From Natronorubrum thiooxidans (lineage in GTDB: Archaea > Halobacteriota > Halobacteria > Halobacteriales > Natrialbaceae), in contig NZ_FTNR01000002.1 of the NCBI RefSeq assembly GCF_900156475.1, positions 124,001 to 188,000 on the forward strand: 64,000 nt of DNA, in the 5' to 3' direction. Of this stretch, positions 1 to 64,000 are shown piece after piece. Position 1 is the stretch's first letter. Each line of letters begins with the position of its first letter. The notes below the pieces were generated by a model. That model did not search any database. It saw only the letters and a list, made by a program, of their open reading frames with translations, and was not told the origin of the DNA. A program made the translations under genes and the position numbers.

Positions 1-1923
1 GCGATTTCACGGACGGGATGGCTGGTCGTCGCCATCGCCATCGTCCTGTTCGGGTCTGGCGCGCTCTTTGCCGCCGATGTCGGGACCTCCTCGCCCGATC
101 CGGTCGAGTTCGATGACACCGTCCAAGTCGGCCTCTCGCTCGAGGAGCAGTTTGCACTCGAGGACGACGTCAAACTCCCACGAGCACAGGTATTTTACTC
201 CAAGTATTCCTACGTCGTCGGCTACCAGGGCGTCGAGCGGTTCGTCGACGAACGCGCACAGTCGACCCACACCGAACGCTTCGGCTATCCGCTCGCGGTG
301 TACGTCTCCGACTACAGCGCCGTCGACGTCTCCCTGACGGATGACGGCTATCCAGTCGCCGACGAAACGCCACCGTGGATCGACGCGGAGTCGGCCTGGT
401 TCGTCGCCGGCAGCGATGCACGCTCGCCGGCCGGGGAGACGGTCGTGGCCTTCTCCGATCGGGACGATGCCGAGGCGTTCGCGGAGACCCACGGCGGTGA
501 GGTCCTCGCCTGGGACGACGTCCTCGAGGCCGAGTTCGACGTCGACGATGCCGAGGTCGTCCGCGATCGACTCGACGATCGACTGGCTGAGGCCGACGAG
601 ACGGGCGAACGGGCCGAGACGCTCAGGGACCGTCCCGTCTCGACCGTCGTCGGCGAGGACACAGAAACCATTCAGGCAGCCGTCGACGCCGCGCCGGCGA
701 ACACGACCGTCGTCGTCCCGGCGGGACGCTACGACGAACGGGTCGAGATCGACAAACCGCTCACGCTCGCCGGTGAGGGGGACGCGACGATCGCCGGCCC
801 TGGCTGGGGAACCGTTGTGACGGCGACGGCCGATCGGACCGCAGTCACCGGTTTCGATATCACCGGCGTCGGCGACGAAACGGCCGGAACCGATACGGTT
901 CCGGATCACGGCCCCGAAGATCGGGAAGACCGAGGTGAGGGCTGGGACGAGGAACTGACCGACCACTACGCCGGCGGGGATGCTGGCGTCGCCATCGTCG
1001 GTGGGGCCGAGGGATTGGTCGCCGACGTCATCATCCGGACGCCCTCGAACGGCGTGTTGCTCCACGAAAGTCCGGATACCGTCGTCCGGAATGTCACCGT
1101 CGACGGCGCCGAAATTTCGCGCGAGGGGCGGGCGGGTGTCAACGCGATTCACTCGGCGGCAGTCATTGAAGACTCCACGATCCGCGACGGCCGTGATGGG
1201 ATCTATACCCACGAATCCCAGGATATCGTTATCCGGAACAACACCATCGTTGGGAACCGCCTTGGTGTCCACCTGATGCACACCTCCGACGCGGTGATCG
1301 CCGGCAATGAGTTCCGCGAGCAGGATACCACCGGGATCTACGTCATGACCGGTCCCGAACGGATTGCGATCGTCAACAATACGATCCGAGACACTGAGAC
1401 GGGCATTATCCCGGATAGCGACGACTCGTATATCGCCTCGAACGTCGTCGAAGGGACTCGTATCGGCATCCAGCAGAACACGGCTGCTTCGGTGATTGAA
1501 CACAACGTCATCGCCGGCAACGCCGTGGGTATCGATGAACGGTCGGTGTTGCCGACGAATCGGATCGTCCGAAACGATTTCGTGGGCAACCGCGATCACG
1601 TCACCTCCTCGAACGGCCCCCTTCGAATCTGGAGTCAGGACGGCGTCGGCAACTACTGGCAGGGCGCGACGACACTTTCCGACACCGGCGAGCGCCCGCC
1701 GGCATACTCGCCGACCGATTCGGTCCACGAACGCCTGCACCTGACCGATGGCACCGCGATGCTCGCCCGTGCGCCGGCACTCGAGGCCGTCTCCGGCTTC
1801 GAGGGCATGGTCCCCGGCCTGCGAACCGGCGCAGTAACCGATTCAGCGCCGACCTGCGAGCCGAACAATCCGGAGCGACTCGAGCGCACGGCGTGGGCTG
1901 ACCAGGCCTGGACCTGCGAATAG
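1..1923 (+). CDS. nosD: NosD-type copper maturation protein with NosL-like segment (5' truncated)
   Basis: The frame is open from base 1, so the true start lies left of the window. The visible protein (640 residues) opens with a hydrophobic anchor (about residues 7-25, WLVVAIAIVLFGSG). A segment near 115-178 then resembles the C-terminal half of NosL (SPAGETVVAFSDRDDAEAF, GGEVLAWDDV). A long right-handed beta-helix of NosD/carbohydrate-binding-sugar-hydrolysis repeats follows (motifs such as NRLGVHLMHTSDAVIAGN). The end holds a Cys-containing tail (CEPNNPERLER, AWTCE). NosD proteins work with NosF and NosY outside the membrane to mature the copper centre of nitrous oxide reductase. This is a clear paralogue of the protein encoded at 6233-8161 on the other strand. 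A nosZ gene would be expected just upstream, outside the window (inference). Confidence 0.9.
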   Translation, partial: AISRTGWLVVAIAIVLFGSGALFAADVGTSSPDPVEFDDTVQVGLSLEEQFALEDDVKLPRAQVFYSKYSYVVGYQGVERFVDERAQSTHTERFGYPLAVYVSDYSAVDVSLTDDGYPVADETPPWIDAESAWFVAGSDARSPAGETVVAFSDRDDAEAFAETHGGEVLAWDDVLEAEFDVDDAEVVRDRLDDRLAEADETGERAETLRDRPVSTVVGEDTETIQAAVDAAPANTTVVVPAGRYDERVEIDKPLTLAGEGDATIAGPGWGTVVTATADRTAVTGFDITGVGDETAGTDTVPDHGPEDREDRGEGWDEELTDHYAGGDAGVAIVGGAEGLVADVIIRTPSNGVLLHESPDTVVRNVTVDGAEISREGRAGVNAIHSAAVIEDSTIRDGRDGIYTHESQDIVIRNNTIVGNRLGVHLMHTSDAVIAGNEFREQDTTGIYVMTGPERIAIVNNTIRDTETGIIPDSDDSYIASNVVEGTRIGIQQNTAASVIEHNVIAGNAVGIDERSVLPTNRIVRNDFVGNRDHVTSSNGPLRIWSQDGVGNYWQGATTLSDTGERPPAYSPTDSVHERLHLTDGTAMLARAPALEAVSGFEGMVPGLRTGAVTDSAPTCEPNNPERLERTAWADQAWTCE

Positions 1924-1957
1924 ATGGCGAGATAGCCTATATCGCTTTGTGGGTTTT

Positions 1958-2040
1958 ATACGGTCTGCTGTACCGATTTGCCACCGCTCACCAGAGGAGG
2001 GAGTCGGTGATCGGCGGTAAGTGACTACAGCAGTCCGTCT
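1958..2040. repeat. Dispersed inverted-repeat element, copy A
   Basis: The left arm ATACGGTCTGCTGTA (1958-1972) pairs with the right arm TACAGCAGTCCGTCT (2026-2040), 13 of 15 positions. It fills the gap between the convergent genes nosD and the TRAM gene, and its right end touches the TRAM stop codon. It could act as a bidirectional terminator or be a relic of a small mobile element. The same arms occur at 16788, 17692 and 54174. Confidence 0.75.
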
Positions 2041-2402
2041 TAGACCCGATCGAGAAAGGTTGCTGTCGCGGACGTGTGGCCGCGGTTAAACGAGAGGACC
2101 TTGATTTCGATGACGTCGCCCACGTCGAGGCTGGCGGGAAGCGCTTCGACGAAGACGACGAAGCCTTCGATCTTGCACAGCGCCTGTTGCTCTCCGGAGT
2201 GGTGTTCGGTAAACTCCTGGATGGCGACCTGTCTGACGTCGCCGAGCTCGACCGGTGGCTCGCGCTGTTGGGCCTCCTTGTGGCGCTCGTATGAGGCCTG
2301 CGCTGCCGGCGATCGTGTCCCGCCTCGGAACCGCTTGAGCAGCCACGAGCCGAACAAGACGATGACGAGTATCCCGAGCAACAGCGACGTTACCCCAAGC
2401 AT
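2040..2402 (-). CDS. Membrane-anchored TRAM-domain protein
   Basis: A 120-residue protein. Residues 3-22 form one transmembrane helix (LGVTSLLLGILVIVLFGSWL), followed by a basic and polar linker. A C-terminal OB-fold TRAM domain (about 58-120) ends in VGDVIEIKVLSFNRGHTSA. TRAM domains bind RNA. Haloarchaea have many small TRAM proteins, but most are soluble, so a membrane-tethered version is less usual. The predicted orientation puts the TRAM domain in the cytosol (positively charged LKRFRGG after the helix). No operon partner: the neighbour on one side is convergent nosD, on the other a divergent HalOD1 gene. The stop codon TAA overlaps the end of inverted repeat A. The target RNA is unknown. 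Confidence 0.75.
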   Translation of the reverse strand: MLGVTSLLLGILVIVLFGSWLLKRFRGGTRSPAAQASYERHKEAQQREPPVELGDVRQVAIQEFTEHHSGEQQALCKIEGFVVFVEALPASLDVGDVIEIKVLSFNRGHTSATATFLDRV

Positions 2403-2552
2403 ACTCGAATCAGATGTCGCCCAGACCTTTGGTGTTCTGGTGTCGTGACGGGCTCTCGTTGCGATGGCGTGTATGAACTGAGACGGTTGTTAGTAAGGGA
2501 TACAGCCGATTTCGTCGCTATCCTTTTAGGCATTCGTCTGTTGGGAGACGAT

Positions 2553-2861
2553 GTGAACAACCCTCCTATCGGTTCGGCTGACGGCGTGTCTGTAAGTGTC
2601 GCGATCGTGACTGCTGTTGCGTCCTATCGGAACGTCGTTTCGACCGAGCTGCCGCCGCTGTACGAGTGGATCGATCCCGACGCAGTGGATGCGCTCTTCG
2701 AGCCGACGCGAACTGGCGGGCCGCGGCACGGCCGACTCGAGTTTTCGTATGCTGGCCACGAAATCGTCCTCGAGTGTGATGACCGTCTCACGATTACGGT
2801 CGACGGGACGCCGGTCGTCGAACGGAGCTGCGCCACAGAACTCGAGTCAGTCAGTGTCTGA
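2553..2861 (+). CDS. Stand-alone HalOD1 output-domain protein
   Basis: The protein matches the haloarchaeal HalOD1 output domain: an N-terminal SVSVAIVTAVAS helix, the hallmark LPPLYEWIDPDAVDALF block, then a beta segment (LEFSYAGHEIVLECDD, ITVDG). HalOD1 is usually fused to receiver or sensor domains in two-component systems or exists alone as about 100 residues. I chose the GTG at 2553 (102 residues) because the stretch upstream (from 2445) has no family resemblance; the exact start is uncertain. It is divergent from the TRAM gene and upstream of the convergent SCO1-type gene. Its role is presumably regulatory, and the partner is unknown. A partial copy of the dispersed inverted repeat begins at its stop codon. 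Confidence 0.7.
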   Translation: MNNPPIGSADGVSVSVAIVTAVASYRNVVSTELPPLYEWIDPDAVDALFEPTRTGGPRHGRLEFSYAGHEIVLECDDRLTITVDGTPVVERSCATELESVSV

Positions 2862-2875
2862 GACGGGCTGCTGTA
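2861..2875 (+). repeat. Partial copy of the dispersed inverted repeat (arm only)
   Basis: AGACGGGCTGCTGTA starts on the last base of the HalOD1 gene's stop codon and matches the outer arm of copies A-D. No matching opposite arm is visible in the next 90 bases, although a small hairpin CCCACC/GGTGGG lies about 40 bases further on. Confidence 0.45.
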
Positions 2876-3029
2876 ATCGTATCACGGCGTATCCGCGACC
2901 CACCATGCAGGTGGGCTGGCACTGACTACTAGGTGTCCATCTGAACTCCGCCATCGCGACCGACGGATCGGTGACTGAGATCGTTTTGTAATGTACCGGA
3001 GAAAGAAACACCCTCAGCAACCCGTTCGT

Positions 3030-3713
3030 TCAGTTCGTGGCATCGATGACGGCTTCCAGATCCTCGCTGATCTGGTCGACGTTTGGATTCTCGCCGCGAT
3101 AGCTTCGTTCGACGTACCCGTCGGGATTGACCAGGAACGTCACCGTAATATGCATGAACTCCGCCATCGGTCCCTCGCCCTCTTTTTCGAAAATGATTCC
3201 CAGGTCGTCGTTGACGACTGCCTTGGCTTCGTCGGCGTCTTCCGGCCGGAGATAGTGCCAGTTGCCTGCCTCGAGGTCGATGTTGACCATCTCGGCGTGG
3301 TCTCGGAGTTCTTCGGGTGTATCTCGCTCCGGATCGAACGTGATCGCCAGAAATCGGACCGAATCGTCGATCCCGCGCTCGAGGCTCCGGGCTTGGACCG
3401 ACGAGATGGCGTTCATCAACGGGATACATTCAGCCGGACAGGTGGCATAGAAGGCCGTACAGACGAAACACTCGTCGTCGATCGTCTCGGTGTTGACGGT
3501 TGTCTCCGCCAGCGGATCCGGGAGTTCGATGGTCGGAAACGGGTCGCCGTACGTCGGATAGGCGTAGTCGTCGCTGTATGAGAGGTCGTCTTCAGGTGGC
3601 TCGAGCACTGCGTGTTCGGCCGCGTCGTCACCGCTGAGTCGCCCGGTCAGACAGCCGGCGACGAGTGCAGTGCTAAGCCCGGCCCCCGTAGCGAGAACGT
3701 CTCGTCGATGCAT
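3030..3713 (-). CDS. SCO1/SenC/PrrC family copper-delivery lipoprotein
   Basis: A 227-residue thioredoxin-fold protein of the SCO1 family, which delivers copper to CuA-type centres (cytochrome oxidase and, by analogy, N2O reductase). It begins with a Tat-type lipoprotein signal: twin Arg at 3-4 and lipobox LVAGC with Cys21. The copper-binding CxxxC motif is CPAEC (Cys92 and Cys96), inside FVCTAFYATC, and the conserved distal His lies in MHITVTFLVNPDG (about 185). The ATG at 3713 was preferred over the GTG one codon upstream. It is convergent with the HalOD1 gene and divergent from nosL. Its position between nosD and nosL suggests that it serves CuA of nitrous oxide reductase (inference). Confidence 0.9.
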   Translation of the reverse strand: MHRRDVLATGAGLSTALVAGCLTGRLSGDDAAEHAVLEPPEDDLSYSDDYAYPTYGDPFPTIELPDPLAETTVNTETIDDECFVCTAFYATCPAECIPLMNAISSVQARSLERGIDDSVRFLAITFDPERDTPEELRDHAEMVNIDLEAGNWHYLRPEDADEAKAVVNDDLGIIFEKEGEGPMAEFMHITVTFLVNPDGYVERSYRGENPNVDQISEDLEAVIDATN

Positions 3714-3871
3714 CACGCGGATGTATGGACGTGCCGATGAAGTACCGTCTGGTGCAACCGTCGAATACCGGGGGCTACTCCTGTTGAGACGCTATCACGA
3801 GCCCGGGGCGGGCGTTTTTGTTTCGTGAACTAAACCACATCTGGTTTACTCCGAGGCTTCCAAAGGCCAGT

Positions 3872-4459
3872 ATGGACGAATCGACTGCAGGTACCGACCG
3901 GATCGCCACCCGCCGCGCCGTCTTGGGCGGCGTCGGGGCGGCCTGTCTCGGCGCGGTCGCAGGCTGTCTCGGTGACGATGGCGCGAGCGGCCCCGACCCG
4001 ATCAGTATCGACGAGGATCACAGCTGCGATCAGTGTACCATGGTGGTCGGCAACCATCCCGGACCAGCCGGACAAGCTCATTACGAGAATCCAACGGACG
4101 TCCTCGACGAGGAGCGTCCAGCACAGTTCTGTAGCTCGCTGTGTGCGTACACATTCTCCTTCGACAACGAGTCCACCGCCGAACCAACGGCCATCCATCT
4201 GACGGACTACTCGACGGTCGACTACGAGGTCGACTCAAGCGGTGAAACCAACACGATCAGCCGCCATCTCGAGGCCGAGGCCTTCAAGAACGTCTCGGCG
4301 CTGACGCTCGTCGCGGACAGTGAGGTTGAAGGTGCCATGGGCTCGTCGCTTATTCCGTTTACCGACAGCGACGAGGCCGAGACGTTCCAGGAGGAGTACG
4401 GTGGGGAGATCTACGAGCATGACGATATCACACAGGAGTTCGTCATGTCCTTGATGTGA
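3872..4459 (+). CDS. nosL: NosL copper chaperone lipoprotein
   Basis: A 195-residue Tat lipoprotein (RR at 14-15, lipobox AGC with Cys32). NosL binds Cu(I) and supplies it to NosZ. The metal-site region CDQCTMVV (Cys52, Cys55, Met57) is present. Cys87 and Cys91 (FCSSLCAYTF) and the C-terminal block IPFTDSDEAETFQEEYGG are also typical of the family. I chose ATG 3872 (MDESTAGTDR) because it places the Tat motif at the correct distance; the frame is open 18 codons further upstream. It is divergent from the SCO1-type gene and convergent with nosY. The same C-terminal block recurs inside both NosD proteins here. Confidence 0.92.
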   Translation: MDESTAGTDRIATRRAVLGGVGAACLGAVAGCLGDDGASGPDPISIDEDHSCDQCTMVVGNHPGPAGQAHYENPTDVLDEERPAQFCSSLCAYTFSFDNESTAEPTAIHLTDYSTVDYEVDSSGETNTISRHLEAEAFKNVSALTLVADSEVEGAMGSSLIPFTDSDEAETFQEEYGGEIYEHDDITQEFVMSLM

Positions 4460-4487
4460 CCGCTGTGTCGTCTCGCCCGTTTTGACC

Positions 4488-4510
4488 GTCGATCGTCGAC
4501 TGCTGTTTTT
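4488..4510 (+). terminator. Probable nosL terminator hairpin
   Basis: GTCGA-TCG-TCGAC (4488-4500) is followed by a T run at 4506-4510, some 30 bases after the nosL stop codon. Oligo-T tracts are the usual archaeal termination signal. The hairpin may be incidental. Confidence 0.45.
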
Positions 4511-4605
4511 GTGGGATTTCAAGTACTGGTCGAGAACACGAAAACCGAGTTTTTGCGGCGTCGTGGCTTCTGGCGCAATAGGGATACTCGAGGGAGACGG
4601 ATCGG

Positions 4606-5502
4606 TTACCGACCGATCGCCCACGTCGCGATACCGAGCGCGGCGACGAGCCAAACGACGAGCCCGACGATGCTTGCGATCGGTGAGGCGACTGCGGGCC
4701 CGGTCCCCGCTGCGACGACGACGACGCTTTCGAAAACCAGGCCACGATAGGCGCTGAGCGGACTGATCGCGAGCGACTGGATGAGCGCCGAGTCGCCGAT
4801 CAGACCGATCGAGAAGCCATAGACTAACAGCAGGTCAAGCCCGATCACCAGTCCGACGAGGGCCACGACCGAGAGCGCGAGCGCACTCCGGGTGCCGCTG
4901 ACGACTGCCGAAATCGCGATCGCAACGGCGAGGATCGTCAGCGCGAACAGTAGCGTCAGGATGATAAACCGACCGAACAGGATCGGCGAGTCGGCACCGG
5001 AGTGTGTCGCATAGATCGAGAGTCCGTCGTCTTCGAACAGCACCACCATGGCCGCGACGGCCACGAGTGGCACGATAACCGTGGTGAGCAGTCCGATCGC
5101 CCTGCCGGCGTAGACTCCCAGGACGATCTCGCGGTTCGAGACGGGATACGTCTCGAGGACGTCAAGTTCGCCACGCTGTTCGTCGCCGAGGATCGCGCGA
5201 TAGCCAAAGGCGATGGCGACGACCGGGACAAGCAACTCGAGTGGGGTGAGCAGGTCGACGACCGTCGGGACGTAGCCCGCTTTGACGCTGCCGCCGACCC
5301 AGGCGATCCCCAGCAAGACGGCGGCGAGCGCGATGCCAAGCACGAAGAACATCCGCGTGCGAACGATCGTCCGAAGTTCGCGACCGACGATCGTTTTGAA
5401 AAGCCGTCTCGAGCCGGGTGCGGTTGGACGCGAGTGCTCGGTTCCGGTGTCGCCGTCCTGGACGGCCGTGCCGGCACCCGTCGATTGGACGTCGCCGCTC
5501 AT
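4606..5502 (-). CDS. nosY: NosY-type ABC transporter permease
   Basis: A 298-residue ABC-2 type membrane protein. A cytosolic N-terminus of about 35 residues precedes helix 1 (MFFVLGIALAAVLLGIAWVG). About six hydrophobic helices follow, with the conserved cytosolic loop GDEQRGELDVLETYPVSNRE between helices 2 and 3, typical of NosY. It pairs with NosF (ATPase) and NosD to process a sulfur species needed for CuZ assembly in N2O reductase. Its ATG overlaps the nosF stop by 4 bases, and it is the last gene of the minus-strand nosD-nosF-nosY operon, convergent with nosL. Confidence 0.9.
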   Translation of the reverse strand: MSGDVQSTGAGTAVQDGDTGTEHSRPTAPGSRRLFKTIVGRELRTIVRTRMFFVLGIALAAVLLGIAWVGGSVKAGYVPTVVDLLTPLELLVPVVAIAFGYRAILGDEQRGELDVLETYPVSNREIVLGVYAGRAIGLLTTVIVPLVAVAAMVVLFEDDGLSIYATHSGADSPILFGRFIILTLLFALTILAVAIAISAVVSGTRSALALSVVALVGLVIGLDLLLVYGFSIGLIGDSALIQSLAISPLSAYRGLVFESVVVVAAGTGPAVASPIASIVGLVVWLVAALGIATWAIGR

Positions 5503-6236
5503 GCGCGCTCACCCTGCACGTGGACCGTATCGAGATTGCCGCCGATCGCGTTCCTGTAGACCGATCGCAACGAGTCAGCGCCCAGTTTTGACTGGAGTTC
5601 GGTGATCGAGCCGTGCTCGACGATTCGGCCCTCCGACAGGACCAACACGGCGTCTGCGATCCGTTCGACGAGCTCCAGATAGTGTGAACTCAGTAGGACT
5701 GCGATCCCGTCGTCGGCGAGATCCGCCGCGATGTCGAAGACGTGCATGCTCATCCCCGGGTCCAGTCCGCTGCCGGGTTCATCGAGGATGACGACCGGTG
5801 GATCGCCGACTGTCGCCTGTGCGATGCCGAGCAGTCTCGTCATCCCGCCGGAGAGTGCCTCGACCGGCCGATCGGCCGCGTCCGCGAGGCCGACTCGCTC
5901 GAGATACCCCATCGCGTCCGTCTCGTCTGCGCCGACGAGTGACGTGTAAAACTGTAGCGTTTCGATGACGGTAAAGCCGGGCCGGAACGACGGATGCTGG
6001 GGCAGATAGCCGATCCGCCGTGCAGTGTCGGGGCCGCGATACGTAATCTCGCCCGCCGTCGGCTCGTGGAGGCCGGCAAGGCCACGAATAAACGTCGTCT
6101 TGCCGGAGCCGTTCGGGCCGATAAGTGCCGTAACGGTTCCGCTCTCGATGGTCGCTGAGACGTCTTGGAGAACGGAGACCGTCCCGTAGTCGTGATCGAT
6201 GCCGGTCGCCTCGAGTATCGCTGTCTGGTCAGTCAT
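5499..6236 (-). CDS. nosF: NosF-type ABC transporter ATPase
   Basis: A 245-residue nucleotide-binding subunit. Walker A is GPNGSGKTT (40-48), the signature is LSGGMTRLLGIAQA (about 128-141), and Walker B is VVILDEPGSGLDP (148-160). The H-loop lies in LLSSHYLEL. The signature has Met where many ABC proteins have Gln (LSGGM), as seen in other NosF proteins. It overlaps nosD upstream (4 bases) and nosY downstream (4 bases), so translation is likely coupled. Assignment to NosF rather than a general ABC-2 exporter ATPase rests mainly on this operon context. Confidence 0.9.
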   Translation of the reverse strand: MTDQTAILEATGIDHDYGTVSVLQDVSATIESGTVTALIGPNGSGKTTFIRGLAGLHEPTAGEITYRGPDTARRIGYLPQHPSFRPGFTVIETLQFYTSLVGADETDAMGYLERVGLADAADRPVEALSGGMTRLLGIAQATVGDPPVVILDEPGSGLDPGMSMHVFDIAADLADDGIAVLLSSHYLELVERIADAVLVLSEGRIVEHGSITELQSKLGADSLRSVYRNAIGGNLDTVHVQGERA

Positions 6237-8161
6237 GGCTCGTCGTGTGTCGTTTCATAGCAGGTCCAGGCGTGGTCGGCCCACGCCGTGCGATCGAGTC
6301 GGTCCGGGTTGGTCGGCTCGCAAGCCGGCGTCTGGTCGACGATACTGCCGGTTCGCATCCCGGGTACCGATCCCTCGAGCCCGGAGAGGGCTCTGAGTGC
6401 CGGTGCTCGAGTGAGTGTCTGGACGCCGTCTGTCAGGTGTAACCGCTTGTCGACGTCGTCGGTCGGCGAGTACGAGAGATCGGCATGCCCGCCGTCGGCG
6501 ATGGTGGCGGCACCTTGCCAGTAGTTGCCAACACCATCCTGGCTCCAGATCCGAAGCGGTCCCGACGTCGCGGCGGCGTGTTCGCCGTTGCCGACGAAGT
6601 CGTTGCCGACAACGCGGTTCGTTGGCAACATCGCGGAGACGTCTACACCGACGTCGTTGCCGGCGAAGACGTTCCCCTCGTAGATCGATGCGGTCGTATC
6701 GAGACGCATACCGAGTTCGGATTCGTCAACGAGATTTTCAGCAACGTACGTGTTGCTGCCACCCACACTGATGCCGATCGCTGACTCGGTGATCGTGTTG
6801 CCAACGATCGCGTTTCGTTCGGGGCCGGTCATAATGTAGATCCCGGCGCTGTGCTGGTTCTGGATGTCGTTGTCCGCGATGAGGGTATCGTCCGTATGCA
6901 TCAGATGGATTCCCAGCCGGTGGCCATCGAACGAACTCGACCGGATGACCGTGGTCGGAGAGCGGTAGAGATAGATCCCGTTTTGGCCACCCTGATACGT
7001 CGAGTCCTCGATGACGCTTGGCGACTGGAACAGCAACATGCCAGCGAGTCCGTCGGTGGGATCGTCAGGGCCGTCGACCGCGACGTTTCGGAAGACTGCA
7101 TCGGTGCTGTCGTAGGCGATGACGCCACTCGCCGGCGTCTCGATACGGACGTCCTGAACGAGCAGTTCATCGGCAGTGTAGGCTGCAATCCCGGCGTCCG
7201 TGCCGGCGTAGTACTGTGTGAACGTCGCATCCCACTCTTCGTCGATCTCGACTGGAAGCTCATCGCCCTCTCTGGTTACGTTGCCGACGCCGGTGAGTTC
7301 CAGGTTCTCGAGAGCGACTCGCTCCGAGGTAACCGTGACGACCGTGCCGTTGTCGTCGCCGCGAAGCGTCACGTCGCCCTCGCCGACGAGGGAGATTGGG
7401 CGATCGATCTCGACCGTCTCCGCGTACGTTCCCTCGGAAACCACGACCGTCGTGTTCGCCGGTGCGGTGTCGATGGCTTCCTGAACGGTCTCCGTGTCCT
7501 CACCGACGACAACCGACGTCGGCCGGTCGTCGTACGCCGCGGTGGCGTCGACGCGGTCGTCCGCCAGCTGTCGATGGTCGTCCACGCGGTCGCGGGCGAC
7601 CGTCGCATCGTCACGGTCGAACGAGGTCTCGAGGACCGTCTCCCAGCCGTGGACGGTGCCGTTGTACTCTTCGGCGAACGCCGCCGCCTCGTCGCGGTCG
7701 GTAAACGGGATGACGGTCTCGCCGGCCGGCGTTCGAGCCTCACTGTCGACGACGAACCACGCCGCCTCGGCGTTAGTCCACGTCGGTCGTCGGTCAGTGG
7801 TTGGATAGCCGTCGTCAGTCAGTTCGAGTCCGGTGTCGCTGTAGTCGGAGACGTACACCGCCAGCGGATGACCGAAGCGCTGTTCGTGTTCTGTCTGTCG
7901 TTGGCTCTCGACGAACGTCTCGACGCCGTAGTAGCCGACGACGTACTGATACTGGGAGTAAAACACCTGTGCCCGCGGCAGCTCGACCTGATCGTCGAGT
8001 CCACGCTCGGCCTCGAGTGTGAGACCAACGGGGACCGTATCGTCGAACGAGACGGGGTCGGGTGTCGTCGATCCCGCATCGACGACGAACAGCCCGACAC
8101 CGCCGAGTGCACCGATAAGAAGCACTCCCAGAAATATTTTCGTCGGAGACAGATCGAGCAC
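6233..8161 (-). CDS. nosD: NosD-type copper maturation protein with NosL-like segment
   Basis: A complete 642-residue NosD starting at GTG 8161. An N-terminal anchor (residues 9-27, FLGVLLIGALGGVGLFV) precedes a NosL-like segment (about 120-185: TPAGETVIPFTDRDEAAAF, NGTVHGWETV). The beta-helix follows (about 210-540, repeats like HRLGIHLMHTDDTLIADN), then the conserved tail ending AWTCYETTHDEP with two Cys. The start is supported by a TATA-like box 25-32 bases upstream, so the transcript is probably leaderless. It is the first gene of nosD-nosF-nosY. It is paralogous over its whole length to the plus-strand protein at 1-1923, so this strain carries two NosD proteins but only one NosFY pair in view. 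Confidence 0.93.
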   Translation of the reverse strand: MLDLSPTKIFLGVLLIGALGGVGLFVVDAGSTTPDPVSFDDTVPVGLTLEAERGLDDQVELPRAQVFYSQYQYVVGYYGVETFVESQRQTEHEQRFGHPLAVYVSDYSDTGLELTDDGYPTTDRRPTWTNAEAAWFVVDSEARTPAGETVIPFTDRDEAAAFAEEYNGTVHGWETVLETSFDRDDATVARDRVDDHRQLADDRVDATAAYDDRPTSVVVGEDTETVQEAIDTAPANTTVVVSEGTYAETVEIDRPISLVGEGDVTLRGDDNGTVVTVTSERVALENLELTGVGNVTREGDELPVEIDEEWDATFTQYYAGTDAGIAAYTADELLVQDVRIETPASGVIAYDSTDAVFRNVAVDGPDDPTDGLAGMLLFQSPSVIEDSTYQGGQNGIYLYRSPTTVIRSSSFDGHRLGIHLMHTDDTLIADNDIQNQHSAGIYIMTGPERNAIVGNTITESAIGISVGGSNTYVAENLVDESELGMRLDTTASIYEGNVFAGNDVGVDVSAMLPTNRVVGNDFVGNGEHAAATSGPLRIWSQDGVGNYWQGAATIADGGHADLSYSPTDDVDKRLHLTDGVQTLTRAPALRALSGLEGSVPGMRTGSIVDQTPACEPTNPDRLDRTAWADHAWTCYETTHDEP

Positions 8162-8185
8162 GCTCGAGCGTTAGTTCCTGCAGGG

Positions 8186-8193
8186 AATATACA
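8186..8193 (-). promoter_or_regulatory. TATA box of the nosDFY operon
   Basis: On the minus strand TGTATATT lies 25-32 bases before the GTG at 8161, the spacing of a leaderless haloarchaeal promoter. Confidence 0.55.
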
Positions 8194-8280
8194 GTTTGGT
8201 TCACATCTCGAACGGTGAGACAACCGCTCGGACAGTCACACGAACGAGTAGTGGCGTGTTATCAGTTAGCGACGAGTAGA

Positions 8281-9762
8281 TTACGCTCGATCAGCGGTCA
8301 GATCGATCAGTTCGACGTGGTCCGGAAGCGTCTCGAGGACATCTGCCGGCCACCCCGTATGGCCCAGCGTGATCTCCGTATCCGGATTCGAGTCGACGAG
8401 TCGGGCGACACCGTCGGCTGCAGCCGCGAGCGCGGCGCGGTCCGTCCGGTCGGGCACTTCGGCGGTCAGCGGGTAGCTCTTCGAGAGCGCCCGCGGAAAG
8501 GGACCAAACGGCGGTTCGACGCGCCAGGACTCGTCGAACTCGTCACCGCCTGCGGCATCCCCTTCAGTGAGAAACAGCGAGTCGGGGACCGAGAGCCGAT
8601 CGAGACGCTGGTGGTGGCGCAGGACTTCGGGTCTGCGGGCGCTCTCGTGGGAGGTATAAAAGAACGCCCCCTTCGAAACGGGATCGGCGCGCTCGAGGTG
8701 GGCAGCGTGGTCGAGCAGGGTTCGGTAGCCGTCGAGCATCGTCGGGTGGGCGCGGGCGCGCTGTTCGACGAGTTCGAGAAGGTTGCCAGCGCGGATCGCC
8801 TGTTTGATCCGGCGGATCTCTTCGAAGGTGACGTGGAGGTTGTGTGCCGCGAGTGCTTCCTCGCGTGCGTCGTCGGGCAGCGCCCGGAGGTCCTCGGGCG
8901 AGTGGGTCGTACAGACCGGACACGAACATGGGAGGTACTCCAGGTCCTCGAGGTGGCGTGTCCCCCGAACCGTGAGATAGCGGTCGTCACGGGCGTAGAG
9001 TGCGTACGCAGCGGAGTCGAACAGATCACAGCCCATCGCCGCGGCGAGTGCGAACATCATGGGGTGGCCGGCACCGAAGAGGTGGACGGGTGCATCGGCT
9101 CCCAGCCCACGCTTGGCGGCGGCGACAGCGTCGATCATGTCGTCGTAGCGGTAGTCGTTCATCAGGGGGACGACCGCGCCGACGGGAAAGACGTCGAGGT
9201 CGGTGCCGTCGGCGTGACGTCCCGCCGCTTCGCGGAGATCCGGGTACGTCGAGCCCTGCACGGGCGCACTGACGAGCATCTCGCCCGTGTCGATCTCGTC
9301 GGCGATCTCGAGGCGTTCCTGCGTGGTTGCGAGTTCGTCTTCGGCGCGCTCGCGGGAGACGTCCGGTGGCGTCGGGATGTCGACTGGCGTCGCGATATCG
9401 GAACCGATCGCGTGTTGAAACTCGAGGATTTCCTCGGTCGTGACATCGATCTCGCCGTACTCGGAGAGCTGAAACGAGCCCGAGTCGGTCATGATCGCGC
9501 CGGGGAAATCGAGCAGGTCGTGGAGGCCGTCCTCGAGAGCCTGCTCGCGGACGTCGTCCGTCCCGTGGATGATATACGAGTTCGTGATGAGGATTTCGGC
9601 ACCGAACTCATCGGCGAGTCGGCGGGGGCTGATCGTATCCAGATTCGGATTGATAACTGGTAGCAGTGCCGGTGTCTCGACGGTGACGTCGGCACGGGGA
9701 ACAGTGAGTTCGCCGATTCGACCGCCAACGTCGGTATCCCGGACTTCGAAGCACTCGCGCAT
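8281..9762 (-). CDS. tgtA: tRNA-guanine(15) transglycosylase (archaeosine pathway)
   Basis: A 493-residue ArcTGT, which swaps guanine-15 in the tRNA D-loop for preQ0, the first tRNA-level step to archaeosine. The nucleophile region is MTDSGSFQ (Asp93), and the zinc site is CSCPVC plus the His in AAHNLHVTF. The substrate-pocket block [14 protein letters not shown] and [21 protein letters not shown] are typical of the family. The frame extends 81 codons upstream, but that part has no homology or haloarchaeal composition, so ATG 9762 ([10 protein letters not shown]) is chosen. Compared with the 580-residue thermococcal enzyme it lacks the C-terminal PUA part, as usual in haloarchaea, where a second protein carries it. 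No arcS lies nearby. It is downstream of, and on the same strand as, the NUDIX gene. Confidence 0.95.
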
Positions 9763-9901
9763 TGACCGTGTGTTGTGCCGTCCGACGTAAGTCAGTGCAG
9801 ATTTGCGACCCGCCAACGACCCGACAGCTCGTTGTATCGGCGGCAAGCGATCACCGCTCCCAGCCGAGCAGCCGTTTCGATCGTTTCGGCCGTTCCGATC
9901 G

Positions 9902-10468
9902 CTACCGCTCGTACTCGCCGGCGTCGAACAGCTGGTAGTACGACAGTGCCAGGACGGCCCGCCCATCGCGAATCTCGCCGCTCCGGACGGCCTCGAGTAC
10001 CTCATCGAATCCGAGCTGTGTCACGCGGATGCTCTCGTTGTGATCGAGCTGTTGGTCGGCCGTCGGTCGACAGTCGTGGGCGACAAAAAAATGCAAAACG
10101 GCATCGGCGATCCCGTTTGCTGGCTCGACGGTCATCAGCGGCTCGAGGCGGTCGGCCTCGTGGCCGGTCTCTTCGGCGAGTTCGCGACGGGCGGCGGCCT
10201 CGAGGTCGTCGTCGTCGGGTTCGATGCCACCGGCGGGGAGGCCACGGTTGATGCGGGAGACTGCTTGCCGCCACTCTTCGATACAGACGACGTCGTCGTC
10301 GGGAGTAAACGGGAGGATGCAGACGCTTTCGGGTTCGGACAGGTAGTCGTACTCGGTTTCGGTGCCATCGGGTAACTGAACGGACTCGTTAACGACATCA
10401 AATCCCGGACAGGTGTAGGCTACCTGCCGATCGAGGGTTTTCCAGGCGAGTGGATCAGTGGGAGGCAT
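9902..10468 (-). CDS. NUDIX hydrolase, ADP-ribose pyrophosphatase-like
   Basis: A 188-residue NUDIX protein. The NUDIX box [20 protein letters not shown] continuing ETGHEA is intact except that the second-position Glu of the motif is Asp, a conservative change. The preceding strands ([20 protein letters not shown]) and Gly-Leu-Pro-Ala loop match the ADP-ribose/nucleoside-diphosphate-sugar pyrophosphatase branch. ATG 10468 ([10 protein letters not shown]) was chosen over an in-frame ATG 9 codons upstream because the PLAWK..DRQVAY opening is the conserved start. The true substrate cannot be read from sequence. It lies between tgtA and the divergent padR-type gene. Confidence 0.88.
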
Positions 10469-10634
10469 ACCGGCTCCTACGGGGGTAGGCATCAAAAGCG
10501 CCGTGTCACACGCACGTCAGTGGCCCAATCAGGAGAGGGCGAGCAGATTGCGGTCCTATGTGGTGCGTTCTGGGCGTGTCGCTGCTCGTACCTGCTCTAT
10601 AACAAAGCCACAGATCGGTGAAGGTCGTTACTCA

Positions 10635-10644
10635 GAGGGTGATC
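10635..10644 (+). promoter_or_regulatory. Shine-Dalgarno of the PadR-type gene
   Basis: GAGGGTGATC matches 8 of 10 bases of the archaeal anti-Shine-Dalgarno complement, with its GAGGG core 6 bases before ATG 10646. A TATA-like CTCTATAAC lies at about 10594-10602. Confidence 0.45.
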
Positions 10645-10645
10645 C

Positions 10646-10921
10646 ATGGATCAGCTAACAGGGTTCCAACGTGACTTGCTGTACGTAATTGCAGGCAAAG
10701 ACCGTCCGTCAGGACAAGAGATCCTCGACGATATCAACCACTACATCGACCAACCGGTCACCCATGGCCGGCTGTATCCCAATCTCGACACGCTCGTCGA
10801 GAAGGAACTCGTCGAAAAGGGGCAACTCGATCGTCGGACGAACTACTACGCGTTGACGCCGAAAGGCAGACGTGTACTCCAGCGCCGTCAGGAGTGGGTC
10901 GATCAGTACGTCGACGTCTGA
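10646..10921 (+). CDS. PadR-family winged-helix transcriptional regulator
   Basis: A 91-residue single-domain PadR protein: FQRDLLYVIAG, then SGQEILDDINHYI (helix 2), the recognition region THGRLYPNLDTLVEKELVEK, and the wing LDRRTNYYALTPKGRRVLQ. Haloarchaea carry many of these short PadR proteins without the C-terminal dimerisation helices, and they probably dimerise through the N-terminal helix. It is single-gene, between the divergent NUDIX gene and the convergent DUF4397 gene. The regulated genes are unknown. Confidence 0.9.
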   Translation: MDQLTGFQRDLLYVIAGKDRPSGQEILDDINHYIDQPVTHGRLYPNLDTLVEKELVEKGQLDRRTNYYALTPKGRRVLQRRQEWVDQYVDV

Positions 10922-11006
10922 ACACTCCTAGCCGTTCTTATCGATCGCCAGTTGGCCTATAAAAAGTCACTCGAGGGAGGCCGACCGCCTGCGTGGTTTT
11001 CCGTGC

Positions 11007-12401
11007 CTAGTCGTCAGCCGCGACCGGCTCCTCTGCGCTGTCGTCTTCGTAGCCATTAGCATCGTCTGCTGGCTCCGTATCATCCGTCGTGTCGTCAGCG
11101 TCGTCTGCTGGCTCCGTATCATCCGTCGTGTCGTCAGCGTCGTCTGCTGGCTCCGTATCATCCGTCATGTCGTCAGCGTCGTCTGCTGGCCCAGCGTCGT
11201 CTTCGACCTCCCCGTCGAGTTCGTCATCTTCGTCGGCCATCGTTCCGTCGACAGCGACGCGGACGGTGAACGGTCGCTCGTCCTCATCGGTCTCGGCGAC
11301 GTCTTCCGTGTCGGATTCGGCGTCAACGTCGTCGGCCTCGTCGTCCATCTCATCAGCAGCACCGTCCTCAGTCACGGACTCGTCTTCCTCGGCAGCGTCT
11401 CTCTCCTCGAGGTAGCCGATCGCGTACGCCGTGTACGCCGTGTTCTCCTCGAGTTCGAGATCGACCGAGGCGACTGGTTCAGCCTGGGCGTCCGATTCGT
11501 CGTCATCCAGTTCGTCCTCGGCGTGGTCGTCCCTCCCGTTGGACTCCATTTCATCGTTCGTCCCGTCGGTCTCTGCCCCGTTCTCCAGCTCGTCGTCCGC
11601 AGCTGGGGCAATATCGACGGTGTACGATCCCGGCTCGAGGGGGAGGTATCCCGATGGCTCGCCGAAGGAGATGTCTTCGAAGAGTGGCGTGTCGTCCGCG
11701 GCATTGAGTACGTCGACGGTTGGTGCGTCGGGTGAGGCGTGGACGACTCTGACATGTGACGTGCCTTCAGCGACGTCCTCCGGACTGTCATCGACGAGCA
11801 GCAAGACGTCGAACGTCCCCGTATCGAGGTCGTCGTCGGCCTCGCCAGATTCGTCTGTCGGCTCGGATTCACCGGCCATTTCGTCGTCGTGTTCACTTGC
11901 GTGCTCGCCGGTACCGTCCGACTCGCTGTCAGTATATTCGTCCGACTCGCTGTCGGTATATCCGTCCGACTCGCTGTCGGTATATCCGTCCGACTCGCTG
12001 TCTTCGACCGCATCGTCGTCGGCCTCGAGTTCGCCGATCGCAGCGGCCGTATAATACTCGGCATCGATGGCGACGGGTTGCTCGTAGACGACCGTCTCCG
12101 GATCGCCGGCCGCCGTGATCGTTACCGTGTACGTCCCGGGGGCAACCTCGAGATACGGCGAGAGCTCGTCATATGCGACGTCCGCGAGCACCTGCTCGCC
12201 GTCGATCAGCACGTCGACGTTCGGCGCGTCCGGTGAGAAGTGGCCAACGCGAAGCGCGCCGACGTCTTCGTCCTCGGGCAGCTCCTCGGGTTCCCGTTCA
12301 TCGTCCTCGTGCTCACTGACGGCCAACGCCGTCCCGGTGAGTGTCGATCCAGCTCCAATAACACCAATCGCTTTGATTGTCGATCGTCGTGATAGCGTCA
12401 T
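11007..12401 (-). CDS. Tat-exported, repeat-rich acidic DUF4397-domain protein
   Basis: A 464-residue exported protein. The N-terminus MTLSRRSTIKAIGVIGAGST has a twin-arginine signal with no lipobox, so it is probably secreted or cell-surface. Two DUF4397-type beta domains are visible: GALRVGHFSPDAPNVDVLID (about 47-120) and SHVRVVHASPDAPTVDVLN (about 190-330), each with the repeated SPDAP.VDV signature. They are joined and followed by very acidic low-complexity linkers. Two arrays of exact tandem repeats lie inside the gene: 8-residue SDGYTDSE-type units and 13-residue DDADDTTDDTEPA units. ATG 12401 fits the Tat signal; the frame is open 8 codons further upstream. The function is unknown; fasciclin-like adhesion or matrix roles are guesses only. 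Confidence 0.85.
   Translation of the reverse strand: MTLSRRSTIKAIGVIGAGSTLTGTALAVSEHEDDEREPEELPEDEDVGALRVGHFSPDAPNVDVLIDGEQVLADVAYDELSPYLEVAPGTYTVTITAAGDPETVVYEQPVAIDAEYYTAAAIGELEADDDAVEDSESDGYTDSESDGYTDSESDEYTDSESDGTGEHASEHDDEMAGESEPTDESGEADDDLDTGTFDVLLLVDDSPEDVAEGTSHVRVVHASPDAPTVDVLNAADDTPLFEDISFGEPSGYLPLEPGSYTVDIAPAADDELENGAETDGTNDEMESNGRDDHAEDELDDDESDAQAEPVASVDLELEENTAYTAYAIGYLEERDAAEEDESVTEDGAADEMDDEADDVDAESDTEDVAETDEDERPFTVRVAVDGTMADEDDELDGEVEDDAGPADDADDMTDDTEPADDADDTTDDTEPADDADDTTDDTEPADDANGYEDDSAEEPVAADD
11062..11178 (-). repeat. Tandem repeat, three 39-bp units inside the DUF4397 gene
   Basis: Units at 11062-11100, 11101-11139 and 11140-11178 are identical except for one base in the third; a partial fourth follows. 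Each encodes DDADDTTDDTEPA. The near-identity points to recent slippage or unequal exchange. Confidence 0.95.
11916..11987 (-). repeat. Tandem repeat, three 24-bp units inside the DUF4397 gene
   Basis: Units at 11916-11939, 11940-11963 and 11964-11987, plus 15 bases of a fourth, encode eight-residue DGYTDSES-type repeats. The first unit differs by a few bases. Confidence 0.93.
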
Positions 12402-12564
12402 GCTACGAATCGAATGGGGTGCCAAACACCGAAAAACCGGTCAGTCAGTAGCCCTGATTGTCCGCCCGTTTACTTTCCCTGTTTTTGTGTAGAACGTCCG
12501 TAACGAATCGTAATGTCATCCTACACCAGAGTAGTATCACCCAACAGCGTACTGTTTATATATC

Positions 12565-13287
12565 TCAGTCGAACGAAACCTGTGCGAGGTCCGCCTCGAG
12601 GTCATCGACGTGGTCGTTGAACGCCTCGACGAACGCATCCACGTCGTCGACGAGCCGATGCACGTCAGTAGCTGACGGTGGGCCGTACTGTGAGAGCAGA
12701 TACGTTCCGTCCGAGCCGCCGACCCGCAGATAGGCCGCCACGTCACCGTCCCACTTGAGTTCCCAGCGGGTTCCCGAGACCGTCGTCGCGTAGGTCCCGT
12801 ACTCGCCGTCGTACCGATAGAGTTCGCTGGCCATCGCGTTTCCGACCTCGCGGATCCGTTCGCCGATCCGGTCGCGCTCGGCGACCACCTCGGCCGTCGA
12901 CTCGACGGCAGGGAACTCGTCCGGGACGTCCGCTAAGATGTCCGCGACGGAGCGGGCGTACTCGTTGTACGCCGCGACAAACGCCGCGTAGTCGGCCATC
13001 GCCGTCTCGAGGGCCTCGGGATCCGGCGGCTGCTTGCTCGAGACGACGTACACTTCTGCGCCCGAGGTGGGCTCGAAGCGGAGATACTGGACGTCGCCGG
13101 CCTCGTACTTGAGCGTCCAGGTGCCACTGTCGGTCTCGAACGTCGCCTGTCCGTAATCACCACCCTCGAAAACGGCGAGTTCGCGCGCGATCTCCCCAGC
13201 GTGCGTTCGAACGCGGGCCGCCAGCTCGTTGCGTCGTTCGGCTACATCACCCATCTTGTCGACCGCAGCGTCCACTCCGTCGGTCAT
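12565..13287 (-). CDS. Conserved haloarchaeal protein of unknown function, internally duplicated
   Basis: A 240-residue soluble, acidic protein with no signal peptide. It consists of two related halves of about 105 residues. In half one ELAVFEGGDYGQATFETDSG is followed by TWTLKYEAGDVQYLRF. In half two ELYRYDGEYGTYATTVSG is followed by TRWELKWDGDVAAYLRV. Each half ends with a helical block (AAFVAAYNEYARSVADILAD versus DAFVEAFNDHVDDLEADL). The arrangement suggests a mixed beta-sheet domain flanked by helices, duplicated in tandem. I do not recognise a family. ATG 13287 (MTDGVDAAVDK) is chosen; the frame upstream of it has poor composition. The next gene upstream on the same strand is the HD hydrolase, about 120 bases away. 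Confidence 0.75.
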   Translation of the reverse strand: MTDGVDAAVDKMGDVAERRNELAARVRTHAGEIARELAVFEGGDYGQATFETDSGTWTLKYEAGDVQYLRFEPTSGAEVYVVSSKQPPDPEALETAMADYAAFVAAYNEYARSVADILADVPDEFPAVESTAEVVAERDRIGERIREVGNAMASELYRYDGEYGTYATTVSGTRWELKWDGDVAAYLRVGGSDGTYLLSQYGPPSATDVHRLVDDVDAFVEAFNDHVDDLEADLAQVSFD

Positions 13288-13377
13288 TGGTCGCGAGAGG
13301 GGCCGGTGACCGGTAACGGTTGCGCTCGAGGCGTCCAATCGAATCCCGCTCGCCTCTCGTAACAACTGAAACGATTG

Positions 13378-13405
13378 ATACGGATCCCGTGACGACAGCC
13401 CGTCT
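13378..13405. repeat. Short, degenerate copy of the dispersed inverted repeat
   Basis: ATACGG near 13378 and ACAGCCCGTCT ending at the stop codon of the HD gene resemble the two ends of copies A-D with the centre missing. It lies directly after the stop codon on the minus strand, as in the full copies. Confidence 0.35.
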
Positions 13406-14217
13406 CAGAGTTCGATCCGTTCGACCAGCTGCTCGTGGTTTTCGTTCGTGTTGACCGCGACGATCCGGATCTGTTCCTCGAGCCCGGAACCGTTGAGCTT
13501 CGCTTTTAACAGGTTGTCGACCTGGTAGACGCCGGCGGCGTTGGTCATGGCGATTTCGACCATCACGGGCGTCGTCTCCCCTTCGTGTAGTGAGACGCGA
13601 CTGATCGCCTGACTCGAGAGGGTGTTGATGCCACGACCGCCGTGTTCGTAGGGGATCCGCGAGCGGCCACGCTCCATATCGAGCGCGTCGGCGACGCGGA
13701 TGATCCCGGCCTCGGTCGTCAGCGGGGTCTCGGCAGTGTGATGACAGAGAATCGCATGGAGAATCTCGCCTTTCATTCGGACCGTCTCGGCGAGGTCGTA
13801 GAATTCGGGGAGGATTCGATCGAGGATATCAGCAGCGAGCGGAATCGAGTAGTAGACGTGCTCGTCACGGTGGACGACGTGGCCGACGTCGTGCAGCGTC
13901 GCCGCGATCGCAATGATGACCGACTCGTCTTCCTCGGCCAGTCCCTGCTGGCGCGCGCCGTTGAAATCGACGTTGCCGGCTTTGAGCAGGTCGTAGAGAC
14001 ACAGCGCCCGGTTGCGGACGATCTCGATGTGTTTCGAGCCGTGGTCGTTGTACTGCATTCGATCGACCGCGTTGACGTTCTGTGCCTCGAGATACGTCTG
14101 GATCTCTTCATCTTCGGTGATGAACTCGAGGACGTGGTTCAGCTTTGTATCGGGGAAGTTGTGATCGGCTTCAGGGGAGTAAATACGACGTGCAGTGTCG
14201 TCGGCAGAATCGCTCAT
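13405..14217 (-). CDS. HD-domain metal-dependent phosphohydrolase
   Basis: A 270-residue HD-superfamily protein. Metal ligands are visible as YNDHGSKH (His59, His63) and TLHDVGH (His109-Asp110, His113). Further His residues occur in GEILHAILCHH, and Asp177 in RVADALDMERGRSR. The C-terminal third (SLHEGETTPVMVEIAMTNAAGVYQVD) is a beta-rich extension found in archaeal relatives. HD enzymes hydrolyse phosphoesters such as nucleotides or cyclic nucleotides; the substrate here cannot be stated. It is transcribed on the same strand as the peroxiredoxin gene upstream and the duplicated protein downstream, with gaps too large to prove an operon. Confidence 0.88.
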   Translation of the reverse strand: MSDSADDTARRIYSPEADHNFPDTKLNHVLEFITEDEEIQTYLEAQNVNAVDRMQYNDHGSKHIEIVRNRALCLYDLLKAGNVDFNGARQQGLAEEDESVIIAIAATLHDVGHVVHRDEHVYYSIPLAADILDRILPEFYDLAETVRMKGEILHAILCHHTAETPLTTEAGIIRVADALDMERGRSRIPYEHGGRGINTLSSQAISRVSLHEGETTPVMVEIAMTNAAGVYQVDNLLKAKLNGSGLEEQIRIVAVNTNENHEQLVERIEL

Positions 14218-14234
14218 ACGCGAACGTCGACTGC

Positions 14235-14249
14235 GGGCTAAAAAAGCCC
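14235..14249 (-). terminator. GGGCT/AGCCC hairpin with T run (terminator or TATA region)
   Basis: On the minus strand GGGCTTTTTTAGCCC lies 50-64 bases after the peroxiredoxin stop codon. It is also 18-32 bases before the HD gene's ATG, where a TATA box would be expected, so the T-rich core may serve both purposes. Confidence 0.4.
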
Positions 14250-14298
14250 TGCGACGATCGGTGTCAGGTGCTGTGAAATATCCGTTGCAGTCGGTGCG

Positions 14299-14778
14299 TT
14301 ACGCTGCGTCTTCGACGGCGGCTTCGACCTCGTCGTAGTCGGGCTCGACGCCGGGGTCGTCGCTGACCCACGCGTAGGTGACCTCCCCGTCGGCGTCGAC
14401 GACGAACACCGAGCGCTTGGCGACGCCGTAGACGCCGAGATCGGCGAAGTCCATCTCGACGTCGTAGTCGGCGATGATTTCCTTGTTGTAGTCGCTAATG
14501 AGACCGAACTCGAGGCCGTTCTGGTCGCGGAACTCGTTGAGTGCGAACGGGGAATCCCGGCTGACGCCGTAGACGGTGGCGTCGAGGTCGTCGAACGCGG
14601 CGAGTCGGTCCTGGAACGTACACATCTCGTCGGTACAGACGCCGGTGAACGCGCCCGGGAAGAAGGCGAGCACGATCGGGCCCTCGTCCTCGAGACGCTC
14701 CGAGAGGCTAAAGGAGTCGACGTCGCCGTTTGCAAGCGGTGCGGTGAAATCTGGTGCGGTGTCGCCAGTTGTTGGCAT
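14299..14778 (-). CDS. Peroxiredoxin (AhpC/TSA family)
   Basis: A 159-residue peroxiredoxin that reduces peroxides through a catalytic cysteine. The active-site segment FFPGAFTGVCTDEMC contains peroxidatic Cys48 and a second Cys53 five residues on; Thr45 and the later Arg of the active-site set (AKRSVFVVD) are present. The Cys48/Cys53 spacing resembles BCP/PrxQ-type enzymes, where the second Cys may be resolving. ATG 14778 (MPTTGDTAPDF) gives the family start; the open frame 30 codons upstream is not plausible coding sequence. Same strand as the HD gene and divergent from tatA. Confidence 0.93.
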   Translation of the reverse strand: MPTTGDTAPDFTAPLANGDVDSFSLSERLEDEGPIVLAFFPGAFTGVCTDEMCTFQDRLAAFDDLDATVYGVSRDSPFALNEFRDQNGLEFGLISDYNKEIIADYDVEMDFADLGVYGVAKRSVFVVDADGEVTYAWVSDDPGVEPDYDEVEAAVEDAA

Positions 14779-14974
14779 CACTGGATGCTTATGGGCAACC
14801 CCGAAAGACAGTTTCGTTCGCGGAACTGTTCGCACGCGACCGAGCGGAACGACAGTTGCTGAAATCACTCGAGACAGTTATTAGATTACTCTGTTTGAAT
14901 GGTTGTAATTAGTCCACTAATCCGGAGTAAACGGACTGTCGCCGAGACGGACGCTACTCAGTGGTCCAAAAAGG

Positions 14975-14980
14975 TTATAA
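14975..14980 (+). promoter_or_regulatory. TATA box of tatA
   Basis: TTATAA lies 28-33 bases before ATG 15008, giving a transcription start at or next to the start codon (leaderless). Confidence 0.65.
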
Positions 14981-15007
14981 TTGCCAGCGGGTAAGCCACG
15001 TATAGAG

Positions 15008-15325
15008 ATGGTAGCCGAAATCGCACCGCTGTTCATCCCCGGCGCACCCGGGGGGCCGGAACTACTGATCATCCTTTTCATCGCCATTTTGCTGTTCGGG
15101 GCGAACAAGATCCCGAAGCTGGCACGGTCGACTGGCGAGGCCATGGGCGAATTCCAGAAGGGGCGTGAAAAGGTCGAAACGGAACTCGACGAAATGCGTG
15201 AATCGGGCTTCAAAGAAGACGAGAGCGAGTTCGACGAGGACGACGACGACTTCGTCGACACGGAGCCGGTGACCGAGGAAAGCGAGACGGAGACGGAGAC
15301 GGAAACGGAAACGGAAACCAACTAA
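15008..15325 (+). CDS. tatA: TatA-type twin-arginine translocase subunit
   Basis: A 105-residue TatA/Hcf106 protein of the Tat pathway, which exports most secreted proteins in haloarchaea. One N-terminal helix (PELLIILFIAILLFGANK) is followed by the conserved FGANKIPKLARSTGEAMGEF hinge and amphipathic helix. A long acidic tail follows, ending in an ET dipeptide repeat (six or more ETs). ATG 15008 was chosen because the TATA box lies 28-33 bases upstream; an in-frame start nine codons earlier would overlap the promoter. It is single-gene and followed by a T6 tract at 15330 and then tRNA-Arg. Confidence 0.93.
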   Translation: MVAEIAPLFIPGAPGGPELLIILFIAILLFGANKIPKLARSTGEAMGEFQKGREKVETELDEMRESGFKEDESEFDEDDDDFVDTEPVTEESETETETETETETN

Positions 15326-15329
15326 CGGA

Positions 15330-15335
15330 TTTTTT
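15330..15335 (+). terminator. Oligo-T terminator after tatA
   Basis: Six T residues begin five bases after the tatA stop codon and immediately precede tRNA-Arg. Confidence 0.5.
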
Positions 15336-15342
15336 CTCGAGG

Positions 15343-15415
15343 GGGCGTGTGGCCTAGCGGAGAGGGCAGAAGGTTCCTAACCTTCTGATCGTGGGTTCGA
15401 ATCCCGCCACGCCCG
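15343..15415 (+). tRNA. tRNA-Arg (anticodon CCT)
   Basis: A complete cloverleaf can be drawn. Acceptor arms GGGCGTG (15343-15349) and CACGCCC (15408-15414) pair fully, with G73. The D-arm is around GCCTAGCGG..GGC. The anticodon stem GAAGG/CCTTC encloses the loop TTCCTAA, giving anticodon CCT, which reads AGG codons. The T-arm GTGGG-TTCGAAT-CCCGC is standard. No intron and no encoded CCA. A small hairpin GCCAC-GCA-GTGGC follows at 15424-15436. Confidence 0.96.
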
Positions 15416-15450
15416 TGCAGCGAGCCACGCAGTGGCAAGCGAACCGGATA

Positions 15451-15465
15451 GCGGGATTCGAACCC
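15451..15465 (-). other. Inverted 15-base copy of the tRNA-Arg T-arm
   Basis: GCGGGATTCGAACCC is the exact reverse complement of 15393-15407 in the adjacent tRNA. No other tRNA arms can be found around it, so it is not a second tRNA. It may be the relic of an integration event at the tRNA 3' end. Confidence 0.6.
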
Positions 15466-15592
15466 ATACCCGACTACATAACTGGTCCTCGTCGAGCGAT
15501 ACCGTCTCCCAAAGTGTTTAACCTCGTTTGTCCGAAATACGAAGCAGTGCTCGTCCAATGATAACAGCCCACAATGTCCGTGAGGGGAACCG

Positions 15593-16696
15593 ATGAGCGA
15601 CGAGACGTATCTCGATCGACTGATCGACGAAGCGCAGTTACGATCGTATCTTTCCGACACACTCGGCTCGGCCGATCGCCTCGAGGTCGAACGCGTCGAG
15701 GCTGGTCACTCGAACGAGACGCTGTTCGTGACGTGGGGCGATCAGGAACTGGTCGTCAGACGACCGCCACCGGGGAAGACCGCCGACACGGCACACGACG
15801 TCTTACGGGAACACCACGTCGTCGACGCATTACAAGGGACTGCCGTGCCCGTTCCGAGAACCGTCCTCGCGTGCGACGATCACGAGATCATGGGGAGTGA
15901 TTTCTACGTGATGGAGAAACTCGAGGGAGACGTCATCCGGACCGAGGAGCCGGCATGGCTCGCGCGTCCGGACGCGCGCAAACGGCTCAGCACCGAGCTG
16001 GTCGACACGCTCGCTGCGATCCATGGCGTCGACTACGAGGCCGTGGGCCTCGGTGAGTTTGGCTACCCCGAGGGGTTCACACAGCGACAGGTCGACCGAT
16101 GGCACGAACAGTTCGAGTGGGCACGCGAGACGACCGCCGATCGTCGCGACCTCCCGTCGCTCGAGCGAGTCACGGACTGGCTCCAGGCGAACGTCCCCGA
16201 GGAGCACCCGGAGACGCTCGTCCAGGGCGATTACAAACTGGACAACGTGATGTTCGCTCCCGCAGACGAGGGGACGGACGCCAGTGACGACAGGGCCGCC
16301 GGGAGCGATCCGGAGATCATCGCTGTCTTCGACTGGGAGATGGCCACGCTCGGCGATCCGTTTACGGATCTGGGCTGGATGCTTTCGTTCTGGCACGACG
16401 AGGACGACCCCGAGCCACCGATCTCGGATCTGTATCCGACGCTGACGGCCCGGGACGGCTATCTCACCCGCCAGGAACTGATCAGCCGGTACGAGGCCGA
16501 AACCGGCCGGTCGTTCGACGAGCCCCGGTTTTACATCGTCCTCGCGACGTACAAGATGGGCGCGCTCGGGGAGATGTTCTTCCGTCGGTATCTCGAGGGC
16601 AACAGCGACGATCCGATGTACCCGACGATGGAAGCCGGCGTCCCGCGACTGGTCGAGCAAGCGGCGGGGATCATCGACGGCGAGTACGAAATCTAG
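15593..16696 (+). CDS. APH/ACAD10-type phosphotransferase family protein
   Basis: A 367-residue protein-kinase-like fold of the aminoglycoside phosphotransferase/choline kinase group. The lobe-1 strand LVVRRPPPGK carries the ATP-contacting region. The catalytic loop is LVQGDYKLDNVMF, with Gln where most members have His before Gly-Asp. The metal-binding loop is VFDWEMATLGDPFTDLGW. It most resembles the ACAD10/11 N-terminal kinase-like family, associated with acyl-CoA metabolism (family knowledge), rather than true antibiotic-resistance enzymes. The substrate is unknown. It is convergent with the SDR gene, the gap holding inverted repeat B. Confidence 0.85.
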   Translation: MSDETYLDRLIDEAQLRSYLSDTLGSADRLEVERVEAGHSNETLFVTWGDQELVVRRPPPGKTADTAHDVLREHHVVDALQGTAVPVPRTVLACDDHEIMGSDFYVMEKLEGDVIRTEEPAWLARPDARKRLSTELVDTLAAIHGVDYEAVGLGEFGYPEGFTQRQVDRWHEQFEWARETTADRRDLPSLERVTDWLQANVPEEHPETLVQGDYKLDNVMFAPADEGTDASDDRAAGSDPEIIAVFDWEMATLGDPFTDLGWMLSFWHDEDDPEPPISDLYPTLTARDGYLTRQELISRYEAETGRSFDEPRFYIVLATYKMGALGEMFFRRYLEGNSDDPMYPTMEAGVPRLVEQAAGIIDGEYEI

Positions 16697-16787
16697 TACT
16701 CGCCCACGCGCCGATGGGGCTCGAATCGACAGTCGCTCACGAAAAAGACGCCTCGAATCGCCCGAACTGGACGTGGTCGACGGTCTA

Positions 16788-16869
16788 ATACGGTCCGCTG
16801 TACGTCATTTCTGGCGCGATCGCGAGTCGTCCTGCGGTCGCGCCGGTACATCGGTACAGCAGACCGTAT
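16788..16869. repeat. Dispersed inverted-repeat element, copy B
   Basis: Arms ATACGGTCCGCTGTA (16788-16802) and TACAGCAGACCGTAT (16855-16869) pair at 14 of 15 positions. An inner stem GGCGCGATCGC/GCGGTCGCGCC adds to one long hairpin. It lies between the convergent APH-type and SDR genes and ends two bases from the SDR stop codon. Confidence 0.85.
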
Positions 16870-16871
16870 GA

Positions 16872-17639
16872 CTACCGCGACGTCCAGCCACCGTCGACGG
16901 CGAGTACTGACCCGGTGACGTAGCTCGCGGCATCGCTCGCGAGGAAAACCGCCGGCCCGGCGATCTCCTCCGGCTCTGCGAAGCGCTCGAGCGGTGTCCG
17001 GTCGATGATCGACTGGCGGAGTTTTTCGTTTTCCTGCAGTCCAGTCGTGAGTTCCGTCGCGACGTACCCTGGTGCGATCGCGTTGACGCGCACGTCCGGG
17101 GCCCAGTCCATCGACATACTCTTCGTGAGGCCGACGAGGCCGTGTTTCGAGGCGACGTAGGGGTGCTGGCGCGGCAGTCCGACCAGCCCACCGACGCTGG
17201 CGACGTTGATAACCGAGCCGCCGTCGCTCTCGAGCAGCGAGTCGGCGGCTGCCGTCGTCACCTCGTACGCACCGTTTAAGTTGACATCGAGAACCCGGTC
17301 GAAGCTCTCGGTCGAGACGTCCTCCGGTCGACCGAGGGCGTCGTCGGGATTGAAGCCGGCGTTGTTGACGACGACGTCGACGCTGCCGAACTCGCCCTCG
17401 ACTCGCTCGATCACGTTCGCAACGGCGTCCGGATCGGTCACGTCGGCCCCAACGGCGAGCGCATCACCGCCGTTGGCTTCGATCTCGTCCGCCACGGCCT
17501 CGATTTCGTCGGTCGAGCGGGCTGACGGAACCACTGCGGCCCCGGCATTTGCGAGTTCGACGGCAATCGCGCGGCCGATCCCGCGCCCGCCGCCAGTTAC
17601 CAGTGCAACACGTCCCGAGAGGTCGAAGAGGTCACTCAT
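16872..17639 (-). CDS. Short-chain dehydrogenase/reductase (FabG-like)
   Basis: A 255-residue classical SDR. The cofactor motif is TGGGRGIG (15-22), the structural motif is NNAG (92-95), and the catalytic residues are Ser148 (VASVGG), Tyr161 and Lys165 (YVASKHG). The C-terminal segment (SDAASYVTGSVLAVDGGWTSR) is the usual FabG-like ending. Residues ARSTDE after the second strand suggest NADP(H) preference (inference). These enzymes reduce 3-oxoacyl groups or oxidise alcohols; the substrate cannot be assigned. Inverted repeats B and C lie downstream and upstream of it, so the gene is bracketed by two copies. Confidence 0.92.
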   Translation of the reverse strand: MSDLFDLSGRVALVTGGGRGIGRAIAVELANAGAAVVPSARSTDEIEAVADEIEANGGDALAVGADVTDPDAVANVIERVEGEFGSVDVVVNNAGFNPDDALGRPEDVSTESFDRVLDVNLNGAYEVTTAAADSLLESDGGSVINVASVGGLVGLPRQHPYVASKHGLVGLTKSMSMDWAPDVRVNAIAPGYVATELTTGLQENEKLRQSIIDRTPLERFAEPEEIAGPAVFLASDAASYVTGSVLAVDGGWTSR

Positions 17640-17691
17640 CGTCTTTCATCATCTCAGTCCGATCGCGTAACTCTTTCTCGTCGATCGTCTC

Positions 17692-17772
17692 ATACGGGCT
17701 GCTGTCCGTCAGTTCCGGCGCGACCGGGAGCTGTCCCGTGGTTGTATCGGGACATCGGTACAGCAGACCGTC
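17692..17772. repeat. Dispersed inverted-repeat element, copy C
   Basis: Arms ATACGGGCTGCTGT (17692-17705) and ACAGCAGACCGTC (17760-17772). Its interior (GGCGCGACCG, ACATCGGTACAGCAG) is visibly related to copy B. It lies about 50 bases upstream of the SDR start, so unlike A, B and D it is not at a stop codon. Confidence 0.8.
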
Positions 17773-18007
17773 CCAGTCATGGGTCTCGACTAACCCACGG
17801 GTCACAGGTCCATTAATTGATAGACAGACGACTAGTGTGGTATGATCAATAGCCTTCTCACACAGATTCTCAATCGTTCACAGTAGATACGGATATCGAC
17901 TGTGGCTCTCGAACATCTATCAGGAGTACGAACAGTCGACAGCGAGGTTATCAGATGTGGTAATATGCACGTGACTTTTTTGAAGGGGGAAAGATAGGTT
18001 GAATTCA
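17773..18007 (+). promoter_or_regulatory. Upstream region of the pilus operon
   Basis: No gene is visible here. The stretch is A+T-richer than its surroundings. It holds CACAGT/ACTGTG arms around 17880-17905 and a TATA-like TAATATG at 17961-17967, about 42 bases before ATG 18008. A purine-rich AAGGGGGAAAG lies at about 17983-17993. Promoter assignment is tentative. Confidence 0.35.
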
Positions 18008-21000
18008 ATGGCTATTGACGAGGCCGACCAGTCAGATGCCGGGAAATTTTCTGAGGACGAGGCATCTGAATCAGTGTCGGAGGATGAAAAATCCCACGGG
18101 TCAGACTCGGATTCGAGCGTCCGTGTCGGTGAGTACACGTGGGCGGACTTCATGGCGGAATACGGATACGGTGACGAAGTCTCTGCACTCTATCCCGACG
18201 ATCCAGAACCCGAGACCGACGATCAACTCGGACTCGACACCGACGAAACGGTCGAACCAACAGTCCCGCGCGGGGACGACTGGAATCAGGTCGAGTTCGA
18301 TCCCGAATCCTACCTCAGTAGACATCCGGACACCCTCGAGTCGATCATCGCGGACCCGGCGAAACCGAACGCCGAAACGCTCCAGGAGATCTTTCTCGAG
18401 TACGTCGATCCGGAGACGACACCCGTCACGAAAGACGTCTGGACCTGGGAACACTACAAGTGGGAGTACTACTACGAGGACGACGGCTCCCGGCCGCGTG
18501 ACAGCAACGGCGAGATCGTTCGCCACGACGAAGAAGACGCACTCGGGTTTGATCCTGACACCATCGAACAACGGCTGTTCGCCGGCGACGAGGCTGCGAT
18601 GGAACTGGACGAACTCGTTGAGGAACGAACCGTCAACATCCAGGATGAGATCGACGAAGACGAGTTCTTTTCGACAGCCGCGGGCAACACCACCGTCTCC
18701 AACCGCTACGATCTCGAGAAGTCCGTCCCCATGGACAAGAAGACTCACTTTCAGGAGGTCGAGCGCTACTGGGTGAACAAACCCTACGCCTACGTCGTCA
18801 TCTTCCACTCCGAGAAGGAAAACGAAAAGAAGTACTATATGATCGAGCCGTACCGAAACGAGATCGAGCAGGAAATCCAGGAGTTCCTCTCGGGCAAACT
18901 CAGAACGGCGATCAAGTACTCCGAGGATGGGATCAAAGAGAAGACGACCGAGGATGGCCGACGGACGGTCATCGAAGACGAAACGCGACGTCTGCTGAAA
19001 CGATACGATCTTTTCAAAAAGGTTTCCGGAAGCACTCAAAAGAGCCTGCTCGAGACGCTGAAGACGCTGCTCGACGACGAAGACGACGCCGACGAGGACG
19101 AGGCATCCGGTCCTGATCCGCTCGAGGGAATCTCGGTCCGACCCGAGCCCGCGATTCTCGCGGACGATCCGGACACGCTGTCGGAGTATCAAGTCGAGAA
19201 GCTCCTGTACCAGCTCAAACGGGACTTCATCGGCTACGAGCGGATCGACGGCATCAAACACGACATCAACGTCGAGGACATCTCCGTCGACGGCTACAAT
19301 TCGCCGGTCTTCGTCTACCACTCGGAGTACGAACAAATCATCTCGAACATCTACCACGGCGAGGACGAACTCGACGACTTCGTCGTCAAACTGGCCCAGC
19401 GGTCGGGCAAGGGGATCAGCAAGCGGCTCCCACAGGTCGACGCGACCCTCCCCGACGGGTCGCGTGCCCAGCTTACGCTGGGCAAGGAGGTCTCCGACCA
19501 CGGGACCAACTACACCATCCGTCAGTTCAAGGACGTTCCGTTCACGCCGATCGACCTCATCAACTGGAATACGTTCAGCCTCGATGAGATGGCGTTTCTC
19601 TGGCTCGCCATCGAGAACCACAAGAGCCTGATCTTCGCTGGCGGGACAGCATCCGGGAAGACGACGAGCCTGAACGCCGTCTCGCTGTTTATTCCGAGCA
19701 GCGCGAAGATCGTCTCCATCGAGGACACTCGTGAAGTCGAACTCCCACAGCGTAATTGGATCGCAAGCGTGACCCGGCCATCGTTTGCCGACGACGAACA
19801 GGGTGACGTCGACGAGTTCGACTTGCTGGAAGCCGCACTGCGACAGCGCCCCGACTACATCGTGATGGGTGAGATCCGTGGTGAGGAAGGCCGGACGCTG
19901 TTCCAGGTCATGTCGACGGGCCACACCACGTACACGACGTTCCACGCCGACTCCGTCGACGAGGTCCTGAAGCGATTTACGACGGACCCGATCAACGTCT
20001 CGAAGACGATGTTCACGGCGCTGGATCTGGTTTCGATCCAGACCCAGACGCGGGTGCAGGGCCGGAAGGTCCGTCGGAACAAGTCGCTGACCGAGATCAA
20101 CCACTACGAGGCCGAACACGACGAAATCAACGTCCAAGACGTCTACCAGTGGCAGGCCGAAACCGACGAGTTCCTCAAGATGGGGGACTCGAACACCTTA
20201 GAGGAGATCCAGTTCGACCGTGGCTGGAGCAAGGAGAAACTCGAGGAGGAGTTGTTCAAACGCGAGGTCATCATCGCCTACCTCATTAAAAACGGGTTGA
20301 ACACGTACGCGGAGGTCGCAGCGACGGTTCAGGCCTTTATCAATGATCCGGACACAATTCTGACGCTCATTGCGAACGGCCACCTCGAGGATAGCCTTGA
20401 TGACTTGCGTGAGATGGAAAGTGTCCTGATCGACGTCGATCAGGAAAAAGAAGAGCTCGTCCCGCGGCCGGAGGCGACCGACGAGACCTACAACCTCTCG
20501 ATGGACCTCTTAGAGCGGGCCGAAGAGTCGCTGTTCGAGGAGTATCGCGGGAAGGTTCCGAGCGGCCTCGCCAGCGCGCTCGGAGGGGACGCGGAAGCGG
20601 AGACAGTCGAGGTCGATCGGGCTAATACCGACGAGTTCGAGTTCGCCGGCGAGGTCGACGCCAGTGTCGACGAAGACGAGTGGGAACTCGGCAACAGTTC
20701 GACCGCGTTCGGCACCGACTCGAGCGGGGAAACCGACGAGCCTGCATGGCTCAGTGATGACACTGGGTTCGATATCAGCGACGACGCCGGGGCGGAAGCC
20801 GAATCGAGTCCCGACGAAACCACGGCCGAGACGACGACCGACGAGGCGGCCACCGACGAACCGACTGTCGATGGAGCACTGCCCGCGTCGACAACGGCGA
20901 CCGATTCGGCACCGTCGACACCGGAAGTGGACGACGAGAATCCGGACATCGAGAGTCCGGACGAAGTCGAGACGGACGACGACCGCAACCCCACGGCCAT

Positions 21001-21445
21001 GCCGTCGGACGACTCCACTGACGATGAACTCGGCGGTCTCTTCGATGATATCGATGAGACGGTCGGCGAACTCGAGGACACGGGCGCCACCACCCCAGAC
21101 GACTCTGCTCTCGAGTCGACCCCCCAAGACGATGGGACCGACTCTATCTTTGATCCCGAGACGGCCGACGATACTGCAGGTGATTTCAGCGATCAACTCG
21201 AGCCGGCTGACACGGACGATCGATCACCTGCCGCTGGGGACGAGACCGACTCGATCTTTGCCAGTGACGCCGATTCGATCTTCTCCGACGACGATACGGA
21301 CGGGACAGACGACGGCTCGCTGTTCGACGACAGTGGTACGCCGGCCACGGCGGACGACTCGATTTTCAGACAGAGTGAGAATACGGATGATGACGGTGAC
21401 GACAAGGGGCTGTTCGACGATACTGATGGGGACACCGACGCATGA
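18008..21445 (+). CDS. pilB: PilB3-like type II/IV secretion-system ATPase with long acidic tail
   Basis: A 1145-residue assembly ATPase of the GspE/PilB/FlaI superfamily that powers pilus subunit extrusion. The N-terminal 300 residues are acidic and variable. The ATPase core carries Walker A FAGGTASGKTTS (about 545-555), the Asp box SIEDTREVELPQ, Walker B YIVMGEIRGEE (about 616-626) and the His box STGHTTYTTFHADS (about 636-649). From about residue 850 a 295-residue acidic, low-complexity tail contains seven short (S/G)(I/L)F motifs (SIFDP, SIFAS, SLFDD, GLFDD and others). ATG 18008 was chosen over a TTG three codons before. Its stop overlaps the pilC start by 4 bases. Typical archaeal homologues are much shorter, so the tail is noteworthy. 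Confidence 0.9.
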   Translation: MAIDEADQSDAGKFSEDEASESVSEDEKSHGSDSDSSVRVGEYTWADFMAEYGYGDEVSALYPDDPEPETDDQLGLDTDETVEPTVPRGDDWNQVEFDPESYLSRHPDTLESIIADPAKPNAETLQEIFLEYVDPETTPVTKDVWTWEHYKWEYYYEDDGSRPRDSNGEIVRHDEEDALGFDPDTIEQRLFAGDEAAMELDELVEERTVNIQDEIDEDEFFSTAAGNTTVSNRYDLEKSVPMDKKTHFQEVERYWVNKPYAYVVIFHSEKENEKKYYMIEPYRNEIEQEIQEFLSGKLRTAIKYSEDGIKEKTTEDGRRTVIEDETRRLLKRYDLFKKVSGSTQKSLLETLKTLLDDEDDADEDEASGPDPLEGISVRPEPAILADDPDTLSEYQVEKLLYQLKRDFIGYERIDGIKHDINVEDISVDGYNSPVFVYHSEYEQIISNIYHGEDELDDFVVKLAQRSGKGISKRLPQVDATLPDGSRAQLTLGKEVSDHGTNYTIRQFKDVPFTPIDLINWNTFSLDEMAFLWLAIENHKSLIFAGGTASGKTTSLNAVSLFIPSSAKIVSIEDTREVELPQRNWIASVTRPSFADDEQGDVDEFDLLEAALRQRPDYIVMGEIRGEEGRTLFQVMSTGHTTYTTFHADSVDEVLKRFTTDPINVSKTMFTALDLVSIQTQTRVQGRKVRRNKSLTEINHYEAEHDEINVQDVYQWQAETDEFLKMGDSNTLEEIQFDRGWSKEKLEEELFKREVIIAYLIKNGLNTYAEVAATVQAFINDPDTILTLIANGHLEDSLDDLREMESVLIDVDQEKEELVPRPEATDETYNLSMDLLERAEESLFEEYRGKVPSGLASALGGDAEAETVEVDRANTDEFEFAGEVDASVDEDEWELGNSSTAFGTDSSGETDEPAWLSDDTGFDISDDAGAEAESSPDETTAETTTDEAATDEPTVDGALPASTTATDSAPSTPEVDDENPDIESPDEVETDDDRNPTAMPSDDSTDDELGGLFDDIDETVGELEDTGATTPDDSALESTPQDDGTDSIFDPETADDTAGDFSDQLEPADTDDRSPAAGDETDSIFASDADSIFSDDDTDGTDDGSLFDDSGTPATADDSIFRQSENTDDDGDDKGLFDDTDGDTDA

Positions 21446-23499
21446 GCTTACAAACCGACACGAGCGGAGGGGGTGACGGAGTCACGGGCGGCTCCGACGT
21501 ACTGGGGGAGACGTTCTATCCCCTGTACGATCGGCTGTTCAGCGAGGACGGAGAGTTCGTCAGCGACGTCGAGACGAAACTTGCACAGGCCCGAATGACC
21601 GATACGGTCGAACTCTATCTTTCCAGAGCACTCGGAATCGGGTTCATCAGTGGGCTGGCTCTCTGGCTCCTCGGGCTCTTGCTCGGCTATGGACTGTTCG
21701 CGACCGGTCTCATTCAGGTCGACGAAATCATCGGCTTCCCCGTTAGCAGCCAGGCAGTCCTCGAACTCATCGAAACGCTTCGAGTCCCGGCGCTCGTCTT
21801 CGTCACCGGCCTCGTCTTCGGCTCGGTCGGCTTTGGGCTCGGTTTCGGCTCGCTGGTCGCGATCCCCTACTCGCGTGCATCGACCCGCAAACGCGAGATC
21901 AACATGCTCCTGACCGACTCGGTCTCGTTTATGTACGCGCTGTCGGTCGGCGGCCTCAATCAACTCGAGATCATCGAAGCGATGGCCCAGGCCGACGACA
22001 CCTACGGCGAGGTGGCACTGGAGTTCCAGAGCATCGTCAAAGAGACCGAATACTTCGATATCGACTATCGGACGGCGATCCGAAAGCAGGCTCTCGAGAC
22101 CCCGAGTGACGAACTGTCGCAGTTCCTGACGGACATGCTCTCGATCGTCAACAGCGGCGGCGACATGGAGAGCTTTCTCGAGGACAAGAAAGAAAAGCAC
22201 ATGCGGACCGCAAAACAAGAGCAGGAACTCACCCTCGAGACGCTCGAACTGTTCGGTGAGATGTACATGACGCTGTCGCTGTTTCCGCTCTTGTTGATCA
22301 TCATTATGGTCGTCATGCAGATGATCCCACAAGCGGAAGTGACGGATCAGATGCTGTATATGACTGTCTACGGCTTGATTCCGCTGATAGGGGTCGGCTT
22401 TCTGGTGTTGGTTTCGACGGTCAAACACGACGAGCCGGGTGATGGCTATCTCTCGATGGGGAAGACAGAGCAGCGTATCGAGACCCAACAAGACCAGGGC
22501 GTGTTGAATCTCGGCCTCATCGAGCAGTTCACGGGTGAATACAGCGTTTTCGACCGTATCAAAAACCGCGAGGGGACCTACGAGACGAAGGAAGTCCTCC
22601 GCAGGCCACACGTGTTCTTCCGGGACAACCCGCTCTTTACGCTCGCGCTGACACTGCCCGCCTCGCTCGTGATCGTCTCCATCGCGATGGTCAACGGCTC
22701 GGCCCCTACGTCGTGGGACCAACTCCTCGGTAACGCTGTCTGGGGGACGTTCATCTACGTCTATGTCCCGCTGTACATCATGGCGATTCCGCTCGCGATC
22801 TTCCGTGAGTGGAACGTCCGCCACAGAAACGCCGTCGTCAGCCAACTCTCCGAAGACCTGCGAAAACTCTCGAGTTCGAACGACACCGGATTGACGCTGC
22901 TTGAGTCACTCAAGTCCGTCTCGGAGACGACCAGCGGGAAACTGGCCAACGAGTTCGAGATGATGCACACGAAAATCAACTACGGAACGAGCCTGAAACA
23001 GGCGTTTATCGAGTTCAACAACAAGTACCATATCCCTCGCCTCGCCCGAACGACCCGGCTGATCACCGAAGCCCAGGAGGCGTCGAACCAGATTTCAGAC
23101 GTCCTTCGGACGGCCGCCCGCACCAGCGAAAACCACGACGACATCGAGCGGGAACGGAAATCACGAACCCTGATGCAGGTCGTGATCATCATCATGACGT
23201 TCATGACCGTCCTCGCGGTGATCGCGATCCTCAAAACCCAGTTCATCGACACGATGGCGGGCCTCGAGTCCACCGGCGGCGACACGGGTGGCGGTGGTGG
23301 CGAACTCGCACAGGCCGACCTGAGTGACAACATCCAGGTCGATATGCTGTCGGTGTTGTTCTTTCACGCCGTGACGATGCAGGCGATCATCTCCGGCATG
23401 ATCTGTGGTTATATCCGGGACGCCGACCTTCTCAGCGGCCTCAAATACGCCATCATACTGGCGACAATCGCACTCGTTGGCTGGACTCTGGTGGCCTAA
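21442..23499 (+). CDS. pilC: PilC/TadC-like membrane assembly protein
   Basis: A 685-residue integral membrane protein with two T2SSF/GspF domains: about 140-290 (SVSFMYALSVGGLNQLEIIE ... TLETLELFGEMY) and about 470-620 (LSEDLRKLSSSNDTGLTLLE ... RKSRTLMQVVIIIMTF). Around nine hydrophobic helices occur. It forms the membrane platform on which the ATPase acts. A glycine-rich loop (GGDTGGGGGE) precedes the last two helices. It overlaps pilB by 4 bases and is followed after 1 base by the first pilin-like gene, so it sits inside one long operon. Large two-domain forms like this are typical of haloarchaeal PilC3-type proteins. Confidence 0.9.
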   Translation: MSLQTDTSGGGDGVTGGSDVLGETFYPLYDRLFSEDGEFVSDVETKLAQARMTDTVELYLSRALGIGFISGLALWLLGLLLGYGLFATGLIQVDEIIGFPVSSQAVLELIETLRVPALVFVTGLVFGSVGFGLGFGSLVAIPYSRASTRKREINMLLTDSVSFMYALSVGGLNQLEIIEAMAQADDTYGEVALEFQSIVKETEYFDIDYRTAIRKQALETPSDELSQFLTDMLSIVNSGGDMESFLEDKKEKHMRTAKQEQELTLETLELFGEMYMTLSLFPLLLIIIMVVMQMIPQAEVTDQMLYMTVYGLIPLIGVGFLVLVSTVKHDEPGDGYLSMGKTEQRIETQQDQGVLNLGLIEQFTGEYSVFDRIKNREGTYETKEVLRRPHVFFRDNPLFTLALTLPASLVIVSIAMVNGSAPTSWDQLLGNAVWGTFIYVYVPLYIMAIPLAIFREWNVRHRNAVVSQLSEDLRKLSSSNDTGLTLLESLKSVSETTSGKLANEFEMMHTKINYGTSLKQAFIEFNNKYHIPRLARTTRLITEAQEASNQISDVLRTAARTSENHDDIERERKSRTLMQVVIIIMTFMTVLAVIAILKTQFIDTMAGLESTGGDTGGGGGELAQADLSDNIQVDMLSVLFFHAVTMQAIISGMICGYIRDADLLSGLKYAIILATIALVGWTLVA

Positions 23500-23500
23500 G

Positions 23501-24031
23501 ATGACTCGGAAACGACCCCACAACGAGCAAAAGCGGACTCGAGGTCGACGCCAGCGGACGGTCTCGATCTCACTGCGTGATCGTGGCCAGACGACGCAGG
23601 ATTTCGCCGTCGGCATCGGCGTGTTCATCCTAGCCGTTGCCTTCGTCTTCACGTTTTTGCCGACGATTCTGACACCGTTCGATTCGTCGGTCAGCGGCGG
23701 CCAGACAGCACAGGCGGATCGGATCGCGGATCGGTTGGTTCACAATCTGTCGGATTCGGATACGTCACCAAACACCATCAACGGGACCACATTCAACGAG
23801 ACTGATGGTGGGTTAGAAGACCGCGTTGGCCTTCGAACGGCAGGTGATCGGGTAAACGTTCGTATCGAATATCTCGACAAGCGCGAGATCGTTGGCGATC
23901 TGGCTATCGGTAACGAATATACTGATCAGTCAGCTGCTAGTTCGGCTCGAATCGTGACAATCAACGAACCGCCATCAGGCGTGTCACTCGGCGACGAGGC
24001 GGCGTACAGACTCGTAGTGAGGGTTTGGTAA
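23501..24031 (+). CDS. Pilin-like protein 1 of the pil operon
   Basis: 176 residues. A basic leader of about 29 residues ends in DRG, then QTTQDFAVGIGVFILAVAF begins a hydrophobic helix, the layout of an archaeal type III (prepilin) signal with cleavage after Gly29. The rest is a polar, beta-rich ectodomain. ATG 23501 directly follows the pilC stop codon (TAAG ATG); the open frame upstream lies inside pilC and is ignored. It probably belongs to one of the haloarchaeal families of unknown function found in such operons (DUF7287 type; recalled, not checked). Probably a minor pilin or assembly factor. Confidence 0.75.
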   Translation: MTRKRPHNEQKRTRGRRQRTVSISLRDRGQTTQDFAVGIGVFILAVAFVFTFLPTILTPFDSSVSGGQTAQADRIADRLVHNLSDSDTSPNTINGTTFNETDGGLEDRVGLRTAGDRVNVRIEYLDKREIVGDLAIGNEYTDQSAASSARIVTINEPPSGVSLGDEAAYRLVVRVW

Positions 24032-24033
24032 CC

Positions 24034-24693
24034 ATGTCCCGAATCGACTCCACGAACGACAGTGATCGAGGACAGGCCTACACTCTCGAGGGATTCATCA
24101 GCGCGATGGTCGTCCTGATGGCAATTCTGTTAGCACTGCAGTCGGTCGTCATCACGCCGACAACCGGTGGGTTAGCGGATCGGACGGTCAAATCCCAGGT
24201 TCAACAGGAGGCACAGGATGCGCTGGTGGTTGCCGCAACAACGGACCATGATAAAAAGAAGAACCTCTCCGAGATGATTCGCTACTGGGACAAAAATGAA
24301 GGAGACGACGGAGAATTCCACAAGGCGAGTGAAAGTAACGACGTACCTGGCTACTACAACGCGTCGAACCAGACGGAGTTGTACGAGCAGTTCGTTCTCG
24401 GCGAAATCCTCTCAGATCGATTCACTGAGCGTGGGATGAGCTACAACATCGAACTCGTTTACTGGAACCAATCAGAAGACGAATATCAAAGTGAGTATCT
24501 CGTCTACCAGGGCGAGTCCGAAGCGGTGACAGCGAATTATATGGTGACCTTGTTTGAAGATGATGAGTTACTGAAGAGTAACAACGACGTCGGTGACGAC
24601 ACCAACTATCCGATCGCTCGAGGAACCAAGGATGACAACGATGATGACTCCAAAGTCTACAACGTGGTGGAGGTGCGCGTCGCCGTATGGTAA
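24034..24693 (+). CDS. Pilin-like protein 2 of the pil operon
   Basis: 219 residues. A short leader ends in DRG (11-13), then QAYTLEGFISAMVVLMAILL, including an acidic Glu at position +6 of the putative mature protein, close to the Glu5 of type IV pilins. The remainder is an extracellular, hydrophilic domain containing YYNASNQTELYEQ, with several N-x-S/T sites that could be N-glycosylated. It starts two bases after the previous stop and overlaps the next gene. DUF7288-type by memory only. The local base composition is lower in G+C than the surroundings, as is usual for pilin ectodomains. Confidence 0.75.
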   Translation: MSRIDSTNDSDRGQAYTLEGFISAMVVLMAILLALQSVVITPTTGGLADRTVKSQVQQEAQDALVVAATTDHDKKKNLSEMIRYWDKNEGDDGEFHKASESNDVPGYYNASNQTELYEQFVLGEILSDRFTERGMSYNIELVYWNQSEDEYQSEYLVYQGESEAVTANYMVTLFEDDELLKSNNDVGDDTNYPIARGTKDDNDDDSKVYNVVEVRVAVW

Positions 24694-25154
24694 CTGATCG
24701 CCTTCGAGAACGCCGAGAGCGAGATCGCTCGTGTGAGTCTAGTCGAACCGAGCGAGGACAGGTGATCCTCATCGGCGCGATCGCGCTCGCGTTCATCATC
24801 CTCGGTGTCGTCATCGTGTTCAACGGCGTCGTCTACACCGAGACGCTCTCATCGGCTCAGACAGGCCAGAGTGCGACCACTGCTGAAGCGACCGAAACCG
24901 AGATTCAACAAGGGATCGGATGTCTGATCGACAAGCAGGACGACGACGAACAGCTCGAAGAGAACATCACGGCGTTCAATGATCTGTACCAGAATTCGAC
25001 TGCCCACTCGAGTCCAGCAGTGGTGGATATCAGCCCGAAGCCTGGTGAGATCCATGCAGGCGACAATGCGACCGTCACGATCACGTACGACTCGAACGAG
25101 CTCCACTACGAACAAGAACGAACGATAGAAGCCGACTGCCCAGAGGACTCATGA
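24687..25154 (+). CDS. Pilin-like protein 3 of the pil operon
   Basis: 155 residues. An Arg-rich leader ends in ERG (22-24), followed by QVILIGAIALAFIILGVVIV. Two Cys residues in the ectodomain (GIGCLIDKQ and the C-terminal ADCPED) may form a disulfide outside the cell. Extracellular N-x-S/T sites occur (ENIT, YQNST). It overlaps gene 2 by 7 bases and gene 4 by 4 bases, implying coupled translation. DUF7261-like by memory. No ATPase or enzyme motif is seen. Confidence 0.75.
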   Translation: MVTDRLRERRERDRSCESSRTERGQVILIGAIALAFIILGVVIVFNGVVYTETLSSAQTGQSATTAEATETEIQQGIGCLIDKQDDDEQLEENITAFNDLYQNSTAHSSPAVVDISPKPGEIHAGDNATVTITYDSNELHYEQERTIEADCPEDS

Positions 25155-25645
25155 TCGGACCCAGACACGAGACGGACCGCGGGATGTCGATCGCGCTCAC
25201 ACACGTCCTGACGATCGGGATCACGACGATCCTCATTGCCATGCTGTTGATGTCCGGGAGTACGATGCTCGAGACGGAGACCGAACGGTCGGCACAGACG
25301 TCACTCGAGACCGTCGGCGAGCGACTGGCGGGTGAGATCGATAACGTCGATCAGATCGCAAACGATAGTAGCGATAGGGTCACGCTCACAGGGGAGCATC
25401 CACGATCTGTCGCGAACTCACAGTACACTGTGGCGTTGAAACAGGACTGTAGTGAGGTGGATGCCTCATTGCTTAATGATTCGACGACCTGTCTACGACT
25501 AACTGCCCAGGACATCGATGTAACGGTCTACGTACCCGTCGCAGTCGACGGTAACCAGATTAAGGAACCACCACAGTCTGTTCAAGGCGGGACGATTGAA
25601 ATCAAATACGAGGGTGACGGTATCGAACTGGAGGCGGTGGACTAA
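25151..25645 (+). CDS. Pilin-like protein 4 of the pil operon
   Basis: 164 residues. The leader ends in DRG (9-11), then MSIALTHVLTIGITTILIAM forms the hydrophobic helix; +1 is Met instead of Gln, so cleavage by prepilin peptidase is less certain. It is followed by a helical stretch (SLETVGERLAGEIDNVDQI) and a beta-rich domain with two Cys (QDCSEV, TTCLRL). It overlaps its neighbours by 4 bases upstream and 1 base downstream (TAATG). Family DUF7266-like by memory. Probably a minor pilin or pseudopilin. Confidence 0.72.
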   Translation: MIGPRHETDRGMSIALTHVLTIGITTILIAMLLMSGSTMLETETERSAQTSLETVGERLAGEIDNVDQIANDSSDRVTLTGEHPRSVANSQYTVALKQDCSEVDASLLNDSTTCLRLTAQDIDVTVYVPVAVDGNQIKEPPQSVQGGTIEIKYEGDGIELEAVD

Positions 25646-26466
25646 TGAGACAACACAAGCCAGACACTGACGGACGACGCTGGAACGACGATCGGGCAGT
25701 CTCCGAAGTCATTGCCTTCGTCCTCGTCTTCGCGATTATCCTCGGCTCAGTTGGCATCCTGTATTCGACCGGATTTCAGGCGATGGACGACTATCAGGAG
25801 AACGAACAGCTCGTCAACGCCGAGCGGGCGATGGACGCGCTCGCAGACAACTTCAACGACGTCATGCGGTACAACGGCGTCAACCAGCGCTACGGTGAAC
25901 TCTCGCTACGAGATGGGACGATCACGACCAGTGATAGTGGAACGAAGCTAAACCTCTCGGTGGAAATTGATGGGACCAATGAATCGATTGTTCACAAAGA
26001 TCGATTTTCCCAGTACGAAGATGATGGGAGACTTGATTTGGGTGAATTTACCTACACCGCAAACGGCGACCGAATCGCCTACGAAGGTGGTGGTCTCGTT
26101 CGCGGCGACAACTCCGAAGACTGGAGTCTCGTTCGTAAACAGCCCCACATAACGTGCAGCGATGATCGCGAGGCAGCGGTCATCTCACTCGTTACGATCT
26201 CGGCAGACGATCGGTCGGTCCAGAGCAGCAGCGGACTGGGCGTCACGATGTCCGTCGAAAACCGCAATAGTTCGGTTTACACCGACGATGTCGGCAGCGT
26301 GACTATTACCATCGACGACGGTGATACCAAATACAACGACGCGTGGAACTCGACTCTCGACACTGATCGTGGCTGGTCGAACAACGACAACGGAGACAAT
26401 CTCAGACGAACGTGTACTGCCGACCGAGTCGTCGTCACCATCGTCGAAGTCGACCTCGAGTACTGA
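25645..26466 (+). CDS. Pilin-like protein 5 of the pil operon
   Basis: 273 residues, the last gene of the operon. The N-terminus NDDRAVSEVIAFVLVFAIIL is strikingly like archaeal pilins of the DRAVSxVIGxxL class, so cleavage is predicted near Ala18. The hydrophobic helix is followed by an amphipathic helix (ENEQLVNAERAMDALADNFN), as in pilins that pack in a filament core. A large beta-rich ectodomain with N-x-S/T sites follows. DUF7289-like by memory. It may be the major subunit or tip protein of the filament, but no experimentally known adhesin is recognisable. Confidence 0.75.
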   Translation: MRQHKPDTDGRRWNDDRAVSEVIAFVLVFAIILGSVGILYSTGFQAMDDYQENEQLVNAERAMDALADNFNDVMRYNGVNQRYGELSLRDGTITTSDSGTKLNLSVEIDGTNESIVHKDRFSQYEDDGRLDLGEFTYTANGDRIAYEGGGLVRGDNSEDWSLVRKQPHITCSDDREAAVISLVTISADDRSVQSSSGLGVTMSVENRNSSVYTDDVGSVTITIDDGDTKYNDAWNSTLDTDRGWSNNDNGDNLRRTCTADRVVVTIVEVDLEY

Positions 26467-26476
26467 CCGCTATGGC

Positions 26477-27694
26477 TTATTCTCGCTCCCAGTCGCCAGT
26501 CAACATCGCTCGCAAGCCCGCCCGAGCCACGAGCGCCTCGACGCGAGCGGCATGGTCGTCGACGGTGCCGGCGGTCTCGAGGTAGAGCCCGTTCGAGAGC
26601 TGCTGTGGAGACGTCATCGGCGAGCCATCGGCGTGTGTTGGTGAGTCGTTCAGAATAGCACGGTCGTCGGCTGTCTCGTCGGGCTGCCAGGGGATGGAGA
26701 CGCCAGAAAGGCCACGATCGAAGAGATACTCCGCAGTGCCGAGCAACGCCTGGTCCGAACTCGAGTGACCGATCGCGCCGATGGAGGTGTGATCGTTGAA
26801 AAACCGGACGACGTACTCGCCATCGTCAGTGGTCGCTGACTCGCCTGAATCCCCGGCATCGCTCTCTCTCGGCGTCGGTGAGTCGGTGTCGGTAGCGTCA
26901 GCTTTGGAGTCACCACTGGCAGCACCAGCGGTGTCGTCACGTGACGGTTCGGTTTCGGTCATCGGCTGCTGGTTGGCGGAAGACGCCTCCGAAACATCGG
27001 TTTCGGAAAACCGAACCGAGACGTCCGTGCGACTGGGCGACTCGAGGTCGCCAGCAACAGGCCCATGAGTGTCATCTGCAAACGAGGCGACGAGTTGCTC
27101 GAGGAATCGTTCGGTGGCAGCTTCGAACTCCGTGGTGTACGCGTCGCCCTGTTCGGTTGCACTCGTGAGGGCTGTGACGATCGACTCGAGGAGTGCCGGC
27201 CGCTCGACGGCGAGTTGGCGGGCGACGAACCCACGGGAGTGGCGCTCGAGGCGACGCGAAACCGCCGCCTGCGAGTAGTGTGTGAGTGCGGATTCGTGGT
27301 CGGAAAGCGACGACAGCTGGCATGCGAGCTGTTCGACATCGGTCGTGCCGGCGAGGAAGAGAAACGCCTGACCGTTGGTGTAGATTGCGCGGTCGATGCC
27401 TGTCCAGGCCATCGTCTCGAGAAGCGCCACGGCGCGGGATTTGTCCAGTGAGTCGCCGAACGGTTCGGTGGCAACGAACAGAGCCGGAACCCCATCGACC
27501 GAGCAAACGTACTCGAGGGCTGTGCCGTCGACGGTCGTATCGGTCACACACGAGTCGGCGTGGACGTCCCAGCCGAGCGTCTCGAGGAAGGGGTCGACGA
27601 GCCAGATACGCGTTTCCCGACCCGTCGCGGGGGGTGTCGAATCGACGAGCACTCTGGAGCGAGCGACGAAGGCGTGAAGATCGAGTGCACTCAT
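26477..27694 (-). CDS. HsdR_N-like domain protein with acidic linker, unknown function
   Basis: 405 residues. Residues 1-150 resemble the N-terminal domain of type I restriction R subunits and related nuclease-like proteins: IWLVDPFLETLGWDV, EYVCSVDGVPALFVATE, GIDRAIYTNGQAFLFL. The expected PD-(D/E)xK catalytic set is degraded (Glu for Asp, ATEP instead of ExK), so nuclease activity is unlikely. A 90-residue acidic and Ser/Thr-rich linker leads to a C-terminal domain (EYVVRFFNDHTSIGAIGHSS ... GLYLETAGTVDDHAARVEAL). It is convergent with the pilus operon and lies 90 bases after cheR on the same strand, so a chemotaxis- or motility-related role is possible, but none is known to me. Confidence 0.65.
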   Translation of the reverse strand: MSALDLHAFVARSRVLVDSTPPATGRETRIWLVDPFLETLGWDVHADSCVTDTTVDGTALEYVCSVDGVPALFVATEPFGDSLDKSRAVALLETMAWTGIDRAIYTNGQAFLFLAGTTDVEQLACQLSSLSDHESALTHYSQAAVSRRLERHSRGFVARQLAVERPALLESIVTALTSATEQGDAYTTEFEAATERFLEQLVASFADDTHGPVAGDLESPSRTDVSVRFSETDVSEASSANQQPMTETEPSRDDTAGAASGDSKADATDTDSPTPRESDAGDSGESATTDDGEYVVRFFNDHTSIGAIGHSSSDQALLGTAEYLFDRGLSGVSIPWQPDETADDRAILNDSPTHADGSPMTSPQQLSNGLYLETAGTVDDHAARVEALVARAGLRAMLTGDWERE

Positions 27695-27784
27695 CGTACG
27701 GTAGTATTCACAACAGCGGTATGTAAGCTCCCGTGTGTGTTTCAGCCGCCGCGCTCGCTGTGTAGAGAACGTCGAGTCGTGGCC

Positions 27785-28639
27785 TTACAGGCTCGAGTCC
27801 GGTTCCGACTGCTTGCGGGTCAGTCCGTTCGTTTCCATCGGCTCCCGGTGATAGATTCGGAGTCGACTGTCACGAACGGTGAACGCGGATTTGAGAGTTG
27901 GCGGGATCGTTTCCGCCTTCCCGATGACGAGTACGCCGTTTCGGCGGATCGATTGAGCGATCGTCCGAATCATCGACTGCTTGTACTCGTTGTCGATGTA
28001 GATAAACAGGTTCCGGCAGATCACGAGATCGAACCCCGTTTTGGGCTCGTCGTTGATCAGGTCGTGGCGCTCGAAGGAGACGTTACGTTTGATCTCGCGT
28101 TTGATCTGAAACGTGTTGCCGTCTCGGTCGACATACTCTGTATAATCGTCGAGAAAACGGAGTTGATCATCGAGGTCGATGGTTCGAGACGCCTCGTAGA
28201 CGCCGTTTTTGGCCGTCTCGAGCGCCGGTTCGCTGATATCTGTCCCAAGGATTGTGACGGCAGATTCGTCGATATCAGGGTCGTCGTGGGCGAGCATCGA
28301 TACCGAGTACGGTTCACGACCGTCAGCACACGCGGCACTCCAGACACGAACGGTGTCGTTGGCGTCGCTGAGAGACTGCAACACCTCACGGATTCCGGAC
28401 CAGACGTCGGGGTTTCGGAAGAAGCCGGTGACGTTGATGCTCAGTGCCTCGAGCAGCGCCGTCTGTTCGTCGGTATCAGCTCGAAGGGTGTCGAGGTACG
28501 CCGCGTACGTCTCACTTTGGGTTCGACGCATTCGCGAGGAGATGCGCCGGTCGAGATAGCTATCGTTGTAGTGACTCGTCGCGAACGCCAGTTCGTCCTC
28601 GACGTACGCCAACAGCTCGTCGAACCCGTCGTCGGTCAC
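27785..28639 (-). CDS. cheR: CheR chemoreceptor glutamate methyltransferase
   Basis: 284 residues. An N-terminal helical domain (YLDRRISSRMRRTQSETYAA) binds the receptor; the SAM-binding catalytic domain has VRVWSAACADGREPYSVSML and the second motif FDLVICRNLFIYI. It methylates glutamates on transducer proteins for adaptation and is opposed by CheB. The usual GEEPYS is DGREPYS here, a small deviation. It overlaps cheD by 4 bases and is the last gene of cheY-B-A-C-C-D-R. The C-terminus has a short polar tail (GLTRKQSEPDSSL). Confidence 0.95.
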   Translation of the reverse strand: MTDDGFDELLAYVEDELAFATSHYNDSYLDRRISSRMRRTQSETYAAYLDTLRADTDEQTALLEALSINVTGFFRNPDVWSGIREVLQSLSDANDTVRVWSAACADGREPYSVSMLAHDDPDIDESAVTILGTDISEPALETAKNGVYEASRTIDLDDQLRFLDDYTEYVDRDGNTFQIKREIKRNVSFERHDLINDEPKTGFDLVICRNLFIYIDNEYKQSMIRTIAQSIRRNGVLVIGKAETIPPTLKSAFTVRDSRLRIYHREPMETNGLTRKQSEPDSSL

Positions 28640-29157
28640 AGCTCGATCACCTCGTGGTCAGCGTTTTTGTCGGCGGTTTTGACGACGAGTGTTCCCGTTT
28701 CGGGCGTGAACTCGACGGTCCGGCCGTGTTCGCCGCCGACGTCTTCGGCGACGAGCGGAACGCCGAGTTTCTCGAGTTCCGCCCTGGCTGCGGCGACGTT
28801 TCGCTGGCCGACACCCTCGCCAAAGCTTTCGAACTCGAACATATCGCTTCCGCCAGCAATTTTCGCTTCGACGGCGGTGTAGTTGGCTCCCGCTTCGACC
28901 ATCCGCCGAAGGAGTGCGCGAATCGCGGTATCAGCGTACTTGCCGGGTTTGCGGTCGCTGTGTTCGGCGGCGTCACCGTCCGGCAGCATGACGTGTGCGA
29001 GGCCACCGATATCCCTGTCCGGATCGTACAGCGCGATTGCGAGACACGACCCCAGCCCATAGGATTTGAGCGTATCGTCGCCCTCGCTGACAATCAGTTC
29101 GGAGATCCCGACCTGGACCGGCGTCGGTGCGCCCGGTTCGCTTCCGTACGTCTTCAT
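28636..29157 (-). CDS. cheD: CheD chemoreceptor glutamine deamidase
   Basis: 173 residues. The catalytic Cys lies in YGLGSCLAIAL (Cys38), His55 in GLAHVMLP, and the following GGSDMF strand-turn matches CheD. It deamidates receptor glutamines and interacts with CheC. Overlaps of 4 bases with cheC upstream and cheR downstream indicate coupled translation. A short N-terminal stretch (MKTYGSEPGAPTPVQVG) replaces the longer leader of some homologues. Confidence 0.94.
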   Translation of the reverse strand: MKTYGSEPGAPTPVQVGISELIVSEGDDTLKSYGLGSCLAIALYDPDRDIGGLAHVMLPDGDAAEHSDRKPGKYADTAIRALLRRMVEAGANYTAVEAKIAGGSDMFEFESFGEGVGQRNVAAARAELEKLGVPLVAEDVGGEHGRTVEFTPETGTLVVKTADKNADHEVIEL

Positions 29158-30413
29158 GTGTTATCGAGTTCCTGGAATTCAGCCGTCGTCGGCGTCTCCT
29201 CGATCCGGTCGACCTCGAGGTCGTTCAGCGCCCGCTCTAAGTCGCTTTCGTCCGGGATCGCGTACACTTCACAGTCGAACTCCCGGCCGTCGGCCATGAC
29301 GACGGTGTCGAAGACGAACGTGAACTCCTGGTTCTCGCCGAGTTGGATGATGACCGGATCGACGGCTGCAGCACCCATATCGTGGATGAACTCCGGTGGG
29401 GAGTGGTCGATCGTCGTATCCAACACGTTTGCCCAGCCGTCGAGGAAGCCACTCGCCATGATGTTGCCGAGTTCTTTGATGGCACTCGTCCCCATCTCGC
29501 CGAAGCCATCCTCGTCGACGTCCATCGGAATCATCGCATCGACGATTTCGTGAGCCGACTCCTCGTCAAACAGGAAGATGAGATAGCCGCTTGGCATCCC
29601 ATCGAACTCGAAGGCGACACCGACGAGTGTTTCGTCCGGCAGCTGTTGGGGAATCGCCTCGAGCGAGACGAAATTCAGCCGCCGAATCTCGACGCTGGTG
29701 TCGATCCCGGTCAGTGTCGTTGCAGTTTCGGCGATCTCTTCGGCACCGCGCTCGGCCATACGGTCGAAGCCGTCGAGTTTGTCGTACTCGATGCCACCGC
29801 TGGTTCGCAGCCGATCGAGCAGCGACGCCATCGACGTCCGTTTCGGGAAGAGGTAGTGGCTGAACCCGATCTCGGTGCCGACGGTCTCGATCCGACTCTG
29901 GAAGAGCAACGCGAGGTCGTCGTCGTCGGGTGTCTCGTCGATGTCGCCGAAGAAGGGCTCGGCGGACTGGCCCTCGACGAACTCGGGGGTCGAGACGTCG
30001 ATCACCGCTTCCAAGACGTCGGCCCAGCCATCGACGAACCCGCTGTTCATGATGTGGCCGACTTCGGTCGCGGCGCTTTGGGTCATCTCGTCGAATTCGC
30101 GCTCCTCGATGTCGACGGCGTCGTCGGAACTCGATTCGGCGAGTAACGTTTCGATGATACGAAACGCGTTCTCCCGTTCGAAGACGATCATCGAGTAGCC
30201 CTCGATCGCGCCAGTCAGTTTGACACGGACGCCGACTTTCTCCGTCGAGTCCTCGAAATCGCGGCGGATCTCCTGGCCGCGCATGAAGTTGAGTTTCGTG
30301 ACGCCGACCTGTGTCTCGACGTCGGTCATATGTGTCAGCCGGCCAGCGGCGAGTCCGGCACCTTCTCGAGCCATCCGGTAGAACGTTCCGAGTGCGTTGA
30401 CGTCGAGTTTCAT
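29154..30413 (-). CDS. cheC: Double CheC-like phosphatase/adaptor
   Basis: 419 residues made of two CheC-like halves. CheC dephosphorylates CheY-P and regulates CheD. The catalytic signature (S/D)xxxExxN appears as SAATEVGHIM in half one, with Asn replaced by His, and as SAIKELGNIM in half two, which is intact. Each half continues with SGFxDGWAxVL. Half two also holds the GIEYDKLDGFDRMAERGA entry. So one half may be catalytic and the other structural. It overlaps the shorter cheC upstream and cheD downstream by 4 bases each. Confidence 0.9.
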   Translation of the reverse strand: MKLDVNALGTFYRMAREGAGLAAGRLTHMTDVETQVGVTKLNFMRGQEIRRDFEDSTEKVGVRVKLTGAIEGYSMIVFERENAFRIIETLLAESSSDDAVDIEEREFDEMTQSAATEVGHIMNSGFVDGWADVLEAVIDVSTPEFVEGQSAEPFFGDIDETPDDDDLALLFQSRIETVGTEIGFSHYLFPKRTSMASLLDRLRTSGGIEYDKLDGFDRMAERGAEEIAETATTLTGIDTSVEIRRLNFVSLEAIPQQLPDETLVGVAFEFDGMPSGYLIFLFDEESAHEIVDAMIPMDVDEDGFGEMGTSAIKELGNIMASGFLDGWANVLDTTIDHSPPEFIHDMGAAAVDPVIIQLGENQEFTFVFDTVVMADGREFDCEVYAIPDESDLERALNDLEVDRIEETPTTAEFQELDNT

Positions 30414-31015
30414 GTCGTCGGCGTTTCCATGTTGTTGACCATTTCGACGAACTCCGCTAACTCGGGGAAGGCGTAGATTTCGGCCTCGATCTGATAGCTT
30501 GGGACAGTCAGATCCGAGTCGAAAAACAGCGCGAGGTCGTCGTTACCGAGGTTGGCTGTTCGGGTGACGACCTCGCCCGTCTGTGCGTAGACGAGTTGCG
30601 GGGCTGCGATGTCGATCGCACGCCCGAGGACGTCGGCCCAGCCGTCGATGAAGCCACTCGCCATCATGTTTCCCATCTCTTCGACGGCGCTTCTGGCCAT
30701 CTTGCCCGAGACGTCGGAGATGTCGTCGACGACGTCACGGAGCATGATCGCCGTGATTTTCTTTGCACTCGCCTCGGGGAAGAGGATGAGAATGTGTCCA
30801 TGTGGCGGATCGAGCAATCGGACGCGAACGCCGACTCGCTTCCCGGAATCGAGCTGTGATTCGATGTCGTCGACGTCGATGAAGTTCGTTTTCGTGACCT
30901 CCATCTGGGCGTTCTCGCCCGTCAGTTTGCTCATGTTATCGGCGACGCCGTTCGTCCCGACTTTTGCCATTTCGTTGATGAAGCTCAGCTTTCGAATATC
31001 GACCTTTAGCGTCAT
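30410..31015 (-). CDS. cheC: CheC-like phosphatase
   Basis: A 201-residue single-domain CheC. SAVEEMGNMMASGFIDGWAD keeps the catalytic Glu and Asn; only one such signature is visible, whereas classical bacterial CheC has two. MTLKVDIRKLSFINEMAKVG is the usual N-terminal helix. It starts 34 bases after the cheA stop. The two cheC genes in tandem are common in haloarchaeal chemotaxis clusters, where paralogues may bind CheD or CheF-type adaptors (family knowledge). Confidence 0.92.
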   Translation of the reverse strand: MTLKVDIRKLSFINEMAKVGTNGVADNMSKLTGENAQMEVTKTNFIDVDDIESQLDSGKRVGVRVRLLDPPHGHILILFPEASAKKITAIMLRDVVDDISDVSGKMARSAVEEMGNMMASGFIDGWADVLGRAIDIAAPQLVYAQTGEVVTRTANLGNDDLALFFDSDLTVPSYQIEAEIYAFPELAEFVEMVNNMETPTT

Positions 31016-31049
31016 GAATTCCTCCGTGGGTGTGGGTGTTCGTTTATTG

Positions 31050-34000
31050 TCATAATGTATTCACGTCAAGAATGTTGACTACCTCTCCCCGTCCCCGTAC
31101 CGTTGCGCCGCTGAGCCCCGGAATGTCGCCCATGAATCCCTCGAACGGTTTGACGACGACTTCCTGTTGGCCGCGGACATAGTCACAGTGTAACACGACT
31201 GGTCGGACGTCGTCTCGAATACGGACGAGCATGCCATCGCCGTTGGCTCTCGGTTTCGGCGTCTCGAGTGCGTCGTCGAGTGGGACAACCGAGTACTCGC
31301 CGTCGCTTTCGGAGAGGGCAAGACGGCCGTCGATCTCTTCGAGACCGTCGGCGGGTTCGATGTCCAGAACCGCTTTCGTCGGGATACCGAACTCCTCGCC
31401 GCCGCTTTCGAGGAAGAGCACGTCGTCGATCGCCACCGTCACCGGCAGCGTCATCGTTACCCGTGTTCCCGAACCAGGTTCGCTTTCGACCGCGACCGTT
31501 CCCTCGAGGTCTTCGACTGTCCGCTTGACGACGTCCATCCCCACGCCCCGGCCGCTGACGTCCGTCACCTCGTCGGTCGTCGAGAGCCCGGGATGGAAGA
31601 TGAGGTCGTAGGCCTCCTCGTCCGACAGCGCAGTCGCTTCCGCTTCGGTCAGCACGTCGGCGGTGACGGCCTCGGAGCGGAGCCGATCGGGATCGAGTCC
31701 ACTACCGTCGTCTTCGACCGTAATCGTCACGCTGTCACGCGAGCGATCGGCGTGGACGTCGACGGCTCCAGTGCGAGGTTTGCCCGCACGCTCGCGGTCT
31801 TCGGGCGACTCGATCCCGTGGTCGACGGCGTTGCGGACCAGATGGATCAGCGGATCGCCGATCCGATCGAGGATACTCCGGTCGAGTTCGACATCCTCGC
31901 CGGACATCTCGAAATCGATCTCCTTGTCCTGCTCGCGTGCGATGTCACGGACCACGCGCGGAAGCCGGTTTACAACCGTTTCCAGCGGGACGAGTCGAAT
32001 GTCCATCACCGTCTCCTGGAGTTCCGTCGTTACATCCGACAGATCGTCGAGTTCCGTCTCGAGTGCAGCGGTATCCTCCCCTTCGGAAACCGCATCCCGG
32101 AGTCGAACGCGTGTCGTGACCAGCCCTTCGACGAGGGTCAGCAACGAATCGATCTGTTCGACGTCGACCCTGACCGACTGGACGTCGTCGGTTTGTTGGT
32201 CGGCAGCCGGTCGATCGGTCGTTTCGGGGATTTCGATTTCCGGTGTTTCGAACGTCGGCTCGTCGATCCGACGGACAACGTCGTCCTCCTCCGGTTCTGT
32301 TTCGACTGCATCGTCACCGAACGACGCCGTAGAGCTACTCGAGGACGCCGACGACGCCGAGTCAGCGCTGTCGTCGAGATCGAAATCGTCGCCAAACGTA
32401 TCGTCGAAATCGTCGTCGCCGAACGAATCATCGCCGAACGCGTCAGCGAAGTCGTCATCGAACGTGTCGTCGTCGAACTCAGAGAGCCCGCTTGCGTCCG
32501 CATCGAACTCGTCGTCCGACGCCGTAAGCTCGGTGTAGGTCTCGACGGCTGCATCGCCGGCAAACGGATCCTCGGCCGTCTCATCGTCGGTCGAATCGTC
32601 GGTCGAGTCCGCAGCAACCGGCTCCGCGGTTGCCGCATCCTCGAGCGAGTCCGTCGAATCGGACTCGTCTTCGAGGCTCGCATCCGTCGCGGTCGGCGAC
32701 TCGGTGTCGATATTGGGCTCGGTGTCGGCCTCGACAGTGGCGTCCGTCTCGGCTTCGGGTAAAATCCCAGACGCGGGTGTCGCCGTTTCGTCTCCCGGCT
32801 CACTGGTCTCGTCCGACTCGAGATCCGTTTCAGCCTCGAGGTCGGCCGCGTCGGACTCGACCAGCATCTCGTCGATGTCATCGTCGGTTGGCTCCGTCTC
32901 GTCGAGAAACGAGTCGTCGTGGACATCGACGTCCTCGCCGATGAGTTCGTCCATCCCGACTTCGTCGTCGCTGTCGAACTCGTCGAACTCGAGCTCATCG
33001 AGTTCGTCCTGCAGTTCGTCGAAACCGACCATCTCGACTTCGTCTTTGAGTTCGTTGAACACGGCACCGGCGTCGTCGACGTCGTCACTGGACGCGTCGG
33101 CTGTCGACTCCGAATCAGCAGTCGACGGCTCAGTGGCCGGCTCGTGGTCGGCTGCAGGCTCGGTCGACGCCTCGGCTGGGGCCAGTTCGTCGTCGTCGAT
33201 GAGGTCGTCGAACGAGCCGGCGTCACCCATGTCGTCGAACATCTCGAGGTCGTCGTCCTCGATGTCTTCGACCATCTCGTCTAAGTTGTCGAACTCGTTG
33301 AATTCGTCGAGCAGTTCGTCGACCTCGAGGTCTTTCGCCTCGTCCGATGAGATCCCGTCACCGGGACCGGCTGCTGGCGGCTCGGTCGGTGACGTTGCAT
33401 CCGATGGCTCCGTGTCAGCGAGGGCTTCGAACCGATCGGTCACGGTACGGAGTTCGAAATCGGCCACCGCTTCGACTGGCTCGAGACCGGAGATGATCGC
33501 GGCTTCACCGACCGCGCTGGCGAAGGCGGCGTCGATCCGTCCCTCGTCGTCACCGGCTTCGATATCGCTTCGGGGTGGCTCGGTCGCGAGCAGGTCGAAC
33601 GCATCGACCAGCGCATCGACGACGAGCACGCCGTTGTTGACATCGTTGCGCTCCGTGAGTTCGAGTCGGGTAAAGTAGATCTCGTGATCGTCGTCCGCCG
33701 GCGGATCGAACCGCTCGAGGACGGCGTCGATGGCCTCGGGTGAGGGGGCCATAACGGACGTTGAGTCGGTCTGGTGTTCGAGGTATTCACGGAGTGCCTC
33801 GATCGTCGCCGACGGATCGGTTTCGGTCTCGCCGTCGGCTGCGACCTCGTCGATCAGCGTCTCGAGTTCGTCGACCGCGTCGAAGATCACGTCCATCAGT
33901 TCGGGCGTTACCTCGAGATCGTCCGTTCGGACGGCATCGAGGAGGTCCTCGATCGCGTGTGCGAGATCGCTCGCAGCGTCGAGTCCCATCGCACCACAGT

Positions 34001-34145
34001 TGCTCTTGAGCGTGTGTGCGACGCGGAAGATGCTTTCCATCGCCTCGTCGTTGGTCGGCTCGCGCTCGAGAGTGAGCAACGCGTTGTTCAGCTCCGTAAT
34101 TCGTTCTTCGCTCTCTTGAACGAAGTCGGTCAAATAATCAGTCAT
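31050..34145 (-). CDS. cheA: CheA chemotaxis histidine kinase with very long acidic linker
   Basis: 1031 residues from ATG 34145 (MTDYLTDFVQ). P1/Hpt domain with phospho-His44 (RVAHTLKSNC); P2-like domain about 140-245 (DDHEIYFTRLELTERNDVNN). Then comes an acidic Ser/Asp/Glu/Thr-rich linker of about 400 residues (roughly 245-650). P3 dimer helix is VRVDVEQIDSLLTLVEGLV, the ATPase N-box HLVRNAVDHGIE, G1 DDGSGLD, G2 GRGVGMDVV, and the CheW-like P5 domain runs to the end. An in-frame stretch 36 codons upstream is rejected because it overlaps the cheB end in poor composition. It overlaps cheB by 8 bases. Most CheA proteins are 650-700 residues. Confidence 0.95.
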   Translation of the reverse strand: MTDYLTDFVQESEERITELNNALLTLEREPTNDEAMESIFRVAHTLKSNCGAMGLDAASDLAHAIEDLLDAVRTDDLEVTPELMDVIFDAVDELETLIDEVAADGETETDPSATIEALREYLEHQTDSTSVMAPSPEAIDAVLERFDPPADDDHEIYFTRLELTERNDVNNGVLVVDALVDAFDLLATEPPRSDIEAGDDEGRIDAAFASAVGEAAIISGLEPVEAVADFELRTVTDRFEALADTEPSDATSPTEPPAAGPGDGISSDEAKDLEVDELLDEFNEFDNLDEMVEDIEDDDLEMFDDMGDAGSFDDLIDDDELAPAEASTEPAADHEPATEPSTADSESTADASSDDVDDAGAVFNELKDEVEMVGFDELQDELDELEFDEFDSDDEVGMDELIGEDVDVHDDSFLDETEPTDDDIDEMLVESDAADLEAETDLESDETSEPGDETATPASGILPEAETDATVEADTEPNIDTESPTATDASLEDESDSTDSLEDAATAEPVAADSTDDSTDDETAEDPFAGDAAVETYTELTASDDEFDADASGLSEFDDDTFDDDFADAFGDDSFGDDDFDDTFGDDFDLDDSADSASSASSSSSTASFGDDAVETEPEEDDVVRRIDEPTFETPEIEIPETTDRPAADQQTDDVQSVRVDVEQIDSLLTLVEGLVTTRVRLRDAVSEGEDTAALETELDDLSDVTTELQETVMDIRLVPLETVVNRLPRVVRDIAREQDKEIDFEMSGEDVELDRSILDRIGDPLIHLVRNAVDHGIESPEDRERAGKPRTGAVDVHADRSRDSVTITVEDDGSGLDPDRLRSEAVTADVLTEAEATALSDEEAYDLIFHPGLSTTDEVTDVSGRGVGMDVVKRTVEDLEGTVAVESEPGSGTRVTMTLPVTVAIDDVLFLESGGEEFGIPTKAVLDIEPADGLEEIDGRLALSESDGEYSVVPLDDALETPKPRANGDGMLVRIRDDVRPVVLHCDYVRGQQEVVVKPFEGFMGDIPGLSGATVRGRGEVVNILDVNTL

Positions 34146-35322
34146 CGGTCTCACCATCCGTGTTGAACGCATCGACGATCGTCTCGACGAGTTTCGTCGA
34201 GGGTACGACGGCGTCGACACAGCCCGTTTGAATTGCCTGACAGGGGATTCCAAAGACTGGACTCGTCGCTTCGTCCTGTGCGATGGTGTGCCCGCCGGCG
34301 GCCTTGATCGCCTCGATCCCGTCTGCGCCGTCGGCTCCCATGCCGGTCAGAGCGATGCCACAGAGCCGGTCGTCGACCTGTTCGGCTGCCGTCTGCATTG
34401 TGACATCGATCGCCGGCCGCACGCCGTGAATCGGCTCACTCTCGTCGAGACGGACCCGAAGTCGTCCGCCGATATTCGTCGCCACCTCGAGATGGGCACT
34501 CCCCGGTGCAACCGCGACCTCTCCCGACCGGATTACGTCGCCGTCGGTCGCCTCGCGGATATCGTATGCGCTACGTGAATCGAGGCGGTGGGCAAAGCGG
34601 TCGGTAAACTCGGCGGGCATATGCTGGACGACGAGAATCTTCGCGTCGAGGTCGATCGGGAGCCGTTCGAACAGCGCTTCGATGATCTTCGGGCCACCGG
34701 TCGACGCACCGATGACGACGGTCGGATTCTCGGCGAGACTGTCGACGTCGGGTTCGGTCGTCGTCTCGAGATCGGGACCGGGTGGTCCAGACCGTGATGG
34801 TTCCGTTTGAACTCCCGTTTCGGACTCGGTTTGGCCGCCGGTCCCGGCGACTGCCGGGCTTGTCCCGGCCGACTGTTCCGTCCGCGTCGCGTATGCGGAC
34901 GCGGCAGCGCGAGCGAGCGCGATCGACGAGGCGTTCGCATCGGCGAGTTCGTCGACTTTCTCGACGACGTCGGCAGTAAGATGGGTCACCGTTCTCGAGT
35001 CCGATCCGTCGGGTTTGTGGAGGAAGTCGACGGCACCTCGCTCGAGGGCGTCGAGCGTCGCCTCCGTCCCCCGATCGGTGTGGACGCTGAGCATGAGGAT
35101 CAGCGTCGGGTTCGTCGCCATGATTCGTTCGACGGCGTCGATCCCGTCCAGTTCGGGCATTTCGACGTCCATCGTGATGACGTCGGGGTCGTATGTCGCG
35201 GCGGCCTCGATGGCCGCTGAGCCGTTCGCCGCCGTCTCGACGTCGTAGCCGGCCGTAGTGAGCGCGTTGCCGATGACTGTCCGCATAAACTGTGAATCGT
35301 CGACAACGAGTACTCGCGTCAT
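34138..35322 (-). CDS. cheB: CheB receptor methylesterase/response regulator
   Basis: 394 residues. Receiver domain with phospho-Asp52 (VITMDVEMPELDG), then a 75-residue acidic linker. The methylesterase domain has the catalytic triad Ser in VVIGASTGGPK (about 203), His in VVQHMPAEF (about 232) and Asp in LTGMGADGADG (about 330). It removes methyl groups from transducers. It overlaps cheY upstream by 4 bases and cheA downstream by 8, making a translationally coupled phosphorelay set. Confidence 0.96.
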   Translation of the reverse strand: MTRVLVVDDSQFMRTVIGNALTTAGYDVETAANGSAAIEAAATYDPDVITMDVEMPELDGIDAVERIMATNPTLILMLSVHTDRGTEATLDALERGAVDFLHKPDGSDSRTVTHLTADVVEKVDELADANASSIALARAAASAYATRTEQSAGTSPAVAGTGGQTESETGVQTEPSRSGPPGPDLETTTEPDVDSLAENPTVVIGASTGGPKIIEALFERLPIDLDAKILVVQHMPAEFTDRFAHRLDSRSAYDIREATDGDVIRSGEVAVAPGSAHLEVATNIGGRLRVRLDESEPIHGVRPAIDVTMQTAAEQVDDRLCGIALTGMGADGADGIEAIKAAGGHTIAQDEATSPVFGIPCQAIQTGCVDAVVPSTKLVETIVDAFNTDGETDD

Positions 35323-35681
35323 GCCGCAACGACGTCTGAAAGGGCCTTTCTGACGCTGTGTTCTTCGAACGGCTTCGTGACGTACCCGTCTGCGCCAGCC
35401 TTCACGGCGAGTTTCATTTTCTCACGTTGCCCGACACTCGTACACATGATGACCTGGGCGTCCGGATCAATCTTCTTGATCGCCGCGGTCGCCTTGATGC
35501 CGTTTGCTTTCGGCATCACAATGTCCATCATGACGATATCGGGATCGTGTTCTTTGTACAGTTTGACTGCTTCGGCGCCGTTGGACGCCTCTCCGAGAAT
35601 GCGGTAATCCTGTTCCAAAATCTGGCGCAGTAAGTTCCGCATAAAATGAGAGTCATCCACGATGAGCACCCCTGTCGACAT
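35319..35681 (-). CDS. cheY: CheY response regulator
   Basis: 120-residue single receiver domain. Acidic pair Asp9-Asp10, phospho-acceptor Asp53 (VMMDIVMPKANG), conserved Thr/Ser in MCTSVGQ and Lys in VTKPFEEHS. CheY-P signals to the archaellum motor through CheF-type adaptors in archaea (family knowledge), and neither archaellum genes nor cheF occur in this window. First gene of cheY-B-A-C-C-D-R. A T-rich TATA-like CATTTATGG lies about 40 bases upstream. Confidence 0.96.
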   Translation of the reverse strand: MSTGVLIVDDSHFMRNLLRQILEQDYRILGEASNGAEAVKLYKEHDPDIVMMDIVMPKANGIKATAAIKKIDPDAQVIMCTSVGQREKMKLAVKAGADGYVTKPFEEHSVRKALSDVVAA

Positions 35682-35820
35682 TCAGTAGTACACCACCCGC
35701 TGATAGCAATACGACTACCATAAATGCTGTCTCCCTGTTATCAAGTGTGATAAACAACGAATACGGAACGGAGAGCACACTCAACGCCGAGATCACCCTC
35801 TCGGTCCCATCGCGATTTTC

Positions 35821-36621
35821 CTACGGTCGTTGTTTCCGGTGTCCGGACGCCTGCAGCAGCGTCTCCACATCGATGAGCGGTGTCACCTCGATAACGACCT
35901 CTCGAGTCAGTCCTCCGTCGTCGAACGCTTCTGACTCCGTTTCATTCGATTCGAACGTAAATGGATCCCCGGCGTCGTCGCTGGAGCGACCATGGAGCGA
36001 ACCCCGTGTCGCCGACGCCATCCCGGTATCGCCGGCGTCGACCGCTGTGCCAGTCCCGGACGCGCTATCGGTTCCCGGTCGGTTCGTGGCGACGACCTCG
36101 TTATCGGCAGCCTCGTACTCGTGTTCTTGCTCGAGGAGTGCGGTCACGAGTGGATGTGTGAGTGCATCGCCGGAGAATGGCCGGTCTTCGACGGCCGCTT
36201 CGTCGAGGATGTCGCTCTCGGCAATCGTTTCGACGCCGATGACGTCATCGACGCGGATCGCTGCGGACTGCTGATCTGTCGGACGATCGAGGACGAGCAG
36301 CCGTTCTCGGCCGGAGTCGGTCACACTATCGCTCGGAAAGTGGACGCTAGGATCGATTACTGCAGTGACCTCACCACGGAGATCGACCATCCCCTCGATG
36401 GCAGGTGGTGTCCGAGGGACCCGTGTCAACTCGTCGGGGACCTCTGCGAGCGTTCCGACAGCGTCGACCGATACCGCGAGTCGGTGCTCGCCACTCTCGA
36501 AGAAGACGAACCGCTCGAACTCTTCCGCGTTTTCGTCCGCGTCGTCCGTCTTCTGCCGCCGTTGGTCGTCGGTGCTGTCGATATCGATTCCCAGTAGCTT
36601 TTCGGAGAGATCCGGGGCCAT
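35821..36621 (-). CDS. cheW: CheW-like coupling protein with internal acidic insertion
   Basis: 266 residues. A CheW fold runs from FERFVFFESGEHRLAVSVDA through IEGMVDLRGEVTAVIDPS to GRERLLVLD. The last strand and helix of the fold (REVVIEVTPLIDVETLL) lie about 85 residues further on, after a Ser/Asp/Gly-rich insertion (GTDSASGTGTAVDAGD ... FTFESNETESEAF). The N-terminal 30 residues are also acidic. CheW couples receptors to CheA. It lies upstream of cheY on the same strand, separated by a 139-base gap, and is divergent from the other cheW. Confidence 0.88.
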   Translation of the reverse strand: MAPDLSEKLLGIDIDSTDDQRRQKTDDADENAEEFERFVFFESGEHRLAVSVDAVGTLAEVPDELTRVPRTPPAIEGMVDLRGEVTAVIDPSVHFPSDSVTDSGRERLLVLDRPTDQQSAAIRVDDVIGVETIAESDILDEAAVEDRPFSGDALTHPLVTALLEQEHEYEAADNEVVATNRPGTDSASGTGTAVDAGDTGMASATRGSLHGRSSDDAGDPFTFESNETESEAFDDGGLTREVVIEVTPLIDVETLLQASGHRKQRP

Positions 36622-36747
36622 GTTCCTGGTCGTGTATCAAGTTCCATGACTAAAACGTTGACTCCGAACACTGGTCGCCGCGATATCGTCTTACAATTGC
36701 CCAAGCGCGTTGTTTACGACGTTATTGCAGCGTTCTCATCTCGAAAT

Positions 36748-36756
36748 CTTTATTTT
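36748..36756 (+). promoter_or_regulatory. TATA box of the short cheW
   Basis: CTTTATTTT lies 25-33 bases before ATG 36781, indicating a leaderless transcript. Confidence 0.55.
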
Positions 36757-36780
36757 GCACCTCTGAAAGTATACGCCAGA

Positions 36781-37230
36781 ATGGCCTCGGCTGTCAACAG
36801 TGACGATCACGTTACCGTTCTCACGTTCGACCTCGAGAACGACCGCTACTGTGTCAGGGCCGCTGCCGTCGCATCCGTCCTCGGCGTGACGGACGACCAA
36901 TCCATTGCGACAGCGGACGACCCGTGGAACGCAGGGTCGGTTACGGTCGCCGGCGAACGGGTCCGAGTCGTCGACCTCCCGCGGGCGTTTACCGCCACCT
37001 CACGGACGACTGCACGGATCGATGACCCGAAACTGCTCGTCTTTACCGCCACCAACGCCGACGATGCCCACTACGGCTGGCTCGTCGACGAGGTCGACGC
37101 CACACGAACGGTCCGTCCGAACAGCCTCGAGCCGACACGAACGAGTTCCCAACTGGCACACGTCAAGGGGCGTCTCGAAATCGACGGCGACGATGTTATT
37201 TGGCTCGCTGAGCGGACGATTCACGGCTGA
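36781..37230 (+). CDS. cheW: CheW chemotaxis coupling protein (short form)
   Basis: 149-residue CheW: HVTVLTFDLENDRYCVRAAAV, then VTVAGERVRVVDLPRAF, KLLVFTATNADDAHYGWLVD and the closing KGRLEIDGDDVIWLAER. ATG 36781 was chosen over earlier in-frame starts because the TATA box lies 25-33 bases upstream. It is transcribed away from the main che operon and is convergent with the DUF5803 gene. Having two CheW proteins of different size suggests that they join different receptor arrays (inference). Confidence 0.93.
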   Translation: MASAVNSDDHVTVLTFDLENDRYCVRAAAVASVLGVTDDQSIATADDPWNAGSVTVAGERVRVVDLPRAFTATSRTTARIDDPKLLVFTATNADDAHYGWLVDEVDATRTVRPNSLEPTRTSSQLAHVKGRLEIDGDDVIWLAERTIHG

Positions 37231-37240
37231 GACGGGCCGA

Positions 37241-38014
37241 CTACCGCATTCCCGGCGGCGGTCCGTCGTCGGAGTCGTCCTCGAGTTCGACGTCTAACCC
37301 CATCTCCTCGCGTTGTTTTCGAAGGCGCTTGACCTGCCGGTAGTAGTAGGCAGCGCCAGCACCGCCGATCACGGCGACAGTGGCAACGAGCCCGATAAAC
37401 AGCGGAATGTCGCGAGTCAGATAGTATCGCAGTGAGATGGTGCTGTCTACCTCATCCCACGTCAGCCGTTCCTGGTCGTCGACAATCTCTCGCTCGTAGC
37501 CACTCGGGGTGACGTCGCCGAACAGGAAGTTCGACGTCCGATGGTCTTCGGGAATCGTTATTTCGTACGATCCCTCGACGTACGCCGGCAGACTGAACGT
37601 TTTGCGCCCGGCTTCGCCCGAAAACGCGACCGTACCGTTGCCGTCGGGAACCCGAACGTCGGTGCTCGTATCGCCCTGTTCGATATCCAGTTCCGAGCCC
37701 GTCACCTCGGTCCCGTTTGGATACCAGTAGCGGACGCTATGGATCTCGAGTGCCTGATCGCTGTAGATGTTCGATCGATACAACGACAGTTCGTCGGTGT
37801 CCTCTAAGTCGTAGACGGCACGGAACTCGCCGTTGCTGGTCAGACTGCCCTCTTCGATGTCGATAGCGACGTCTGCGTCGCTGTCGCGCAGATCGTCGTA
37901 CTCCTGCTCACGATCGAGGTCTTCATCGGGAATGCCGCCGGAGAACGCCGAACAGCCGGCTCCGACGACCAGCAAGCCGACCACGAGCACTGCAAAAACG
38001 AGCCGTCGGTTCAT
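37241..38014 (-). CDS. DUF5803-type lipoprotein
   Basis: 257 residues. Sec lipoprotein signal MNRRLVFAVLVVGLLVVGAG with Cys at 21, a beta-rich extracellular domain (about 60-190), and then a C-terminal transmembrane helix (PLFIGLVATVAVIGGAGAAYYY). A basic and acidic cytosolic tail (RLRKQREEMGLDVELEDD, PPPGMR) ends the protein. It matches a haloarchaeal family known as DUF5803 (recalled). Function unknown. It forms a minus-strand run with DUF2110 and tfe: its start lies directly against the DUF2110 stop (no gap). Confidence 0.82.
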   Translation of the reverse strand: MNRRLVFAVLVVGLLVVGAGCSAFSGGIPDEDLDREQEYDDLRDSDADVAIDIEEGSLTSNGEFRAVYDLEDTDELSLYRSNIYSDQALEIHSVRYWYPNGTEVTGSELDIEQGDTSTDVRVPDGNGTVAFSGEAGRKTFSLPAYVEGSYEITIPEDHRTSNFLFGDVTPSGYEREIVDDQERLTWDEVDSTISLRYYLTRDIPLFIGLVATVAVIGGAGAAYYYRQVKRLRKQREEMGLDVELEDDSDDGPPPGMR

Positions 38015-38695
38015 TTACGGAACAACACAGCGGAGTTCCGCTGGGAGATACTCGCCGACGCTCGCCAGCAGTCCCGGTGGATCGGTGTCTTCGGTACAGA
38101 TGACACTCTGCTCCAGCAGGCCGAGACGCTCGACGGTGACGTAGTCCTGGGCGTGTCCAGCACGGTTGAGCGTCGCCCGGACCTCCGCACGGGTGGCGCT
38201 GTTGACGTTGAGTCGGCCGTTGCCACGCGTCCACTCGTAGAGTCGGTCCTGAGCTTCCTCGGCGAGCCGTGATGGCTCGTCGTCGCCGCCATAGACGAAC
38301 TCGAGTGGCACGTGCTGGACTAACCCGTACCGTTCGCGGATCTGTGCCGGGGTGCCCTGTCCGAGTCCGAGTTGGTCGGTCGGAATTCGGACGCCGTCGC
38401 CCTGTCCGGCATCGAGCACGAAGCCGTCGTCATCCCAGGACTCGAGGGTGCCGATGTACGTCTCGCTGGCCTCGAGGTCGGGGACGATTTCGCCGAACTC
38501 CTCGCCGAGGACGTTTCGTGCGACGGTGGCGTCGTCGCCCTCGATCGTGACCGAGGGGAAATCGTCGTGACGGATGCCGATATCGAACTCGACGTCGAGG
38601 TCGCCGATCTCGTTGTCGACCAGCGAGCGCAGCGAGTCGAGCGATCGCTGACGCGCATCGCCGTCGACGTAGAGTTTGGTTGCGAGGACAACCAT
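38015..38695 (-). CDS. DUF2110 family protein
   Basis: 226 residues, soluble. MVVLATKLYVDGDARQRSLD opens the DUF2110 fold, with a later SH3-like beta segment (YIGTLESWDDDGFVLDAGQG, VRIPTDQLGLG) and a C-terminal VNSATRAEVRATLNRAGHA block that looks like a helix-hairpin-helix. Such a combination suggests nucleic-acid contact (inference). Its ATG overlaps the stop of tfe by one base (TAATG), an arrangement that is widely conserved in haloarchaea to my knowledge, hinting at a link with transcription. Confidence 0.85.
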   Translation of the reverse strand: MVVLATKLYVDGDARQRSLDSLRSLVDNEIGDLDVEFDIGIRHDDFPSVTIEGDDATVARNVLGEEFGEIVPDLEASETYIGTLESWDDDGFVLDAGQGDGVRIPTDQLGLGQGTPAQIRERYGLVQHVPLEFVYGGDDEPSRLAEEAQDRLYEWTRGNGRLNVNSATRAEVRATLNRAGHAQDYVTVERLGLLEQSVICTEDTDPPGLLASVGEYLPAELRCVVP

Positions 38696-39219
38696 TAGGC
38701 GTCCGCGTCGATGTTGAGTTCGTCCTCGAGCGCGTCGAGACGGTCGTCCATCGAATTGACGAGCCGGTTGTTGTCCATCGATTCCAGCGGCGAGCCACAT
38801 TCGGGACACTCGAACCCGAAGTCCATCGCTTCACCGAACTCGAAGCGGATGGAACAGATCTCACAGAGATAGAACTCGTGATTGCGCTCGTACTCCCGGC
38901 GATCCTCCAAGGCGTCGTGGAGGCGGTACATCTCCTCTTCTAGGTTCTCCGGAATGTTGTCGTACTCGAACGTCCAGAGATAGGTGAGCCACCCCGAATC
39001 CTCGTCGCGTAGCCGTCGGTAGGTGGCGAGGTCGTTTTCGTACAGGATAAACAGCGCGCGCCGCACGTCGTTCAACTCGAGATCCAGGTCTTCTGCAAGC
39101 TCCTCGTCGGTCACTTCCCCGTCCGGCGGCGCTGCCGCGACGGGCATTCCCGTGGGACCGACCAGCTCGTGTAGGTACTTCTGGATAACCGGGTCCTCGA
39201 GCAGGTCCTCAAAAGCCAT
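38695..39219 (-). CDS. tfe: Transcription factor E, alpha subunit
   Basis: 174 residues. N-terminal winged helix (DEELAEDLDLELNDVRRALF), a coiled region, and a C-terminal zinc ribbon with two Cys pairs (CEIC and CPEC). TFE stimulates RNA polymerase open-complex formation. The start is supported by a TATA-like element 25-32 bases upstream. First gene of tfe-DUF2110-DUF5803, divergent from the MBL hydrolase gene. Confidence 0.95.
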   Translation of the reverse strand: MAFEDLLEDPVIQKYLHELVGPTGMPVAAAPPDGEVTDEELAEDLDLELNDVRRALFILYENDLATYRRLRDEDSGWLTYLWTFEYDNIPENLEEEMYRLHDALEDRREYERNHEFYLCEICSIRFEFGEAMDFGFECPECGSPLESMDNNRLVNSMDDRLDALEDELNIDADA

Positions 39220-39242
39220 TACCTACGTGTAACGCCGTGTGT

Positions 39243-39250
39243 CCATTAAG
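39243..39250 (-). promoter_or_regulatory. TATA box of tfe
   Basis: On the minus strand CTTAATGG lies 25-32 bases before the tfe ATG at 39219, suggesting a leaderless transcript. Confidence 0.5.
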
Positions 39251-39311
39251 TCTTGTCAACTACCCCGCGTCGGGGGAACGTACAGGTGGCTGGACAGCGC
39301 TTCTCGAAACG

Positions 39312-40304
39312 ATGACCACCGAGACCGGCGGTCCCTTGCAGGGCGATCACGTATTCTCGACGATTCATCGCCTCGAGTTCGACGTCCCCTGGCCGCCAAA
39401 ACACGTCGCCGCGTACGTGATCGACGGCCCCGAACCGATTCTCATTGACGCCGGTGCACCGGGCGAAGAAGCCGCACAGACCCTCGAAGCTGGCCTCGAG
39501 CGGGTCGGCTACACGGTCGCCGATATCGACCACGTGCTCGTGACCCATCCCCACAGCGACCACGTCGGGCAGGTGCCGACGCTCCGTGCTACCGGCGCGA
39601 CGGTCCATGCCCCAGCAGTCGCACTCGAGCGACTCGAGCGCGATCCGAGGACTGTTCGATCGACTGTCCGCGAGGTGGCCATGTCGGCTGGGTATCGCGG
39701 AGAGATCCTCGCGGACGTCGTCGACGACCAGCTCGAGTCGTTCCGGCGGAGCAGCCGACTGCTCGATCCTGAGGCGACAGTCCCGATCGTCCCGGACACG
39801 CCGGTTTCGGTCGGTGGCTACGACTTTGAGCCCCTCGAGACGCCGGGTCACGAGACGAGCCATCTGTGTTTCGAGAGCGACCTCGAGGGAGAGACGGCAC
39901 TGTTTACTGGCGACGCACTCATCGAGCCGTTTCGCGCCGGCGCGTTCGACGTCGGCCTCGAGTGGGGTGCCTACGACGGCCTCGAACGGTACGTAACGGC
40001 GATGGATCGCCTCGAGAAGACGACGGCGACGTACGGCTATCCCGGTCACGGGCCCGTCTTCGAGGAGCCACGCCGAGTCGTCGAACGCACGCGCGAGCGG
40101 ATCGAGACGCTGATTTCGGAGACCCGTGACGCGCTGGCCGCGATCGAACCCGCCACACCCCTTGCGGTGGCCGAACAGCGGGTCGGCAGCGTTCGCTATA
40201 CCGCACCCGTAATGGATACGATGGCCACACTGGGGGCGCTCGAGCGACGGGGGACGGTCGCCTTCGACCTCGAGGACGGCGTTCGGCGGTATCGGACGGC
40301 CTGA
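39312..40304 (+). CDS. Metallo-beta-lactamase-fold hydrolase
   Basis: 330 residues. Metal-binding motif THPHSDH (about 79-85), His in TPGHETSHLC, Asp in LFTGDALI and a distal His in YGYPGHGPVF. A C-terminal helical/winged-helix extension (about 240-330, LAVAEQRVGSVRYTAPVMDT) resembles the LACTB2/RNase-Z-like branch. It is probably a hydrolase of a thioester or phosphodiester; the substrate is unknown. ATG 39312 is chosen because upstream in-frame codons overlap the tfe promoter region. Confidence 0.9.
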   Translation: MTTETGGPLQGDHVFSTIHRLEFDVPWPPKHVAAYVIDGPEPILIDAGAPGEEAAQTLEAGLERVGYTVADIDHVLVTHPHSDHVGQVPTLRATGATVHAPAVALERLERDPRTVRSTVREVAMSAGYRGEILADVVDDQLESFRRSSRLLDPEATVPIVPDTPVSVGGYDFEPLETPGHETSHLCFESDLEGETALFTGDALIEPFRAGAFDVGLEWGAYDGLERYVTAMDRLEKTTATYGYPGHGPVFEEPRRVVERTRERIETLISETRDALAAIEPATPLAVAEQRVGSVRYTAPVMDTMATLGALERRGTVAFDLEDGVRRYRTA

Positions 40305-40322
40305 GCGAACCGGTTACGTCGC

Positions 40323-40556
40323 TCACTCGGCGGACTCAGCGTCGGCGCTGTCGCTGGCCTCGCGGTGCGTGTTCCAGACGGTCGCGACGATGACGAGGAC
40401 GAGTGCCATCGCGAACCCGTAGAAGACGCCCATTGCAACCGCTTCTGGAAGCGTGTGGTTGGTCGCGAGCAACACGACGACATTGAGGACGACGAGGACT
40501 GGTCCGAGCATGAACCACTCGATCGGCGTCCGTGGAAGCGACATCGAGGAACCCAT
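40323..40556 (-). CDS. Small two-helix membrane protein, unknown
   Basis: 77 residues. Two hydrophobic helices (EWFMLGPVLVVLNVVVLLAT and AVAMGVFYGFAMALVLVIVA) flanked by charged ends, with an acidic tail DSADAESAE. Start could be M1 or M5. Conserved-looking composition, but no family recognised. Convergent with the MBL gene. A 189-base gap to the next gene (40557-40745) shows nothing recognisable. Confidence 0.65.
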   Translation of the reverse strand: MGSSMSLPRTPIEWFMLGPVLVVLNVVVLLATNHTLPEAVAMGVFYGFAMALVLVIVATVWNTHREASDSADAESAE

Positions 40557-40745
40557 ACTGGATCTGCGTCTCCCGAGCAGAAAAACTATACTGTCGGCTG
40601 TGACTGCTCGGCAGAGCCGTCACCGGTCGTCGCCGTCGGCGCGTGCGCGGTCTCGCGGCTCCAGTCCTGTCGTTCGAACGATCTGGAGACCGTTTTGCGA
40701 TCCGTTTCACTTGTTTCGGCTGTCCGACTGCGGTGAGTTGTCCGA

Positions 40746-41294
40746 CTACTCCTCGTCGACCGACTCGACGCGCTTACCGGTTTCCATCGGGATCACCTGC
40801 CGATCCGCGGCGGTCCACTCACGCTCGAGTTCGCGACCCTCGAACAGTCGATCTAAAAAGACGGCCAGTCCGGCGACCTCGGAGTGGGGCTGGTTGGTAA
40901 CGCCGACGTTCCAGTCGGCCTGTTCGTAGACGTCGAAGGGGACCTTTTCAGCGCCGACGACGACGAGCAGTGACTCACCGGCGTCCTGATGGGCGGCTCG
41001 AATCTCGGCTTCGACGTCCTGGACGCGCTCGCCGTACATCGTGAGGTGGACGACCTTTCCGGCCCAGTTGCGGAGCATCGCCTGGGGAGAGTCCGTTAGT
41101 TCGACCTCGAAGGGGCCGCCGAAACGGTCGGTGATGTCCGCGACGGTTGCTTTCGACTGGCCGGCGTTGTCGGGAAAGCAGACCCGGTCGGCACCTAACG
41201 CCCGTGCGGTCAACCCGACGTGGGTCGTCATCCGCTCGTCCCGGCCGGGCCGATGACCAAGCCGGAGGACGGCGACTTCGGCTGTTCCGTTCAT
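40746..41294 (-). CDS. trm56: tRNA (cytidine-56-2'-O)-methyltransferase
   Basis: 182 residues of the archaeal aTrm56 SPOUT family, which methylates C56 in the tRNA T-loop with SAM. VLRLGHRPGRDERMTTHVGL is the family opening, and LLVVVGAEKVPFDVYEQADW followed by NVGVTNQPHSEVAGLAVFLD form the knotted SAM-binding region. It is single-gene, divergent from a small membrane protein. Confidence 0.94.
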   Translation of the reverse strand: MNGTAEVAVLRLGHRPGRDERMTTHVGLTARALGADRVCFPDNAGQSKATVADITDRFGGPFEVELTDSPQAMLRNWAGKVVHLTMYGERVQDVEAEIRAAHQDAGESLLVVVGAEKVPFDVYEQADWNVGVTNQPHSEVAGLAVFLDRLFEGRELEREWTAADRQVIPMETGKRVESVDEE

Positions 41295-41395
41295 ACCAGA
41301 GTATATCCCTGTCGTGCATATGTGGATTCGGATTCAGCGACTCTCGAGAGATCGAGTATCCGCAGATATTTGGTCACACATCACGAATGCCACGT

Positions 41396-41611
41396 ATGAG
41401 CAATGAGAAGGCACCGGTGTTTTCGGACGGGTTCGTCGTTCCGATAACCGGGCTTTTGGCGCTCCTGTTCGCGGTAATGGCCGGAATGACGGTGCTTCCA
41501 GCGCTATCCGGTTCACCAGGTGATATCGCGTTGCCAATCATTTTCGGAATCGCGAGCCTCCTGTCGTTCCGTCTGCGACAGCGAGCACGCGCTGGGAAAG
41601 AGGGGCGCTGA
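41396..41611 (+). CDS. Small two-helix membrane protein, unknown
   Basis: 71 residues from ATG 41396 (MSNEKAPVFSDGF); an alternative ATG lies three codons upstream. Two helices: PITGLLALLFAVMAGMTVL and DIALPIIFGIASLLSF, then a basic tail RLRQRARAGKEGR. No family recognised. The frame is open much further upstream, but that stretch overlaps the tRNA methyltransferase in antisense and is not coding-like. Confidence 0.6.
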   Translation: MSNEKAPVFSDGFVVPITGLLALLFAVMAGMTVLPALSGSPGDIALPIIFGIASLLSFRLRQRARAGKEGR

Positions 41612-41714
41612 GAACGGCGGTGTGTAGCAGTAAACGCCGACCGCGTACCGCACGGCAGTCGATTGGTGACTCGATTCAGCCGCCGATCTCAGAGCCGAGA
41701 GACTCGAACCGGTG

Positions 41715-41933
41715 TCACTGCTGTTTGGCCAGTTCGATCGAGAAGAAAAAGCCGAAGTAGGCAGGAACACCGGCTGCCATGAACATATAGAACGCCCACG
41801 TGGGTGCGCTCGTAAAGACGAAGTCGAAGAGGATACTCACCAACGCGACCCAGGCGACGGCGAACATCAGGTCGTGGACCATTCCGTTCCTGTTTTCTTT
41901 GACGTGCTGACGAAAGCGTTCAGCAAGGCTCAT
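41715..41933 (-). CDS. Small two-helix membrane protein, unknown
   Basis: 72 residues. A short basic-acidic N-terminus (LAERFRQHVKENRNGM), then two hydrophobic helices (DLMFAVAWVALVSILFDFVF, AFYMFMAAGVPAYFGFFFSI). Similar small proteins are widespread in haloarchaea, and no function is known to me. It stands alone between a convergent small gene and the usp gene on the same strand. Confidence 0.65.
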   Translation of the reverse strand: MSLAERFRQHVKENRNGMVHDLMFAVAWVALVSILFDFVFTSAPTWAFYMFMAAGVPAYFGFFFSIELAKQQ

Positions 41934-42021
41934 CGTGTAGTTCCTCGTGAGTGTGTCGGCGATGATCGTTTCATACTGTAAGAAAAGAACCGGTAATACG
42001 TCAGTCTTGTGCGTTGGCGGC

Positions 42022-42486
42022 TCAGTCGTCGCTTTCTTCGTAGTCGACGACCAGCACGGGGGTATGCGTCGAGCGCAGGACGCGCTCGGTGACGCTACCG
42101 AGCAGTGCGCGTCGGACGCCCGAACGCCCGTGGCTCCCCATCACGATGAGGTCGATATCGTTGTCTTCGGCGTAGCTGGCGATCAGCCGGTGTGGCTGGC
42201 CGCCGGAGTGATGTTCGACCGCGGACAGCCCGTGTGCCTCCGCTGTCTCCGTTACGTATCCAGTCGCTTCTTCGGCATCTTCACGCAGCTCTGTCATCCC
42301 CGCGAAGTCGCCTTGTTGAATACGGTCTACCTGCTCGGCACCCAAACCGTAGGCGACCGCGTCGGTATCGGCAATGTACAGCGCGTGAACGGTTGCGTCG
42401 TACTTTTCTGCCAGATCTACCGCAGTGTCGACCGCTATCTGTGCTACCTTGCTCCCGTCTGTCGGAACGAGTATGTTATCGTACAT
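42022..42486 (-). CDS. Universal stress protein (UspA)
   Basis: 154 residues. MYDNILVPTDGSKVAQIAVD and the ATP-binding-type motif GSHGRSGVRRALLGSVTERV (Gx2Gx9G(S/T)) followed by VLRSTHTPVLVV. The gene begins 2 bases after the stop of the symporter gene upstream, so both are likely cotranscribed, a pairing often seen for acetate or cation symporters. Confidence 0.92.
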   Translation of the reverse strand: MYDNILVPTDGSKVAQIAVDTAVDLAEKYDATVHALYIADTDAVAYGLGAEQVDRIQQGDFAGMTELREDAEEATGYVTETAEAHGLSAVEHHSGGQPHRLIASYAEDNDIDLIVMGSHGRSGVRRALLGSVTERVLRSTHTPVLVVDYEESDD

Positions 42487-42488
42487 TG

Positions 42489-44174
42489 TTAGTCGTCTGC
42501 AGGTGCGTTTCCGTTCTTTTCGGCGACGACGTCCGCCGCCGTCTTGTCACGCGGCATCGGGTCGGGACTGTGACACTGTCGAACCATCTGTTTTGTCTCG
42601 AGTGGCGGCTCGCTGGTGAGCAGCGAGACGACGATGGTGATAGCAAAGACGAGGGGCACGCCGACGAGGCCGGAGCCGATGGCCGGCATCCAGGTCTCGA
42701 GGACTTCGATACCGAAGCCAGGGCCGAAGTGGCCTTCGTTGAACATCGGGATGAGCCAGATGATCAGCCCGCTCGTCATCCCGGCGAGTGCACCCGGGCG
42801 GTTCGTGTTCTCCCACCAGAGTCCGAGGAAGAACATCGGGAACAGCACGATCGCAGCGAGCGAGAACGCGAACGACACGAGCGCAGCGACCGGTGCCGAC
42901 GGGTTCAGCGCGAAGATGATCGAGAGCACACCGATCGCGATGATGCTCAGACGACCGACGAGGACCTGCTGGCGCTGGGTCGCGTCCTCGTTGATGATGT
43001 TCGCGTAGATGTCGTGGGAGATCGCCGACGAGGCGGCGATGAACAGGCCAGCCGTCGTCGCGACCGCAGCGGCGATACCGCCTGCTGCGACGATGCCGAC
43101 GAACCACGTTGGTAAGTCTGCAAGCTGTGCTGCCATCACGACAATGACGTCACCGGCAGCCGCAGTCATTCCGGGGTCACCGTAGACGGCACCGATCTCG
43201 TCCGCGTACAGGGCCGTCCCGAACGCGGCGAACGCGGGTGCGCTCAGGTACAGCAGTGCGATGAAGAACAGCCCCCAGGTGCACGACCAGCGGGCGATTC
43301 GTTCGTTTTGAACCGTGTAGAACCTGACCAGCACGTGCGGGAGTCCACACGTCCCGAAGATCAGGCTGAAACACGTCGCGATCCACAGGTAGTAGCTCCC
43401 GCCCGCGAACGGATCGGAGAACTCAGCACTGAGTTCGCCGATTAACTGCCCGTACTCGAGCTGTGGGAGAATCGTCGAGTAGCCGCCCGCCCAGCCGGTG
43501 GCGAGCAGGCCAATGAGGAACGCGGCGATGAGGATGACGTACTGCATGACCATGGTCTTGGTCGCACCGAGCATTCCCGAGAGCGTCAGGTAGGCGATAG
43601 TGACGACCATGAACAGGATCATCATCACCTGGTAGGCGCTGAGCATGCCGCCAGTCACCGCCGACCAGTCACCGAGAATGTACATGCCGACCAGCCCCAT
43701 CCCGCGGGCCTGCCCGAGCGTGTAGACGAATCCGATGAGGAACGTCGTGATCGCTGCGATGGCACGCGCGGTGTCGGAGTTAAAGCGGTCTCCAACGAAG
43801 TCCGGTGCGGTGTACTTCCCGAACCGGCGCATCTGTGCGGCCATGAAGATCAGCAGGATGAAGTACCCTGTCGTCCAGCCGACGACGAACGCCAGCCCGT
43901 AGACGCCTGATAGGGCGATCAGGGCTGCCATTCCGAGGTACGACGCGGCCGACATCCAGTTGGCGCCGATCGCCATCCCGTTCTCCAAGTTACCGATCGA
44001 GCGGCCGGCGACCCACATGTCGTCCGTGTCGGCGACCTTGTACAGGAACCCGGCCACGAGGAACGATCCCATCATCGCAAAGACGATGACCGCGGGGAGT
44101 GCCTTGAACGAGATGTCGAGGCCTTCCGGAAGCAACTCATCACTTGCCTGTAGCGGAACTGTAAGATCCATCAT
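42489..44174 (-). CDS. actP: Sodium:solute symporter, ActP-like (acetate permease candidate)
   Basis: 561 residues with about 13 hydrophobic helices of the SSS family. GFLYKVADTDDMWVAGRS is the conserved start of helix 2, with NGMAIGANWMSAASYLGMAA in the transport core. The related family transports acetate and other monocarboxylates with Na+. ATG positions at 44174 and 44171 are both possible; the first overlaps the stop of the DUF4212 gene. The neighbouring acs genes and the DUF4212 partner support acetate uptake, but substrate specificity is inferred from context. Confidence 0.88.
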   Translation of the reverse strand: MMDLTVPLQASDELLPEGLDISFKALPAVIVFAMMGSFLVAGFLYKVADTDDMWVAGRSIGNLENGMAIGANWMSAASYLGMAALIALSGVYGLAFVVGWTTGYFILLIFMAAQMRRFGKYTAPDFVGDRFNSDTARAIAAITTFLIGFVYTLGQARGMGLVGMYILGDWSAVTGGMLSAYQVMMILFMVVTIAYLTLSGMLGATKTMVMQYVILIAAFLIGLLATGWAGGYSTILPQLEYGQLIGELSAEFSDPFAGGSYYLWIATCFSLIFGTCGLPHVLVRFYTVQNERIARWSCTWGLFFIALLYLSAPAFAAFGTALYADEIGAVYGDPGMTAAAGDVIVVMAAQLADLPTWFVGIVAAGGIAAAVATTAGLFIAASSAISHDIYANIINEDATQRQQVLVGRLSIIAIGVLSIIFALNPSAPVAALVSFAFSLAAIVLFPMFFLGLWWENTNRPGALAGMTSGLIIWLIPMFNEGHFGPGFGIEVLETWMPAIGSGLVGVPLVFAITIVVSLLTSEPPLETKQMVRQCHSPDPMPRDKTAADVVAEKNGNAPADD

Positions 44175-44623
44175 TCTTGGGTACCTCCATCAGTTGCCGC
44201 CGCATCGTCCGGAACGGTATCCGTCGTCTCCGGTGCGGCCGTCGGCTGTTCGATGCCGTACTTCTCGTCGATCTGGTCGCGCTTACGGGCGTACCACACC
44301 GAGAGGAGCAGTGCCGCACCCGGTCCGACGATCGCGATCGAGAAGTAGTGGAACGGGAAGCCGAGTATCGGCATCTCAGTCGTCATCGCGCCGGGTGCGA
44401 TACGAGTCGCCGTAATCGGGCCGAACGTCGTCACTGCCCAGACGGCAAAGCCGAGCCAGATCACTTTCAGGTGATCCCGCATGAACGGGGTTGCCGGCTT
44501 CAGCAGGTTGATTTCGACGTCGAGATAGTCGATCTGCTTCTCTCGCTCCACGTCGCTCATTCCACCGTCGGTCGCCACTTCGCGGGTATCGCGTTCTGAA
44601 TCGTGGTTCGTATCTGCGGTCAT
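44171..44623 (-). CDS. DUF4212 small subunit of sodium:solute symporter
   Basis: 150 residues. An acidic N-terminus, then two transmembrane helices (LKVIWLGFAVWAVTTFGPIT and YFSIAIVGPGAALLLSVWYA) and the conserved YARKRDQIDEKYG motif. DUF4212 proteins accompany SSS symporters as a small partner subunit. It overlaps the symporter gene by 4 bases. First gene of the DUF4212-actP-usp operon, upstream of which lies the acs gene. Confidence 0.9.
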   Translation of the reverse strand: MTADTNHDSERDTREVATDGGMSDVEREKQIDYLDVEINLLKPATPFMRDHLKVIWLGFAVWAVTTFGPITATRIAPGAMTTEMPILGFPFHYFSIAIVGPGAALLLSVWYARKRDQIDEKYGIEQPTAAPETTDTVPDDAAATDGGTQE

Positions 44624-44776
44624 TGGTAGTTGCCTCTACTTTCGTGGTTCGTTTTGCTCGACACGCTGCCGTCCACGCTGACGGTGCGTCCCGAATTATG
44701 GGTGATATTCTCTGTCATGAGATTTCGCCTGTGTTCGCGTCGTCTGTGGTTGCTATTTGAAAGAAAGTACCCCGGC

Positions 44777-46750
<1,974 letters not shown>

Positions 46751-46777
46751 GATACAACAGTTCAATATGCTACTACC

Positions 46778-46787
46778 ATAGTAAAGC
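46778..46787 (-). promoter_or_regulatory. TATA box of acs copy 1
   Basis: On the minus strand CTTTACTATG lies 28-37 bases before ATG 46750. The 310-base gap 46751-47060 also holds an A+T-rich AATAT/ATATT inverted pair near 46830 and the hairpin described below, and no gene. Confidence 0.45.
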
Positions 46788-46991
46788 CGGCATCTAGTTG
46801 TGCAAAATCGGGCCCCAAACAGGGAGGGAATATAGAGAATATTGACTGTATTAGGAGCGGATATCTGGTTATACGCGGCCAAATCCCCGTCAGATCGGAC
46901 ACGCGACACCATCGTTGATACCGGGCGTGGGCAGCCACGGCCGGAATGGACGGCGACGAACCACTGCCCTCTAGAGGCTTAGTATACGGTT

Positions 46992-47019
46992 GGCCGACTG
47001 CCGGAGACAGTGGTCGGCC
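46992..47019 (-). terminator. Hairpin after the Bat-type regulator gene
   Basis: GGCCGAC (46992-46998) and GTCGGCC (47013-47019) form a 7-bp perfect stem with a 14-base loop, about 40 bases past the Bat-type stop codon. There is no long T run, so termination is not certain. Confidence 0.4.
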
Positions 47020-47060
47020 GATCAGGAGGAAATCTCCGGCCTCGAGTCAGCGACACGCCG

Positions 47061-49295
47061 TTAGTCGCTTCTGGACGACTCGACGTCGTCGCCGGCCGGA
47101 TCGTCGAAGAACGTCCGCAGGAGTTCGTGTTGGCCCTTCCGGAGGTGATTGTGCAGCGTCGGCGAGGAGACGCCCATCGCATCGGCGATCTCTTCGGCGG
47201 TGCTCTCGCGAGGCCAGTCGTAGTAGCCGCCGAAGTACGCGGCCCGCAGCGACGCCTCCTGTCGGTCGGTCAGTCGGTCCTCGAGTCCCTCCCGGAACTC
47301 GCGGGCGGTCTGGACGGTTCGTTCGGCTTCGCGTTTCCCGACCAGTTCCGAGTTGGGGAATCCGGAACGAAGGCCGACGAGGACCGTCCGCAGGTCGGCA
47401 TCGGCTGCGGATTCGGCAGTGATCGTCGTCACACCGCCTTCGGTAACGGCATCGATGACGGTGACGCCGTACTCGGTGAGTGTCAGCGTCGGCGAGGAGC
47501 CCTCGACGACGAACTCGACGCGCCAGCCGTCCTCGTCGGTTTCGACCAGCCGACAGTCGTCGATGCCGGGATCGTCCGCCGCGAGGTCGAAGACGTCGGC
47601 CGGCGAGCCATCCTGCAGTCGCACGTAGTACAGTTGCGTCGTCTCCGAGATCGGGACGAGCGAGTCGAGTTCGAACCGACAGCCGAGTCGCTGGGAGGCG
47701 TCGACGAAAAACGAATCGTCGTCGCGACAGGCGAACTCAAGTTCGACGACGCGATCGGACAACAGCAGGTTCCGTCGCCGGATCGCGGCGATCGCGTAGC
47801 CGACCTGTTTCCCGAGCGTCTCGAGCCACTGGCGTTCGTCCGCATCGAACGCCGCCACCCTGTCGGTTGCGACCGTCAGCGTTCCGTAGACCGTATCCCC
47901 GTAACATAACGGAACGCGCGCGAGCGCTCCCTCACCGTCGCTCCCTGCACCGTTTTCGCCTTCGGGCTCGATATCGAGGGGGACGTCGGTGGCGACCGAG
48001 AGTGTGCCTTCCCCGTCATCCGTCGCCGGGCCGTCTTCCTGCCAGTGGTCCGGAACGAGCCGATCGACGTCGGCGGGCTCGATCCCGCTCGAGGCGCGCC
48101 AGTCCGACCGCCGATCCGTCACGGTCGCCCGGTCGATCCAGGCGTATTCGTAGGCGCGTCCGTCAGTTAGTGCCGCACAGGTCCGCGTCTCGACTTCCTC
48201 GTGGTCGGTCGATTCGAGCAGCGATCGCGCGACCGCTCGGTGGGCCTGAGCGACCGCATAGCGTCCCTCGAGTTCGTCGCGGCGTGACCGGACCGCCTCG
48301 AACTCCTCGTGTGAAGCCGAGACATCACGAACGAAGACGGCAAAGCCGCGATGGCGACCACGGTCGTCCCGCAGCGGCGAGATGACTTCGGTCGCGCGAA
48401 ACTGTGAGCCGTCCTTGTGGACACGCCACCCCTCGTATTCGGAGCCGGACTCCTCTAAGGCGGTCGACAACGCTCGTTCCGGGCAGCCGTCGTCCACGGC
48501 CGCGTCCGTATAAAACGTCGAGACGTGCGTGCCGACGATTTCGCCGGCCCGATAACCGAACATCGACGCTGCGCTGCGATTCCACCGTTCGACGTAGCCG
48601 TCCGCATCGAGACGGAGCAGCGCGTATCGATCGCTTGCAGCCAGTAACAGTCGGATGACGCTGTCGTCGCTCACCATCGGTCCGGACTGAGTCTGCGAGC
48701 GGCCGTGATCGGATCCCGACGGCCGTTCGACGGCGTCGAAGGCGTCGACGATCTCCGCGTCCGTCGGTTCGGGGAGGTAGGACTCGAGTGCCTCGAAGCT
48801 CCCCCAGCCACCGACGGTTTTGACGACTCTGGGGTTGACCGCGTGATCGATGAGTGCGGTGTAGGTGAAGTACTGTCGCAGATCGCTCGTGGAGAGCTCG
48901 GCGAGTACCGGCTGGTCGTACCGCTCGCTGGCTCGCTCGGCGATGTCCGAAACCAGCATCTGCAGCCGTCGCGCCGTGACGGGAAAGATTCGATCGTTGG
49001 TGGAGAGCCCATTGCTCTGGGCGTATCGCCGCAGTTCTCGTTCGACGTGGGTCGGTAGATACGCCGTCCGTCTCGATCCGTCGTTGACGGCTGGGACCCG
49101 AATCAGGTACCGCGGCGGATCGATCCTGACCTGTTCGATGCTATCGACGGTGAGTTCGGTGAGCTCCGTCGGTCGGAGTCCGACATCACCACAGAGTCGA
49201 ACGACGAGTGCCTCGCGATACGTTTCGGCGGCGTCGAGGAGCGACTCGTAGTGCTCACGCGACAGCATCGACGAGTCGGTCCTCTCGAGACTCAT
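47061..49295 (-). CDS. Bat-type regulator: recombinase-like head, PAS, GAF, HTH_10
   Basis: 744 residues. Residues 1-180 resemble a tyrosine recombinase catalytic domain: Arg41 (GLRPTELTEL), Arg140 (SDLRQYFTY), Trp164 (GGWGSF) and Tyr173 (ESYL); the first His of the HxxR box is Ser137. A PAS domain follows (about 215-330, RNRSAASMFGYRAGEIVG), then a bacterioopsin-activator GAF-like domain (about 345-640). The C-terminal HTH_10 is LTDRQEASLRAAYFGGYYDW ... PTLHNHLRKGQHELL. HTH_10 proteins regulate transcription in haloarchaea. Its position between two acs genes suggests control of acetate metabolism (inference). A palindrome encloses its TATA box. Confidence 0.88.
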   Translation of the reverse strand: MSLERTDSSMLSREHYESLLDAAETYREALVVRLCGDVGLRPTELTELTVDSIEQVRIDPPRYLIRVPAVNDGSRRTAYLPTHVERELRRYAQSNGLSTNDRIFPVTARRLQMLVSDIAERASERYDQPVLAELSTSDLRQYFTYTALIDHAVNPRVVKTVGGWGSFEALESYLPEPTDAEIVDAFDAVERPSGSDHGRSQTQSGPMVSDDSVIRLLLAASDRYALLRLDADGYVERWNRSAASMFGYRAGEIVGTHVSTFYTDAAVDDGCPERALSTALEESGSEYEGWRVHKDGSQFRATEVISPLRDDRGRHRGFAVFVRDVSASHEEFEAVRSRRDELEGRYAVAQAHRAVARSLLESTDHEEVETRTCAALTDGRAYEYAWIDRATVTDRRSDWRASSGIEPADVDRLVPDHWQEDGPATDDGEGTLSVATDVPLDIEPEGENGAGSDGEGALARVPLCYGDTVYGTLTVATDRVAAFDADERQWLETLGKQVGYAIAAIRRRNLLLSDRVVELEFACRDDDSFFVDASQRLGCRFELDSLVPISETTQLYYVRLQDGSPADVFDLAADDPGIDDCRLVETDEDGWRVEFVVEGSSPTLTLTEYGVTVIDAVTEGGVTTITAESAADADLRTVLVGLRSGFPNSELVGKREAERTVQTAREFREGLEDRLTDRQEASLRAAYFGGYYDWPRESTAEEIADAMGVSSPTLHNHLRKGQHELLRTFFDDPAGDDVESSRSD

Positions 49296-49311
49296 GGTTC
49301 GTTGTTTCTAA

Positions 49312-49333
49312 CGACACGAATATAATTGTGTCG
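49312..49333 (-). promoter_or_regulatory. Palindromic operator around the Bat-type gene's TATA box
   Basis: CGACAC (49312-49317) and GTGTCG (49328-49333) form a perfect 6-10-6 palindrome whose spacer contains AATATAAT (49319-49326), 24-31 bases from ATG 49295. A second overlapping pair GTGT-CGGCAG-ACAC runs 49328-49341. Confidence 0.5.
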
Positions 49334-49432
49334 GCAGACACACTGTTTGCGATGTGAAATCGGTTTATGGGCAGCACTTGTTCTGTACTGTGTTTCGCCT
49401 CCCTTGAAAATGCGAAACGCTCTCCGTCACGG

Positions 49433-51409
49433 TCACTCCTCGTCGAGCTCGGCCTGGATTTCGCCGATGATCTCCGGGTTCCGCAGCGCGCTCGTGTCTC
49501 CGAGTTCCTCGCCGTTTGCGACGTCCTCGAGTAGTCGGCGCATGATCTTCCCCGAGCGCGTCTTGGGGAGTTCGGGCGTAAACTGGACTTTTGTCGGCCG
49601 GGCGATCGGGCCGATCGCCGTTTCGATGTTGTCGATAATCGCCTCGCGAACCGCTGTACCGTCGTCGTAGCCGCCTTCGGTGCTGACATAGGCGTAGACG
49701 TCCGTTCCGTTCGTCTCACTCGAGCGGCCGACGACGGCGGCTTCGGCGACGCCGGCGACACCGGTAATTGCGCTCTCGACTTCCGTCGTGCTCAGTCGTC
49801 GCCCAGAGACGTTGATGACGTCGTCGACACGGCCGAGAACGGTAATATAGCCGTCCTCGTCGATTCGAGCAGCGTCGCCGCTGAAGTAGTGCCAGTCGTC
49901 GCTCTCTGGATCGGAGAACTGATCCCAGTACTCCGCCCGAAAGCGCTCGTCGCCGTCGTACAGCGTCCGAACCATCCCCGGCCACGGGCGGGCGATGGTG
50001 AGATAGCCGGAGTCGCCGGGGTCGACCTCGGTGCCGGAGCTGTCGACCACGCGGACGTCCATTCCGGGCAGGCTCGGGCCGGCTGCGCCGGGTTTCATCT
50101 CGCTGACGCCCGGAAGCGTCGAAACCGTTACCGCACCCGTCTCGGTCTGCCACCAGGTATCGACGACCGGACACGTTTCGTTGCCGATGTGTTCGTAATA
50201 CCAGTTCCACGGGCGGGGGCTGATCGGTTCACCGACGGTGCCAAGCAGGCGCAGCGAGGAGAGGTCGTAACCGGCGGGATACTCCGATCCCCATTTCATG
50301 AACGCGCGGATGGCCGTCGGCGCGGTATAGAAGATATCGACCGCGTTCCGGTCGACGATCTCCCAGAGACGGTCTCGATCGGGGTAGTCGGGTGTCCCCT
50401 CGTACATCACCGTGGTCGTCCCGAGTGCGAGCGGCCCATACACGATGTAGGAGTGGCCTGTAATCCAGCCGATGTCGGCTGCACACCAGTAGGTGTCTTC
50501 CGGTTTGACGTCGAGGACGGCATGGCTCGTCCAGGTCGCGTGGGCGAGATAGCCCCCCGTCGTGTGGACGACGCCTTTTGGCTCCCCGGTGGTACCCGAC
50601 GTATACATCACGAACAGCATATCCTCGGCGTCCCTGGGGACGGGATCGACGAGTTCGCCCGCGAACGTCTCCCGCAGCTCGTGATAATCGCACTCGTCGT
50701 CGCCGAGAACGTGTGGGAGGTCGTCGCCGAGCCGATCGACGACGACGGTACTGACGTCTTGCTCGAGTTTGAGCCGGGCGTTGTCCGCCTTGCTCTTCTG
50801 GTTGAACGCATCCCCTCGACGGTAGTAGCCATCACAGGTGACCAGATACTCGCTGTCGGCGGCGTCCATCCGCGTGGCCAGCGCGTCAGCCGACAGTCCC
50901 GCGAAGACGACGTTGTGTGGCGCACCGATCCGGGCACACGACAGCATCGCGATCGGTAACTCCGGGATCATCGGCAGATAGATCGTCACGACGTCGTCTT
51001 CCTCGACGCCGAGCGCTCGCAGGGCCGCGGCGAACTCGTTGATCGCGACGTAGAGGTCCCGATAGGTGTACGTCTGTCGCTCCCCGTGTTTGCCCTCCCA
51101 CCGGATCGCCGTGTGGGTTTTGCGACCCGACTCGAGGTGACGATCAACGCAGTTTTTGGCGGCGTTCAGTTTCCCGTCGGGAAACCACTGGTAGAACGGC
51201 GCGTCCTCCTCACGGAGAACAGTCTCGTACGACTGGTCCCACGAGAGCAGATCCGCTGCTCGCTCCCAGCACTCGGGCCAGTTCTCCTCGAACTCGTCGT
51301 AGATCCCCGGATCCGTAACGTTTGCCTGCTCGACGAACGACGGCGGCGGGCGTCGGGGCGATCCAGTGAGGACAGGCCGGTCCCGTTCCCACTCGTTCCG
51401 ATCGACCAT
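49433..51409 (-). CDS. acs: Acetyl-CoA synthetase (AMP-forming), copy 2
   Basis: 658 residues, near-parallel to copy 1 throughout (FVEQANVTDPGIYDEFEENW, YTSGTTGEPKGVVHTTGGYL, DTWWQTETGAVTV, PKTRSGKIMRRLLEDV). Same reaction; expression conditions may differ. Differences from copy 1 include a longer variable N-terminus (MVDRNEWERDRPVLTGSPRR). TATA box 28-35 bases upstream. It lies upstream of the Bat-type gene on the same strand with a 137-base gap, and downstream of the antiporter. It may accept other short acyl groups, which cannot be decided from sequence. Confidence 0.94.
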   Translation of the reverse strand: MVDRNEWERDRPVLTGSPRRPPPSFVEQANVTDPGIYDEFEENWPECWERAADLLSWDQSYETVLREEDAPFYQWFPDGKLNAAKNCVDRHLESGRKTHTAIRWEGKHGERQTYTYRDLYVAINEFAAALRALGVEEDDVVTIYLPMIPELPIAMLSCARIGAPHNVVFAGLSADALATRMDAADSEYLVTCDGYYRRGDAFNQKSKADNARLKLEQDVSTVVVDRLGDDLPHVLGDDECDYHELRETFAGELVDPVPRDAEDMLFVMYTSGTTGEPKGVVHTTGGYLAHATWTSHAVLDVKPEDTYWCAADIGWITGHSYIVYGPLALGTTTVMYEGTPDYPDRDRLWEIVDRNAVDIFYTAPTAIRAFMKWGSEYPAGYDLSSLRLLGTVGEPISPRPWNWYYEHIGNETCPVVDTWWQTETGAVTVSTLPGVSEMKPGAAGPSLPGMDVRVVDSSGTEVDPGDSGYLTIARPWPGMVRTLYDGDERFRAEYWDQFSDPESDDWHYFSGDAARIDEDGYITVLGRVDDVINVSGRRLSTTEVESAITGVAGVAEAAVVGRSSETNGTDVYAYVSTEGGYDDGTAVREAIIDNIETAIGPIARPTKVQFTPELPKTRSGKIMRRLLEDVANGEELGDTSALRNPEIIGEIQAELDEE

Positions 51410-51436
51410 GTTCGTTCGAACCGAAGACAGTCAATG

Positions 51437-51444
51437 GAATAAAC
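51437..51444 (-). promoter_or_regulatory. TATA box of acs copy 2
   Basis: On the minus strand GTTTATTC lies 28-35 bases before ATG 51409, with leaderless spacing. Confidence 0.5.
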
Positions 51445-51488
51445 GTTCCTCCGAACGGTGTCCCGTTGAGCGATCGACCGACGCTCGC

Positions 51489-53525
51489 TCAGCGGAACTC
51501 GAGGAACTGGCGATCGTCGTCCCGATCGCTGACGGCCGGATAGAGCACGATGAAGTTCCCGCCCGTCTCTGTGGCAATTTCCGTCGGCAGCGTCCGCAGT
51601 GCCGACTGCCACCCCATCGTCCCGCGCCGTGCACTCATTGGGACAACGAGCGCCGTCTTGTCAACGTCCCCGCGGAGTCGGGTCGAGACGGCGTTCCAGT
51701 CATCCACCCGTTCGAAGGTCGCAGGGACGTCCGGTTCGACCAGCCCGAAGAGCCGTTCGAACTGCTCGGGATTCCCGTCGACGACGATAGCCCGGATCGA
51801 CGCGCCGACCTGTTCCGCGAGGTGTTCGATCGTGTGGACGGCCTCGTAGAACCCGTCGTTGTGATCGATCCCCGGCGGGAGGATGACGATGATCTCGCTC
51901 GTCGTGTTCAGCGGCTGGCGGATGTGTGAGACCAACACGAGCTGTGTCGACTGCGTGAGGACCCGATCGATCACGTGGCCGAAGATACGCCGGTGGCGCG
52001 GCGTGCCGTCCCACCCGATGACCAGCGTCGTGATTCGGTTCTCGAGAGCGGCCCGGACGATTCCCGACGCCACGTTCCGTTCGACGCGCGTCTGGCGCTC
52101 GACGGGAACCTCGGCGCCGGCAGTGTACGTCTCGGTCTCTGCGAGCGAGGCTTCGATCGCGGCGATCTCGGCTTCGGTTCGGGAGCCCGGCTGGGCGACG
52201 CTCAGGGTGTACAGCGGCTGGTCGGCGTCGCCCTCGCGAACGAGCAGGGCGAGATCAAGGAGTCGCTCGCGAAACTGGGAGTCTCGCGAAAACGGGACCA
52301 GTACCCGCTGTGGCGCGGTTCGCGGATCGTACTCGGAGTGTGCCGAAGCGCGGACGATCGCTCCCCCGTAGCGCTCGACGATCGCGGGGCTGATGACGCC
52401 GACGACGAGGATCATCAACACGACCGCGTTGAGCATCGCCTCGCCGAGCAGTCCCGCGTCGAACCCGATGAGGACGATGGCAAGCGCCGCCGCGGCCTGT
52501 CCGATCGAGAGTCCGAACATGGTCATCGTCTCGTCGGGAGTGTAGTCATACCGCCACGCGGTCAGCCAGGCCGCGGCGTACTTCGTCGTGAGCACGAGCA
52601 CGACGAACGCGGCGGTGAGCGACAGTGTCTCGAGGCCTTCAGTCAACACGCGGACGTCGACGAGCATGCCGACCGACAGCAGGAAAAAGGGGATGAACAG
52701 GGCGTTGCCGACGAACTCGATACGGTTCATGAGCGGGCCGCGTTCGGGGATGAGCCGGTTGAGGACCAGGCCAGCGAGGAACGCCCCGACGATGTGTTCG
52801 ACGCCGGCGAGTTCGGCCAGCGAGGCACAGACGAACAGCACGGCCATCACGAACAGGAACTCGACGTAACTCTCCTGGTCGACCGTCCGGAAGAACCATC
52901 GCCCGATGCGAGGGACGAGCAGCCAGACCCCAGCGAAAAAGAGCGTGAGTCCGCCTGCCAACTCGAGCCAGAAACTGGCCCCGAGGTCGCCTTCTGCGCC
53001 GGCAATAACGACGGCAAGGACGAGTAACGCGAGCGTATCGGTGATAATCGTGCCGCCGATCGTCGCGGTGACGCTTTCGGTTTTTGTGATCCCGAGCCGG
53101 CTAACCACTGGATACGCAAGCAGCGTATGGGAGGCGAAAATGGCCGCAAACAGGGCTGCAGCCCCAACTGAGAGCCCGAGCCCGTAGTACCCAACGACCA
53201 TTCCGACTCCCTGTGGGATCACGAACGAGAGCAGCCCGAAGACGAAACTTCGATACTTGTACTCGATGAACTGGGTGAGGTTGATCTCGAGGCCCGCGAC
53301 GAACATCAGATAGACGATCCCGACTTCGCCGAGCAAGATGATCGTCTCGTCGCGCTCGAGCACCTCGAGCCCGTTGGGACCGATGGCTGCGCCGACGACG
53401 AGGACGCCGATGATTCCCGGCAGCCGATACCGGCCGAACACCAGCGGGGCGACCAGAAAGACGATCATCGCCACCCCGAATATGAGAATCGGGTCGGTGA
53501 CTGGAAGCGCCAGGTACGGCGCCAT
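51489..53525 (-). CDS. CPA2-type cation:proton antiporter with C-terminal Usp-like domains
   Basis: 678 residues. Residues 1-390 form about 12-13 helices of the Na+/H+ exchanger fold (RLPGIIGVLVVGAAIGPNGL, GEVGIVYLMFVAGLEI, with ITDTLALLVLAVVIAGAEGD). From about 410 to the end lies a cytosolic region of Usp-like Rossmann domains (APQRVLVPFSRDSQFRERLL, DPRTAP, LVLVSHIRQPL). Usp regions on antiporters may sense nucleotides (family knowledge). It is followed downstream by acs copy 2, 79 bases away, and preceded by a usp gene on the same strand. Confidence 0.88.
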   Translation of the reverse strand: MAPYLALPVTDPILIFGVAMIVFLVAPLVFGRYRLPGIIGVLVVGAAIGPNGLEVLERDETIILLGEVGIVYLMFVAGLEINLTQFIEYKYRSFVFGLLSFVIPQGVGMVVGYYGLGLSVGAAALFAAIFASHTLLAYPVVSRLGITKTESVTATIGGTIITDTLALLVLAVVIAGAEGDLGASFWLELAGGLTLFFAGVWLLVPRIGRWFFRTVDQESYVEFLFVMAVLFVCASLAELAGVEHIVGAFLAGLVLNRLIPERGPLMNRIEFVGNALFIPFFLLSVGMLVDVRVLTEGLETLSLTAAFVVLVLTTKYAAAWLTAWRYDYTPDETMTMFGLSIGQAAAALAIVLIGFDAGLLGEAMLNAVVLMILVVGVISPAIVERYGGAIVRASAHSEYDPRTAPQRVLVPFSRDSQFRERLLDLALLVREGDADQPLYTLSVAQPGSRTEAEIAAIEASLAETETYTAGAEVPVERQTRVERNVASGIVRAALENRITTLVIGWDGTPRHRRIFGHVIDRVLTQSTQLVLVSHIRQPLNTTSEIIVILPPGIDHNDGFYEAVHTIEHLAEQVGASIRAIVVDGNPEQFERLFGLVEPDVPATFERVDDWNAVSTRLRGDVDKTALVVPMSARRGTMGWQSALRTLPTEIATETGGNFIVLYPAVSDRDDDRQFLEFR

Positions 53526-53612
53526 CAGATGGCGCTCCTGCCAGCGCGAGCTCGATGAGGTGTGAGTCTCTGACCCGCATCCGTCATTGCATGGCGAGTA
53601 CGACAGTCTCGC

Positions 53613-54107
53613 TTACTCGATTGTCGAGTCGATATCGGCGACGTCTTGGGGCTCGATCGAGTCTCCGGGTTCGCGAACGACGTACACGTCGTATCGCTGG
53701 TCGTTTGCGACCGGGCTTCCGACGCTCGACTGCGGTGCGATCACCGAGCCGGCGTTCTCCGAGCCGATGAAGACGACCGACGCTTCGATCTCGCCGGCGA
53801 TTCGTCGAATCTCGCGAACGACGTCCGTCGTGGACGTCGACGTCGGTTCGTCGGAGCTGACACGCTCGGTTCGGACCGTCGCCTCCGGGGCAACCTCGCC
53901 GGCTCGGACTTTCATTCCCGCTTCGATCGCCTCGAGATCGAACGGCTCCCCTTCCGTGATCCAGCCCCGTTTTCGTGCGTACTCGTCGTCATCGGGAATC
54001 ACCGTCAGTACGACCACTTCTTCGTCGAGCAGGTCACCGAACGTGGCGGCCTTCTCGAGGGCTTTTCGTGCCAACTTCGAACCGTCGAACGGGACGAGTA
54101 GCGTCAT
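53613..54107 (-). CDS. Universal stress protein, divergent UspA
   Basis: 164 residues. MTLLVPFDGSKLARKALEKA and an adenine-nucleotide-binding-type fold, but the usual G-x2-G-x9-GS motif is not clear (VVFIGSENAGSVIAPQSSVG), so nucleotide binding may be altered. It probably works with the antiporter gene 87 bases downstream on the same strand. The upstream gap holds inverted repeat D. Confidence 0.82.
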   Translation of the reverse strand: MTLLVPFDGSKLARKALEKAATFGDLLDEEVVVLTVIPDDDEYARKRGWITEGEPFDLEAIEAGMKVRAGEVAPEATVRTERVSSDEPTSTSTTDVVREIRRIAGEIEASVVFIGSENAGSVIAPQSSVGSPVANDQRYDVYVVREPGDSIEPQDVADIDSTIE

Positions 54108-54173
54108 ACCCGTATCTCATACGACAGTGGAAGTAAATGTTCGGTCTTCGACAATCCAGAACTGCGCGATCTC

Positions 54174-54250
54174 ATACGGACAGCTGTCAGTCAGTGCCGG
54201 CACACCCGCGGCCCGCCGTTCGGGTAGGAGACAGTGACAGCAGACCGTCT
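54174..54250. repeat. Dispersed inverted-repeat element, copy D
   Basis: Arms ATACGGACAGCTGT (54174-54187) and ACAGCAGACCGTCT (54237-54250). The right end overlaps the first base of the neighbouring usp stop codon, as copy A does with the TRAM gene. The interior is G+C-rich and diverged from B and C. Confidence 0.75.
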
Positions 54251-54681
54251 TAATCGGTTTCGTCGATCAACAGCACTGGCCGGGTCGTGGATCGAACGAC
54301 GCGGTCGGCAGTGCTTCCGAGAAGCGCTCGCCGGAACGACGAGCGGCCTCGAGCGCCGAGCACGATCGCGCTCGCGTCCTGTTCGTCCGCGTACGCGAGA
54401 ATCGTTTCGTATGGAACACCCGAGCGAATCGTCGTTTCGACCGTAACCCCGGCGTCGTCGGCCGCTGCCTCGAGCGCCTCGAGCGCCTCGAGCGCCTGTT
54501 CGCGCTGTCGGTGCCTGACCTTTTCGGGATCGACGATCGCGTTGTCGTACTCGGTTCGAGTCTCGAGGACGGCGATTCCGTACAGTGTCGCATCGAACCG
54601 GCGGGCGAGTTCGACCGCGTGGGAGACGGCCTCGTGTGCCGCCTCGCTCCCATCGGTCGCGACCAGAATCGACTCGTACAT
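54250..54681 (-). CDS. Universal stress protein (UspA)
   Basis: 143 residues from ATG 54681 (MYESILVATDGSEAAHEAV). ATP-binding-type motif GARGRSSFRRALLGSTADRV and the ending TTRPVLLIDETD. A run of QALEALEALEAAADD helical residues sits in the middle. The frame is open 30 codons upstream, but that stretch overlaps the divergent gene's promoter and is ignored. Separate from the other usp by inverted repeat D. Confidence 0.92.
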   Translation of the reverse strand: MYESILVATDGSEAAHEAVSHAVELARRFDATLYGIAVLETRTEYDNAIVDPEKVRHRQREQALEALEALEAAADDAGVTVETTIRSGVPYETILAYADEQDASAIVLGARGRSSFRRALLGSTADRVVRSTTRPVLLIDETD

Positions 54682-54770
54682 ACCGCTTGCTACAGCGTAC
54701 ACCCCGTAAGTTCTGTCCCTGTCGTTCCGTCGGTGGACGGTATCGGGACCGCAATCGAAACCTCGTAGCA

Positions 54771-54777
54771 CTATATG
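54771..54777 (+). promoter_or_regulatory. TATA box of the small membrane-protein gene
   Basis: CTATATG lies 22-28 bases before ATG 54799, with leaderless spacing. Confidence 0.5.
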
Positions 54778-54798
54778 TTCGAGTTCGTACGTCCACGT

Positions 54799-55014
54799 AT
54801 GACTGAGGAAGTTCCGGTGAATCCAACGGATATACTCGTCCTCATCGCTGTGTCGCTCGGTGGCGGGGTTCTCATCGCATCGCTGATACTCACCCCAACA
54901 CTCTCCACACGATTTATCAGTACCACCTTTCTCAGCATGACCTTGCTGGCGTTTTTCCTGTTCCTTCCAGTAATGGGTGTGCGACTGTTCATCGACGACT
55001 GGAACGACGAGTAG
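54799..55014 (+). CDS. Small two-helix membrane protein, unknown
   Basis: 71 residues. Helix 1 ILVLIAVSLGGGVLIASLIL and helix 2 FLSMTLLAFFLFLPVMGVRL, with a C-terminal acidic DDWNDE. The TATA box directly upstream supports ATG 54799. No family recognised. It is convergent with the acidic-protein cluster and divergent from usp. Confidence 0.65.
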   Translation: MTEEVPVNPTDILVLIAVSLGGGVLIASLILTPTLSTRFISTTFLSMTLLAFFLFLPVMGVRLFIDDWNDE

Positions 55015-55039
55015 TCGCCGTCACACTCTCACGAGCCAA

Positions 55040-55846
55040 TCAGTGTTTGTCAGGCATCGTCGAGTGGCGCGCGGTCCCTTTCATGTCGGCACGCTCCGAC
55101 GGCGGTGGTGCCATCGTCGAGTAGCGGGTCCCACTGCCGCCGGACGTCTCGCGATTCTGGTTCGATCCGAGTCCAGCATCGAGCAGTCCGTCGTCGTCTT
55201 CCGCGTCAGTTTGGTCCGCTGTCGCTTCGTCCTCGTCGTCTGCTCCATCGTCCTCGCCGACGGTGCTGGCGCTCGCCTCCTCGAGTCGACCCTGGAGTTG
55301 CTCGAGGTCGTCACCGATGCCCTCGAACGAGGACTCCATGGCCGACCGAAGCTGGTCGCCGAGATCGCTGGACGTGTCGGTCCCATCGGACTCGTCTGTG
55401 CTCTCATCAGCGGTGTCCGCTTCTGTCTCATCCGTCCCGTCGTCTATCGAGCCGGATTCGGCTGTCCGCTCGCCGTCACCGATCGCTGCTTGTAACTCGC
55501 CGACGGCCCCCTCGAGTGCCTCGCCGTCGTCCCAGTCGGCGAGTTTCGAGAGGTTCAGCAGTCGCTGTAGCTCCTCGACCTGCGCTGGATCGCCCTGAGC
55601 GATCGCCGCCGGAATCGAGTCCGGTTCGGTCCCATCCGGGAGCGTATCCAGGCCGACCGCCTCGAGCAGTTCCTCCGACTCGGCCGACTCGAGGAGGTCG
55701 TTCGCCTTCGCTGCGGTCTCGAGTAGGTCTGTCTGGGCCGTCTCGTCGGCACCGTCGTCCGAGTCGCTCGTCGTGACGAGCGAGCCACTGGATGCATCGG
55801 CCTCGTGCAGTACCTCGTTCACGTGTTCACGCAGTTCTTGGCTCAT
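55040..55846 (-). CDS. Acidic low-complexity protein, cluster gene 4, unknown
   Basis: 268 residues, very acidic, with no signal peptide or transmembrane segment. An N-terminal helical block (MSQELREHVNEVLHEADASS) and a segment of short Leu-rich helices (LLETAAKANDLLESAESEEL, VEELQRLLNLSKLADWDD). An acidic Thr/Ser/Asp linker and a heptad-like block (LGDQLRSAMESSFEGIGDDL, EQLQGRLEEA) follow. The last 30 residues are unlike the rest: basic, Pro-rich and containing TRYSTM and RHSTMP. Last gene of the four-gene acidic cluster, 50 bases after gene 3. No known family is recognised. Confidence 0.7.
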   Translation of the reverse strand: MSQELREHVNEVLHEADASSGSLVTTSDSDDGADETAQTDLLETAAKANDLLESAESEELLEAVGLDTLPDGTEPDSIPAAIAQGDPAQVEELQRLLNLSKLADWDDGEALEGAVGELQAAIGDGERTAESGSIDDGTDETEADTADESTDESDGTDTSSDLGDQLRSAMESSFEGIGDDLEQLQGRLEEASASTVGEDDGADDEDEATADQTDAEDDDGLLDAGLGSNQNRETSGGSGTRYSTMAPPPSERADMKGTARHSTMPDKH

Positions 55847-55896
55847 CTGTCGTGTCTCGGTTCTGAACCCGCACTCGAGGCGGTGATATCGATCGA

Positions 55897-56886
55897 TTAC
55901 TCGGCTTGCGCGTCCGCCTTGTCCGCCGATTCGTCGTCCGACTCGTCGTCCGTCACCGTCGCGATGATTTCCTCGGTCATCTCCTCGCGGCCGAGGTTCG
56001 CCTTCACGCCGACGTCCTTGGCGACTGATTGCAGATCGTCGTAGGACATCACCCCCAAGAAGTCCGTGAGCGTGTCTTTCCGGAGTCCTTCGAGATCCTC
56101 GGCCGACGTTTCCGAGTCGTCTTCGCCATCCTCCTCGGCGTCCGGTTCGTCGTCGCTTTCGTCTGCCGTGTCCTCCTCGGCGTCCGGTTCGTCGTCGCTT
56201 TCGTCTGCCGTGTCCTTTTCGGCGTCCGGTTCGTCGTCGCTTTCGTCCGCCGTGTCCTTCTCAGCGTCCGGTTCGTCATCGCCTTCCGTCTCCGCTTCGC
56301 CGTCCTCCGTCGTCTCGTCGTCCCCAGATTCGTCTGCATCGTCGTCCGTGAGGACATCGTCGAGTCCGCTGGCCTCGCTTACGTCCTCGGCGGCCGACTT
56401 GACCGCCGCTCGAGCACCGGACTCCTCGCTTTCCTCGTCGGCTTCGTCACTCTCTGCGTCGGCTCCGTTCGCCCCGTCCGCAGATTCCTCTCCGCCGGTC
56501 TTTCCCTCGGTCTCGAGAAGTCCCTCAAGGCCACTCCCTTCCGTCGCACCCTGTGCCAGAGACTGGACCGATTCCTTGGCACCGTTTTCATCGACCGTCT
56601 CGCGGAGGGCGTCACGGATCGCCGTCGTGAGATCCGACTGCAGCTCTTGGCGGTCTTTTTCGGCTTCGATCCCCTCGGCGATCGTCTCGTGGATCGCGCG
56701 GCCGATCGATGCACCCAGTTCCCGTCCCGCTCGAGCGCCGAACTCGCGACCGACCGCGGCACCGATCTCGCCACCATCGATACCGTCTTCGATGGAGCCA
56801 TCGCCGAGCAGATCGGTTACCGCGACCTGATTGCTCACCTCCTGGGCAACCAGCTGTTTCAGCCCGGCATCACTCATCAAACTCAC
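55897..56886 (-). CDS. Acidic protein with glycine-zipper head and SAP-like tail, cluster gene 3
   Basis: 329 residues. Residues 35-70 form a glycine zipper (GAAVGREFGARAGRELGASI), the pattern of a helix that packs in a membrane or oligomer. An acidic middle follows, with 14-residue tandem repeats (DTADESDDEPDAEE). Near the C-terminus a helical segment LRKDTLTDFLGVMSYDDLQS and VAKDVGVKANLGREEMTEEI resembles a SAP/Rho-N-type helix-extended-helix. Start MSLM or, three codons later, MSDAGLKQL. Shares the zipper theme with cluster gene 2. No function recognised. Confidence 0.72.
   Translation of the reverse strand: MSLMSDAGLKQLVAQEVSNQVAVTDLLGDGSIEDGIDGGEIGAAVGREFGARAGRELGASIGRAIHETIAEGIEAEKDRQELQSDLTTAIRDALRETVDENGAKESVQSLAQGATEGSGLEGLLETEGKTGGEESADGANGADAESDEADEESEESGARAAVKSAAEDVSEASGLDDVLTDDDADESGDDETTEDGEAETEGDDEPDAEKDTADESDDEPDAEKDTADESDDEPDAEEDTADESDDEPDAEEDGEDDSETSAEDLEGLRKDTLTDFLGVMSYDDLQSVAKDVGVKANLGREEMTEEIIATVTDDESDDESADKADAQAE
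56129..56254 (-). repeat. Tandem repeat, three 42-bp units in cluster gene 3
   Basis: Units 56129-56170, 56171-56212 and 56213-56254, with a partial fourth to about 56286. Each encodes 14 residues; the copies differ at a few third positions. Confidence 0.93.
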
Positions 56887-56937
56887 CTCGAGGCGGACCG
56901 TCCGAACAGTCGGCGTGCAGTTGATACGATGACATGG

Positions 56938-57597
56938 TTATTCCTCCTCGTCCGTCGTTTCGTCTGCGGTCTCAGCGTCGTCGGCGTCCGCAGTTGTGGC
57001 ACTTTCTTTCTCACTTTCTGCGTCGTCGCTGGTGTCTTCGGCTTCCTCGGCCGGTTCGTCCTCGTCTTCGGCTTCCGCTGCCGGTTCGTCCTCGTCTTCG
57101 GCTTCCGCTGCCGGTTCGTCCTCGTCTTCGGCTTCCGCTGCCGGTTCGTCCTCGTCTTCGGCTTCCTCGGCCGGTTCGTCCTCGTCTTCGGCTTCCTCGG
57201 CCGGTTCGTCCTCGTCTTCGGCTTCCTCGGCCGGTTCGTCCTCGTCTTCGGCTTCCTCGGCCGGTTCGTCCTCGTCTTCGGCTTCCTCGGCCGGTTCGTC
57301 CTCGTCTTCGGCTTCCTCGGCCGGTTCGTCCTCGTCTTCGGCTTCCTCGGCCGGTTCGTCCTCGTCGGGACCAAGCAGTTCCTCGACGACCAGCTCACCG
57401 ATCGTCTGGCCGACAGATTCGCCCACCTTTCGGCCGACGAGTGCGCCGATCTGGCCGCCGAGTGCTTCGCCGAGTGGCTTCTCTTCGTGGATTTCGTCTT
57501 CCCACTGGGTTCCCTCGACGAGCTCATCGACGTCAACGTTGTCGGCGATCTTTCCGTAGTCGATCCGCTGGGTCACTGATTCCGATTGCTCACTCAT
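56938..57597 (-). CDS. Acidic repeat protein with glycine-zipper head, cluster gene 2
   Basis: 219 residues. After a soluble entry (MSEQSESVTQRIDYGKIADN) comes a glycine-zipper segment (LGGQIGALVGRKVGESVGQT). Then follows a tract of ten 10-residue repeats PAEEAEDEDE (three of them PAAEAEDEDE), and an acidic Ser/Thr-rich end. The repeat block makes up about half of the protein and has nearly no hydrophobic residue. It starts 2 bases after the previous stop. No enzyme motif; an extended or brush-like spacer is the simplest reading (inference). Confidence 0.72.
   Translation of the reverse strand: MSEQSESVTQRIDYGKIADNVDVDELVEGTQWEDEIHEEKPLGEALGGQIGALVGRKVGESVGQTIGELVVEELLGPDEDEPAEEAEDEDEPAEEAEDEDEPAEEAEDEDEPAEEAEDEDEPAEEAEDEDEPAEEAEDEDEPAEEAEDEDEPAAEAEDEDEPAAEAEDEDEPAAEAEDEDEPAEEAEDTSDDAESEKESATTADADDAETADETTDEEE
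57053..57352 (-). repeat. Tandem repeat, ten 30-bp units in cluster gene 2
   Basis: Ten complete units with start positions every 30 bases from 57053, then a partial unit to 57366. Seven encode PAEEAEDEDE and the first three (by coordinate) PAAEAEDEDE. Within each class the units are identical, pointing to recent expansion. Confidence 0.97.
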
Positions 57598-57599
57598 GA

Positions 57600-58595
57600 T
57601 TACGCCTCCGCCTGTGGCGCTGCATCGGACTGGGCATCCGACTCGACTTGCTCGCGATCCGGCTCGAGTTGCTCGATCAGTTGCTCGATTGCCTGGCTGA
57701 CGATCGTCGCCACGAGGTCTTCGAGCGGGAAGCCGGGAACGAGCCCGAGTAGCTTCTCTTTTAGCCAGCTCCAGGCGTCGGCGAGCCGACCACTGGACTC
57801 GTCGGCCGTCTCTGCTGTCGCTTCGGTCTCGGCGTCCGATTCCTCGGCAGCGGTTTCCGCTTCGTCACCGCCAAGACCGAAGAGTCTACTGAGCAGTTCC
57901 CGTGGCTTGCTCGCCAGTCCGCTGAGGAGCGCTTTCGGTTTCTCCAGCAGGCCGCTAAGTAGTTCCTTCGGCTTGTCCAGGAGTGACGATACTGCGTCCG
58001 AGAGGCCGCCAGCGCCATCGAGAAGGCCCGTCACTGCAGACAATAGGTTCCCGAGCAGGTTGTTTTCACCCGGGCGAGCCGAGACGTCGAGCGTCACTGG
58101 ATTTAGATTCACCTCGAGGCCGAGCAGATCGAGAAACAGCCCATCGAGATCCAGATGGAGGACGCCGGACGTGTCGTCGTCTTGGTAGACGTCCTCGGCG
58201 TCTTCGACGTGGTACTCGTCTTCTTCGTCGGTCGCTTCTGCTTCGTCTGCTTCCTCCTCGGCTGCTTCTTCCTCAGCCGCTTCCGCTTCGGCCGCTTCTT
58301 CCTCAGTTGTTTCCTCTTCGGCTGCTTCTTCCTCAGCCGCTTCCGCTTCTTCCTCGGTTGTTTCCTCTTCGGCTGCTTCTTCCTCAGCCGCTTCCGCTTC
58401 TTCCTCGGCTGTTTCCTCTTCGGCTGCTTCTTCCTCAGCCGCTTCCGCTTCTTCCTCAGCCGCTTCTTCTTCGGCCGTTTCCTCGTGGGCGTCCGGCTCC
58501 GCCTCGGCTGTCTCCGCTTCAGACGTCGATTCACCGCCATCGCCCTCCTCGCTCTCGTCTTCTGCTGACATCTCGGCTTGCCCGCCGTCGGTCAT
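57600..58595 (-). CDS. Acidic repeat protein with 11-residue amphipathic repeats, cluster gene 1
   Basis: 331 residues from ATG 58595. An N-terminal Glu/Ala-rich tract of 17-residue tandem repeats (about 30-110) leads to a distinct domain (HLDLDGLFLDLLGLEVNLNP). Then follow Leu-rich 11-residue repeats of the form SGLLEKPKALL (SSLLDKPKELL, SGLLEKPKALL, SGLASKPRELL). A C-terminal helix SWLKEKLLGLVPGFPLEDLV and QAIEQLIEQLEPD end the protein. An in-frame ATG at 58712 would add a Cys-containing 39 residues but has atypical codon use. First gene of the cluster. Eleven-residue amphipathic repeats often bind lipid or protein surfaces (family knowledge). Confidence 0.68.
   Translation of the reverse strand: MTDGGQAEMSAEDESEEGDGGESTSEAETAEAEPDAHEETAEEEAAEEEAEAAEEEAAEEETAEEEAEAAEEEAAEEETTEEEAEAAEEEAAEEETTEEEAAEAEAAEEEAAEEEADEAEATDEEDEYHVEDAEDVYQDDDTSGVLHLDLDGLFLDLLGLEVNLNPVTLDVSARPGENNLLGNLLSAVTGLLDGAGGLSDAVSSLLDKPKELLSGLLEKPKALLSGLASKPRELLSRLFGLGGDEAETAAEESDAETEATAETADESSGRLADAWSWLKEKLLGLVPGFPLEDLVATIVSQAIEQLIEQLEPDREQVESDAQSDAAPQAEA
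58261..58473 (-). repeat. Tandem repeat, four 51-60-bp units in cluster gene 1
   Basis: Units 58261-58320 (60 bp), 58321-58371, 58372-58422 and 58423-58473 (51 bp each). They encode Glu/Ala/Thr-rich 17-residue blocks. Confidence 0.88.
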
Positions 58596-58944
58596 CACCT
58601 TGTGATCCGGCGGTCTCGCCTGCTTGTCGACGTGGCGGTTCTTCGTGCAGGCACAAACCGCCACGGGATCCGAACAGTCTTCAGATCCAGCTTGTTCTTG
58701 GATCGGTGTCATTCTACGAAAACCAAACGAGAGTCGGCGTTGTGGGGATTTGCCTTGCGTGTGCGACGGCAGCACGGACACCGCTCTGTAGCTCGAACAT
58801 GCTCTCGGCGAGACACCGTGGCGACAAAAATTGTCGAAGCCCTGTAGTAACAACTGAAACTGTTTGCACACCGATCGCATAGCCGTCGTGCGATCGGGTG
58901 CGCACTGGCTTTCAGTGGCTATTATATTCGACCATGTGACCGCC
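58596..58944. other. Intergenic region before the acidic cluster
   Basis: This 349-base stretch holds no convincing gene apart from the possible 39-residue N-terminal extension of cluster gene 1 (up to ATG 58712). It contains a perfect palindrome CGACAA-AAA-TTGTCG (58822-58836) and the inverted repeat 58851-58918. Any promoter of the acidic cluster must be here, but no clear TATA box is seen. Confidence 0.5.
58851..58918. repeat. Imperfect inverted repeat, second type
   Basis: The left arm with ACTGAAAC...CACACCGATCGCA pairs with the right arm TGCGATCGGGTGCGCACTGG..TTTCAGTGG. It lies about 27 bases past the beta-propeller stop codon. The 14 bases GTAACAACTGAAAC at 58847-58860 recur exactly at 13359-13372. 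Confidence 0.6.
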
Positions 58945-60219
58945 TTACTCAAGCGAGCCGACGCAAAGCGCGTACTCGCCGCGCCGGTTGCCCTCATCGT
59001 GATACGCGACAGGCTCTTCGATCGCCGCGATGGTCTCACCGTCGACGGCTGCAGCGGTCGCGACGCCCTCGAGAGGTTCGACGCCGGTCGGTCCGGATTC
59101 GAGGTCGAACCAGCGAACGGCATGTGTCTCGGGGTCGCGAACGCGGAAGTTCTGGGCACACGGTGTGACGAGCGTGTCACCATCGGTGGCGAGCCCATGA
59201 ACGAACCCGCGAACCTGCTCGTCCCACAGGAGGCCACCGTCGGCATCGAACGTCGCAATCCGATGCTCGTTCGGATGGCGACCGTTGGTCTCGCGGCTCT
59301 CGAGTGCGTAGGTGTTCCCGGTAATGAACGCCACCCGGTCGTTGTTCGCGTAGACGTGATTCGGGTACGCATACAGCGTCTCGCCGTCGAGTTCTGTTTC
59401 GACCGCCAGATCGACGGCCCAGCGTTCGGCCCCGCCGGGGCCGAGCAGGTAGCCGCGCTTGTCGCCGTGACTCGAGACCGCGATCGAGTCCTCGTCGAAC
59501 GAAACGTCGCCGACGCGCCGGACGCCCTCGGTGCCGGGGTCCCAGGTCCACTCGAGATCGCCCGTTGCCGTTCGGAGGACGACGAGCCCGTTGTCGTGGT
59601 CGCCCATACAGCGGTTGTAACCCACGGCGAGGCGCTCGCCAGCGTCATCGAGATCGATCGCGATCGGTGAGGCGTCGGTCTCGTAGGTCCAGCGAACCGA
59701 GCCGTCGGGATCGAACGCGTAGACGGTGCTGTGCCACTGTCGATGCTCGCCGTCGCGCTCGTAGCGTCGCGCGGCCGCGTACAGTTGGTCTCCGTCCGTC
59801 TCGAGCGCGACGACGTAGGGCAAGTAGAAGACGGTGTCTTTGACCGCCTCGCCGACGTCCGCGGCCGTATCGTACCGCCAGCGTTGCTCGCCCGTCTCGG
59901 CGTCGTAGACCGCGATCGCTCCCGATTCGCCGCGGCCGGCGACGGCGACTGCACCAGCGCTGCCGGCTGTCTCGTCGTTCTCAAGCGTTGCAATTCCGAC
60001 TGCGTGATCCGGATGAGTGACGGTCCAGCGGGGCTCGAGGGAGTCGGCCTCGCGGGCGGTGACCGTCCCGTCCCATTCACCCGTCACAACGAGGTCGGCA
60101 GTCGTGGCGACCGCAGAGCGGGTCCACATGTGTCGGCTGCGGGCCGGTTCGAGGTCGCCAAGCGGTCGTCGTTGGAGCGATCGCTCGTGCTCTGGTTCGG
60201 AGCCAGCGGTTCCAGCCAT
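58945..60219 (-). CDS. PQQ/WD40-like beta-propeller protein of the cobalamin cluster
   Basis: 424 residues, soluble, with no signal. About seven blades of PQQ-binding-like type, each with a W/A-x-V-F-D-A-D/E-T-G pattern: GAIAVYDAETGEQRWRYDT, STVYAFDPDGSVRWTYETD, LVVLRTATGDLEWTWDPG. A lone C-terminal Cys (CVGSLE). ATG 60219 is chosen; a GTG two codons upstream overlaps the DUF3209 stop by three bases. Propellers of this type accompany cobalamin genes in haloarchaea to my knowledge, but no function is known: a scaffold or sensor is a guess. Confidence 0.82.
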   Translation of the reverse strand: MAGTAGSEPEHERSLQRRPLGDLEPARSRHMWTRSAVATTADLVVTGEWDGTVTAREADSLEPRWTVTHPDHAVGIATLENDETAGSAGAVAVAGRGESGAIAVYDAETGEQRWRYDTAADVGEAVKDTVFYLPYVVALETDGDQLYAAARRYERDGEHRQWHSTVYAFDPDGSVRWTYETDASPIAIDLDDAGERLAVGYNRCMGDHDNGLVVLRTATGDLEWTWDPGTEGVRRVGDVSFDEDSIAVSSHGDKRGYLLGPGGAERWAVDLAVETELDGETLYAYPNHVYANNDRVAFITGNTYALESRETNGRHPNEHRIATFDADGGLLWDEQVRGFVHGLATDGDTLVTPCAQNFRVRDPETHAVRWFDLESGPTGVEPLEGVATAAAVDGETIAAIEEPVAYHDEGNRRGEYALCVGSLE

Positions 60220-60221
60220 GC

Positions 60222-60593
60222 TCACTCCTCGACCGGGAACGTCTCGTGGAGGGTGTCGTGGGCTTCACCCATCCCGTCGACGATACTCTCGCCCTGAACA
60301 CTCAGCCGCTCGATCGCCCGCTCTGCGTTGCGGACCTCGAGCAGTCGACCCCGGGTGTAATCGTACTCGGGATCCTCGCTGTCCATGGCTGCAACGTCCT
60401 CCTCGAGGTCGACCAGCGCCGCATCGAGGTGGCGCTGGATCTCGGCAAGGGTGTCGGCCTCAACGAGGCCCTCGATGGGGCCCTCGAGATGGCCTTCAAG
60501 TTCTTTCTCCGCGTGCTCGCGGGCGCTCTGGTCCCCGACGCCGAGGACGTTCATCAGTCCGAGTCGTACCGCTTCGATTTCGTGACAGCTCAT
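60222..60593 (-). CDS. DUF3209 family protein
   Basis: 123 residues, all-helical and acidic. Opening MSCHEIEAVRLGLMNVLGVG with Cys3 and His4, then REHAEKELEGHLEGPIEG, with His in a repeated HxxxxxxH-like arrangement. The family occurs next to CbiX in haloarchaea and is of unknown function. Cys and His at the N-terminus could bind cobalt or iron (inference). 53 bases downstream of cbiX on the same strand. Confidence 0.85.
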   Translation of the reverse strand: MSCHEIEAVRLGLMNVLGVGDQSAREHAEKELEGHLEGPIEGLVEADTLAEIQRHLDAALVDLEEDVAAMDSEDPEYDYTRGRLLEVRNAERAIERLSVQGESIVDGMGEAHDTLHETFPVEE

Positions 60594-60646
60594 AGCTAGT
60601 TTCTGTGATTTCGTGATCGGTGGTTGGTCGTGTGTCTATGCGTCTG

Positions 60647-61873
60647 CTACAGCGTCTGGTCGACGAGGTCGCTCACGATGCGGTCCCGATCCAGGTGGTC
60701 CGCGACGAGTCGTTCGGCATCCTCGGCTGCGACGTCGCCGTACCAGATTCCGCCGGGGTAGACGGCGACCATCGGCCCGTCGCCACAGCGACCGAGACAG
60801 GACGACCGCGTGATGCGGGCATCGCAGTGGTCCGAATCGCGGACCTCCTGGCGAAGGCGCTCGAGCACTGCGGGCGAGCCCATCTTCGCGCAGGTCTGGT
60901 TGGTACAGACCGCAACGTGCTTCTCGGGTGCGTCGTGGGTGTGTGGTTCGTCGTCGACGTCCTCCCGATCCGCGTGAGTCTCCTGGTGAGCCAGTGCCCG
61001 AAGCATGGCCCGTGCGCCGCCGACGTCCTCTTCGTACCCCTCGAGGTCGACTTTGTACTTGCACGTGTCACAGGACATCTCGACGCTGTCGGTGCGGGCC
61101 TCCTGCCAGCGGTCGGCGAAAACGTCGAGTAGTCGCGAGTCCGTCCCGAGTGGGTCGCCCGCCAGCGCGTCGACGTAGGGGTAGTCCTCGTCGAACTCGG
61201 CCGTCCAGTCCCGGACTCGCTGGGTGAGGACGCCGTCGCCGAGCATGTACGGCAGGACGACGACTGCGTCGGGACGGTGTTTCGAGAGGCCGTGTAAGGT
61301 GTCCTCGAGCGTCGGCTCCGTGACGCCGATGAACGACGCTTCGACGCGGTCGAACGCGCGGCCTTCATACAGCAGTCGGGCCAGTTTGTGGACGTCGCCG
61401 TTGGCGTCCGGATCGCTCGAGCCACGCCCACAGACGACGACGGCGACGTCGTCCTCGGTGCGGTCGACGCCCAGCGCCGATTCGACCGCGTCGGCGCGGT
61501 CGTCGAGCAGATCCAGAATCGCCGGATGGATACCCAGATGCGCGCCGTTGTTGAGCTCGACGTCGTGGGTCGCCCGAGCCTGCTCGATCGCCAGCGGCAC
61601 GTCGTTTTTGACGTGACTCGCAGCGAACAGCGAGCAGTGGACGACAGTTACCTGTGACGTGACGGCTGCGAGTTCCGCGATTGCGTCGTCGATCGCCGGC
61701 TCTGCCAGCTCGAGAAACGCTGCGTCGACCGGAATCCCCAGTCGCGACTCGAGGTCGGCGGCAAGCTCTCGCACCTGTTCGTTCGATTTCGCTCGACGGG
61801 AGCCGTGTCCCACCAAGAGGACGGCCTCGTCGTCGAACGCGGACGTGGATATGGAATCGTCGGATTTACTCAT
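60647..61873 (-). CDS. cbiX: Sirohydrochlorin cobaltochelatase CbiX fused to a thioredoxin-like ferredoxin
   Basis: 408 residues. Two CbiX domains: half one has the metal-site His in LLVGHGSRR and in CSLFAASHVKNDVP, while half two (VVVCGRGSSDPDAN, VLPYMLGDGVLTQ) lacks both. A CxxC region MSCDTCKYKVDLEGYEED follows. C-terminal 2Fe-2S ferredoxin-like domain with CTNQTC and SSCLGRCGDGP. CbiX inserts cobalt into sirohydrochlorin in the anaerobic cobalamin pathway. It sits 55 bases downstream of the LAGLIDADG-like gene on the same strand. Confidence 0.93.
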   Translation of the reverse strand: MSKSDDSISTSAFDDEAVLLVGHGSRRAKSNEQVRELAADLESRLGIPVDAAFLELAEPAIDDAIAELAAVTSQVTVVHCSLFAASHVKNDVPLAIEQARATHDVELNNGAHLGIHPAILDLLDDRADAVESALGVDRTEDDVAVVVCGRGSSDPDANGDVHKLARLLYEGRAFDRVEASFIGVTEPTLEDTLHGLSKHRPDAVVVLPYMLGDGVLTQRVRDWTAEFDEDYPYVDALAGDPLGTDSRLLDVFADRWQEARTDSVEMSCDTCKYKVDLEGYEEDVGGARAMLRALAHQETHADREDVDDEPHTHDAPEKHVAVCTNQTCAKMGSPAVLERLRQEVRDSDHCDARITRSSCLGRCGDGPMVAVYPGGIWYGDVAAEDAERLVADHLDRDRIVSDLVDQTL

Positions 61874-61928
61874 CGGTTGTCAGTATGGTCGGGTGCTGAA
61901 CGCTGTTCGAACGCGGCGCTAGCGCTGG

Positions 61929-62657
61929 TTACTCGTCGTCGCTGTCTGCCTGCTCAAGGCTTCGCTCGAGTTTTCGACGCCGGCTCGGCGCGAACAGGCC
62001 AGTTGCCTCGCAGTCCTCGTAGAGCCACATGCCAAACTCGGGGACGGCATCGTCGTCGATACCGAACCAGTAGCCGCCCGAGGAGGTCTCCGAAAGCTCC
62101 CCGACAGGTGCGGTCACCGGGCAGTCGGCGAGCAGTTCCTGTGTCGCCTCGAGCAGCGCGCGGTCGTCGTGGACGAACGAAATGCCGACGGTACCACTCG
62201 ATGATTTGAAACAGATCGTCCCACAGCCCTCGAGCAGGCCACGAAGGAGTTCGCGATCGTGACTCGAGAACGCGCCGAAGCGGTAGTTGCCGCGGCCGTC
62301 GACGGGCAGCGAGAGCACGCTGGTGCGACCCAACAGCTCCTCGCTGTCCTCGTCCTCGCCGATCGAAAGCGTGTACTCGTCTTCCGTGCGCGTGATCGAC
62401 GTGTCGTGGGCGTACTCGCGGCTGCTCGTCTCGTGGTCGATGTCGCCGCCTGCGATCGCGGCGAGCACCTGCGCGGATTGCTCGTCGTTGGTCACGACCT
62501 CGAGATGCTCACGGCGTCGCCGTTCGCCGTCCGTGGTTCTCGCTTCGCTCCGAACCACGCGCCCACTGCCGGCGACGTGCCCCCAGAGGTACGCGGTTGC
62601 AGGATGGCCAACAAGCGGGTCAGCTGGAACCTCGATTTCACGTCGAGCGTCGCTCAT
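61929..62657 (-). CDS. LAGLIDADG-like protein lacking catalytic acids, in the cobalamin cluster
   Basis: 242 residues. Two LAGLIDADG-type helices can be aligned: LWGHVAGSG (about 24-32) and LRGLLEGCG (about 138-146), each followed by a beta strand and a helix such as VTNDEQSAQVLAAI or VHDDRALLEATQELLAD. Both have the Gly framework, but the catalytic acidic position is Ser in one and Cys in the other. So a homing-endonuclease-like fold, probably without nuclease activity, is inferred. The start overlaps the ferredoxin gene by 4 bases, so it is part of the operon. Haloarchaeal homologues exist near cobalamin genes by memory. Confidence 0.7.
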   Translation of the reverse strand: MSDARREIEVPADPLVGHPATAYLWGHVAGSGRVVRSEARTTDGERRRREHLEVVTNDEQSAQVLAAIAGGDIDHETSSREYAHDTSITRTEDEYTLSIGEDEDSEELLGRTSVLSLPVDGRGNYRFGAFSSHDRELLRGLLEGCGTICFKSSSGTVGISFVHDDRALLEATQELLADCPVTAPVGELSETSSGGYWFGIDDDAVPEFGMWLYEDCEATGLFAPSRRRKLERSLEQADSDDE

Positions 62658-62920
62658 TCGCCCACCTCCTCGACGATGATCGCGTCCGTCGGACAGGCCG
62701 CGGCGGCCTGTTTGGCTTCGTCGACGCGGTCGTCGTCGAACGTCGCAACGACGCGTTCGGCGTCGTCCGTGACCTCGCCCTCGCAGTCGTAGACGGGATC
62801 CGCAGTTGGATCAACCGTCGCGAGGCCGTCTGCGCCTTCGATAAATCGCGGATCGCGGGTCAGGCAGGCGAAGATGCCGTCACAGGCGTCCTTTTCGATG
62901 GTGACTTCGTAGCGTGGCAT
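62654..62920 (-). CDS. Ferredoxin-like protein of the cobalamin cluster
   Basis: 88 residues. Cys ligands in KDACDGIFACLTRDP and in QAAAACPTDAIIVEE, i.e. a single-cluster ferredoxin of the 3Fe-4S/4Fe-4S type with one CxxxxxC and a distal CP. Possibly donates electrons to a cobalamin-pathway reductase. Overlaps the next gene by 4 bases and starts 2 bases after cbiH. Confidence 0.88.
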   Translation of the reverse strand: MPRYEVTIEKDACDGIFACLTRDPRFIEGADGLATVDPTADPVYDCEGEVTDDAERVVATFDDDRVDEAKQAAAACPTDAIIVEEVGE

Positions 62921-62922
62921 AG

Positions 62923-63951
62923 TCAGTAGTCGTATTTGGTCTCGTAGCCACGCGGCGTGACCATCCGGTCGTCCCAGACGTAGGTGTCTTCGGTCCCGAC
63001 GACGATCGTCGTCGTCATGTCGATGATTTCGCTTTCGCCCAAGTCCTCGAGTTCGCCGAGGTCGGTGATCATCACCTGCTCGTCTTCGCGTCCTGCGCCG
63101 TGGACGATGCCGACTGGCGTGTCTTCGTCGCGGTGGGTCAGCAGGATCTCACAGCACTTCTCGAAGTTCTCCCGGCGCTTGCGGCTCCACGGGTTGTAGA
63201 TCGTGATCGTGAAGTTCTCGCTTGCGACCGAGTGGAGTCGGGACTCGATCTCGGGCATCGGCACGAGGTGGTCCGACAGTGAGACCGAGACGGTGTCGTT
63301 GACCAGCGGCGCGCCCAACCGGGCCCCACAGGACTGGGCCGCCGGCACGCCGGGCACGACCTCGAAGTCGACCATCGAGGCCGTTGCGCCCTTCGACTCT
63401 AAGATCTCGAGGGCCAGTCCCGCGAGCGCGTAGACGTTGGGGTCGCCGCTGCCGACGATCGCGACGTCATTGCCCGCGAGCGTGCGGTCGATCGACTCCT
63501 CGGTCCGCGAGACCTCGCCGCACATCGGCGTGTCGTAGATGTCGTCGGCCTGCTCGGTGATTTCGTCCGGGATGAGGTCGATGTAGGTCGTGTAGCCGAC
63601 GATGTGCTCGGCCTCGAGCAGCGCCGTCTTCGCGCGCTCGGTCATCCCCTCCGGATGGCCAGGGCCGAGGCCGACGGCGATCAGCTGGCCGGGCTCGGCG
63701 TCGAAGTCCTCAATCGTCGCGCCGACTTCTTGCTCGTTCGACTCGTCGTCCGAATCGGAACTCGAGGCCCCGCATTTGCTCGAGGACGAGGAACTGGAAC
63801 TCGAGGAGCCGCCGCACTTCGAACTCGAGTCGTCGGTGCTGCTCGAACCACCGCACTTCGAACTCGAGGAGTCGGTGCTCGAGTTGCTGCTACTCGAGGC
63901 GCCACATTTGGAAGTCGATTCGTCAGCGTCTGCATCAGTGTCCGTGCTCAT
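62923..63951 (-). CDS. cbiH: Cobalt-precorrin-3B C17-methyltransferase with Cys/Ser-rich head
   Basis: 342 residues. The tetrapyrrole methylase domain starts near residue 88 (GQLIAVGLGPGHPEGMTERA) and has ADDIYDTPMC, NDVAIVGSGDPNVYALAGL and FEVVPGVPAAQSCGARLGAP. It methylates C17 and contracts the ring in the cobalamin pathway. Before it lie about 75 residues of Ser-, Asp- and Cys-rich sequence with four KCG(A/G)SSS units, which is not part of the enzyme fold. It is transcribed with the downstream ferredoxin, 2 bases apart. Confidence 0.93.
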   Translation of the reverse strand: MSTDTDADADESTSKCGASSSSNSSTDSSSSKCGGSSSTDDSSSKCGGSSSSSSSSSSKCGASSSDSDDESNEQEVGATIEDFDAEPGQLIAVGLGPGHPEGMTERAKTALLEAEHIVGYTTYIDLIPDEITEQADDIYDTPMCGEVSRTEESIDRTLAGNDVAIVGSGDPNVYALAGLALEILESKGATASMVDFEVVPGVPAAQSCGARLGAPLVNDTVSVSLSDHLVPMPEIESRLHSVASENFTITIYNPWSRKRRENFEKCCEILLTHRDEDTPVGIVHGAGREDEQVMITDLGELEDLGESEIIDMTTTIVVGTEDTYVWDDRMVTPRGYETKYDY

Positions 63952-63963
63952 GGTATGATTGTC

Positions 63964-64000
63964 TCAGAAGTCGTCGACGTCACGCCCGCCGCGCGGGGTG
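63964..64000 (-). CDS. 3' end of a further cobalamin-cluster gene (truncated by window edge)
   Basis: Only the last 11 codons are visible: TPRGGRDVDDF then TGA. The ending resembles that of the CbiH protein just downstream (VTPRGYETKYDY), so a second precorrin-3B C17-methyltransferase or related tetrapyrrole methylase is likely. This is inference from a very short stretch. It ends 12 bases before cbiH. Confidence 0.5.
   Translation of the reverse strand, partial: TPRGGRDVDDF

Follow-up and report, generated by a model that had tools for sequence, protein, structure and literature searches.

Conserved paired dyads as candidate operators at the promoter of an acs-linked haloarchaeal regulator with a tyrosine-recombinase-fold domain

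Introduction

MrpR (YopR) is the master repressor of the Bacillus subtilis prophage SPbeta (PMC10516654). According to the accessible part of this source, MrpR combines a tyrosine-recombinase fold whose catalytic residues are lost with the function of a repressor that binds DNA, and so sets a precedent for non-catalytic repressors of this fold. The haloarchaeal regulator described here shares the fold and the loss of catalytic residues. However, MrpR is a phage repressor that combines a core-binding with a catalytic domain and is associated with repeated elements in the prophage genome (PMC10516654, accessible part), whereas our protein has the catalytic-domain fold only, to which PAS, GAF, BAT and HTH_10 domains are added, and is a chromosomal, acs-linked sensor. 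In archaea, the catalytic domain of the chromosome dimer resolvase XerA (4a8e, 5hxy) matches the N-terminal 190 residues of the regulator, which, in contrast to XerA, has no N-terminal core-binding domain, has its catalytic histidine replaced and is fused to sensor and effector domains.

Two further groups of archaeal proteins resemble the regulator in domain content. The family fam30-04, which sequence clustering placed among the recombinase families, combines Phage_integrase, BAT and HTH_10, in some members with GAF_2 (PMC8371274), and all four domains were found in the regulator; a target site, a gene neighbourhood and a regulatory role are, however, absent from the accessible text of its description. 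Bat of Halobacterium salinarum is likewise a gene regulator with GAF, PAS and a C-terminal HTH, but it is linked to bop, not to acs, and the accessible text describes no recombinase-like domain (PMC2253796). In the titles and abstract openings of the open-access literature searched, neither a regulatory role for these proteins nor the dyad pair reported below (D and its upstream copy, U) is described.

The locus lies in a window of 64,000 nucleotides from Natronorubrum thiooxidans (NZ_FTNR01000002.1), the whole stretch of DNA analysed here, in which an earlier note had pointed to a palindrome over the TATA box of a Bat-type gene as an operator for its repression by itself or by another factor. 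The features discussed are collected in Table 1.

Table 1. Positions within the window of the regulator gene, its neighbours and the elements of its promoter
Feature	Position	Strand	Basis
acs1, acetyl-CoA synthetase, downstream neighbour; start reassigned to MSQEDGS	44777..46750	-	domain search
Box TTTTGYACANCTAGA in acs1 promoter, candidate HTH_10 target	46793..46807	-	21/21 acs1 promoters
Regulator gene: XerA-like domain, PAS, GAF, BAT, HTH_10 (744 aa)	47061..49295	-	domain search
HTH_10 DNA-binding domain, residues 675-726	47118..47273	-	domain search
Codons 1-190, tyrosine-recombinase catalytic-domain fold	48726..49295	-	domain search, structure comparison, AlphaFold model
D, candidate operator, TTCG-N15-CGAA, between TATA box and start codon	49298..49320	-	137/163 unique promoters
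CGACAC-N10-GTGTCG, palindrome of the earlier note (lineage-specific)	49312..49333		perfect in 3/67 promoters
Core promoter: BRE-like CGACAC + TATA box AATTATAT	49320..49333	-	conserved in aligned promoters
TGTGTC-N4-GACACA, overlapping palindrome	49327..49342		seen in window species
U, candidate operator, GTTTCGC-N13-GCGAAAC, just 3' of acs2 stop codon	49392..49418	-	U + D in 124/163
acs2, AMP-forming acetyl-CoA synthetase, upstream neighbour	49433..51409	-	domain search, gene order

Results

The regulator and its gene neighbourhood

The BAT (PF15915, 165.8 bits, cut-off 25.8) and HTH_10 (PF04967, 63.1 bits, cut-off 23.1) matches place the protein among the Bat-like regulators, while its N-terminal domain matched Phage_integrase. 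In a profile comparison, residues 1-190 aligned with the catalytic domain of archaeal XerA (E 5.5e-8); the match was confined to chain residues 101-266 of 4a8e, and the combination of core-binding and catalytic domain of the MrpR type was not found. An AlphaFold model (pLDDT 88) indeed adopted the catalytic-domain fold of tyrosine recombinases, matching 4a8e with an E value of 1.7e-6 and a TM score of 0.68 by query length, and a fold search with the model also returned Cre, XerH and, weakly and at rank 47, YopR (8bj6).

The catalytic residue set of tyrosine recombinases (R, HxxR, H/W and Y) is incomplete in this family. All 30 of 30 orthologues retain R, R, W and Y, and the HxxR histidine is changed to S, G, E or R; it is replaced in 96/96 Natrialbaceae-type proteins. 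Among 55 other long proteins, the position is mostly R (30) and is H in 6, one of the six being the short form L170, and the tyrosine is changed to F, L, S, H or A in 15 of the 52 aligned proteins outside Natrialbaceae. With catalytic residues lost, recombination is unlikely and DNA binding is the likely job of the domain.

The gene order usp, acs2, regulator, acs1 was observed in 20/20 Natrialbaceae genomes, in some of which an antiporter gene separates usp from acs2, and an acs gene on the same strand lies upstream of the regulator at 161 of 163 unique promoters. The longest acs1 ORF (44777-46912) exceeds the likely start by 54 codons, and the acs1 promoter lies within this excess. It contains TTTTGYACANCTAGA at -57 in 20 and at -58 in one of 21 Natrialbaceae genomes, with a single exact match in the genome; this box is a candidate activator site and may be a target of HTH_10. 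The strongly conserved core promoter of acs2 (51410-51460, minus strand) reads AACG(T/C)TTATTC in 21/21 cases, mostly with GGAGG before it and a CTGAC stretch after it.

A conserved pair of dyads at the regulator promoter

A search for orthologues matched 31 of 61 genomes, and the promoters of 30 orthologues were aligned. As a result, TTCG-N15-CGAA (D) was found in 28 of the 30, at -25 in the window gene and at -25 to -32 overall, and its upstream copy (U) in 29; the two occur together in 27, of which 24 have a U-D spacing of 96-99 bp. In the window, D begins 3 bp upstream of the ATG and extends into the left half of CGACAC-N10-GTGTCG, and U lies about 97 bp upstream of D, at the end of acs2. 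Picking sites by pattern fixes the arm bases by construction, and the evidence therefore resides in the frequency, place and spacer of the pattern. The base pair beside the dyad core showed no covariation in 67 promoters (32 complementary, against 31.3 expected). U and D share their arms and are mostly of one spacer class, both N15 or both N16, and their centres differ within the same promoter.

With a profile of the N-terminal domain, relatives were found in 134/195 and later in 271/392 genomes of the order, and the long members from further haloarchaeal families also carry both dyads, there mostly with spacer 16. In the D zone of 124 unique long-form promoters, 74 dyads with N15 and 29 with N16 were counted, the other spacers from 6 to 26 giving 0-2 each, and the U zone gave 74 with N15 and 33 with N16, other spacers giving 0-11; the short form L170 is counted within the 151 long loci used for these residue and spacer counts. 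Once the pattern was fixed, 40 further regions were obtained, of which 39 were used (L302, with no recognisable start codon, was dropped); these had not been examined before but belong to the same orthologous gene, so that some dependence on the first set remains. D was found in 34/39 of them, spacer 16 giving 34 and the remaining spacers from 8 to 24 giving 0-4. Both dyads were present within 230 bp in 23/39, and 200 shuffles of this set yielded zero promoters with both.

Over all unique promoters from ten haloarchaeal families, D is present in 137/163 and both dyads in 124/163, with U sought to -450, and the pair is conserved across most of the families examined. By the strict pattern, D is weak in f7 (2/7), f6 (1/3), f9 (0/2) and f10 (0/1). 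These counts score L170, whose ORF runs off its stretch, as a miss. Four loci with no recognisable start codon (L139, L157, L162 and L184) were placed by profile position.

From these comparisons, we estimate a probability of roughly two in three that the U/D pair is functional and that the acs-linked regulator controls its own gene through it, most likely via the N-terminal tyrosine-recombinase-fold domain. The proposal of an operator over this promoter, with control of the gene by its own product, is thus well supported, but through TTCG-N15/16-CGAA and not through the palindrome for which it was made.

Stand-alone relatives and the DNA-binding domain

It is conceivable, although we consider it unlikely, that the dyads are bound by the HTH_10 of the regulator instead of the recombinase-like domain, as HTH_10 classically binds DNA and is better conserved than any other part of the protein (mean identity to the window protein 94.7%, 29 orthologues). 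However, the TTCG dyad was found in 0/18 promoters of HTH_10-only paralogues in the same genome; the paralogue search gave 42 matches, 12 of them without a locus, and of the 30 loci taken 18 were readable to the start and the other 12 ran off, one of these 12 being the regulator gene itself.

Furthermore, paired dyads are often carried by stand-alone relatives of about 200 residues, which consist of the recombinase-like domain only and have no HTH_10 (L165-L184 and L323-L329). ACTT-N7-AAGT is present upstream of 12/27 of these short forms, and of 0/27 with the other spacers from 3 to 12; immediately ahead of the ATG, a related dyad, CTT-N7-AAG, occurs in 9/27, other spacers giving 0-4. The remaining 15/27 are without a strict upstream dyad, and the D-type dyad is weak. 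Outside seven named plasmid loci, of which L326 alone has the full ACTT-N7-AAGT, the two dyads are spaced by 85-86 or 105-106 bp where both were found. Genes for the recombinase-like domain alone thus tend to have dyads of their own, differing in sequence by subgroup, and this provides the main argument that it is the recombinase-like domain that reads the dyad.

R, H, R, W and Y are retained in 19 of the 19 stand-alone proteins checked. Plasmids of named haloarchaea also encode such relatives, with 75 matching plasmid records, and the genes are annotated there as site-specific integrases. Upstream of position 601 in L328, from a Halococcus dombrowskii plasmid, a third dyad type was seen, GGGGTT-N7-AACCCC together with, by eye, GGGGTT-N8-AACCCC.

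Restriction of the pair to the regulator promoter

All long-form promoters represent one orthologous locus behind acs (161/163), and their conservation alone could therefore reflect another conserved factor. A profile of 46 dyad sites was searched in ten congeneric genomes, with 150 of 701-1158 candidates scored per genome and with most of these promoters represented among the training sites. Among the 25 matches, the 17 with E < 0.2 all lay in the regulator promoter, the next match having an E value of 0.6, and no second strong site was found among the candidates scored. The U/D pair thus looks private to the regulator promoter in these ten genomes. In the genome-wide search for TTCG/CGAA arms with at most one mismatch, N15 was not enriched (29, against 31 for N14 and 37 for N17), and a regulon sharing the site was found neither by this arm search nor by the profile within its 150 candidates per genome. 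Similar sites upstream of both acs genes and elsewhere in the genome, to which the earlier note had looked for confirmation, did not emerge with the conserved dyad either, which occurred in 1/21 upstream regions of acs1 and 0/21 of acs2, with no further strong site among the candidates scored in the ten genomes.

We therefore regard it as quite unlikely that U and D are instead the sites of a different conserved haloarchaeal transcription factor, which would govern the regulator gene. The same pattern at a single orthologous locus would be expected from any conserved factor whose targets are few, but such a factor normally has more targets than the one promoter found in the ten genomes (at the scope given above) and the unenriched N15 arms would indicate; in addition, the stand-alone recombinase-like genes often own different dyads, in keeping with self-binding.

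Position of U behind acs

U starts at a median of 4 nt from the acs stop codon where the U-D spacing is below 160 bp, and it stays 1-16 nt after the stop in ten cases with spacings of 178-405 bp. This tracking of the acs stop makes looping alone a less convincing model and suggests that U may in addition prevent read-through from acs; its placement fits a role at the acs 3' end as well as that of an operator. The U-D spacings cluster at 77-78, 85, 94-100, 104-111, 119-123 and 127-130 bp, and helical phasing gave a permutation p of about 0.009 for the 15 distinct spacings of at most 150 bp outside 94-100. We take this phasing of the shorter spacings as no more than suggestive, and it was rejected as proof of DNA looping given the best period of 11.25, the misfit of the long spacings and the dependence of U on the acs stop codon.

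Taken further, the fixed position of U at both short and long spacings could mean that D alone is the operator, with U serving, as RNA or as DNA, to end acs2 transcription. This is still less probable in our judgement, since the arms and spacer class common to U and D would be unlikely for a terminator plus an operator, and since the upstream dyads of short forms follow unrelated genes, that of L326 sitting behind a TRAM-domain gene.

The palindrome over the TATA box

CGACAC-N10-GTGTCG, its spacer containing AATATAAT, is indeed placed over the TATA box of the Bat-type gene, and the overlapping GTGT-N6-ACAC, likewise described earlier, is present at 49328-49341 as part of the longer TGTGTC-N4-GACACA. 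The palindrome also forms the centre of a 40-bp imperfect dyad with arms 75% complementary. A perfect 6-bp repeat of this kind is, however, no more than chance yields: with spacers of 0-20, one was found in 20.6% of the sequences when the 80-bp promoter was shuffled 2000 times, and 323 of the 799 consecutive 80-mers along the window contain one as well. In the 4.2-Mb genome, the exact motif occurs at 2 places, the second with no recognisable comparable promoter context, and it was absent upstream of acs1 and acs2 when the sequence was read by eye.

Among 67 aligned Natrialbaceae promoters, the palindrome is intact in the window species, L004 and L006 (3/67), and most keep 1 to 4 of its 6 pairs. 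The conserved BRE (consensus CGAYAC, followed by AATTATRTTC) supplies its left arm and its right arm drifts, which argues that the palindrome is a chance combination of the BRE with adjacent bases that became fixed in a small number of sister species. Although it is real, placed on the TATA box and preserved in three sister species, this poor conservation led us to reject CGACAC-N10-GTGTCG as a functional operator, a role that is highly improbable. The 40-bp dyad and TGTGTC-N4-GACACA were also rejected as functional elements, as by eye they do not recur elsewhere in the promoter alignment. The most striking palindrome of a single genome may be the wrong element.

Least probable of all is that U and D are recombination sites at which the promoter segment of about 97 bp is inverted as an on/off switch, since, despite the retained R, R, W and Y and the Natrialbaceae centres TTTC and GAAA that orient U and D oppositely around the TATA box, the crossover centres are unmatched within a promoter, the catalytic histidine is replaced, the tyrosine too is lost in part of the proteins outside Natrialbaceae, and no inverted arrangement was seen among the promoters inspected.

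Discussion

In the mechanism that we propose for autoregulation through the U/D pair, a dimer of the regulator would sit on each dyad, with the N-terminal tyrosine-recombinase-fold domain, its catalytic residues largely lost, as the DNA-binding part. Occupancy of D would block TBP, TFB and RNA polymerase at the presumably leaderless promoter and shut the regulator's own gene, whereas occupancy of U may either help D cooperatively or stop read-through from acs2. Sensing by PAS and GAF would set the amount of regulator, and HTH_10 would act elsewhere, perhaps at acs1.

A broader reading, which we put forward tentatively, is that a XerA-like catalytic domain may have become an operator-binding domain in haloarchaea, used both by the widespread acs-linked regulator and by the plasmid stand-alone proteins, each of which would act on its own promoter via a private dyad pair of subgroup-specific sequence, with HTH_10 serving the acetate genes. 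If true, the acs-linked form would unite two DNA specificities, the recombinase fold for its own gene and HTH_10 for acetate genes, and the family would represent another, seemingly independent, conversion of a tyrosine recombinase into a transcription regulator. The analysis provides a defined candidate operator pair and a likely function for a large archaeal family so far listed as recombinases, and a candidate regulator of haloarchaeal acetate activation becomes directly testable.

Follow-up and report, generated by a model that had tools for sequence, protein, structure and literature searches.

A conserved four-gene set for acidic, repeat-rich proteins of Natrialbaceae as a probable accessory gas-vesicle module

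Haloarchaeal gas vesicles are a main model for protein-shelled organelles, and their parts list is derived from a few species that carry gvpC. In bacteria, GvpC forms a chain of 33-residue helical repeats along the ribs of the shell protein GvpA (PMC9994262), and the loss of GvpC in Haloferax transformants leads to long, weak vesicles (PMC7688916). GvpI, GvpD, GvpE, and GvpO are specific to haloarchaea (PMC9501494). Besides binding to further Gvp proteins, GvpI causes GvpJ, GvpK, and GvpM to oligomerize, and extremely long vesicles are formed when it is lost (PMC7688916). According to a review, the gvp clusters of several haloarchaeal lineages are devoid of gvpC and gvpDE, and these lineages make no visible vesicles (PMC4390858).

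The 64,000-nucleotide stretch of the Natronorubrum thiooxidans genome analyzed here (the window) contains four adjacent genes whose assignment to gas vesicles we regard as practically assured. The analysis demonstrates that they are conserved as a unit, that they are linked to gvp genes in families other than Natrialbaceae, that they co-occur with and are lost together with GvpA, that gene 4 is homologous to GvpI, and that gene 1 and GvpC exclude each other. On balance, the four genes probably constitute an accessory gas-vesicle module that is unlinked from the gvp genes in Natrialbaceae and would take the place of GvpC in coating or shaping of the shell; the specific role as a GvpC replacement, judged on its own, has a chance just short of even. 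The genes and the layouts of their products are as follows.

57600..58595, minus strand: gene 1, 331 aa; from the N to the C terminus an acidic tract (DNA tandem repeats), a conserved core of ~60 aa (VLHLDLDGLFLDLLGLEVNLNPVTLDVSARPGENNLLGNLLSAVTGLLDG), three 11-residue amphipathic repeats, an acidic linker, and an amphipathic segment at the C terminus that is likewise conserved (GRLADAWSWLKEKLLGLVPGFPLEDLVATIVSQAIEQLIEQLEP)
56938..57597, minus strand: gene 2, 219 aa; a conserved N-terminal region with a glycine zipper (LGEALGGQIGALVGRKVGESVGQTIGELV), then a 10-residue acidic repeat in 11 copies
55897..56886, minus strand: gene 3, 329 aa from a GTG codon; a glycine-zipper N terminus, acidic repeats, and a predicted C-terminal SAP/Rho_N-like helix-extended-helix (..MSYDDLQSVAKDVGVKANLGREEMTEEIIATV..)
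55040..55846, minus strand: gene 4, 268 aa; a homologue of GvpI

The arrangement as four minus-strand genes with gaps of 2, 51, and 50 bases, known from a preliminary description of the locus, agrees with the open reading frames and with a codon-based gene caller, which chose all four genes; the likely start of gene 3 is the ATG at 56877 (326 aa), where its relatives begin. The extreme acidity that had been ascribed to the entire cluster is a property of genes 1 to 3, with D+E contents of 34%, 49%, and 35% (ranks 4, 1, and 3 among the 63 called window proteins), whereas gene 4 is moderately acidic (28%, rank 7; window median 19%). At the DNA level, the acidic tracts are tandem repeats, i.e., 11 copies of a 30-bp unit in gene 2, four of a 42-bp unit in gene 3, and 3.6 of a 51-bp unit in gene 1, and they are therefore of strain-variable length and carry little homology signal; they also differ among relatives. 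The homology work was accordingly based on the non-repeat cores, with the acidic repeat tracts left aside. Pfam and NCBIfam searches with all four proteins yielded just composition-driven or subthreshold matches and no family name, and no protein matched a phasin or S-layer family in either database. Roles in polyhydroxyalkanoate (PHA) granules, the S-layer, or a membrane coat were rejected, as there was no family match and the genomic context was unsupportive.

The 11-residue repeats of gene 1 (LLDKPKELLSG, LLEKPKALLSG, and LASKPRELLSR) were already recognized in the preliminary description and are clearly periodic: at lag 11, 16 of 33 residues are identical, compared with at most 8 at the other lags from 3 to 15; their amphipathic helical periodicity exceeds that of shuffled sequence. 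The AlphaFold model of the conserved core is poor (mean pLDDT 63), and a tblastn search of a plasmid collection with the core gave no match. The N termini of genes 2 and 3 are paralogous (hhalign 98.9%) and have in common the glycine zipper that had been noticed in both; in gene 3, the zipper glycines, spaced four residues apart, do not vary across 42 relatives. The SAP-like C terminus of this gene, which had likewise been spotted at the outset, is conserved among relatives and is predicted to form helices at residues 259-276, 279-289, and 297-314 (pLDDT ~90) in a helix-extended-helix pattern. Several SAP and DEK structures are among its weak Foldseek matches, with E-values all >1, and all Pfam matches miss the curated cutoffs (Rho_N as the best, with an E-value of 0.01 in one relative; SAP_new25, 0.18-0.28).

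A survey of whether the four genes stay together in other haloarchaea, as had been suggested, revealed an ordered unit: the order 1-2-3-4, free of gvp genes over the stretch examined, is found at 36 of the 55 haloarchaeal loci with a gene 1 core in the GTDB collection, and several of the remaining loci are cut by contig ends or embedded in gvp clusters. The unit occurs in Natronorubrum, Natrinema, Natrialba, Haloterrigena, Natronococcus, Halopiger, and Halovivax, among others. In Natrialbaceae it lies far from the gvp genes and often adjoins cobalamin-related genes. The window genome is a case in point, with its gvp cluster (gvpA, N, O, F, G, H, I, J, K, L, and M; no gvpC, D, or E) located on a different contig (C11). 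The situation is different in other lineages, where relatives of genes 1, 2, and 3 reside inside gvp clusters, i.e., in four families (f6, f12, f13, and f14) according to the genome search and in Halocatena and several metagenome-assembled genomes according to GTDB. An example is the order gvpM-L-K-J-I-H-G-F / gvpA-O-Zn ribbon-gene1-gene2-gene2'-gene3; gene 1 relatives are positioned just downstream of gvpA-gvpO in some clusters, and in family f6 relatives of genes 1 and 2 are found between gvpH and gvpI. Pfam confirmed GvpA, F/L, G, H, and O in the clusters that embed module relatives.

Stand-alone gene 4 proteins match the profile of gvp-embedded GvpI with an hhalign probability of 99.6% (E-value of ~1e-23); the alignment spans 239 columns and stays collinear as far as the C-terminal STMP/STVP motif, and gene 4 itself carries a C-terminal RYSTM..ARHSTMP motif. 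The same GvpI profile gave 0.1-3.3% with genes 1, 2, and 3, which rules out that the match is an artifact of the acidic composition shared by halophile proteins. A GvpC-bearing cluster encodes a GvpI of 143 aa, which the long haloarchaeal GvpI in turn matches with an E-value of 8e-8. Gene 4 is nevertheless a GvpI paralogue and not GvpI itself, because it follows gene 3 away from the gvp cluster and not between gvpH and gvpJ, because the window genome has a separate GvpI in exactly that position (L054:11628-12539), and because gene 4 ends at ..HSTMPDKH and lacks the further basic SRxRIYGRRF tail of GvpI.

The distribution of the module follows that of GvpA. The sample comprised 391 genomes of the order with a completeness of at least 90%, of which 140 have the gene 1 domain, 168 have GvpA, and 139 have both; the lone gene 1 genome without GvpA (G138) has a weak gene 1 match (E-value of 7e-6). 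Within the family of the window genome, GvpA is present in 93 of 93 gene 1 genomes, gene 1 is found in none of the 10 GvpA-less genomes, and three genomes have GvpA without gene 1. The four-gene site was inspected in four genomes of one genus of this family. In three of them, which lack GvpA, exactly the four genes are absent between conserved flanks (G333), genes 1 and 3 survive as broken remnants (G155), or the four-gene set is gone from the site (G055); the fourth (G244) is GvpA positive and has kept its gvp genes and intact genes 2 to 4 together with a truncated gene 1. The neighboring DUF3209 gene, taken as a control, was not associated with GvpA (P = 0.56), in contrast to the strong association of gene 1 in the same 117 genomes (P = 3e-15); the co-occurrence P values take no account of shared ancestry. 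The within-genus losses are therefore better evidence than these P values, and together with the DUF3209 control they counter an explanation of the GvpA co-occurrence by ancestry alone.

The preliminary description had recognized no family for the cluster, a statement that is superseded by homologues that map to the gas vesicle, with gene 4 as a GvpI homologue, relatives of genes 1 to 3 in gvp operons, and a presence that tracks GvpA; a match to a known system such as the gas vesicle was an outcome that the description had itself named as refuting its view. Its idea of an assembly that coats a surface with charged brushes has fared better in part: a single conserved multiprotein assembly is supported by the gene order kept across a whole family and by the joint losses, and a coat on a protein would fit the data. 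Neither lipid nor nucleic acid is directly supported as the target, but nucleic acid is conceivable in view of the SAP-like C terminus of gene 3.

The relation to GvpC is one of mutual exclusion. Of the 391 genomes, 11 encode a multirepeat GvpC (PF05465); each of the 11 has GvpA, and gene 1 is absent from every one of them (P = 6e-10 within the GvpA-positive set, ancestry ignored). No relatives of genes 1 to 3 were seen in the five GvpC-bearing clusters examined. A search of the window genome for the GvpC family (PF05465 Halo_GVPC repeats) gave no match, nor was gene 1 found to resemble GvpC in sequence; without Halo_GVPC repeats, gene 1 is not a GvpC. In addition, both gene 1 and a recognized GvpC are absent from 18 GvpA-positive genomes of the sample, and GvpC thus does not necessarily require a substitute. 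One of these 18 (G277) encodes an unrecognized 416-aa protein at the gvpC position, and some of them may have a missed GvpC. Some of the 18 encode glycine-zipper acidic proteins in a gvp cluster from which gene 1 is absent (loci L161, L165, and L168).

As to how the module might work, the 11-residue amphipathic repeats and the C-terminal helix of gene 1 could bind the exterior of the GvpA shell, as GvpC helices do. The products of genes 2 and 3 may form oligomers via their glycine zippers, with the acidic tails as a putative hydrated brush or outer layer towards the salty cytoplasm, and gene 4, as a second GvpI, might set the vesicle length or connect Gvp proteins. More generally, haloarchaea may have two mutually exclusive ways of finishing a GvpA shell, namely, the classical GvpC coat and a module that combines the unrelated amphipathic-repeat protein of gene 1 with acidic glycine-zipper proteins and, in Natrialbaceae, with an additional GvpI. 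Such a module would then give rise to a GvpC-independent class of vesicles with a different surface, which would explain the persistence of gvpC-less clusters in such a large number of genomes; we offer this generalization tentatively, with the odds somewhat against it. Several observations count against the module as a GvpC substitute, i.e., the lack of similarity between gene 1 and GvpC, the 18 GvpA-positive genomes with neither of them, genome G244 with its truncated gene 1, and the weak model of the gene 1 core. Species of module-bearing lineages have also been reported without visible gas vesicles (PMC4390858), which likewise counts against it.

Other functions of the four genes have to be weighed against an accessory role at the shell. 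The glycine zippers and long acidic repeats of genes 2 and 3 would be suited to clustering or positioning factors, i.e., zipper oligomers whose acidic tails hold vesicles together or apart, or tether them to the nucleoid via the SAP-like end of gene 3, instead of strengthening the shell. The confidently modeled C terminus of gene 3, with SAP and DEK among its weak fold matches and a subthreshold Rho_N match, is consistent with such a tether, and glycine-zipper acidic proteins are also encoded in gvp clusters without gene 1; however, nucleic acid binding by gene 3 is putative given Foldseek E-values that all exceed 1, and positioning alone leaves the mutual exclusion with GvpC unexplained, and we consider this function unlikely. 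A role as assembly chaperones, with acidic proteins that solubilize the hydrophobic GvpA, GvpJ, and GvpM and amphipathic proteins during shell growth and gene 4 acting like GvpI or GvpH, could draw on the GvpI homology of gene 4 and on the binding, oligomerization, and vesicle length effects reported for GvpI (PMC7688916). It is distinctly improbable, as gene 1 matches no known Gvp family and the mutual exclusion with GvpC points to the shell surface.

The module might also be the specific coat of a GvpA-based nanostructure that serves a purpose other than buoyancy. This would explain the retention of gvp genes in lineages reported to be vesicle free, and the module lineages Natrinema, Natrialba, Halopiger, and Haladaptatus indeed overlap those described as Vac- with gvp clusters without gvpC and gvpDE (PMC4390858). 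Against this very improbable function stand the strong match of the GvpA of these lineages to the ordinary family, the 11 other core gvp genes kept in the window genome, and the possibility, raised in the same review, that the absence of vesicles may only reflect untested growth conditions (PMC4390858). Finally, the distance from the gvp genes and the frequent proximity to cobalamin-related genes in Natrialbaceae could suggest a surface or envelope gene set without any functional link that covaries by ancestry. This explanation is nearly excluded by the embedding in gvp operons of other families, the homology of gene 4 to GvpI, the matched within-genus losses, and the unassociated DUF3209 control.

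No published account of the four genes was found in the open-access literature, and as far as found the module is absent from the gas-vesicle parts list; it is common in gvpC-less lineages. Its location away from the gvp cluster in Natrialbaceae means that cloning of the gvp cluster alone would miss it. The four genes are specific candidates in the search for the coat or the expression condition that such lineages miss, and they might also furnish a new coat for gas vesicles engineered for imaging.

Compared with known systems, the C terminus of gene 3 may resemble SAP and Rho_N domains, in view of its predicted helix-extended-helix pattern, its confident local model, and the presence of SAP among the weak fold matches, but its Pfam matches all miss the cutoff. 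Gene 4 aligns with the long haloarchaeal GvpI over nearly the whole length, including the C-terminal STMP/STVP motifs; with 268 aa it is long and acidic, whereas GvpI of Halobacterium salinarum is short and basic (15.8 kDa, pI 10.8; PMC9501494). The core of gene 1 is clearly homologous to a widespread unnamed bacterial domain (LGPLxLDLLGLxVDLxxVxLDITAVPGxGNLLGNLLCAVAGLLDG) with relatives in Actinobacteria, Chloroflexi, and others. The bacterial domain follows apparent signal peptides (judged by eye) and has two cysteines, whereas gene 1 has V and S at those positions and is apparently cytoplasmic; the haloarchaeal module copies of the core are devoid of cysteines and of an apparent signal peptide. 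No gvp matches were found at the bacterial loci, and the core domain alone is therefore not a gas-vesicle marker outside haloarchaea. Judged from these sequences, an exported domain may have been recruited into a cytoplasmic organelle.

Gene 1 can also be compared with GvpC. The arithmetic of the repeats (33 = 3 x 11) is suggestive but does not demonstrate homology. Both proteins have amphipathic repeats that could sit on the shell, and they were never found in one genome, but the repeats of gene 1 comprise 11 residues in contrast to the 32 to 40 of haloarchaeal and 33 of bacterial GvpC, and gene 1 has in addition an unrelated conserved core domain.

In many Natrialbaceae, the four-gene module of acidic proteins is preceded by cobalamin-related genes, namely those for CbiX, a DUF3209 protein, and a BamB-like protein, and in other members of the family by a different gene, which by eye resembles a cobyrinate amidase. 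The association of the module with cobalamin-related genes is probably a mere matter of neighbourhood. The protein ranking second in acidity within the window is encoded outside the module.

Window 58945-61873, and relatives: cobalamin-related neighbours of the module
Window 11007-12326, minus strand: very acidic protein of 439 aa, 37% D+E

In the GvpA-positive genome G244, from the same family, a truncated gene 1 lies immediately before intact genes 2 to 4, and the gas-vesicle (gvp) cluster has been retained.

L182:9931-10197 (G244): acidic gene 1 stub of 88 aa

The conserved core of gene 1 belongs to a widespread, unnamed domain of bacterial proteins (L113, L117, L118, and other bacterial loci) from Actinobacteria, Chloroflexi, and others. 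These proteins look secreted and carry the domain, with a conserved cysteine pair, mostly at the C terminus; no Pfam model matched the domain.

Glycine-zipper acidic proteins are also encoded in gvp clusters without gene 1, and in some of these gvpA or gvpO is present twice.

L165:9755-10435: glycine-zipper acidic protein
L168:10562-11152: glycine-zipper acidic protein
L161:6631-7041: glycine-zipper acidic protein

The gene gvpN is absent from the gvp clusters containing genes 1 to 3 (haloarchaeal families f6, f12, f13, and f14), and f14 has a strong GvpN match elsewhere in the genome, outside the cluster. Between gvpO and the gene 1 relative, many gvp clusters encode a small zinc-ribbon protein of 112 to 117 aa.

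L045:6111-6449: zinc-ribbon protein
L048:8339-8692: zinc-ribbon protein
Other f12 and f14 gvp clusters: zinc-ribbon protein

This protein is a further conserved component of the variant gvp cluster that contains a gene 1 relative.
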